Assembly (NCBI GenBank): GCA_022560615.1
Contig: JADFSR010000041.1
Span: forward strand, 1 to 33,439
Reading direction: 5' to 3'
From: Gemmatimonadota bacterium
GTDB lineage: Bacteria > Gemmatimonadota > Gemmatimonadetes > Longimicrobiales > Gaopeijiaceae
DNA: 33,439 bases
The translations under genes and the position numbers were made by a program. The notes beneath the pieces are model-generated. The model had not been told where the DNA came from and made no database searches. It saw only the letters and a list, made by a program, of their open reading frames with translations. Position 1 is the stretch's first letter. Every line of letters begins with the position of its first letter. Shown here piece after piece: positions 1 to 33,439 of this stretch.

Positions 1-271
1 AGCTGCTGGCCCCACACCGCTCGTACGCCCAGATATGGCCGTCGATCGGGTCGATGTCGATCCCGGCGGTCGAGCCCCACTCCCTTCCTTCGGGGAGATC
101 CCCCCAGTTCGCCAGCACGGTCGGATTAGGGTTCGGCAGTCCCTCACCGGTGATCGTGTTGCCCGCCGCCATGGCCATCGCGGCCGGCGTCCCGGACTCG
201 CTGGCGCACCCGGCGAGTAGTGCGGCACCGCAAGCCAAAAACGTGGACATCAGGACTCGTGACGATGACAT
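1..271 (-). CDS. NHL/beta-propeller lipoprotein, N-terminal part (runs off window)
   Basis: The minus strand opens with ATG at 271-269, preceded by GGGGGAG about six bases upstream, and stays open to the window edge (about 90 residues). The first 20 or so residues form a lipoprotein signal ending in a lipobox LLAGC, so the mature protein should be lipid-anchored outside the cytoplasm. After a short linker comes a stretch with NPNPTVLANWGDLPEGREWG followed by a GIDIDPIDGHIWAYERCG segment. That looks like the first blade of an NHL or SMP-30-like six-bladed propeller, as in proteins annotated 'peptidyl-alpha-hydroxyglycine lyase-like'. Enzymatic function cannot be judged because the rest is missing. 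It lies downstream of the next minus-strand gene, 119 bases away. The lipoprotein call is firm; the propeller call is moderate. Confidence 0.75.
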   Translation of the reverse strand, partial: MSSSRVLMSTFLACGAALLAGCASESGTPAAMAMAAGNTITGEGLPNPNPTVLANWGDLPEGREWGSTAGIDIDPIDGHIWAYERCGASS

Positions 272-390
272 GGTATCTCCCCCAGCGAAACAGCCGTTGT
301 GTGAGGTCGTGCTCTCGATGATAGCCTGATACGTGAGTCGGCGCGAAATCGAGCGTACGTTAGGACGCCGAGGACCGCCGCGCTGCTGAA

Positions 391-1287
391 TCACACGGAC
401 ACCGTGAGGATGTGCTCCAGAGCCTCGATCAACTTCGCGCGTAGCACTCGGGCGCGTTCGCCGAGCTCCCGCTGGCGGAGTCGGTACTCGATCCTCCCTT
501 GGTGTGTCTCGACCCGGACGGGCTCCAGGCCGAAGTCTCTGAGGTCGTACGGGCTGGCCTGCATGTCGAGCACGCGTAGCTCCGTCGCCAGCTCGAAGCT
601 CTCCCACAGGAGGTCGCTCCCGATCCAGGGCATTGCCCCGTACGCCCACCGATAGAGGTCCATGTTCGCGTGAATGCAGCCCGGTTGCTCCACCTCGTGA
701 CGCGTCGACCACTCGAGCTCCACCCGGTTCAACGGCTTGGCTCGGGGCGCGAAGAAGCGAAAGGCGTCGAAATGGCTGCAAACAACAGGTCTGCCCTCAA
801 CGAAGTCGTCCACCTCCTTCTGGGATAGGCGGAGCCGGGCGATCTCGATGTGGCGGACGTCGTAGCCGCCGTATACCATCGCCCATTCGTGAACTCCGTA
901 GCATCCGAAGTTCGCGCGCCGCCGTTGAGTGGCTAACAGCACACTCACCGCCGATCGTTGCCTATCGAGGTCCTTGTCACGCAGGACGCTCAGGTCGCGC
1001 CGGATCAGCCCGTCGTCTGCCCGGTACAGTGGTGGCCTGAAGCGCTCCCTACCCTCGGGCGAGTCGGCCAAGATTTCGCCGGCTCCCGGATGCCAGGCCT
1101 CGAGCTTGCCCGGCGAATACGTGTAGTACTGAAAGAGGAAGTCGTAGACCGGGTGCCGCTCCCCGCGCGAGCGTCGCTCCCTGTGCGGGACCGTCCACCG
1201 CCGCACGCGCTCGAGGTGGGCCCGTGCGCGCGCGCGCCAGGTAGTGGGCGTCAATACCTGAGGGTCGAAGCGAGGGGTGTCGGGCAT
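391..1287 (-). CDS. Conserved protein of the family often labelled 3-methyladenine DNA glycosylase
   Basis: The protein has 298 residues counted from the ATG at 1287. I prefer this start to the one 30 bases upstream because GAGGGTGG lies just before it. It resembles a family well known from actinobacteria that databases often name '3-methyladenine DNA glycosylase'. The shared pattern is an Arg-rich helix, then HPVYDFLFQYY, then KLEAWHPG near the N-terminus, with CYGVHEWAMVY and CSHFDAFRFF in the middle and a QPGCIHANMDLYRWAY segment later. I do not see the Tyr/His-rich DNA-binding wedge or helix-hairpin-helix of true alkyl-adenine glycosylases, so the name is doubtful. The conserved His, Cys, Asp and Glu residues suggest a metal site or enzyme. 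There is no signal peptide or membrane segment. It is oriented like the genes on both sides but not tightly linked to them. Confidence 0.8.
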   Translation of the reverse strand: MPDTPRFDPQVLTPTTWRARARAHLERVRRWTVPHRERRSRGERHPVYDFLFQYYTYSPGKLEAWHPGAGEILADSPEGRERFRPPLYRADDGLIRRDLSVLRDKDLDRQRSAVSVLLATQRRRANFGCYGVHEWAMVYGGYDVRHIEIARLRLSQKEVDDFVEGRPVVCSHFDAFRFFAPRAKPLNRVELEWSTRHEVEQPGCIHANMDLYRWAYGAMPWIGSDLLWESFELATELRVLDMQASPYDLRDFGLEPVRVETHQGRIEYRLRQRELGERARVLRAKLIEALEHILTVSV

Positions 1288-1563
1288 GCCACCACCCTCG
1301 GCTCTGACAGAGGCCATGTCCAGGGGTCCAGGGGTGACACCGGCGCGGGTTTTTCGCTTTCGGGTCCCGGTCGAGATGTACCCGCGCGCGCTGACCGCTC
1401 CCGTTCAGTACCAGGACGCGTGCAGGCCGAACTGCGGCGTAGTGCTCTTCTGGACCAAGGGGCCTCGGATCGGGCAATCGAGGGGGTGGGGCGCGAGACG
1501 GATCGCGGAGCGATTCCGGACCACCATGACTGACATTCTCGGTTTCCCTGGTTCTTCGCAGAC

Positions 1564-1848
1564 CTATTGGCGCGACCGAATCCATTCGTACTGATCATAC
1601 TTCCGTCTTTCGACATCCGCACGACGAACGCCGACACGGCGCTCTTCCAGGCTGCGCCGATCGGGCCCATCGCGCCGGCTGTCTATCCGGCGGTCCGACA
1701 GTTCACGACGCTCGAGTGACACGTCCATCACGGTGGTGCGACGAACCTCGTCCCGACGGTCATCGGCTCGACGCTGCATGTCTCGACGATCGGCCGTGTC
1801 ACGACGCTCGTCAGCTCCCCGGCGCGTATCGACACGCTCTACATACAT
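1564..1848 (-). CDS. Small Arg-Arg repeat protein, function unknown
   Basis: This is a 94-residue protein. Its ATG at 1848 is preceded by a near-perfect ribosome-binding site, ACGGAGG, with a five-base spacer; this is the main reason to believe it is expressed. Between residues 9 and 82 there are 13 Arg-Arg pairs, starting at 9, 15, 21, 26, 31, 36, 47, 53, 58, 64, 70, 75 and 81. The spacing alternates between 5 and 6 residues, apart from one gap of 11. Most pairs are flanked by Asp or Glu (DRRD, ERRE, EERR). About a third of the residues are Arg. The 11-residue double period suits a long charged helix or a hendecad coiled coil. There is no Cys, signal peptide or hydrophobic segment. The C-terminus leaves the repeat (KYDQYEWIRSRQ). 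I know no named family for it. Nucleic-acid or membrane-surface binding is a guess. Confidence 0.7.
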   Translation of the reverse strand: MYVERVDTRRGADERRDTADRRDMQRRADDRRDEVRRTTVMDVSLERRELSDRRIDSRRDGPDRRSLEERRVGVRRADVERRKYDQYEWIRSRQ

Positions 1849-2427
1849 CCGATCCTCCGTGGCTTGCTAGCCGGTCTCTTCCTCTCTGCGACGGAGCCAA
1901 CCTATCCCGAAGACACCTGCCCGGCCACAACCGGCCCCGGTTTGGCTTCGTGCTCTCCTTTCCTGGGCTCAGGAACCAAGATCTGCGGGCTTTTTCACCA
2001 ACCACGTCCTCCGGTGAGCTCCGCGGTGCCACCTTGCGCGCGTGCCCAAATGTGCAAGAAGCGCGCCCTCACAAGAATGCCGGACTCCCGTCCTATCTAT
2101 GATGCCCTAACGTGTGTACAACAATATGTTACGCGTTCCAGCACACTCGCGCTGTCCGTGTTGCGAAGCCACCGCGGCCGGTGTCTTTGCGTGGCCAGGA
2201 TACCTCGCTCGGCCTTTCCTGCGCTCCGGGCTCCGCCGCTTCGTCGACCGATGACCCACTGTGTCAGGAGCGGCCTGCGCCCTACCTTGTCCCGCTCCTC
2301 ATCAACTCCCGTCTCCCTCGAGCCTGGCGAGGTCCGAAATCTTTCGCAGGTGACTCGCGAAGGCGCCTTGGCCGTCATCACGCTCGGTGCCGTGCTGAGC
2401 GCCGGCTGCGGCGCCCCACCTCCGCTT
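1849..2427. other. Gene-poor stretch, no supported gene
   Basis: This stretch of about 580 bases lies between the Arg-rich gene and the decayed gene. Open frames exist on both strands, but they are rich in Arg, Pro, Ser and Cys, lack a ribosome-binding site and carry no recognisable motif. A more AT-rich patch near 2097-2140 could be part of a promoter for the Arg-rich gene, but I cannot place convincing -35/-10 boxes. It may include the eroded 3' end of the pseudogene upstream. Confidence 0.5.
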
Positions 2428-2855
2428 ACGCGTCGCCTTCATATCTACCGAGAAACCCTGGATGCTGTGGTCGTTCAGGGTCGGCTCGCGTCCGTCCAAC
2501 ACACGGTACGGAGCTGGTCGTCCTTCTCGTACCAGAACATGACCCGATCCGGCCACTGCACGACTTCCGTGAAATTCGGGTCGTACTGGAGCGCCGGCGA
2601 CGCCGATGGAACGCAGTCGTACTCTGGTGCAATCGCCTCGTCGAAGACCTCTGAGAAGCGCGCCTACGCTCGTTGAGCCCGGGGAAATTGTCCGGCGTCC
2701 AGGGCATATTCGGTCCGTTGCCCCGACGCACGCGCGGCCCGCCGCTCCAGACCCCCACGAGGTCGTCGATCTCGGCCTCGACCGTTTGGGCGGTGACCCG
2801 CACGGAAGCCCCGTGAATCGCGACTGCGAGCAGGGTAGCCGCCGCGGCTAGGCAT
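2428..2855 (-). pseudogene. Decayed secreted-protein gene with several frameshifts
   Basis: Reading the minus strand and switching frame repeatedly gives one continuous protein-like sequence. It starts with a signal-like LAAAATLLAVAIHGASV and continues EAEIDDLVGVWSGGP and then NGPNMPWTPDNFPGLNER (frame 1). Near 2660 it shifts to FSEVFDEAIAPEYDCVPSAS, then FTEVVQWPDRVMFWYEKDD and QLRTV (frame 2). Near 2503 an apparent extra GT dinucleotide shifts it to LDGREPTLNDHSIQG (frame 3). Near 2452 it returns to GRYEGDA and a stop. The order (WTPDN, an E-Y-D-C-x-P segment, DGR, HSIQG, GRYEGD) matches a secreted family common in Acidobacteria and similar phyla, whose intact members continue LVVET or similar. 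The start codon is also out of frame by one base (ATG at 2855). At least three frameshifts plus the lost 3' end indicate a pseudogene and not a sequencing slip. Confidence 0.75.
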
Positions 2856-3109
2856 CAAGTCGCCGAGGCAATCCACACACCTCCGAGCCAGGAAGGCAAC
2901 GTAGGACGGGCCGTCAGTGAATGTGAGCGGCGACCAGATGGCGTATCTGCAGTGGCCATATGGCAACATTGCGACGGCACGGGTCCCGGCATCGCAGGGC
3001 CCCTGGTTCATGACGTGGGTCGCCGTCACTCCCGCGGCCGGGAACGAACCATCGCCACACATGTACACTGCCTCAGCCATATTCATCCCTAGCGAGGAGT
3101 CCCATCCGC

Positions 3110-3661
3110 GTGCGTTCGAAAGTCGCCATCTTCGGTCTGACGTTCCCTGTGATCATGGTGTTCGACTTCATGACCAAGCGCTGGGCGTTGGACGCGCTGG
3201 GCGTTCGCAGTAGCGAGCTCTTCGGTGGTCTCGTGCCGCTCACTCTCGCCTACAACAAGGGTGCGGCGTTCGGGGTTCGCTTGGGCGAGGACTCGCGATG
3301 GTTCTTCGTACCTGTCACGATCATCGCGCTGGCGCTGCTCGGCGTCCTCTTCAAGCAGGCGGCCAACCGCGATTTCCTGCGAGTCGGGTCGATCTCGCTC
3401 GTGGTCTCCGGTGCGATCGGGAATCTGTGGGATCGCGTACGCTGGGACCGTGGCGTCGTCGACTTCATCGGGCCGATCGACCTCGGCTTCTGGGACTTCC
3501 CGATCTTCAACGTGGCCGACATGGCGATCACCTGTGGCGCCGTGTTGCTCGCAATCTCGTTCTGGTTCGAGGAGCAGATGGAGCGAAAACTCGAGGCGGC
3601 GTCGGCCGCGGCATCCAGCGCGCCGCCACCTGAGCCCCTTGCGGAAGAACCGAGCGCCTGA
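3110..3661 (+). CDS. lspA: Lipoprotein signal peptidase (signal peptidase II)
   Basis: This inner-membrane aspartic protease cuts the signal peptide from prolipoproteins once the lipobox Cys has been diacylglyceryl-modified. The protein has 183 residues, close to the usual 150-180, with a slightly long hydrophilic Ala/Pro/Glu tail after residue 155. Visible hallmarks are YNKGAAFG at 48-55, GNLWDR at 104-109, VVDF at 116-119 and FNVADMAI at 133-140. Asp118 and Asp137 should be the catalytic pair. Four hydrophobic segments match the family topology. The start is GTG at 3110, with GAGGAG ten bases before it. It stands alone on the plus strand, converging on the CNNM/CBS gene. Many lipoproteins in this window (the propellers, LptC, RlpA) are its likely substrates. 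Confidence 0.96.
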   Translation: MRSKVAIFGLTFPVIMVFDFMTKRWALDALGVRSSELFGGLVPLTLAYNKGAAFGVRLGEDSRWFFVPVTIIALALLGVLFKQAANRDFLRVGSISLVVSGAIGNLWDRVRWDRGVVDFIGPIDLGFWDFPIFNVADMAITCGAVLLAISFWFEEQMERKLEAASAAASSAPPPEPLAEEPSA

Positions 3662-3670
3662 GCAGCGCGC

Positions 3671-3696
3671 GGCCCACTGTACTCCTACCATGGGCT
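3671..3696. terminator. Weak inverted repeat between convergent genes
   Basis: GCCCA at 3672-3676 pairs with TGGGC at 3691-3695, with one further G-U pair outside. It sits in the 40-base gap between the ends of lspA and the CNNM/CBS gene and is followed by TGATATTTAG. The stem is short and the loop long (14 bases), so this is only a weak terminator candidate. Confidence 0.2.
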
Positions 3697-3701
3697 GATA
3701 T

Positions 3702-5003
3702 TTAGTTCACGTTGCCAGGGCGAGGAACGAAGAGCAGGTATTCGATGCGGCGCCCCTTCATCTTGGTGACACGTAAGCTGCCGCTCTCGATATCGACCTG
3801 ATCGCCGACAACAGGAATTCGATTCAGACGCCCGAAGACGAACCCACCTACGGTCTCGAAACCCTCCTCTTCATCCTCCGTAGGCTCGAAGGCGAGATGC
3901 TGGCTCGCATCCCTGAGCGAGACACCTCCCCACACGCGCTGCTGGCTGTCAGCCATGCTCTGGAACGCGACCGGCTCGTCGCTCTCATGCTCGTCCTGGA
4001 TTTCACCTATGATCTCCTCGATGAGATCCTCGAGGGTGACGAGGCCCGCGGTTCCCCCGAACTCATCGACCACGATGGCCAACTTGACCCGCTCGGCTCG
4101 CATCTCAGGGATCAGATCCTCTACGGGCTTCGAGGCCGGAGCGAACGGAACGGTGCGCATGACCTCCACGATGGACCTCACCCCCTCCTGGTTCGCGCGC
4201 CACAGATCCCGTGCCACGAGAACGCCGACAATCTGGTCGAGGCTCTCCTCGTACACCGGCAGCCGGAGGTGTCCCGTGTCGAGCATGACCTGCTGAGCGT
4301 CGGCGACGGAGGACTTGAGCGGCACCGCACTCATGTCGGTTCGCGGCGTCATGACCTCGCCGACCGACACTTCGTCCAGCCGGATGACGCTGCTCATCAC
4401 TTTCCATTCGTCTTCGTCCAGCGTGCCCTCGCGTCTACCGATCTCTGCGAGGACTTCGATCTCGTCACGGCTGACCGTCGGCTGGTCGTCTTTCGGGGTG
4501 ATCCAGCCCGACAGCCAACCCAGGGGGATGAGGATCGGCTTCAGGCCGACGACCATCGCCCGCAGGACGTGTGCGGAGGGCTTCGCGAGTCGCCTCCAGT
4601 GCGTCGCGCCGAGCGTCTTGGGCACGATCTCGGAGAAGACGAGGATCACGAGGGTGAGCGCAGCGGAGAACGCCGTCAGCCACGCGTTGCCGAAGAGGTC
4701 CTGCGCGGCCGCACCGGCGAGCGTTGCGCCGACCGTGTGCGCGATCGTGTTCAGCGTGAGAATCGCCGCAATGGGCTCGTCGACATTCTCGTGCGCCTGC
4801 TCGAGCCAGGCACCAGCCCACTCTCCCCGCATCTTGAGCACGGCGATGTACGAGTGCGTGATGGAGAGGAAGACCGCTTCCAGGATCGAGCAGAGGAAAG
4901 AGATCCCGAGGCTGAGCCCGAGAATCCACAAGAGCGTCGGCATGATGGCGAGGAGTATCGTTTCGGCGGTGGGCCACACACAAGTGGTTTCCACCGTCGC
5001 CAA
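3702..5003 (-). CDS. CNNM/DUF21-CBS-CorC_HlyC membrane protein (hemolysin C / CorB type)
   Basis: The protein has up to 433 residues. It belongs to the CorB/CorC/HlyC/CNNM group, linked to Mg2+ or Co2+ export or homeostasis. The name 'hemolysin' is historical. Order of domains: a CNNM (DUF21) membrane domain at about 20-190, with SILEAVFLSITHSYIAVLK and SEIVPKTLGA; two CBS domains at about 205-335, opening with GEVMTPRTDM and including LRLPVYEES and VVDEFGGTAGLVTLEDLIEEI; and a CorC_HlyC domain at about 345-430. The longest start is TTG at 5003. ATG at 4943 (residue 21) would place the first membrane helix right at the N-terminus and is equally possible. Neither start has a clear ribosome-binding site. 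It is transcribed divergently from the zinc-ribbon gene. Confidence 0.93.
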   Translation of the reverse strand: MATVETTCVWPTAETILLAIMPTLLWILGLSLGISFLCSILEAVFLSITHSYIAVLKMRGEWAGAWLEQAHENVDEPIAAILTLNTIAHTVGATLAGAAAQDLFGNAWLTAFSAALTLVILVFSEIVPKTLGATHWRRLAKPSAHVLRAMVVGLKPILIPLGWLSGWITPKDDQPTVSRDEIEVLAEIGRREGTLDEDEWKVMSSVIRLDEVSVGEVMTPRTDMSAVPLKSSVADAQQVMLDTGHLRLPVYEESLDQIVGVLVARDLWRANQEGVRSIVEVMRTVPFAPASKPVEDLIPEMRAERVKLAIVVDEFGGTAGLVTLEDLIEEIIGEIQDEHESDEPVAFQSMADSQQRVWGGVSLRDASQHLAFEPTEDEEEGFETVGGFVFGRLNRIPVVGDQVDIESGSLRVTKMKGRRIEYLLFVPRPGNVN

Positions 5004-5100
5004 TCACGAGAGCGAGGAGGTGACCGCGGCAATCAAGTGCGTTACTGTGGCCGCGTGTTCGGTCTATATGACAGTCCCTTCCAAAACTGGAGAGTCCCGA

Positions 5101-5292
5101 ATGGCGAGCTACACCTGTGATCAGTGTGGGATGAGCGTAGACATGACGTGCGGCAAGTGCGGCGCGGCTCTCGTAAACGACACCCTCACGAAGGATGACG
5201 ACACCACGGTGCAGGTATCCAAGTGCCCCAACGGTGACGGCATGATCAAGTCGCCGATGTGCTGTGCGCAAGACATGGTCTGCGCGGTCTAG
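5101..5292 (+). CDS. Small cysteine-rich zinc-ribbon protein
   Basis: This 63-residue protein starts at ATG 5101, with GGAGAG seven to eight bases upstream. It has eight Cys: a CDQC pair at 6-9, CGKC at 17-20 (CxxC), C42, the adjacent pair C54-C55, and C61. The two CxxC pairs form a rubredoxin or zinc-ribbon knuckle, and the later Cys could bind a second metal. The central KDDDTTVQVSKCPNGDGMIK followed by SPMCC resembles small conserved proteins of unknown role found in several phyla. It lies 29 bases upstream of pncB on the same strand and could be co-transcribed with the NAD salvage pair. Function is unknown; metal binding is inferred from the Cys spacing. Confidence 0.8.
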   Translation: MASYTCDQCGMSVDMTCGKCGAALVNDTLTKDDDTTVQVSKCPNGDGMIKSPMCCAQDMVCAV

Positions 5293-5321
5293 AGCGACCT
5301 ACCGGTGTCGTCGTTATCCCG

Positions 5322-6428
5322 ATGATCGATCCGGGGGAGCAGAACGGGCCACCGCCGCCCATCCGGAGCCCTGAACGACTAGCGCCCGCGATCTTCCAGC
5401 TCCCCGTCGAAAAAATGCGCAGTGGGTACTACTCGGATAAGTACTTCGTGCGGGCTCGCGAAGTGCTTCTGCACCACGGAAGGGATCCGGTGGTCACCAT
5501 GCAGGTCTTTCAGAAGCGGGATGCCTTCGTCGCCGGCACGGACGAGGCGATCGCGATCCTGAAGCTCTGCCTGACCGAAGGCTACTCGTTCTCCGATCTC
5601 GAGATCCTGTCCCTGCGCGACGGCGACCGCGCGCAGCCGTGGGAGACGGTGATGCGCATCGAAGGACCCTACGCGGCGTTCTCACACCTGGAGACCTTAT
5701 ACGTCGGTGTGCTAGCGCGTCGCACACGAATCGCGACGAATACGCGAGCGGTGGTCGAGGCTGCTTGGCCGCGCCCAGTCATGTTCTTCCCCGCACGTCA
5801 CGATCACTGGATGGTACAGACCGGTGACGGATGGGCCGCGCACGTGGCCGGCGCGATCGGCGTCTCGACGGACGCGCAGGCGTCGTGGTGGGGCTCGGAA
5901 GGAATCGGCACCGTGCCCCACGCGCTCATCGCGGCCTTCGCCGGGGACTCGGTCGCCGCCACGCAGGCGTTCGCCGACGCGACGCCGGACGACGTGCGGG
6001 TCATAGCGCTCGTAGACTTCGACAACGACTCGGTGGGAGCGTCACTCGCGGTCGCGCGCGCGATGGGTCGGAAGCTCTGGGGGGTCCGCCTCGACACCTC
6101 CGCGGATCTGGTCGATCACTCGCTCGATGAAGAGATGGGCGACTTCGACCCGAGAGGCGTGAACCCCCGTCTCGTCCAGCGTGTTCGCAATGCGCTCGAC
6201 ACCGAAGGCTTTCAGCACGTGAAGATCGTCGTGTCGGGGGGGTTCTCGGTCGACAAGATCCGCCGCTTCGAGGCGTCTGGCGTCCCAGTCGACAGCTACG
6301 GCGTCGGATCGGCCCTCGTACGAGGGTCGTTCGACTACACGGCAGACGTAGTGCGCGTCGAAGGCAAGCCCCTCGCCAAAGTGGGCCGCTGGTATCGGGA
6401 GAACGATCGCTTGGAGCGCGTTACGTGA
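5322..6428 (+). CDS. pncB: Nicotinate phosphoribosyltransferase
   Basis: The enzyme makes nicotinate mononucleotide from nicotinate and PRPP, normally with ATP hydrolysis, in the Preiss-Handler NAD salvage route. The protein has 368 residues, the shorter NaPRTase form. Recognisable segments are SGYYSDKYFVRA near the N-terminus, VTMQVFQKRDAFVAGTDEAI, the GPYAAFSHLETLYVGVLARRT region that carries the substrate-binding stretch, VDFDNDS, and the phosphate-binding end KIVVSGGFS with SYGVGSALV. ATG at 5322 is the only plausible start after the preceding gene's stop; it lacks a strong ribosome-binding site. The stop overlaps the next start by four bases (GTGA), so pncB and pncA should be translated together. 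The pairing gives nicotinamide to nicotinate to NaMN in one unit. Confidence 0.93.
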   Translation: MIDPGEQNGPPPPIRSPERLAPAIFQLPVEKMRSGYYSDKYFVRAREVLLHHGRDPVVTMQVFQKRDAFVAGTDEAIAILKLCLTEGYSFSDLEILSLRDGDRAQPWETVMRIEGPYAAFSHLETLYVGVLARRTRIATNTRAVVEAAWPRPVMFFPARHDHWMVQTGDGWAAHVAGAIGVSTDAQASWWGSEGIGTVPHALIAAFAGDSVAATQAFADATPDDVRVIALVDFDNDSVGASLAVARAMGRKLWGVRLDTSADLVDHSLDEEMGDFDPRGVNPRLVQRVRNALDTEGFQHVKIVVSGGFSVDKIRRFEASGVPVDSYGVGSALVRGSFDYTADVVRVEGKPLAKVGRWYRENDRLERVT

Positions 6429-7132
6429 GTGAAGGAACCGCCCTCATCGGGTGGATCGTCGATGCCCAGGTCGACTTCATGGATCCGCACGGCCGCCTGT
6501 ACGTGAAGGATCTGAGTGACGACACGGACCCGGGTTCGACGTTGATCGTCGCAACGCTGCGTGAGGCCGTGGCCTGGATGGACGAGAAGTGCGACCTGCT
6601 CGTCTACACCGGCGACTGGCACGGGCTCGACGACGAGGAGATCGATCTCGTGAGCCCGGATCCGCTGGCCGGCACCTACCCGCCGCACTGTATGGGTCGT
6701 TCAGCCGATCCCGCGGAACGGGAAGGCGCGGCGATCATCCCTGAGATTCGCCCGGCTCACCCTGTAGTGCTCGTATACGACGCGGATCAGAACGCGCCAA
6801 GCACGGTCGTCCGAGAGGCGTTGGCCGGCGGTCGGCCGGTCCTCATTCAGAAGACCCGTTTCGACGTCTTCACCGGGAATCCCGCGACCGAAGCTTTCCT
6901 CGCCGCACTCCAAGATGCACTGGGAAAGCCACTCGCCTTTATCGTCATCGGGGTTGCACGCGACGTGTGTGTGACCCAGGCGGTCGACGGGATGCAGGCC
7001 CGAGGCTACGCGGTCACCGCAGTCTCGGACGCGACCTGGGGCCTGGGGCTGGAGCCCGAAGCGGAGACCTTGGCCCGTTGGTCGAAGAAAGGCCGGGTCG
7101 CCACGTTGGCGGAGTTGCGAGCACTCAGCTGA
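6425..7132 (+). CDS. pncA: Nicotinamidase / isochorismatase-family hydrolase
   Basis: This 235-residue cysteine hydrolase is predicted to deamidate nicotinamide to nicotinate, the substrate of the PncB enzyme encoded just upstream. The catalytic triad is visible: Asp13 in VDAQVDFMD, Lys143 in IQKTRFDVF and Cys182 in GVARDVCV. A metal site is suggested by Asp64 and His66 in TGDWH and His88 in YPPHCMG, as in classical PncA proteins. The start is GTG at 6425 and overlaps the pncB stop by four bases. Isochorismatases share the fold, but the DWH motif and the pncB neighbour favour nicotinamidase. Confidence 0.9.
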   Translation: MSEGTALIGWIVDAQVDFMDPHGRLYVKDLSDDTDPGSTLIVATLREAVAWMDEKCDLLVYTGDWHGLDDEEIDLVSPDPLAGTYPPHCMGRSADPAEREGAAIIPEIRPAHPVVLVYDADQNAPSTVVREALAGGRPVLIQKTRFDVFTGNPATEAFLAALQDALGKPLAFIVIGVARDVCVTQAVDGMQARGYAVTAVSDATWGLGLEPEAETLARWSKKGRVATLAELRALS

Positions 7133-7158
7133 CAGTCGCCGCCAGCGGTGCGGCGCTG
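7133..7158 (+). terminator. Hairpin just after pncA
   Basis: CGCCGC at 7137-7142 pairs perfectly with GCGGCG at 7150-7155 around a seven-base loop. Beyond a one-base bulge, CAG at 7133-7135 pairs with CTG at 7156-7158. It begins directly after the pncA stop. No run of T follows, so it could be a Rho-assisted or 3'-stabilising hairpin and not an intrinsic terminator. Confidence 0.4.
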
Positions 7159-7217
7159 ACGACGAGTGCCATGCATGCCAGGAACTCACGAATACGTCTT
7201 ATCGGGCTGTTGCTCCC

Positions 7218-7248
7218 TTGAAAAGGACCTACCAGTTCGGCCTATTAG
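7218..7248 (+). promoter_or_regulatory. Possible weak promoter of the YVTN lipoprotein gene
   Basis: TTGAAA at 7218-7223 and TATTAG at 7243-7248 resemble -35 and -10 boxes, but the 19-base spacer is longer than ideal. The position, about 50 bases before the ATG at 7297 and after the pncA hairpin, is suitable. Confidence 0.25.
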
Positions 7249-7296
7249 ACTCTCGACTCACCACATTCGGGACCATTCCCGACCGACCGACGATTG

Positions 7297-8496
7297 ATGA
7301 CCATCCGAACAACCGTAGCATTCGTGGCCACCGTGATCCTGGCAGCCTGCGGCGGATCGTACGGCGGTTCCGCCTCGGGGTCAGCGCTCGCGAGCGTGGG
7401 CTCCGCTGCCGTCTACTACGTGTACGTGGGCGCGGAGTCCGCGGATCTGATCCACCGCATTCGCCTGGGACCGGACGGGGTCAGCGTGGACCAGACCACC
7501 CCGGTCGGGGAGATGCCGATCGAGACCGAGGGGCCGCACGGGCTCAACGTGTCCCCGGATGGTCGGTACCTGTACATGACGACTGCACACGGGATACCCG
7601 ACGGCAAGCTCTGGAAGTTCGACGCGGGACCGGACACGCTGGTGGCCATGCCGATTCTGCTCGGGAACTTCCCATCTACGCTCGACCTGACGCCGGATGG
7701 GTTGTACGCGTTCATCGTGAACTTCAACCTGCACGGTGAGCTGGTACCGTCGACGGTGTCGGTCGTCTACACGCCTGATCTGGTCGAGGTCGATCAGATC
7801 GCGACGTGCACGATGCCGCACGGGCTGCGAATGGCGCCCGACGGGCTTTTTCTCTACTCGAATTGCATGATGGATGACCAGGTCGTCGAGATCGATACTC
7901 GCACCTTCGAGGTCTCCCGACGGTTCTCGGTGGTGACGGGCAGCGAGATGGCGCTGGAAGGCTACGAGGTGGGGGAGGTGGTCACGGGTGCCCGCGGGAT
8001 CACGCGCGCGGCGCAGAGCGGCGGCAACTCGGAGCGCATGCGCATGCAGCCGACGTGCTCTCCCACGTGGGCTCAACCGACCCCGGACGGGAAGTCCGTT
8101 TTCGTTGCGTGCAACAAGGGCAATGAGATCCTCGTGATCGATCGCGAGAGCTGGACCCTCGAGCGAAAGTTCCCCTCGGGGCCTACGCCCTACAACCTCG
8201 GTATCACGCCCGACGGGCGGGTGCTCGTCGCCTCCTTGAAGAGCGCTGGCCAGGTTCAGTTTTTCGATGCAGCGACGGGGGAGAGCCTCGCGATCGTGCC
8301 TTCGTCGACGACGGTCACACACGGCGTGGCGATGACGCCTGATTCCCGGTACGCGTTCGTCAGCGTGGAGGGCAAGGGCGCCGAACCGGGCAAGGTCGAC
8401 GTGTACGACTTGCGGAGTTTCGAGATGGTCGGATCCGCCGAAGTCGGTCAACAGGCCAGCGGTATCATCTTCTGGAAGATGGAGCCCGCGAACTGA
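7297..8496 (+). CDS. YVTN-type beta-propeller lipoprotein
   Basis: This is a 399-residue secreted protein. The N-terminal signal ends in the lipobox LAAC with Cys18, followed by a Gly/Ser-rich linker, so the domain is tethered outside the cytoplasm. The rest is a repeated propeller with blades marked by NVSPDGRYLYMTT, LTPDGLYAFIVN, MAPDGLFLYSN, PTPDGKSVFVACN, ITPDGRVLVAS and MTPDSRYAFVSVEG. This is the x-PDGxxxxVx signature of YVTN/cytochrome-D1-like repeats, probably seven blades. No catalytic residues or heme motif (CxxCH) are seen, so a binding or scaffold role is more likely than enzymatic activity. ATG at 7297 directly follows an in-frame TTG; I chose the ATG. It converges on the next minus-strand gene. 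Confidence 0.88.
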   Translation: MTIRTTVAFVATVILAACGGSYGGSASGSALASVGSAAVYYVYVGAESADLIHRIRLGPDGVSVDQTTPVGEMPIETEGPHGLNVSPDGRYLYMTTAHGIPDGKLWKFDAGPDTLVAMPILLGNFPSTLDLTPDGLYAFIVNFNLHGELVPSTVSVVYTPDLVEVDQIATCTMPHGLRMAPDGLFLYSNCMMDDQVVEIDTRTFEVSRRFSVVTGSEMALEGYEVGEVVTGARGITRAAQSGGNSERMRMQPTCSPTWAQPTPDGKSVFVACNKGNEILVIDRESWTLERKFPSGPTPYNLGITPDGRVLVASLKSAGQVQFFDAATGESLAIVPSSTTVTHGVAMTPDSRYAFVSVEGKGAEPGKVDVYDLRSFEMVGSAEVGQQASGIIFWKMEPAN

Positions 8497-8502
8497 GACC
8501 CC

Positions 8503-8518
8503 GAGGCCGTCCCGCCTC
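8503..8518. terminator. Short inverted repeat between convergent genes
   Basis: GAGGC at 8503-8507 pairs with GCCTC at 8514-8518 around a six-base loop in the 21-base gap between two converging genes. It could act in both directions, but the stem is short and has no T run. Confidence 0.25.
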
Positions 8519-9546
8519 TACCCGCGCCCCGTGACCTTCCGACGTAGGCTTTCGATGAGGGGCAGGGGGGTCAGCTCGCCATCTATGATCGCCGCCAGCT
8601 CCTCTTCTTGCTTCCAATGGGCTTCGAGCTGTGCTAGCTCGAGCTCCAGGAGCTTCTGCTCGGCCGACTCGTTCGCCGCGATCTCGAGCGCGATCGCACC
8701 CGTGCGCTGAAGGTCGCCGATCCTGCGGCCGTCCTTCACTACGATACGGGTCAGGTCCTGGGGCGAACCCGCCTCCTGGATGAGCTTGGCGGCAGAGACG
8801 ACCCGACGCTCGGACGCGCCCGCGAAATGATGGTAGGCGAGCACACGACGGAGCGTGAGGTCAGCGTCTCTACCCTGAAGGTGTAGGCCACCGTTCTTGT
8901 AGTTGCCGCACACCGGGCACCGCTGCACCAACTCGATCCGCCCGGCCTCACCCCCAGGGAAGATCCCGAGGCTCCCCCGATCGCGGTACGGCACCGAGGT
9001 GAACGTGTAGCCGCACCCCCGGCATTCACGAGCGCCCCGCCAGGCCGAGCCCCCGAAGCGGAGCCAGCGCGCCGCGTCGGTAATGGAGTCGGGCGCATGG
9101 CCCATGATGAACCACATGCCGAGCAGCGTCATGCCGCCGGTCGCCCACCCACCGAGGACAACCGCGCCAGCGGCTGCGGTGCCGGCGAACGTGAGCTTCT
9201 TGTAGTTCTGCCGACGGGACGTCAGCTCCCGCCCGTAGCGCCACCAGGCCTCTTCAGTGAGCTGGGCCTTTCCTACCCGCACGATCTCGAGTGGCCCGGC
9301 TTTGAGGAGCGCGATGTTGTCGGTCTGCGAGAGGAGGCGGGCCTTGTCCATGGTCAGCTTCTCCAGCTCCTCGAGCGCCTCCCAACGGTCCTCGATCGGC
9401 GTCAACGACCAGCGCTTGCACGCGGAGCAGATCGCCCACAGCCGTCCGCGCCCGGGGTCGTACGCCACACGTCGCCCCCTGGGCAAGTGCTCCAACTGGT
9501 CGTTGGGCTCGAACGGTGTGGCACAAACCAGGCAGCGCTTGTACAC
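8518..9546 (-). CDS. Unknown membrane protein with two zinc ribbons
   Basis: The protein has 342 residues, with a GTG start at 9546 preceded by a strong GGGGAGG. In order it has: a zinc ribbon from CLVC at 5-8 and CSAC at 40-43; a charged helical stretch; a hydrophobic Gly/Ala-rich segment at about 119-149 that could form one or two membrane helices; a second zinc ribbon from CRGC at 175-178 and CPVC at 210-213; and a charged, helical C-terminus (about 285-330) with coiled-coil character. There is no signal peptide, so both ribbons may face the cytoplasm if the hydrophobic part is a hairpin. I do not recognise a family. It is transcribed divergently from trpG. Confidence 0.8.
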   Translation of the reverse strand: MYKRCLVCATPFEPNDQLEHLPRGRRVAYDPGRGRLWAICSACKRWSLTPIEDRWEALEELEKLTMDKARLLSQTDNIALLKAGPLEIVRVGKAQLTEEAWWRYGRELTSRRQNYKKLTFAGTAAAGAVVLGGWATGGMTLLGMWFIMGHAPDSITDAARWLRFGGSAWRGARECRGCGYTFTSVPYRDRGSLGIFPGGEAGRIELVQRCPVCGNYKNGGLHLQGRDADLTLRRVLAYHHFAGASERRVVSAAKLIQEAGSPQDLTRIVVKDGRRIGDLQRTGAIALEIAANESAEQKLLELELAQLEAHWKQEEELAAIIDGELTPLPLIESLRRKVTGRG

Positions 9547-9666
9547 GCTTCCTCCCCACTAGAACACAGAAGTCATCTGGCCCTACACGCAGGATACTCG
9601 TCAGGTCCGTGACTTCATCACGCGAATAGGGCTTTTCGCCCCCGAGCAGCTGAGTAGATTCTCGCG

Positions 9667-10245
9667 ATGCTACTCGTCATCGACAACTACGATTCCTTCA
9701 CGTTCAACCTCGTCCAGTTGCTCGGAGCTCTGGGCGCAGAGCCTGTCGTCGTGCGCAACGACGAAAAGGGAATCGATGAGCTCGCGGCGATGCAGCCGGA
9801 CCGGGTCGTCGTATCGCCCGGACCGCGCACACCTGCCGAGGCTGGCGTCAGCGTCGAGGCCTTCCGGATCTTGGGAGGGCAGGGGATCCCAATGCTCGGG
9901 GTCTGTCTGGGGCACCAGTCGTTAGGTGAGGCGTTCGGCGGCAACACCATTAGGGCACATCGCATCATGCACGGCAAGACCGGCCCCGTGCGGCACGACG
10001 GTGGGGCACTCTTCGAAGGGATCCCCTCGCCGTTCGAGGTGGCACGCTATCACTCGCTGGTCACCGATTCGTCCGTGCTGCCCGATGCGTTGATCCCGAT
10101 GGCGTGGAGCACCGACCCGGCCGACGAGGGTGAGGTCCAGGCGATGCGCCACCGCGATCTGCCGCTTTGGGGCGTGCAGTTCCACCCCGAGTCGCTGTTC
10201 AGTGAGCACGGAGAGCGATTGCTGCATAATTTTCTGGAGATTTAG
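9667..10245 (+). CDS. trpG: Anthranilate/aminodeoxychorismate synthase glutamine amidotransferase subunit
   Basis: This 192-residue class I glutamine amidotransferase hydrolyses glutamine and passes ammonia to a TrpE or PabB partner, for tryptophan or folate synthesis. Hallmarks are LLVIDNYDSFTFNL at the N-terminus, SPGPRTPAEAG, the nucleophile Cys80 in GVCLGHQSLGEAFGG, and His173 and Glu175 in QFHPES. The length matches stand-alone TrpG/PabA. No trpE or pabB lies in this window, so one subunit may serve both pathways, as in Bacillus; this is inference. The start is ATG at 9667, without an obvious ribosome-binding site. It is 109 bases upstream of kdsB. Confidence 0.93.
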   Translation: MLLVIDNYDSFTFNLVQLLGALGAEPVVVRNDEKGIDELAAMQPDRVVVSPGPRTPAEAGVSVEAFRILGGQGIPMLGVCLGHQSLGEAFGGNTIRAHRIMHGKTGPVRHDGGALFEGIPSPFEVARYHSLVTDSSVLPDALIPMAWSTDPADEGEVQAMRHRDLPLWGVQFHPESLFSEHGERLLHNFLEI

Positions 10246-10354
10246 TGGGGCCCGACTCGGCCTTGCCAGGTTGACCCTCCCCCCCAACCGTCGGTAGCTT
10301 TCCTGGCGTGAATTTTGCACGCCTATCGCGCCCTTCCGGCCCCGGAAAAGCCCC

Positions 10355-12798
<2,444 letters not shown>

Positions 12799-12809
12799 AG
12801 GGCCGTGAG

Positions 12810-13622
12810 ATGTTCGACCGATTCACGCTCATCACGGGCCCCTGTGTCCTCGAGAGTGACGAGCTGAACCTCGAGATAGCGCGGGCCGTCAAGGGCTTGG
12901 GCGAATCGTTCGGGCTGCCCGTCATCTTCAAGGCTTCGTTCGACAAGGCGAACCGGTCCCAGATGGACTCCGCGCGGGGCCCCGGGCTCGCTGAGGGCGT
13001 GCAACGACTCGCCACGGTGAAAAAAGAGACCGGCCTCACGCTCCTAACGGACATCCACGAACCGCAGCAAGCCGAGCGCGTGGCGGCAATCGTCGACGTA
13101 TTGCAGATCCCCGCGTTCTTGTGTCGTCAGACCGACCTGTTGCTCGCCGCCGGTGCCACGGGTAAGCCCATCAACGTGAAGAAGGGCCAGTGGATGTCTC
13201 CGGACGACATGGCGGGCGCGGTCGAGAAGCTGCGCAGGGCGGGAGCGATGGATGTCGCGGTCACCGAAAGGGGCACCTTCTTCGGCTACGGCAACCTGGT
13301 CGTCGACATGCGCTCCTTCGCGGCTACGCGTGTCGCGACCGGCGCACCCGTGATCTTCGACGGAACACACTCGGTGCAGCGACCGGGCCAGGCGGACGGA
13401 TCGAGCGGCGGAGACCCGGAACAAATCCCGGTGCTCGTGCGCGCAGCGGTTGCGGCAGGTTGCGACGGTCTATTTCTGGAGACCCACCCGAACCCTGCCG
13501 ACGCGCCGTCGGACGGCTCGAACATGGTGCCCCTCGAGCGTATGCATGGACTGTTGAAGGACGTGGTCGCGATTCGGTCCGCGCTCGCCCCGGCCGCCAG
13601 GACCGATGGGGACGTACCATGA
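12810..13622 (+). CDS. kdsA: 3-deoxy-8-phosphooctulonate (Kdo-8-P) synthase
   Basis: The enzyme condenses arabinose-5-phosphate with phosphoenolpyruvate to give Kdo-8-phosphate. The 270-residue protein shows ITGPCVLES at 8-16, FKASFDKANRS, DIHEP, QIPAFLCRQTDLL, KGQWMSP, ERGTFFGYGNLVVDMR, FDGTHSVQ.PG and ETHPNPADAPSDG. Cys12 in GPCVLES stands where metal-dependent enzymes such as that of Aquifex have Cys and the E. coli type has Asn, so I predict a metal-dependent form. ATG at 12810 is 11 bases after the pyrG stop. The stop overlaps kdsC (ATGA). Confidence 0.97.
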   Translation: MFDRFTLITGPCVLESDELNLEIARAVKGLGESFGLPVIFKASFDKANRSQMDSARGPGLAEGVQRLATVKKETGLTLLTDIHEPQQAERVAAIVDVLQIPAFLCRQTDLLLAAGATGKPINVKKGQWMSPDDMAGAVEKLRRAGAMDVAVTERGTFFGYGNLVVDMRSFAATRVATGAPVIFDGTHSVQRPGQADGSSGGDPEQIPVLVRAAVAAGCDGLFLETHPNPADAPSDGSNMVPLERMHGLLKDVVAIRSALAPAARTDGDVP

Positions 13623-14185
13623 GCGCCGGGGCCCGGCCGATCGACGCGGAGCTCGCCGCCAAGATCAAGCTCGTCATCTTCGACGTGGACGGCGTGCTCA
13701 CCGATGCCGGTATCTATGTCGGGGTGAGCGCGAGCGGGGAGGCCACCGAGCTGAAGCGCTTCGACATCCAGGACGGCGTCGGTCTGAAGATGCTCATGTG
13801 GTCCGGCCTCGAGGTCGCCCTCGTGTCCGGACGAATTTCGGAGGCAACCGCGCTGCGGGCCCGCGAGCTCGACGTTGTGGAGTGCCACCAGGAAGCGAAC
13901 GCACACAAGCTCGGCATTGTGGAGGACCTGATCAGTCGAAAGGCGCTGGAGTGGCACGAAGTCGCAATGCTCGCGGACGACATTCCGGATCTCGCGGTGC
14001 TGCGACGCGTGGGCCTCAAGGCCGCCGTAGCTAACGCGATCTCTCATGTGGTGGACATCTGTGACTGGCAGTCGACCAAAGTCGGGGGCCACGGTGCCGC
14101 CCGGGAGTTCTCTGACGCACTGCTCGCGGCACGAGGCGAGCTCAATGACGTCGTGGAGCGCTACGTTGAGGAGCGAAGCCGGTGA
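13619..14185 (+). CDS. kdsC: Kdo-8-phosphate phosphatase (HAD family)
   Basis: This enzyme removes phosphate from Kdo-8-P to release Kdo, between KdsA and KdsB in the pathway. The 188-residue protein has the HAD motif DVDGVLTD at 22-29 (nucleophile Asp22, acid Asp24), motif II SGR in LVSGRISEA, Lys in the HKLGI region, and motif IV as ADDIPDL. It lacks a cap domain, as is usual for tetrameric KdsC. The start ATG at 13619 overlaps the kdsA stop by four bases, and its own stop overlaps kdsD (GTGA). Confidence 0.95.
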   Translation: MSAGARPIDAELAAKIKLVIFDVDGVLTDAGIYVGVSASGEATELKRFDIQDGVGLKMLMWSGLEVALVSGRISEATALRARELDVVECHQEANAHKLGIVEDLISRKALEWHEVAMLADDIPDLAVLRRVGLKAAVANAISHVVDICDWQSTKVGGHGAAREFSDALLAARGELNDVVERYVEERSR

Positions 14186-15153
14186 CGCACTCGGCCGCAT
14201 CGCTGATCGCCGAGGCTCGGCGCGTTCTCCGTATCGAGGCCGCTTCCGTTGCAGCACTCGAGGATCGGATCGATGAGCGCTTCGTGCGCGCGTGCCAGAT
14301 CGTCGCCGACGCCTCCGGTCGGACCGTGGTGTGTGGAATCGGGAAGAGCGGCCACATTGGGCGCAAGATCGCGGCCACTCTGACCTCGACCGGAACGCCG
14401 GCGACCTTCCTGCACGCCGTGGAAGCACTGCACGGCGATCTGGGGATCGTGGGCCGCGACGACGTCGCGATTCTGATTTCCAAATCGGGTGAAGGCCCAG
14501 AGCTCGGGAGGCTGACCGAGTATCTGGTCCGCCTCGGCGTTCCCGTCATCGCGATCACTGGACGGACCGAGTCCGCGCTCGCGATGGACGCTACCGTCGT
14601 CCTCGACTGTTCGGTCGCCGAGGAGGCATGCCCGATGGATCTGGCACCCACTTCCTCTACCACCGCAACGCTCGCGTTGGGCGACGCGTTGGCGATGGTC
14701 GTGTTGCAACTTAAGGGCTTTCAGGAGAAAGACTTCGCCGCCTTGCATCCGGGTGGAACATTGGGAACCAAGCTCTCGGTCCGTGTAGCAGATGTCATGA
14801 TAACGGACGAATATCCCTTGCTCGGTGAGGGCGCGACGATAAAGGACTCGATCGCGCCGCTGGCGGGAATGCGTGGCACGGTGCCGGTGGTCGACGAAGA
14901 CCGACGGATCACCGGCGTGCTCACGGCTGGCGATCTCACGAGGCTCATGGAACGCGACGCCGACTTTCTAGACAAGCCGATCGGAGAGATCATGACTCGA
15001 GATCCGAAGACCGCGGGGCCCGAGGAGTTGGGATCCGCTGCCGTCCACCGGATGGAGACGCACGGCATCATGGCACTACCTGTGGAGGATGAGGCCGGGC
15101 GGCTCGTCGGAATCGTGCATCTCCATGATCTCATGCGGTCGGGAGTGGTGTAA
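14182..15153 (+). CDS. kdsD: Arabinose-5-phosphate isomerase (KdsD/KpsF)
   Basis: The enzyme interconverts ribulose-5-phosphate and arabinose-5-phosphate, the first committed step towards Kdo. The 323-residue protein has an SIS domain at about 40-175 with CGIGKSGHIGRK at 51-62, HAVEALHGDLG and ISKSGEGPEL, and two CBS domains at about 205-320 (VADVMITDEYPLL and GEIMTRDPKT). The length is typical of full KdsD. The start is GTG at 14182, overlapping the kdsC stop. Its TAA stop shares one base with the lptC ATG (TAATG). The order kdsD-kdsC-lptC-lptA-lptB-rpoN is classic in proteobacteria; here kdsC precedes kdsD. Confidence 0.96.
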   Translation: MTHSAASLIAEARRVLRIEAASVAALEDRIDERFVRACQIVADASGRTVVCGIGKSGHIGRKIAATLTSTGTPATFLHAVEALHGDLGIVGRDDVAILISKSGEGPELGRLTEYLVRLGVPVIAITGRTESALAMDATVVLDCSVAEEACPMDLAPTSSTTATLALGDALAMVVLQLKGFQEKDFAALHPGGTLGTKLSVRVADVMITDEYPLLGEGATIKDSIAPLAGMRGTVPVVDEDRRITGVLTAGDLTRLMERDADFLDKPIGEIMTRDPKTAGPEELGSAAVHRMETHGIMALPVEDEAGRLVGIVHLHDLMRSGVV

Positions 15154-15719
15154 TGGATCGAGCGACGTTGGGACTCAGACACGGGCCACGTTTCGCGACA
15201 CTCGTGCTCCCTGTGCTCCTTGCTGGTTTGGCTGCATGCGAAGCGCCTACGAGCAGCGCGGTGGCCTCTCATGAGCTCCTCGAGATGGGAGCGGACAACA
15301 TCGTGTTCGGAATGGTCAGCTTCATGACCTCCAACGGAATCCGTGAGGGCCGGGTCGAGGCCGACACGGCCTTCATGTACGCGGACTCGGCGAAGGCGAA
15401 GCTGCGGCAGATGCGCATCATCTTCTACGACGAGAACGGCGCCGAGCGAGCCACGGTCACCGGCACATCCGGAGAATGGGACCGCAACACGGACCGAATG
15501 TGGGCACGGGGTGACGTCGTGCTCATCGTGCATGCCGACGGGCGCCGCATCGAGAGCGCGGAGATCGTCTACGATCCCATCATGGACGAAATCTGGAGCG
15601 ACTCGGCGACCGTGCAGACGCTCGCCGACGGGCGGGTGACCCGGGGTTCGTCGTTCCGCTCCGACATGGAGTTCCGGAACGTGCGGATCGAGAACATCCG
15701 CGGAGCTGTCGGCCGCTAG
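15153..15719 (+). CDS. lptC: LPS export protein LptC, predicted lipoprotein
   Basis: LptC links the LptB2FG transporter to periplasmic LptA during LPS export. The protein has 188 residues. Its N-terminus is a lipoprotein signal with lipobox LAAC and Cys29, in place of the uncleaved membrane helix of E. coli LptC. The rest, from ADNIVFGMVSFMTSNGIREG onward, is a run of short beta strands with the LptC/OstA pattern (GxxEADTAFMYADSAKAKLR, GTSGEWDRNTDRMWARGDVV and SDSATVQTLADGRVTRGSSF), the last being the common end motif of LptC. Its place between kdsD and the OstA-like gene supports the call. ATG 15153 overlaps the kdsD stop. Confidence 0.87.
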   Translation: MDRATLGLRHGPRFATLVLPVLLAGLAACEAPTSSAVASHELLEMGADNIVFGMVSFMTSNGIREGRVEADTAFMYADSAKAKLRQMRIIFYDENGAERATVTGTSGEWDRNTDRMWARGDVVLIVHADGRRIESAEIVYDPIMDEIWSDSATVQTLADGRVTRGSSFRSDMEFRNVRIENIRGAVGR

Positions 15720-15731
15720 CCACCGACGCCC

Positions 15732-17363
15732 ATGTCCTCACTCGCCCCCCATGGCCCCTCCGCCGCCCTCGTCCTGTTGACGTGCGCCTTGATTCCATCT
15801 CAGCTCAGTGCTCGGCAAGTGTGCGATTTCCTAGCCCCGACGAGGAGCTCAAACACCATCACGCTCTCGAGCGGTGTCACGATCACATACGTCGGCGCTC
15901 CCCACATACTGTGCGACGACGGGATCGAGATCTGGGCCGACTCGGCGGTGGAGTACTCCGCCCAGGGCCTGCAGCACTTGATGGGATCGGTTCGCTTCCT
16001 CGACCTCAACGGGGAGTTAAACGCGGATGAAGTCCGCTACTTCTCCGAGCAGGGTCGACTTCAAGCCTACGGCCACGTCTTCGTCCAAGATACAATTCAG
16101 GGCTTCACGATCCAGAACGGGAACCTGGTATATCTGCGCGCCACGGACTTCCGGGAGGAGTCGCAGATGACGGTGACGATCGCGGCGGACGGCATTCGGC
16201 CACACGCGATCCTACGGATGAAGCCGGCAGAGCCCAGGCCGAAGACCACCGAACCAGGCGTGCCCGAATCCCCTGAGCTGGTGGATGCCGAGCCCGATGG
16301 GTGGGGTTCGCCTTACGTTGTCGACGGCGACCGCATCTTCCGCCAAGGCAACAGCTATTTCCGCGCCACCGGCAATGTCGAGATCGAGCGGGACTCGCTG
16401 AACGCGTTTGCCGACAGCGTCGAATATGACCAGGTAGCGGGCCGAATCCTCCTCGAGGGATCTGCCAGGGTCGACGCCCCGACGTACGATCTCGTCGGTC
16501 GCACGATCACGCTCGGAATGGACGGCGACGACATCGACGAGGTGCGGGCCGTTGGCAACGCCGTGCTGAACGGCGACGACTTAGTGCTCACGTCGCCCGA
16601 GATCCGGATCTACCTGCTCGACGATCTGCTGCAGCGACTCGTCGCCGTGATGGCCCCGGCGCCGCCTGGCGTCATGTCCCTCGACAGCGCGGATGCACGT
16701 CCCGTCGCCCAGGCCGATGACTTCGAGCTCACCGCGGACTCGATCGAGGTCATCGCGCCCGGCGAGGTGCTCGAACAGATCTTCGCGGGAGGCATGGCCC
16801 GCAGCGTCTCTCGCGCACGCGACTCCTTGAACGTCGAGATGTTGCCGGAGATCGCGCGCACCGACTGGTTGGAGGGCGAAACGGTCATCGTAACGTTCGT
16901 GCCTGTGGACACCATAGAGAGCCGGGGGTCTGCCGCGGACACGGCACAGTCGGCGTACCGGATCGACCGGATCACCGCCCGGGGCGACGCGCGGAGTCTG
17001 TACCGACTACCACCGTCGGACACGACCGCTGTCGCGGGTGTGGACGCACCCGCCGTGCACTATGTGCTCGGCGACGAGATCACGATCGTCATGGTCGAAG
17101 GCGAGGTCGACCGCATGGAAGTGACCGGCCAGACGCGAGGCATGCATCTCGAGCCAGTGCCGGTGATGGAGGACAGCCTCACCGCGCAGACCGCCGGAAT
17201 CGACACCGCGACCGCCCTCGACACGACCACGGTAGGTGGCTCGCCCCCAGGAACCACACCGCCGGAGCCTTCGCGCGCGCCGGAGTCACGCACACGTTCA
17301 TCTGTGGGCCGTCCCCAAATCCGGGAGTCGGCCGCGACTCGTCATCCATGGAGGGGCTCGTGA
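15732..17363 (+). CDS. OstA/LptA-like periplasmic protein, unusually long
   Basis: This 543-residue protein has an N-terminal signal peptide (about 1-28, ending near LSARQ). It then shows repeated OstA/LptA-like beta elements: WADSAVEYSAQGLQHLMGSV, then LNADEVRYFSEQGRLQAYGHV, then ADSVEYDQVAGRILLEGSAR, and further copies at 330-470 (TADSIEVIAPGEVLEQIFAG and DEITIVMVEGEVDRMEVTGQ). Typical LptA is under 200 residues, so this looks like several LptA modules in one chain, or an OstA-like bridge specific to this lineage. The last 70 residues are low-complexity (Thr, Pro, Ser, Arg). It lies 12 bases after lptC and runs into the start of lptB, where an LptA gene would be expected. Role in LPS transport is inferred from fold pattern and position. 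Confidence 0.82.
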   Translation: MSSLAPHGPSAALVLLTCALIPSQLSARQVCDFLAPTRSSNTITLSSGVTITYVGAPHILCDDGIEIWADSAVEYSAQGLQHLMGSVRFLDLNGELNADEVRYFSEQGRLQAYGHVFVQDTIQGFTIQNGNLVYLRATDFREESQMTVTIAADGIRPHAILRMKPAEPRPKTTEPGVPESPELVDAEPDGWGSPYVVDGDRIFRQGNSYFRATGNVEIERDSLNAFADSVEYDQVAGRILLEGSARVDAPTYDLVGRTITLGMDGDDIDEVRAVGNAVLNGDDLVLTSPEIRIYLLDDLLQRLVAVMAPAPPGVMSLDSADARPVAQADDFELTADSIEVIAPGEVLEQIFAGGMARSVSRARDSLNVEMLPEIARTDWLEGETVIVTFVPVDTIESRGSAADTAQSAYRIDRITARGDARSLYRLPPSDTTAVAGVDAPAVHYVLGDEITIVMVEGEVDRMEVTGQTRGMHLEPVPVMEDSLTAQTAGIDTATALDTTTVGGSPPGTTPPEPSRAPESRTRSSVGRPQIRESAATRHPWRGS

Positions 17364-18145
17364 CGGACGCCGAGAACCCAGGCGCGGAGAGTCGCCTCTC
17401 CGGCGAGGGTCTCACCAAGATATACCGGCGCCGCAAGGTCGTGAACGAGGTCGATCTGACCGTTCGCCAGGGAGAGATCGTAGGGTTGCTGGGGCCGAAC
17501 GGGGCAGGGAAGACCACGACCTTCTACATGATGGTCGGGCTGATCCCCCCTCATTCCGGCACCGTCCACCTGGACGGTGACGACCTCACAAGCACCCCGA
17601 TGTACCGCCGAGCTCGCCTTGGGATCGGCTACTTGGCCCAAGAGCCGTCGGTCTTCCGACGCCTCACGGTCGAGGAGAACGTGCTCGCGATCCTCGAGAC
17701 GCTGAAGCTGCCCAAGGCGGCACAGCGCGAGCGCCTCGATCAGCTACTCGGCGAGCTGGGCCTCGAGCAGCTCAGGAAGCACAAGGCGTATTCGCTGTCC
17801 GGGGGCGAGCGGCGTAGGCTTGAGATCACACGAGCCCTCGTGCAACGGCCGAAGTTCATGCTTCTCGACGAGCCGTTCGCAGGCATCGATCCGATCGCGG
17901 TCAACGATATCCAGCAGATCGTTCGGGGACTCAAGGACCGCGACATCGGCGTGATCATCACGGATCACAATGTCGAGCAGACGCTCGAGATCGTGGATCG
18001 GGCATACATCATGTATGAAGGACGTATCCGAGTGAGTGGGACCGTCTCAGAGTTGGTTTGGAACGAGGAAGTTGCAGAGATTTACCTCGGTCCGACGCTG
18101 ACGGCACGCATGCGGGCCCGGTATCCAGAGCCGGCCGGAGTCTAG
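17348..18145 (+). CDS. lptB: LPS export ABC transporter ATPase LptB
   Basis: LptB is the cytoplasmic ATPase that powers LPS extraction by LptFG. The 265-residue protein has Walker A GPNGAGKTT at 49-57, the Q loop in YLAQEPSVFRRLTVEENV (the LptB-type 'SVFRxLxV' signature), ABC signature LSGGERRR at 150-157, Walker B FMLLDEPFAGIDP from 170 and the switch His207 in ITDHN. The start could be ATG at 17348 or, better matching the operon's habit, GTG at 17360, which overlaps the upstream stop as GTGA and has GGAGGGG just before it. lptF and lptG are not in the window. Confidence 0.97.
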   Translation: MEGLVTDAENPGAESRLSGEGLTKIYRRRKVVNEVDLTVRQGEIVGLLGPNGAGKTTTFYMMVGLIPPHSGTVHLDGDDLTSTPMYRRARLGIGYLAQEPSVFRRLTVEENVLAILETLKLPKAAQRERLDQLLGELGLEQLRKHKAYSLSGGERRRLEITRALVQRPKFMLLDEPFAGIDPIAVNDIQQIVRGLKDRDIGVIITDHNVEQTLEIVDRAYIMYEGRIRVSGTVSELVWNEEVAEIYLGPTLTARMRARYPEPAGV

Positions 18146-18163
18146 CGGGGATCCGAGTCGCCG

Positions 18164-19669
18164 ATGAATCAATTCAGCCTCAAACTTCAACAGAGTGTGC
18201 AGCTCCGGCAGGAGTTGCGGATCAACCCACGCCTATATCAGGCGATGGAGTTGCTGTACATGCCCATGCTGGATCTCGAGCAACACCTGAAGCAGGAGGT
18301 TGCCGAGAACCCTCTGCTGGAGATGGAGGAAGCGGAGGTCGAGCAGGAAGTCGAGCTCAAGGAAGACACCGCCGACGAACCCACGGACGACGACGAAATC
18401 GACTGGGAGGAAATCCTTCTCGACGGATTCGACGTCGGAGGTCGGCGCGCGCAGTACGAACACACTGAACACTTCGAGCGTACGCCGGTCGCCGCGCGCG
18501 ACCTGCACGATCATCTGCAGGACCAGCTGCGTTTGCATTCGCTGTCGGAACGAGAGGTCCGGATGGGTGAGGAAATCGTCGGAAACATCAACGACGACGG
18601 GATGCTCGCGTGTGGGCTCGAGGAGGCGGTGAGCGGTGTGAACGGCTGGCTCGCGGAGGTGCGGCCCACGGCGATCGCTACCGCGGAGTCGATCGATGAC
18701 GAGGCTGTGCGCGCCGCCGAGCTCGAGGAGATCGCGGCGCTCTTCAGGCCGTACGTCATCGGGGAAGCCGAGGCGATGCTCGAGGTCATCCAAGGCTTCG
18801 ACCCGCCGGGGATCGGAGCTCGGGACGTGCGCGAGTCGATCCTCATCCAGCTCAGGATGCGTGACGAAGAGGGTGAGCTCACGTATGTGATCGTGCGGGA
18901 CCACTTCGACGCGCTCTTCAACCATCGCTGGACGGAACTCGCCAAGGAGCTCGGCGTCCAGCCGATCGAGGTGCAGGACGCCGCTGACGCGATCAGCCAT
19001 CTCGATCCCAAGCCAGGACTCAAGTATTCCGCGGAACCGGAACAGTATGTCATCCCCGATCTCATCGTCGAGGAGATCGACGGTGAGTATCTGGTCTTCG
19101 CCAACGACACGAGCTTGCCCAGGCTGCGCATATCACAGAGCTACCGGGAGATCGCCCGGGACAAGAAGTTCACAGGCGAAAACAAGGAGTTCATCTCCAG
19201 CAGGCTGAATTCGGCCCAGTGGATGATTCAGGCGATCGAGCAGCGGCGTCAGACCATGCTCAAGGTCATGAACTTCATTGTGGACCGTCAGCGCGACTTC
19301 TTCAAGCGAGGAGTGCAGCACCTCAGGCCGCTCACGCTGCGCGAGGTCGCCGATTACATCGAGATGCACGAGTCGACTGTGTCGCGGGTAACGAACAAGA
19401 AGTACGTGCAGACGCCGCGCGGAGTTTATTCACTCAAGTACTTCTTCTCGAGCGGTCTCTCGACCACGAGCGGCGAGGACATCTCGGCGCGCGGCGTGAA
19501 GGACAAGATCAAGAGCCTCGTCGCGGACGAGGACACCGGCAAGCCGCTCACCGATCAGGCGATCGTGAAGTCGCTCATGGTCGACGGCGTGAAGATCGCT
19601 CGCCGTACGGTGGCCAAGTACCGGGACCAACTCGGGATCCTGCCCGCCCGCATGCGCAAGCGCGTATGA
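18164..19669 (+). CDS. rpoN: RNA polymerase sigma-54 factor
   Basis: Sigma-54 directs RNA polymerase to -24/-12 promoters and requires AAA+ activators. The protein has 501 residues. Region I at 1-50 has the Gln/Leu-rich activator-binding helix (LKLQQSVQLRQELRINPRLY) and AENPLLE; an acidic region II follows at about 54-90 (EEAEVEQEVELKED). The core-binding region covers about 105-330, with GFDPPGIGARDVRE; the helix-turn-helix is near 385-405 (LREVADYIEMHESTVSRVTN); and the RpoN box ARRTVAKYRD sits at 479-488. All parts are intact. ATG 18164 is 18 bases after lptB, and the stop overlaps the next glycosyltransferase (ATGA). An NtrC-type partner is encoded at 29.9 kb. Confidence 0.97.
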   Translation: MNQFSLKLQQSVQLRQELRINPRLYQAMELLYMPMLDLEQHLKQEVAENPLLEMEEAEVEQEVELKEDTADEPTDDDEIDWEEILLDGFDVGGRRAQYEHTEHFERTPVAARDLHDHLQDQLRLHSLSEREVRMGEEIVGNINDDGMLACGLEEAVSGVNGWLAEVRPTAIATAESIDDEAVRAAELEEIAALFRPYVIGEAEAMLEVIQGFDPPGIGARDVRESILIQLRMRDEEGELTYVIVRDHFDALFNHRWTELAKELGVQPIEVQDAADAISHLDPKPGLKYSAEPEQYVIPDLIVEEIDGEYLVFANDTSLPRLRISQSYREIARDKKFTGENKEFISSRLNSAQWMIQAIEQRRQTMLKVMNFIVDRQRDFFKRGVQHLRPLTLREVADYIEMHESTVSRVTNKKYVQTPRGVYSLKYFFSSGLSTTSGEDISARGVKDKIKSLVADEDTGKPLTDQAIVKSLMVDGVKIARRTVAKYRDQLGILPARMRKRV

Positions 19670-20616
19670 GCAAGAGCGACTTCGCCGTAATCGTCCCCGC
19701 CTTCAACGAAGCACCCGTCATCAAGGAGCTGGTGCGGGAGCTCAGGGAGGCGTTCGAGCGCCATGGGCTCGATGGTGAGGTCGTGCTCGTCGACGACGGT
19801 TCCACGGATGATACCGCCTCGCTCGCACGTGAAGAGGCAGACGGGTGGGGAGCTTTCAAAATCGTCCAGCACAAGACGAACCAGGGAAAGACCGAGGCGA
19901 TGATCACTGGAGCGGCCTCGACCGAGAAAAGCTATCTCGTGCTTTTCGACGCGGACCTGCAGCACTCTCCGGACGAGATCCCCCGCTTCCTCGAGCGACT
20001 CGCGGACGGGTTCGATATCGTGACGGGGCGCAAGATCGGAGGGTACAACAAGAGGGCGGTCTCCACGGTCTACAACCGGATCTCGCGCCGGGTCTTCGAC
20101 GTGCCGGTCTCCGATCTCAACTCGATGAAGGCGTTCCACCGAAGCGTGCTCGACGGGCTCACACTGCGCCACGACTGGCACCGCTTCTTCGTCGTGCTCG
20201 CGCACGCCCGCGGTGCGACCGTAAGCGAGATCGACATCGAGCTGCACCCCAGACGGGCAGGGAAGTCCAAGTTCACCGGGCCGTTTCGAATCATCGTCGG
20301 ATTGCTCGACCTGGTTTCCGTGGGCTTCCTGCTGATGTTCTCGCGGAAGCCGCTGCTGCTCTTCGGCGTAACCGGGATGCTCTTGGCCGGACTGGGAGTT
20401 CTCGTCGCGGGGGTGGCGATCTACCTGCGCTTCGTGCACCCAATGGTGGGGTTCGACCCGTACATCCCGCCCATGGGGTACCGGCCACTTCTGTATCTGG
20501 TGATGCTGTTCGAGACGCTCGGCTTCCTGCTCGTAGGCTTCGGGCTCGTCTCGGAGCAAATCGCGCAGGTGAGGGACGAGCTCGACGCGCTGAAGAAGAA
20601 TGGACGACTGACTTGA
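19666..20616 (+). CDS. Family 2 glycosyltransferase with C-terminal membrane helices
   Basis: This 316-residue protein has an N-terminal GT-A domain: VIVPAFNEAPVI at 9-20, LVDDGSTDDTASLA at 41-54, the metal-binding DAD at 95-97 in FDADLQHSPDEI, and SDLNSMKAFHRSVL. From about residue 205 there are two to three hydrophobic segments (IVGLLDLVSVGFLLMF, LLAGLGVLVAGVAIYL and LVMLFETLGFLLVGFG). This architecture is that of polyprenyl-phosphate sugar transferases (ArnC, GtrB or Dpm1 type), which load a sugar onto an undecaprenyl carrier at the inner membrane. The ATG at 19666 overlaps the rpoN stop. The sugar cannot be told from sequence. Confidence 0.9.
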   Translation: MSKSDFAVIVPAFNEAPVIKELVRELREAFERHGLDGEVVLVDDGSTDDTASLAREEADGWGAFKIVQHKTNQGKTEAMITGAASTEKSYLVLFDADLQHSPDEIPRFLERLADGFDIVTGRKIGGYNKRAVSTVYNRISRRVFDVPVSDLNSMKAFHRSVLDGLTLRHDWHRFFVVLAHARGATVSEIDIELHPRRAGKSKFTGPFRIIVGLLDLVSVGFLLMFSRKPLLLFGVTGMLLAGLGVLVAGVAIYLRFVHPMVGFDPYIPPMGYRPLLYLVMLFETLGFLLVGFGLVSEQIAQVRDELDALKKNGRLT

Positions 20617-21773
20617 GTGAGAAGGTCGGGGTGCCCCGTCGAGTCCTCGTCGTGGTGGGGACTCGACCCGAGGCGATCAAGATGGCCCCGGTCGTCGACG
20701 CACTGCGCGATCACAGCGCCGACGTCGAGACGCGTGTGGTGCTCACGGGCCAACACACGCAACTCGTCGACCAGGTCGTGCAGGCGCTCCGACTGGACCC
20801 CGACTACGACTTGGGCATCATGAAAGAGGGCCAGACCCTCTACGACGTGGTTCAGGGCGCGCTCGAAGGCCTGCGTGGCGTCGTGCAAGAGTTCAGACCC
20901 GATGCGTTGCTCGTGCAGGGCGACACCGCCACGGTGTTCACCGGGTCGCTCGTGGGCTTCTTCGAGCGGGTGAAGGTCGGGCACGTCGAGGCCGGCCTGC
21001 GCAGCCACGACAAGTGGGCTCCGTTCCCCGAGGAGATCTTCCGGCGCCTTACGGATGTGGTCTCCGACTACTGCTTCGCGCCGACGGCGCACGCCAAGCG
21101 CGCTCTGCTCGCCGAAAAAGTGCCTGCGGAGCACGTGTACGTGACCGGCAATACCGTCGTCGACGCGCTCATGAGCGTGGCCGACCAACAGAGACCCGTT
21201 GAGAACGAGGTCTTGCGCGCGGCGATTCAGGGTGAGCGCAGGCTCGTGCTGCTGACTGCGCATCGGCGTGAATCGTTCGGTGCACCGATCCGCGAGCTGT
21301 TCGGCGCGGTGCGCGCGCTCGCGGATGAGATCGACGACATCGAGATCGTGTATCCGGTGCATCCGAACCCCAGCATCCTCGAACCTGCGCGCGAACTGCT
21401 CACGGACCATGAGCGCATCCACCTCATCGACCCGCTTGGCTATCTCGACCTGGTCGCCGCACTCGCGTCGGCGGCGCTCGTCCTGACCGACTCGGGCGGT
21501 ATCCAGGAGGAGGCTCCCACCTTCGGTGTGCCCGTTCTGGTATTGCGCGAGGTGACGGAGCGCCCAGAGGGTATCGAGGCGGGGGTGGCCGAACTCGTGG
21601 GCACGAACCGGAAGCTGATCCTGGAGCGCAGTCGGGCGGCACTCGCTCGCTCGGCGTCGGACGTACCGGCTACCAACCCGTACGGGGACGGTAGAGCCGG
21701 CGCGCGCATCGCGGACATCGTGGTTTCCGACCTGCTCGGGCGTCCGCGCGCCATGGAGGACTGGGGCGCGTGA
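20613..21773 (+). CDS. wecB: UDP-N-acetylglucosamine 2-epimerase (non-hydrolysing)
   Basis: The enzyme converts UDP-GlcNAc to UDP-ManNAc, a precursor of surface polysaccharides. The protein has 386 residues counted from TTG at 20613, which overlaps the preceding stop (TTGA); GTG at 20631 is an alternative. Family motifs are VVGTRPEAIKMAPVV, TGQHTQLVDQV, VQGDTATVFTGSL, VGHVEAGLRS, FPEEIFRRLTD, VTGNTVVDAL, LTAHRRESFG, YPVHPNP and LTDSGGIQEEAPTFGVP followed by LREVTERPE. All conserved segments are present in order. Its stop overlaps the next start (GTGA). The product fits a glycan operon in which ManNAc or a derived sugar is used. Confidence 0.95.
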   Translation: MSEKVGVPRRVLVVVGTRPEAIKMAPVVDALRDHSADVETRVVLTGQHTQLVDQVVQALRLDPDYDLGIMKEGQTLYDVVQGALEGLRGVVQEFRPDALLVQGDTATVFTGSLVGFFERVKVGHVEAGLRSHDKWAPFPEEIFRRLTDVVSDYCFAPTAHAKRALLAEKVPAEHVYVTGNTVVDALMSVADQQRPVENEVLRAAIQGERRLVLLTAHRRESFGAPIRELFGAVRALADEIDDIEIVYPVHPNPSILEPARELLTDHERIHLIDPLGYLDLVAALASAALVLTDSGGIQEEAPTFGVPVLVLREVTERPEGIEAGVAELVGTNRKLILERSRAALARSASDVPATNPYGDGRAGARIADIVVSDLLGRPRAMEDWGA

Positions 21774-22888
21774 ACATCCTCATGCACTGCGTCTACTTTC
21801 CTCCGGAGGTCGGCGGCCTCGAGAGCCACGTCTACTACCTGTGCCAGGCACTGGCCCAACGTGGACACGAAGTGGACATGGTGACGTCTCGTTCTCAGCC
21901 AGGACTACCCTATCATGAGATCATGGGCGGCGTTCGAGTGTGGCGAACCTGGATGCCCGCGCGCAATGCGCCTGGCTGGGCAGCCCACGCCTTCTTCTCG
22001 ATGCCGCGTTTCGGTGCCCTCGCTCGCTCGGCCGACGTCTTGCACGCCCAGGACATCGCGTCGGTTCTTCCGTGCATGGTCGCGCAACGGGTAGGCAAGG
22101 CACCGATCGTCACTACGTACCACACGAGTCACTTCCTCAAGCGAGCCGAGTCGCGCTTTTGGCGTCCGATCTTCAAGCGCTTTCTGGAGGCTGCGGACCA
22201 CAACCTTGCCGCGAGTGTTGAGATCGCCTCAGTGGGCGAGGGCATTGCGCCCGGCGTCCGCGTCGAGGCGCTCACCAACGGAGTCGAAACGTCGTTCTTT
22301 CGGCGTGTCGAGCCGACGCTCTCTGCGCTCCCGGACGGGCGCGCGCGCCTGATCGTACCGCGCAGGCTCTTCCACAAGAACGGCGTCGAGTACTTCGTGC
22401 GCGCGATGCCGCTCATCACGAGCGAGGTCGACGCAGAGGCGGTGCTCGTGGGAAACGGACCGGAACGGCAGAAGCTCGAGGCCCTGGCCGCTGAACTCGG
22501 GGTCGCCGACCGCGTGACCTTCCTGGGCGCGCGCGCCAACCAGGAGATGCCCGGCCTTCTTTCGTCCGGCGACCTGGCGATCTTTCCATCGCTGATGGAG
22601 GCGACCTCGATCGCGGCGCTAGAGGCGATGTCGTGCGAGCTGCCGGTCGCCGCGTCGAGGGTCGGAGGCTTACCCGAAATCGTCAGTAGCTCGGTGGGTG
22701 GGCTCTTCGAGCCCGCGGATCCCGCGTCTCTCGCGGCGAAGGTGATCGAGCTGCTGCGCGGCGGTCAGCTCCGCGGCTTGGGCGCCGAAGCGCGAAGGCG
22801 AGTCGTGGACAGGTGGAGCAACGCCCGCCTCGTCGACCGGCATCTCGATATCTACGAGGAGCTCGTGGCGCGCCGCCACGCCGCGTAG
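21770..22888 (+). CDS. Family 4 (GT-B) glycosyltransferase
   Basis: This 372-residue retaining glycosyltransferase of GT4 type acts at the cytoplasmic face of the inner membrane. The N-terminal half begins MNILMHCVYFPPEVGGLESH, the usual donor-proximal Gly-rich loop. The C-terminal half has IVPRRLFHKNGVEYFVRAMP, VLVGNGPERQKLE and the catalytic EX7E motif as EATSIAALE, with Glu277 and Glu285, followed by ASRVGGLPEIV. No membrane helix is seen. The start is GTG at 21770, overlapping the wecB stop. Acceptor and sugar are unknown; glycan chain extension is inferred from the neighbours. Confidence 0.92.
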   Translation: MNILMHCVYFPPEVGGLESHVYYLCQALAQRGHEVDMVTSRSQPGLPYHEIMGGVRVWRTWMPARNAPGWAAHAFFSMPRFGALARSADVLHAQDIASVLPCMVAQRVGKAPIVTTYHTSHFLKRAESRFWRPIFKRFLEAADHNLAASVEIASVGEGIAPGVRVEALTNGVETSFFRRVEPTLSALPDGRARLIVPRRLFHKNGVEYFVRAMPLITSEVDAEAVLVGNGPERQKLEALAAELGVADRVTFLGARANQEMPGLLSSGDLAIFPSLMEATSIAALEAMSCELPVAASRVGGLPEIVSSSVGGLFEPADPASLAAKVIELLRGGQLRGLGAEARRRVVDRWSNARLVDRHLDIYEELVARRHAA

Positions 22889-22898
22889 CGGGGCAGAG

Positions 22899-25382
22899 AT
22901 GGCGAAGAAGCGACGGAAAGACCGGGACGCCCAGGTACCTTCCGTCCCGAGGTGGCTGCCGCCCACGCTCTTCGTCGGTCTGACCCTGCTGCTCTTTCGC
23001 GAGTTCGTGTTCGGCGACCAGATGCTGTACGGCGCGGACACCTTGCTGGGGATGGGTTATGTCGTACGGGAGCTCTACGCCGAGTCGATCCGTACCTTCG
23101 GTGCACTTCCGCGATGGGCGCCCGATATCCTGGGCGGCACGCCGTTCCTGGAAGCGCTTTCCGCAGGCGACTCGTTCTACCCTCCGTCGCTGTTCCTACT
23201 CCTGGTCATGGAGCCATTCCGGGCCCTCGGCTGGAAGCTGGTCATCCACGTCGCGGCTGCAGGCTTCTTCATGTTCGCTTGGGTGCGCTCGATCGGAGCG
23301 TCCCGACCGGCCGCGCTCGTCGCGGGTGTGGGCTACATGCTCGCGCCGTTCTTCGTGAGCCTCGTGCACCCTGGTCACGACGGGAAGATCTTCGTCACTG
23401 CGCTGACGCCGTTGCTCTTCTGGGCGGTCGAGCGTCACTTCGTGGCTCCGCGAGTGGCGGCATTCTGCTCGATGGCGCTCATCATCGGGCTGGTCATCTC
23501 GACGACCCACTTCCAGATGGCGTACTTCCTATTCGGAGCTGTGGGTCTGTACGGGATCTTCCGGTCGGTACAGATCGCGCGCACGCGCGTCGCGGATGCC
23601 GAGGAGGAGCCCACAGTGGCGCACGGCGCGTCCGGTCCACGCACGGCGGGCGTCCGCTTCGCCCTCTTCTTGGCGGCGTCGCTCACCGGCGCTGGAATCG
23701 CAGGCTTCCAGTTCTTCCCCGCCTTCGACTACGTAACCGACTACTCGCGGCGAATTCAGACCTCTCGAGAGGCCGCAGGAGAATCTGGAGTCGCGTGGTC
23801 CAGCTCGTGGTCTCTCCATCCCGAGGAAGCGATGGCGATGGTGATCCCCGAATTCGCGGGGAACAACGCGGGAGGTTCGGCTGACTGGGCGCAAAACACG
23901 TACTGGGGCCGGAACCTCTTCAAGGACAACCACGAGTACGCCGGTCTCGTGCTGCTTCTGCTCGCCGCTGTCTCCTTCGTGGGCGGTGCGCGGTCGGGAC
24001 TGCGCTGGTTCTTCACGGGCCTGGGAGCACTCGCGTTCCTGTTCGCACTGGGGGCCCATACGCCTATTTGGCGGCTCTTCTACGAGCTTGTGCCAGGCAT
24101 CCGCCTGTTCCGAGCTCCGTCCCAGGTCATGTTCCTGTTCGGTTTCGGCGCCGCGACTCTGGCCGCTCTCGGTGTGGACCGGATTCTCGGGGCCGCTCGG
24201 GAGGACGACGACGAGGGCTGGCGCAGTATCATGCGCGTGCTCTGGGGCGCCGCCGGGGTGCTCGGAGTTGTCGCGCTGCTGGCGGCCTCGGGAGTCCTGA
24301 CGTCCTTGTGGACCTCGACTGTCTACGCGGACGTCGATCCGGGCCGCCTCCAGCTCATGGAGAGCCAGCTCCGACCCTTCATCGGGCAGGGCGCGTTCAT
24401 CGCGTTCTTTTTGGCTCTTGCGCTCGCCGGGCTGACCTGGGCTGTCCGCGGCGCCTACCTGGCCCCGAAGGCGCTGCTGGCGGGACTCGTGCTGCTCGTC
24501 GTGGCAGACGAACTGCGCGTATCGAACACGTTCATCCAGCCGTTCGACTTCAAGACATGGTCGGCGCCGGATGCCAACATTCAGGCGATCCTGAACCAGG
24601 AAGAGGGCAGCGACGAGCCCTATCGGCTCTTTTCGTTTCGCAGGTCTGGGCAGGACGTGATCCCGGCACTCCACGGCATCGAGCTCGTCGCGGGGAATCA
24701 CCCCAACGACCTGTCCCGCTACCGTGAGTTGATCGGGATGGTGGGGTCGGGCACGCCCGAGAATCTCTTCAACCCGAACATCCGCCGGCTGCTCAACGTG
24801 AAGTACTGGCTGTGGCCGGATTACGAGCTCGGGCAGTCCATCGAGGGGCGTATTTTCTCGCGGACACAGCTCAGCGACGGTCGACCCTACGAGACAGTCT
24901 TCATCGAGGAAGGCCTACCACGCGCTCGCCTGGTGGGCAGCGCGGTGATCAAGTCGGACGAAGAAGCAGTCCCGTACATGCTTTCGCCCGACTTCGACCC
25001 CGAGGCCGAGGTGGTATTGACCGAAGCCCCGCCGCTGGCGCTCCGAGGCGGGCCCGTGGCAGGCACCGTGACGTGGCTGGAGCGAACCCCAAACCGGCTC
25101 CGGCTCTCGGTCACTACGCAGCAGCCCGCGCTGCTCGTGGTCTCCGACAACTGGTTCCCGGCCTGGCGAGCGACCGTGAACGGCGCCGAACAGCCGGTCC
25201 TACGCGCGTATCACAGCCTGCGCGCCGTGCCGATCCCGACGGGTGAGCACACCGTCGAGATGGTATACGAATCCGCATTGGTCCGCACCAGCATCTGGAT
25301 TAGCCTGGTGCTCTTCCTGGCGGTCGTGGCGGCCGCCGGCTTCGATCTCTGGCGCGGGCGCCGGAGAAGGGAGGCTCACTGA
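22899..25382 (+). CDS. Large polytopic membrane protein, YfhO family
   Basis: This 827-residue protein has a short basic N-terminus, a dozen or so hydrophobic helices up to about residue 535, a long soluble domain to about 790 and a last helix at about 798-817 followed by Arg-rich residues. The start shows GADTLLGMGYVVRELYAESI and PRWAPDILGGTPFLEALSAG followed by DSFYPPSLF, the first-loop pattern of YfhO/GT-C type proteins. The end has LLVVSDNWFPAWRATVNG followed by LRAYHSLRAVPIPTGEHTV, the typical C-terminal YfhO motif. Members are implicated in lipid-linked sugar transfer (for example lipoteichoic acid glycosylation in Gram-positives). Here a lipid-linked glycan transfer role is inferred. 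It starts ten bases after the GT4 gene. Confidence 0.88.
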   Translation: MAKKRRKDRDAQVPSVPRWLPPTLFVGLTLLLFREFVFGDQMLYGADTLLGMGYVVRELYAESIRTFGALPRWAPDILGGTPFLEALSAGDSFYPPSLFLLLVMEPFRALGWKLVIHVAAAGFFMFAWVRSIGASRPAALVAGVGYMLAPFFVSLVHPGHDGKIFVTALTPLLFWAVERHFVAPRVAAFCSMALIIGLVISTTHFQMAYFLFGAVGLYGIFRSVQIARTRVADAEEEPTVAHGASGPRTAGVRFALFLAASLTGAGIAGFQFFPAFDYVTDYSRRIQTSREAAGESGVAWSSSWSLHPEEAMAMVIPEFAGNNAGGSADWAQNTYWGRNLFKDNHEYAGLVLLLLAAVSFVGGARSGLRWFFTGLGALAFLFALGAHTPIWRLFYELVPGIRLFRAPSQVMFLFGFGAATLAALGVDRILGAAREDDDEGWRSIMRVLWGAAGVLGVVALLAASGVLTSLWTSTVYADVDPGRLQLMESQLRPFIGQGAFIAFFLALALAGLTWAVRGAYLAPKALLAGLVLLVVADELRVSNTFIQPFDFKTWSAPDANIQAILNQEEGSDEPYRLFSFRRSGQDVIPALHGIELVAGNHPNDLSRYRELIGMVGSGTPENLFNPNIRRLLNVKYWLWPDYELGQSIEGRIFSRTQLSDGRPYETVFIEEGLPRARLVGSAVIKSDEEAVPYMLSPDFDPEAEVVLTEAPPLALRGGPVAGTVTWLERTPNRLRLSVTTQQPALLVVSDNWFPAWRATVNGAEQPVLRAYHSLRAVPIPTGEHTVEMVYESALVRTSIWISLVLFLAVVAAAGFDLWRGRRRREAH

Positions 25383-26314
25383 AGACCTGGCTGATCCGAA
25401 TCGGGCAGCTCGCCCTTACGATCCTGGTGACGTGGTTCATCGTGGACCGGGTGGGGCTGGACTGGACCGAATTCCAGGATCTCGATCCGGCGGCGTGGCA
25501 GCCGAATCTGCTGCTGTTAGGGGCGGCATGCGCTCTACTGCTCATCGCGATGTTCATGAACGCCGTGCTTTGGGCCCGGGTCGTCGCTGATCTCGGTGGT
25601 GCGCGCATTCCGCCGATCGAGGCCATCCAACTGTTCATGATCGCGAACCTCGGCCGCTACGTGCCCGGGAAAGTGTGGCAAATCGCCGGGCTCGCCGCGC
25701 TCGCGCGGGGAAAGGGTGTGGGACCTGTCACGGCGACCGGTGCGGCGGTGCTCGGCCAAGGGCTGTCGCTGCTCGCGGCGACCGCAGTGGGGCTGGGCGC
25801 GTTGCTCACCGGACCCGAGCGTCTGCGTCCTTGGGGGCTCTTCGCCGCCGGCCTCCTCGTGCTCGTCACCATCGTCATCGCGACCCCTACCAGCTTCCGG
25901 TGGGGCGCCCGGCTCTGGTTCCGTGTGGCGCGCGCGGAGACGCCCCAGCAGTTGGACTCGGTTCACGGGCTACAGTGGCTCGCACTCTACGCGCTCAATT
26001 GGGTACTCTTGGCGTTGTCGTTTTGGGTGCTCGTCGTCAGCTTCGGTGTCTCCGCCGGGATCGTACCCGCCGCATCCGCCTTCGCGGCCGCGTACGTCAT
26101 CGGTTACCTGTTCATCCCGGCCCCGGCGGGCGTCGGGGTACGCGAGGGATTCCTGGTGGCATTCTTGACTCCGCACGTAGGTGTCGGCCCGGCCGGCGCG
26201 CTCGCCGTCATTGCACGGGTCTGGACCACGGTCGTGGAGCTCGTTCCCGCCGCGGTGTTCTGGGTGCGTCACGTCGCAGCTAACGGAACAGGGAAGGACG
26301 CCAGCGATGAGTGA
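25379..26314 (+). CDS. LPG-synthase-like (UPF0104/AglD type) membrane protein, probable CTG start
   Basis: This integral membrane protein has about eight hydrophobic segments and contains FMIANLGRYVPGKVWQIAGL, the conserved core of the lysylphosphatidylglycerol-synthase transmembrane family, which includes AglD-type proteins of glycan pathways. ATG/GTG-only gene calling would begin at GTG 25427 inside the first helix. In frame, 48 bases upstream, is CTG at 25379, overlapping the YfhO stop as CTGA. Translated from there the protein is 311 residues and begins MKTWLIRIGQLALTILVTWF, the expected short basic leader and full first helix. I prefer this start because the other genes of the operon use NTGA overlaps. 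The 3' end overlaps the next gene by eight bases. Transport or flipping of a lipid-linked sugar is a guess. Confidence 0.85.
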   Translation: MKTWLIRIGQLALTILVTWFIVDRVGLDWTEFQDLDPAAWQPNLLLLGAACALLLIAMFMNAVLWARVVADLGGARIPPIEAIQLFMIANLGRYVPGKVWQIAGLAALARGKGVGPVTATGAAVLGQGLSLLAATAVGLGALLTGPERLRPWGLFAAGLLVLVTIVIATPTSFRWGARLWFRVARAETPQQLDSVHGLQWLALYALNWVLLALSFWVLVVSFGVSAGIVPAASAFAAAYVIGYLFIPAPAGVGVREGFLVAFLTPHVGVGPAGALAVIARVWTTVVELVPAAVFWVRHVAANGTGKDASDE

Positions 26315-27041
26315 GGGACGTAGCGAGCGCTTCCTCGTCATCGTGCCGACGTACAACGAGAAGGAAAACCTTCCCCGGAAGATCCCGAAGATTCTCGAGC
26401 AGGACGAGCGCATCGATGTGCTCGTCGTCGATGACGCTTCGCCGGACGGCACCGGTAGGCTCGCCGACGAGATCGCTACCCAGGACCCCCGCGTGCATGT
26501 CATGCACCGCCCCTTGAAAGACGGTTTGGGGAAGGCGTATCTCGCAGGCTTCGCTTGGGCGCTCGAGAGGGAATACGAGCTGATCTTCGAGATGGACGCC
26601 GATATCTCGCACCCTCCCGAGGCGCTGCCTTCGCTGATCGCCGCGGCCGAGGATCACGACTTCGTCATCGGCTCGAGGTACGTCGACGGTAAGGTCACGG
26701 TCTCCAACTGGCCGATGAGCCGACTCCTCGTGAGCTACTTCGGTTCGTGGTACGCGCGCACCATCACCAGAATGCCTATCCGAGACGCGACCGGCGGCTT
26801 CAACTGCTGGCACCGCAGGGTGCTCGAGAGGGTCAGGCTCGATCGGGTGCGCTCGAACGGTTACGCATTCCAGATCGAGCTGAAATTCCGCGCCTGGTGC
26901 AGGGGGTTCTCGTTCACAGAAGTCCCCATCCTCTTCACGGAGCGGGATAGCGGTGAGTCCAAGATGTCGAAACGGATCGTCCGCGAAGCCGTGTGGCGCG
27001 TCTGGTGGCTCAAGTTCCAGCAGATTTTTCGACGCCTGTGA
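26307..27041 (+). CDS. Polyprenol-phosphate mannosyltransferase-like GT2 (Dpm1 type)
   Basis: This 244-residue soluble GT-A glycosyltransferase has VIVPTYNEKENL at 11-22, VVDDASPDGTGRLADE, KDGLGKAYLAGF, the metal site DAD at 97-99 in EMDADISHPPEALP, VIGSRYVDGG-like VIGSRYVDGK, and a DATGGFNCWHRRVLE segment. This order matches dolichol/polyprenol-phosphate mannose synthases without a membrane tail. The ATG at 26307 follows GGAAGGA. It overlaps the upstream gene by eight bases and the methyltransferase by four (GTGA). It should charge a polyprenyl phosphate with a hexose used by the nearby membrane proteins; the sugar is not determined. Confidence 0.92.
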   Translation: MSEGRSERFLVIVPTYNEKENLPRKIPKILEQDERIDVLVVDDASPDGTGRLADEIATQDPRVHVMHRPLKDGLGKAYLAGFAWALEREYELIFEMDADISHPPEALPSLIAAAEDHDFVIGSRYVDGKVTVSNWPMSRLLVSYFGSWYARTITRMPIRDATGGFNCWHRRVLERVRLDRVRSNGYAFQIELKFRAWCRGFSFTEVPILFTERDSGESKMSKRIVREAVWRVWWLKFQQIFRRL

Positions 27042-27748
27042 CGAGCGAATCCCGCATCGGGAAGGAGTTCTACGACTCCAGCGACTACTTCGAAGAGGGC
27101 GCGGATCACCTCATCGACACCGAGAGTCGCTTCCAGCGGTACCGCGTGCAGAAGGTCCTCTCGATCCACGACCCGACACCGACCGACCGCGTGGTCGATC
27201 TCGGCTGCGGATGGGGCACTTTCTGCTTCGAGCTCGCCGACCGGGTCGGGGAGGTCGTTGGCGTCGACTTCAGCGAGAAGAGCATCGAGATCTGCAACCG
27301 GCGACTCGAGTCCGACCCGCACGACAAGCTGCGTTTCGTGTGCGCCGACGGGCGCGAAACCGGCCTCGAGGGCGCGGCGTACGACGTGGTCATCGCCGCG
27401 GACCTCTTCGAGCACTTGTATCCGGACGACTCCGAGCGCGTGTCGAAGGAGGCGTATCGGCTTCTCAAGCCTGGCGGCCGCTTCAGCACCTGGACCCCGC
27501 ACCGCGGTCATTTTCTGGAAGCGCTCAAGAACCGCGATATCGTGCTCAAGCGGGACGTGAGCCATGTGGACTACAAGTCGATGGAGCGCATGAGGGCGTT
27601 GCTCACCAACCAGGGCTTCGAGATCGAGCGCGCGTACTACGCGGAATCCCATCTGCCCGGCCTGAACGTCGCCGAACGCCTCCTTCAGAGCTTCGTCCCG
27701 TTTCTGAGGCGCCGCATCGCGGTGCTCGGCCGGAAGCCAGGAGGGTAG
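27038..27748 (+). CDS. Class I SAM-dependent methyltransferase
   Basis: The protein has 236 residues from GTG 27038, which overlaps the previous stop as GTGA; a longer reading from upstream would run deep into the preceding gene. Motif I is VVDLGCGWGTF at 52-62, followed by VVGVDFSEKSIEIC, motif II-like YDVVIAADLFEHLYPDD and LLKPGGRFSTWTP. The central fold is complete. The C-terminus (ESHLPGLNVAERLLQSFVPF) is amphipathic and could touch the membrane. The substrate is unknown; lipid or glycan methylation would suit the context. Confidence 0.9.
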   Translation: MTSESRIGKEFYDSSDYFEEGADHLIDTESRFQRYRVQKVLSIHDPTPTDRVVDLGCGWGTFCFELADRVGEVVGVDFSEKSIEICNRRLESDPHDKLRFVCADGRETGLEGAAYDVVIAADLFEHLYPDDSERVSKEAYRLLKPGGRFSTWTPHRGHFLEALKNRDIVLKRDVSHVDYKSMERMRALLTNQGFEIERAYYAESHLPGLNVAERLLQSFVPFLRRRIAVLGRKPGG

Positions 27749-27751
27749 GGG

Positions 27752-28270
27752 ATGGCGTGGGAGATCGAGCGCCGATTCCTCGTTCGCGTTGCCGACGCGC
27801 TCTGGTACACGCTCGGCGACGGGCACCACTACCGCCAAGGGTACATCCGGAACGGCGAGCCCTCGGTCCGCATCCGGACCGGTGAGCCGAGGGGCGCCGT
27901 CCTCACGTGCAAGATCGGCTCGGGCATCCGTCGAGAGGAGGTGGAGACGATCGTGCCACCCGAGATGGCCGTCCGGCTTCTGGAGGCTGCGGAGGACCGA
28001 ATCGTCGAGAAGATTCGCTGGAAGATCGGCCCCTGGGAGCTCGATCGTTTCCTCGGCGCTCTCGACGGCTTGGCCCTCATGGAGATCGAGCTCGAGGCCG
28101 AGAGCGATCCGTTGCCGGATCCTCCAGACGGAGTCCAGATTCTCCGTGAGGTTACGGACGATAACCGCTTTGTCAGTGGGCACTTAGCGCGCCTCAAACC
28201 TAAGAAGCAGCGCAAGCTCGTCAAGAAAGCCTACAAGGAAGTGAAAGGATGGACAGGACTCAGCGACTAG
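27752..28270 (+). CDS. CYTH-domain protein (triphosphate tunnel family)
   Basis: The protein has 172 residues, ATG at 27752, preceded by AGGAGG about seven bases upstream. It begins with the CYTH signature EIERRFLV at residues 4-11 (ExExR/K), followed by QGYIRNGEPSVRIRTGEPRG and LTCKIGSGIRREEVE, then RWKIGPWELDRFLGALDGL, then LMEIELEAESD and REVTDDNRFVSGHLAR. The alternating acidic and basic strand residues are those of the triphosphate tunnel. Bacterial members hydrolyse inorganic triphosphate or triphosphonucleotides; adenylate cyclase class IV is a rarer alternative. It is the penultimate gene of the long run, overlapping RlpA by 22 bases. Confidence 0.92.
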   Translation: MAWEIERRFLVRVADALWYTLGDGHHYRQGYIRNGEPSVRIRTGEPRGAVLTCKIGSGIRREEVETIVPPEMAVRLLEAAEDRIVEKIRWKIGPWELDRFLGALDGLALMEIELEAESDPLPDPPDGVQILREVTDDNRFVSGHLARLKPKKQRKLVKKAYKEVKGWTGLSD

Positions 28271-28806
28271 TGCTCGCGTCGGCCGTGTTGGCCGCGACCT
28301 CGTGCACCATGATCGGGTCTCCCGAGCTGTCGGGCCCCAGGGTGCGGTCCTCGGATGCGGATGTTGCGGCCCTTGAGGCCATTCCGGACCCGATCCCGAA
28401 GGTGGAGCCGCCCAGCCGGACTGGGAACATGGCCCAATACCTACAGTCGGGCAGTACGTACCTGGTTCTCGATACCTCAGAGGGATACGACGAACGAGGG
28501 GTGGCCTCGTGGTACGGTGAACCGTTCCACGGGCGGCCGACGAGTAGCGGCGAGACGTATGACATGTACGGGATGACGGCGGCGCACCGAACTCTGCCGC
28601 TCCCGAGCTACGTCGAGGTCACCAATCTCGCGAACGGACGAAGCGTGGTTCTGAGGGTGACCGACCGGGGCCCGTTCCACGACCCAGGGCGCCGTATCAT
28701 CGACGTTACCTACACGGCCGCCGTCAAGCTGGGCATGGTGGGCACAGGAACGGCCGCCGTTCGCGTGAGATCCCTGGAGCCGTACCAGACGCGAAGGGCC
28801 AACTAG
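28249..28806 (+). CDS. rlpA: RlpA-family lipoprotein (septal lytic transglycosylase-like)
   Basis: This 185-residue lipoprotein has a signal ending ATSC with Cys19, a low-complexity linker to about residue 75, then a double-psi beta-barrel: GVASWYGEPFHGRPTSSGE, then YDMYGMTAAHRTLPLPSYV, then VTNLANGRSVVLRVTDRGPF. This is the RlpA core, which cuts peptidoglycan strands lacking stem peptides at the septum in some species. There is no C-terminal SPOR domain, so septal targeting by denuded glycan is not evident. ATG at 28249 lies within the end of the CYTH gene, with GTGAAAGG just before it. It is the last gene of the run and is followed by two extra in-frame TAG codons. Confidence 0.92.
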   Translation: MDRTQRLVLASAVLAATSCTMIGSPELSGPRVRSSDADVAALEAIPDPIPKVEPPSRTGNMAQYLQSGSTYLVLDTSEGYDERGVASWYGEPFHGRPTSSGETYDMYGMTAAHRTLPLPSYVEVTNLANGRSVVLRVTDRGPFHDPGRRIIDVTYTAAVKLGMVGTGTAAVRVRSLEPYQTRRAN

Positions 28807-28818
28807 AACTAGAACTAG
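28801..28818 (+). repeat. Three tandem AACTAG hexamers at the rlpA stop
   Basis: AACTAG occurs three times in a row, the first copy being the last codon and stop of rlpA. Because the unit is six bases long, all three TAG codons are in frame, which gives a triple stop. Confidence 0.9.
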
Positions 28819-28868
28819 AGGGGAAGCAGGCGGACCGGGGCCAAGAGCCGGCTCGAAGTCAACCTGTC

Positions 28869-28897
28869 TTGGACGAAGGTAACATAATACATATTAT
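28869..28897 (+). promoter_or_regulatory. Sigma-70-type promoter in an AT-rich island
   Basis: TTGGAC at 28869-28874 and TATTAT at 28892-28897 are separated by exactly 17 bases and match the -35/-10 consensus well. The region around 28880-28910 is markedly AT-rich compared with the rest of the window. ATAATA at 28884-28889 and TATTAT at 28892-28897 form an inverted repeat around CA, so the -10 lies inside a 14-bp dyad that could bind a regulator. It precedes the hydrolase gene by about 100 bases. Confidence 0.6.
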
Positions 28898-28993
28898 ACG
28901 AAGTAAATTGAGGGAGCCTCAGGGTTGCACGTACTCGACATTGACCAGTTTCGACCCATCCCTCACGTTGTCCCGACCCTGAGGAGAACGACC

Positions 28994-29815
28994 ATGAGAA
29001 TGTTGAAGCGAGCCAAAACTGCCGCGACGCTGACGGTGTTCTGCCTGGCTGTCCCGGTCCACGCACAGAGCAGCGCTTCCGTCATCCCGGATGTGGTCTA
29101 CGGCCATAAGGACGGGATGGCTCTGACCTTTGACGTCTTCACGCCGCCTGGCGAGCCCAACGGCGTGGGGATCCTCAACATGGTGAGCGGCGGCTGGGTC
29201 TCGCGGTGGACGCCTCCAGACCAAGCCCGGGCGAGGTTCGAGGCGCTCTTGGACCAGGGGTTTACGGTCTTCGCCGTCCGTCACGGGAGCAGCCCGAGGT
29301 TCAACGTGCCAGAAGCGTACGCCGACGTGCGTCGCGCGGTGCGGTTCGTGCGTCTCCACGCGTCGACCTATGGAATCGACCCGGACCGCCTGGGCGTCTA
29401 CGGAGGCAGTGCCGGCGGCCATCTCTCCCTCATGCTGGGTCTGGCCGCAGACGAAGGTGACCCCAACGCGACCGACGAAGTGCTGCGTGTCAGCAGTCGC
29501 GTCGCAGCGGTCGTCGCATACTACCCCCCTGTGGATCTGCGTCAGCGGGCAAGCCCGAGCAAAAGCTTTCCGGCCACGCTCCCGGAGAGTGGGCTATTCT
29601 TTGCGCGCGGGGTCGTTGTGCCCGGAGCAGCAGACCGCTTCGTCGCGCTCGATTTCGAAGACGCACTCGGCGCTTCGGTGTCGCCGATCTTGCACGTGTC
29701 AGCCGACGATCCGCCGACCTTGTTGGTGCACGGAGACGCCGACGCGCTCGTCGATCTCAACAATAGCGAGCTGATCCACTCGTCCCTGGCCAGCAAGGGC
29801 GTTGATACCTACTAG
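28994..29815 (+). CDS. Secreted alpha/beta hydrolase, truncated at the C-terminus
   Basis: The protein has 273 residues counted from ATG 28994, which follows GAGGAGA. A signal peptide covers about 1-24, ending VHAQ. The hydrolase fold shows the oxyanion region NMVSGGWVSRW, the nucleophile Ser139 in YGGSAGGHLSL and the acid-turn region HGDADALVDLNNS near 246-258. It ends KGVDTY then TAG. Relatives continue from this point with a strand and a catalytic His (usually GxGHxF), so this copy lacks the third member of the triad; no other frame just downstream restores it. It may be a recent pseudogene or a non-catalytic remnant, although the good promoter and ribosome-binding site are intact. An alternative TTG start at 28925 would place the signal peptide internally and is unlikely. 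Confidence 0.75.
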   Translation: MRMLKRAKTAATLTVFCLAVPVHAQSSASVIPDVVYGHKDGMALTFDVFTPPGEPNGVGILNMVSGGWVSRWTPPDQARARFEALLDQGFTVFAVRHGSSPRFNVPEAYADVRRAVRFVRLHASTYGIDPDRLGVYGGSAGGHLSLMLGLAADEGDPNATDEVLRVSSRVAAVVAYYPPVDLRQRASPSKSFPATLPESGLFFARGVVVPGAADRFVALDFEDALGASVSPILHVSADDPPTLLVHGDADALVDLNNSELIHSSLASKGVDTY

Positions 29816-29822
29816 CGTGCGC

Positions 29823-29854
29823 GCGGAGCGCGAGCACGCGGCTGTGCGCTCCGC
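29823..29854 (+). terminator. Nine-bp hairpin between hydrolase and regulator gene
   Basis: GCGGAGCGC at 29823-29831 is the exact reverse complement of GCGCTCCGC at 29846-29854, with a 14-base loop. It follows the hydrolase stop by eight bases and precedes TTATTG. It could end hydrolase transcription or sit in the leader of the regulator mRNA, 20 bases before the GTG start. Confidence 0.45.
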
Positions 29855-29874
29855 TTATTGAGGGAGGTTAGTGA

Positions 29875-31236
29875 GTGAACCGGTCCATCCTCATCGTCGA
29901 CGACGATTCCCGAATTCGCACGTCCCTCGCGGAGGTGCTCGAGGACGGGACCACCAACGTGCGCACCGCCGAGCATGCCGAGGCTGCGCTGTCCCTACTG
30001 GCGGACTCCCCTGCCGACGTCGTGCTGACGGACGTTCGAATGCCGGGAATCGGAGGACTCGAGTTGCTCAACCTGCTCAAGGAACGAAGTCCAGACACCG
30101 CCGTGATCTTGATGACGGCGTACCAAGACTTGCCGACGGTGGCGACGGCGATGCGCGAGGGCGCCGTGGACTTCCTCGTCAAGCCGCTGGACCTGCATCA
30201 GCTGCGCCGCACTCTCGACAATGTTTTCGCGGACCGGCGGATCGATGCCAAGCGTGCTACTTCAACGGAGCAGCCCCCTGCCGATGGCATCTCCCTCATC
30301 GGCCGCGACCCGCAGATGGTAGAGATCTTCAAAGCGATCGGCCAAGTGGCAGGGACACCGACGAACGTGATCATCCGTGGCGAGAGCGGCACGGGCAAGG
30401 AGTTGATCGCGCGCGCGATCCACATGAACTCGGCTAATGCGTCCGCGCCGTTCGTGGCGGTCGATTGCACGGCGCTGCCCGCGACGCTCCTCGAATCGGA
30501 ACTCTTCGGCCACGTGAAGGGCGCGTTTACGGGAGCGACGAGCGATCGGAAGGGGCGCTTCGCCCTGGCCGGCGACGGTACCGTCTTTCTCGATGAGATC
30601 GGGGACACCTCGCCCGAGTTTCAGGGCAAGCTCCTGCGTGTACTTCAAGAGCGGGAATTCTATCCGGTGGGCGCGGAGCGCCCGGAACGCACCAACGCCC
30701 GCGTCATTGCGGCAACGCATCGCAATCTCGAGCACCTCGTGGCGACGGACAAGTTCCGAGAAGATCTCTATTACCGCCTACGCATCGTCGAGATCGTCGT
30801 GCCGCCGCTCCGCGACCGCGGGGAGGACGTGTCGTTGCTCGCTGAGTACCTGATCTCGAAGGCGAGCGACCACCTCGGTCGCAGTCGTCCCTCCCTGTCG
30901 CCAGAGGCAATCCAGCTCCTGCTGGGCCACGCGTGGCCGGGCAACGTGCGAGAGCTGGAAAACTGTCTTACCCGCGCGGTCGTGATGACGACGGGAAGCG
31001 TGATCCGACCGGAACATCTCGGACTGGAGGGTCCCCCCTCGGGACCGGCACGTCTCACGTCCATGGCGCAGGCCGAGCGTACCCACGTGGCGGGAGTCCT
31101 GCACGCCACGGGCGGCCACAAGTCACGGGCCGCCGGGATTCTCGAGATCTCACGCTCGCGACTCGACCGTCTAATCGAAAAGCACGGCTTGGCCGACCTC
31201 ATCGACAAGACACGCCACCAGACCGACGAATCCTGA
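29875..31236 (+). CDS. NtrC-family sigma-54-dependent response regulator
   Basis: This 453-residue transcription activator works with sigma-54. It has a receiver domain at about 4-120 with phospho-acceptor Asp53 (VLTDVRMPG), the acidic pocket at 9-11 (DDD) and Lys103. The AAA+ domain at about 140-380 has Walker A GESGTGKE at 169-176, the sigma-54 contact loop GAFTGA at 216-221, Walker B TVFLDE at 236-241 and LYYRLRIVEI. A Fis-type helix-turn-helix is near 410-440 (HKSRAAGILEISRSRLDRLI). GTG 29875 is preceded by GGGAGGT. The histidine kinase begins three bases after its stop, so they form a two-component pair. Targets are unknown; rpoN in this window provides the sigma partner. Confidence 0.96.
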   Translation: MNRSILIVDDDSRIRTSLAEVLEDGTTNVRTAEHAEAALSLLADSPADVVLTDVRMPGIGGLELLNLLKERSPDTAVILMTAYQDLPTVATAMREGAVDFLVKPLDLHQLRRTLDNVFADRRIDAKRATSTEQPPADGISLIGRDPQMVEIFKAIGQVAGTPTNVIIRGESGTGKELIARAIHMNSANASAPFVAVDCTALPATLLESELFGHVKGAFTGATSDRKGRFALAGDGTVFLDEIGDTSPEFQGKLLRVLQEREFYPVGAERPERTNARVIAATHRNLEHLVATDKFREDLYYRLRIVEIVVPPLRDRGEDVSLLAEYLISKASDHLGRSRPSLSPEAIQLLLGHAWPGNVRELENCLTRAVVMTTGSVIRPEHLGLEGPPSGPARLTSMAQAERTHVAGVLHATGGHKSRAAGILEISRSRLDRLIEKHGLADLIDKTRHQTDES

Positions 31237-31239
31237 ACG

Positions 31240-32889
31240 GTGCGCTGGACGATCTCATTTCGGACCAGGATCCTGCTCGTTGTCGTGGCGGTGGCAGTCG
31301 TACCCCTCGGGCTCATCGGTCTGTGGCTCACCGGAACGGCGAGACGTTCGGGGGAGGAGTTGCTGCTGACGCGGATGAGCGACGTACTCGACGAAACCGC
31401 GACTCAGCTGCGTTCCCATTGGACCCGCAGTCGTTCGCAACTTCTCGACCTCGCCGATCACCCAGTCGTCAGGCGGTCGCTCGAACCCTCTACCTCGAGC
31501 GATGATGGGCCGTCGGCCGAGTTCACACGGCTCGTCGACTCTGTTATCGCAAGCGAGTTTCCGAGTCTGGGGGGCGAACTCATCATCGCCCGGGCCGTGT
31601 CGACCAGCGGAGAAGTACGGTGGACTTTCCCAGCGGGGTTCGATCCGCGCAACCGGAACCGGTCCGGCGTCGCGGTGTCAGCCGCGGTTCACGAATCGGT
31701 GTTCGGGAATAGACTCGGGACCATTGAGGCACGCATCGAGACGAGTGCGCTTTGGGGCGAATTGGGACCGAGCGCCGGAACGGGCATAGTGGTCGGTATG
31801 TTCGACGGCGCCACCGGGGCGTCACTGCTCCCGCTTCTCTTCGATCCCTTGCTGCTTGGCAACAGCGGATTCGTCTGGGGCGGCGAGGACTGGCTCACTC
31901 ACCGAATGCGCCTCGCAAATCCATCCGTCGAATTGGTGGCGGCGGCGCCCCTCACACCATTCGTCGAGCCTTTCCAGGCGGCCGCCAGCCGAGGCGCCGG
32001 CTTGTTGTTGATCGTCGCGGTGGCCGGACTGGCTCTGGCGGCATTGCTGGTCCGTCGTATGACCCAGTCCCTGGAACGGCTGGCCCACGCGGCCGACGCC
32101 GTCTCCCGTGGTGATCTCGAGCAGCAGCTCGCGCACGAACGTGATGACGAAGTCGGGCGTGTCGTGCGGGCTTTCAACACCATGACCGAGAGCCTGAGAC
32201 GCACGCTCAAGAAACTCGCCGACCGAGAAGCGCTGGCGGCCGTGGGTGAGTTCGCCGCGACCCTGGCCCACGAGGTTCGGAATCCCCTGACGGCTATCCG
32301 CATAGATCTGCAGCGTGTCGAGGAGGGGCTTCCCGAGGATTCTCCGCTTCGAGCACCCCAGGGTCGAGCCCTCGAGGAGATCGAGCGCCTCGATGCGACC
32401 GTCGGAGCCGCGCTCGACGTCGCCCGGACGGAGTCGGTCGACACCGCAACCGTAGATGTCCTGGTTTCACTCACGGCAGCCATACACGCCTCGACGCCGG
32501 CATTCGAAGAGCGTGGCGGCGTTTTGCACGAACCCAGTCAGAGCGGGCCGATCCACATCAAAGGAGACCTCGGCGCGCTCGAGCAACTCTTTCTCAACCT
32601 GCTGCTCAACGCTGCCCAGGCGCTCGATTCGGGCGGCGGCGCGCGCGTCACGATCGCGCTCGAGGAAGGCACGGTAGTGGTCACCATTCGGGACGATGGG
32701 CGAGGCATGACACCCGCTCGGCTGGAGCGTGTGTTCGAGCCCCTCTTCACCACTCGTGCCGGGGGCACGGGCCTCGGGCTCACCATCGCACTGCGGATCG
32801 CGTCGGCCCACGGGGGAAGCATCCGGCTGACCAGCGAGCCGGACCGAGGCACCACTGTCGAGGTACGCCTTCCGCTCCTTGCCCTGTAG
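31240..32889 (+). CDS. Sensor histidine kinase paired with the NtrC-type regulator
   Basis: The protein has 549 residues, GTG start at 31240. A first membrane helix lies at about 11-31, a periplasmic sensor region at about 33-250 with no domain I can name, and a second helix at about 252-271. A HAMP linker follows at about 272-325 (LVRRMTQSLERLAHAADAVS and DDEVGRVVRAFNTM). The dimerisation domain holds the phospho-acceptor His344 in LAHEVRNPL, and the ATPase domain has the N box LFLNLLLNAAQAL, G1 DDGRGM, FEPLFTTRAGGTGLGL and G2. The architecture resembles NtrB/ZraS-type kinases that serve NtrC regulators. It is adjacent to the regulator and shares its direction; the signal sensed is unknown. 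Confidence 0.95.
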   Translation: MRWTISFRTRILLVVVAVAVVPLGLIGLWLTGTARRSGEELLLTRMSDVLDETATQLRSHWTRSRSQLLDLADHPVVRRSLEPSTSSDDGPSAEFTRLVDSVIASEFPSLGGELIIARAVSTSGEVRWTFPAGFDPRNRNRSGVAVSAAVHESVFGNRLGTIEARIETSALWGELGPSAGTGIVVGMFDGATGASLLPLLFDPLLLGNSGFVWGGEDWLTHRMRLANPSVELVAAAPLTPFVEPFQAAASRGAGLLLIVAVAGLALAALLVRRMTQSLERLAHAADAVSRGDLEQQLAHERDDEVGRVVRAFNTMTESLRRTLKKLADREALAAVGEFAATLAHEVRNPLTAIRIDLQRVEEGLPEDSPLRAPQGRALEEIERLDATVGAALDVARTESVDTATVDVLVSLTAAIHASTPAFEERGGVLHEPSQSGPIHIKGDLGALEQLFLNLLLNAAQALDSGGGARVTIALEEGTVVVTIRDDGRGMTPARLERVFEPLFTTRAGGTGLGLTIALRIASAHGGSIRLTSEPDRGTTVEVRLPLLAL

Positions 32890-32904
32890 CGGTCAGCGAC
32901 GGGA

Positions 32905-32923
32905 TTGTAGCGAGTCGCTACAA
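32905..32923. repeat. Perfect 19-bp dyad after the kinase gene
   Basis: TTGTAGCGA, a central G, then TCGCTACAA form an uninterrupted inverted repeat 15 bases after the kinase stop and about 130 bases before the next ATG. As RNA it would make a hairpin of about seven pairs, but no T run follows. As DNA it looks like a homodimer operator. Confidence 0.6.
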
Positions 32924-33051
32924 ACTGGCACTAGACCTCGATCGTTCGCGATGCCGTAACCACCCACGGCGGGTGGAGTTGTGAGTTCGAGTCCTCCGCG
33001 GCACACGGCTTGTAAAGGAACGGGCGATACGCCGACATACTGGAGCAAACC

Positions 33052-33439
33052 ATGACCAGAATCACCCCGTACCTCGCCCTCGCCCTCCTCGGATTGACCG
33101 GCTGCAATACGGGCTCTGTGCAGGACGCGTCAGCGCAACAAATTCCCTCGACCCTGAGGAGCGACTCCGACCTGCGACCCGCGGGCGGCCCGCAGCAGGC
33201 GTACGAGCTGCGCCGAGTGTGGAGTGGGTCCTACTTCAATTTCTACTTCAACGAAGCGTCACCGGATGGTCGCTACATCTCGGAGATCAACTATCCAACC
33301 GGCGATCTGGCAGTGAGGGATTTGATGACGGGCGAGTTGGTGCTGGTGACGAACCACGGAGCTGACGGGGATCGCGGGCTCGCCTATGGATCGGTGTTCT
33401 CGCCGGATGGGAAGCGATTGGCGTATCACTGGATAGGGG
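33052..33439 (+). CDS. TolB-like propeller lipoprotein, N-terminal part (runs off window)
   Basis: ATG at 33052 follows CTGGAG with a seven-base spacer, and the frame is open to the window edge (129 codons). The first residues form a lipoprotein signal with lipobox LTGC, Cys18. After a linker come NEASPDGRYISEINYPTGDL, then AVRDLMTGELVLVTN, then VFSPDGKRLAYHW. These are WD40/PD40 blades of the TolB type (SPDGxxxA), so the protein is probably an extracytoplasmic propeller. In related genomes such domains are often fused to kinases or peptidases, which cannot be judged here. Confidence 0.8.
   Translation, partial: MTRITPYLALALLGLTGCNTGSVQDASAQQIPSTLRSDSDLRPAGGPQQAYELRRVWSGSYFNFYFNEASPDGRYISEINYPTGDLAVRDLMTGELVLVTNHGADGDRGLAYGSVFSPDGKRLAYHWIG

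Follow-up and report, generated by a model that had tools for sequence, protein, structure and literature searches.

The locus described here raises the question of whether a short reading frame crowded with paired arginines (RR), located in a 33,439-nucleotide stretch of Gemmatimonadota DNA (hereafter the window), is a genuine gene and, if so, what kind of protein it encodes. The genome to which the window belongs amounts to 4.5 Mb in 105 contigs and is 99% complete. The frame runs on the minus strand, from an ATG at 1848 to a TAG at 1564, and encodes 94 amino acids, and the plus-strand frame over the same interval is interrupted by a stop. The good ribosome-binding site proposed by the first-pass annotation is indeed present (Table 1), and its GGAG was also found in both other copies of the gene in this genome and in the same-genus orthologue. 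It is very probable that the gene and its family are real: the frame codes for a member of a Gemmatimonadota protein family not yet described, whose proteins have roughly 75-95 residues and are rich in Arg, Asp and Glu.

Thirteen separate RR pairs are carried by the window protein, within residues 9-82, in agreement with the earlier count of 13 in about 75 residues, and this number was reached by none of 100,000 same-composition shuffles (maximum 11). From start to start the pairs are spaced by 6,6,5,5,5,11,6,5,6,6,5,6 residues, the spacing of 11 being one skipped RR pair and the spacing otherwise always 5 or 6; the 11 neighbouring spacings of 5 or 6 were likewise reached in 0 of 100,000 shuffles (maximum 5). 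The order of these spacings shows that the strict alternation of 5 and 6 previously claimed is wrong, and random choices of 5 or 6 hold a 5.5-residue register equally closely in 18% of trials, which is chance level. The acidic flanks attributed to the pairs were borne out, Asp or Glu immediately preceding 8 of the 13 (4 of 100,000 shuffles were as high). Among the 80-residue frames of the window this frame is the extreme and the second is its own antisense frame, also rich in RR because CGNCG is nearly palindromic. The 94 residues comprise 29 Arg, 30 R/K, 24 D/E and 3 Gly, giving a fraction of charged residues (FCR) of 0.57 and a net charge per residue (NCPR) of +0.06 with well mixed charges; NCPR of the orthologues ranges from +0.08 to +0.21, and in most proteins (window protein and orthologues) charge segregation lies below that of about 95% of shuffles. 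A small net charge (NCPR about 0 to +0.2), richness in R and D/E and low segregation, by which an Arg-enriched mixed-charge domain is recognised, are all found. Relatives show comparable V/A-rich stretches at the position matching window residues 38-46, and several orthologues end in short, hydrophobic tails (RRKIIIT, RRRIIIA, RRMMMAFA, RRMVAFA).

Table 1. Features mapped around the RR-repeat gene (window coordinates; G001 is a genome of the same genus, C12 and C55 are other contigs of the window's genome)
Feature	Position	Strand	Basis or remark
RR-repeat protein gene, 94 aa (MYVERVDTRRGADERR...ERRKYDQYEWIRSRQ) and stop TAG	1564-1848	-	ORF, homologues, codon evolution
Shine-Dalgarno GGAGG, 5-nt spacer to ATG	1854-1858	-	sequence
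Central hydrophobic stretch TTVMDVSLE (residues 38-46), in place of one RR pair	1711-1737	-	relatives
C-terminal tail KYDQYEWIRSRQ	1567-1602	-	unlike short hydrophobic tail of orthologues
Stretch duplicated elsewhere in genome	1629-1877		85% to contig C12; dispersed gene copy
Stretch duplicated elsewhere in genome	1629-1863		78% to C55; dispersed gene copy
Upstream stretch, 83% repeat directly upstream of C55 copy	2007-2238		
RR-gene segment (1.1 kb) without counterpart at two matching places of G001	1324-2428		

The two further copies in the window's genome are located on contigs C12 (72% identical) and C55 (70%), and orthologues are present in relatives of the same genus and of the same family. 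Of 116 family genomes, 30 gave profile matches at E ≤ 0.01, representing 16 of 40 genera; the weakest of these matches may be due to chance. Looser relatives occur in other families of the class. One of the genomes with RR proteins, G319 of the same class, shares identical DNA with a public Gemmatimonadetes record (isolate AG30), which assigns the window to Gemmatimonadota. The wider family is built on DRRxGx hexads, with many DRRSGxDRR units in the relatives. A DNA pattern scan returned, among the matches listed, mostly low-complexity tandem repeats; the clean small ORFs among them were mostly from Gemmatimonadetes, the exceptions being one Acidobacteria and one Phycisphaerae protein. The earlier view that the pattern belongs to no named family was borne out, as Pfam-A, NCBIfam, PHROGs and the sequences of PDB chains yielded no significant match to RR proteins, the single Pfam match (E 0.16) being at chance level. 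No match to the RR protein was obtained in plasmids, phages and viral contigs, of which the BLAST low-complexity filter may hide some, and a phage origin was rejected in view of the lack of any phage-family match. Searches for papers containing literal DRRSGxDRR strings, for papers on Gemmatimonadota and hut, and for papers on Gemmatimonadetes with desiccation and disorder returned none.

Some family members have additional architecture. RR repeats are fused to a C-terminal 'EHVRNALQLL...LDRLE' segment (also written EHVRNALQLL...LHRAVGLLE) at eight loci (L182, L127, L142, L107, L108, L095, L100 and L102); the segment has two predicted helices and gave no Pfam match in the 3 members scanned. 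One RR protein ends in a lysine-rich tail (L132), an Acidobacteria record (L145) combines an apparent response-regulator receiver with a DRR-repeat segment and then a Glu/Lys-rich tail, and two different RR-repeat genes lie adjacent in tandem at L068 (7458-8126) and L069 (7682-8342).

Selection on the reading frame was assessed in the closest pairs of family orthologues, in which pairwise dN/dS in the RR frame was mostly 0.1-0.4. For nearly all pairs the five other frames of the same blocks gave higher values, and in almost every pair three or four of these frames exceeded 1; the nearest competitor was the antisense frame sharing codon positions. The RR arginines of orthologues are 91-100% identical, compared with 36-70% for other residues, a count somewhat favoured by a codon alignment anchored on RR, the closest pairs being gap-free over 77-78 codons. 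Between orthologue pairs, 40-84% of the kept RR arginine codons are silently changed. A spacing order of 6-6-5-5-(11 or 12)-5-12-5-6 is common to six relatives from one genus and its neighbours (G006, G065, G103, G121, G134 and G101); G114, G127, G008, G001 and the window show close variants of it. Selection in the relatives acts at the protein level on the RR frame; constraint falls on the RR dyads, and the pattern of their spacing is conserved. The doubt left by the first-pass annotation, that related genomes might hold no homologue or only homologues keeping the DNA and losing the frame, is lifted, since homologues were found by profile search and, on dN/dS, the frame itself is the conserved element. 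A conserved DNA or RNA element (a repeat, a structured RNA or an Arg leader peptide) rather than a protein could be suspected from the RR runs of the antisense frame; however, kept arginines change codon silently, dN/dS is lowest in the RR frame in nearly all pairs, and the region is without inverted repeats or any Rfam match, making this explanation extremely unlikely.

Signals consistent with transcription accompany most orthologues. A promoter-like pair is found about 30-65 nt upstream, in the form TGGACG (or TGGACT, TGGCCG)-N17/18-CATCTT-like (CA..TT), or TTGACC-N17-AAACAT in G029, G078 and G092; this pattern was identified by visual inspection, with only a rough scoring in which another site ranked first in G103, G107 and G114. 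A terminator-like hairpin followed by T lies directly past the stop in G029, G078 and G070, also as read by eye. For none of the three RR copies in the window's own genome was such a promoter recognised. Upstream of the C55 copy (L065, about 9600-9635), two AACATGTT palindromes stand a few bases apart (...TAACATGTTGTTGTGAAACATGTTAG...) and could represent a putative operator; they are altered in the window copy.

The condition of the own-genome copies has to be considered separately from that of the family. Window positions 1-1323 match contig C25 of G001 and the window from 2429 on matches its contig C8. Because the segment between them is absent from these places of G001 and the stretch upstream of the gene recurs at C55, the window copy probably lies at a rearrangement junction, or less probably at an assembly join. 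Among the three copies dN/dS is 0.86-0.99 and the 3' ends differ, the C55 copy being frameshifted before the tail and the C12 copy having a short tandem repeat and an altered tail. As the three copies are dispersed and all have altered 3' ends, the window copy may be partly relaxed, as may the C12 and C55 copies. A stronger version, in which all own-genome copies are decaying or non-functional relics spread by rearrangement while the family itself is real, draws on these same dN/dS values and altered ends, on the different tail and unrecognised promoter of the window copy and on its location at a breakpoint separating two sister-genome regions. Against it, the long open frame, the start and the Shine-Dalgarno are kept in all three copies, and the dyad arginines look more constrained than other residues, RR positions being apparently protected (pN 0.06-0.14 vs pS 0.21-0.29, on small counts); general decay is therefore rather unlikely, with an appreciable chance left to it. 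Two other features of this part of the window were noted. Downstream of the RR gene, a 308-aa ORF (391-1317, minus strand) has 83% identical DNA in the sister genome and gave no Pfam match. After lspA, a 36-base stretch (3665-3700) recurs in G001, twice there (C99 and C78) in inverted pairs separated by about 270-290 bases, and resembles the termini of a small mobile repeat.

The gene neighbourhoods suggested another possibility, that the RR protein forms part of, or regulates, the histidine-utilisation operon or the Na+/H+ antiporter next to its gene. Of the 20 first-fetched neighbourhoods, 11, from 6 genera, have hutH, hutU and histidine-breakdown amidohydrolases near the RR gene, and in several the RR gene is directly downstream of a Na+/H+ exchanger with a cyclic-nucleotide (cNMP) domain. 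However, the window's genome holds no hutH and no match to that antiporter and yet three RR genes, so the function does not appear to be tied to either. In same-genus G001 (L066, contig C93, 6572-7197), only the first ~110 and last ~100 codons of the antiporter are left, adjoining an RR gene and hut which persist; with the absences from the window's genome, this indicates that the RR gene outlives its neighbours. Other RR groups of the class are accompanied by different conserved neighbours, including rho, an epimerase-like gene and others, the proximity of rho (L076, and matching genes in L079 and L083) being possibly a coincidence for some RR genes. Consequently, a dedicated role in histidine breakdown or antiport is quite improbable. 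A structural alternative, raised in outline by the first-pass annotation, is that of a rigid charged helix that serves as spacer or scaffold and displays its RR pairs on two opposing sides; it would be either a single alpha-helix held by E/R salt bridges from i to i+4 or a right-handed hendecad coiled coil. The mean spacing of about 5.5 (11/2) in the window protein, the possible R(i)-D/E(i+4) pairs and the helices predicted at low confidence by AlphaFold2, at 22-33 and 68-93 in the window protein and likewise in a fused relative, agree with this proposal; hendecad coiled coils and ER/K helices share with the RR protein the average 5.5-residue step and the alternating charges. In contrast to such helices, the RR protein has no hydrophobic core: its best hendecad phase is 34% hydrophobic (p = 0.54 vs shuffles), and at heptad core positions hydrophobicity does not exceed that of shuffles either. 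Relatives of 73-87 aa contain 5-11 Gly+Pro, and their hexad DRRSGxDRR units disfavour both helix and 5.5 phase, a register which the 5/6 order of the window protein holds no better than chance. AlphaFold2 gave no confident fold for the window protein (pLDDT 57, pTM 0.19, 10 sequences), its helices being broken. A coiled coil is not supported, since the core is not hydrophobic beyond chance and relatives are rich in Gly and Pro; the Gly+Pro content and the broken, low-confidence helices speak against a single ER/K-type helix as well. A rigid helix of either type is therefore unlikely.

The reading preferred here is that of a polyanion-binding, disordered Arg/Asp mixed-charge chain marked by a conserved RR bar-code, an interpretation drawn by analogy and put forward tentatively, its chance of being correct lying somewhat below even. 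Nucleic acid or another polyanion is the most plausible partner among those suggested earlier. The chain would be mostly disordered and act as a multivalent polyampholyte, each RR dyad, partly neutralised by the preceding D/E, serving as a sticker that holds phosphate-rich or acidic partners weakly, and about ten stickers at 5-6-residue intervals would provide avidity; RNA, DNA or an RNA-protein complex would be the likeliest partners. The V/A-rich centre and the short hydrophobic C-tail may offer a protein contact or a turnover signal.

The closest parallel is given by eukaryotic Arg-enriched mixed-charge domains such as the RD/RE regions of NELF-E and U1-70K/SNRNP70 (Greig et al. 2020, as relayed in PMC9324279). 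Like those domains, the RR protein has R and D/E near balance, a high charge fraction, a slightly positive net charge and no predicted fold, and is proposed here to make many weak arginine contacts. Unlike them, it is bacterial and a complete small protein, for which homology is not claimed, and it has dyads at 5-6-residue steps in a conserved spacing order, a V/A-rich centre and a hydrophobic C-tail. R/D mixed-charge domains partition into RNA-rich bodies when their net charge is close to zero or weakly positive, and how strongly they bind RNA and acidic proteins is set by the way the charges are patterned (PMC9324279). According to the same source, D/R chains in regular alternation show poor interaction with RNA, which counts against the proposed mechanism, as do the own-genome dN/dS values near 1, with only the RR positions looking protected. 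A bacterial likeness is the charged disordered region of Bacteroides Rho, in which short conserved charged motifs act with RNA, although it is a Lys/Glu-rich part of a folded enzyme and has no RR dyads (PMC13269538).

Other known classes were considered. Hydrophilins and LEA-type stress proteins are defined by Gly above 6% and high hydrophilicity; the window protein has 3 Gly in 94 residues (3.2%) and was not assigned to them. The AT-hook was rejected as there is no RGRP core.

The conserved spacing is the part least well explained by a disordered binder, since free disorder should tolerate indels, and it is therefore suggestive of a fixed register or of a bound state. For this reason a separate in-register reading is proposed, a speculative one with only a slim chance of being right, in which these proteins would form a phylum-specific class whose inter-dyad sequence drifts and whose dyad spacing would be a bar-code placing the chain in register along a regular polyanion lattice. 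In extended form, 11 residues would span about 36 Angstrom, nearly the length of one B-DNA turn, and each RR dyad in sequence could then contact the next groove crossing. If true, this would be a register-reading, foldless nucleic-acid-binding protein.

Taken together, what is new is a small-protein family missed by the domain libraries tested, whose translation and selection across genera are backed by several independent lines of evidence. Should the bar-code correspond to in-register binding, the family would offer a simple natural system, in bacteria, for studying how recognition by a disordered protein is set by the spacing of arginine dyads and not by sequence.
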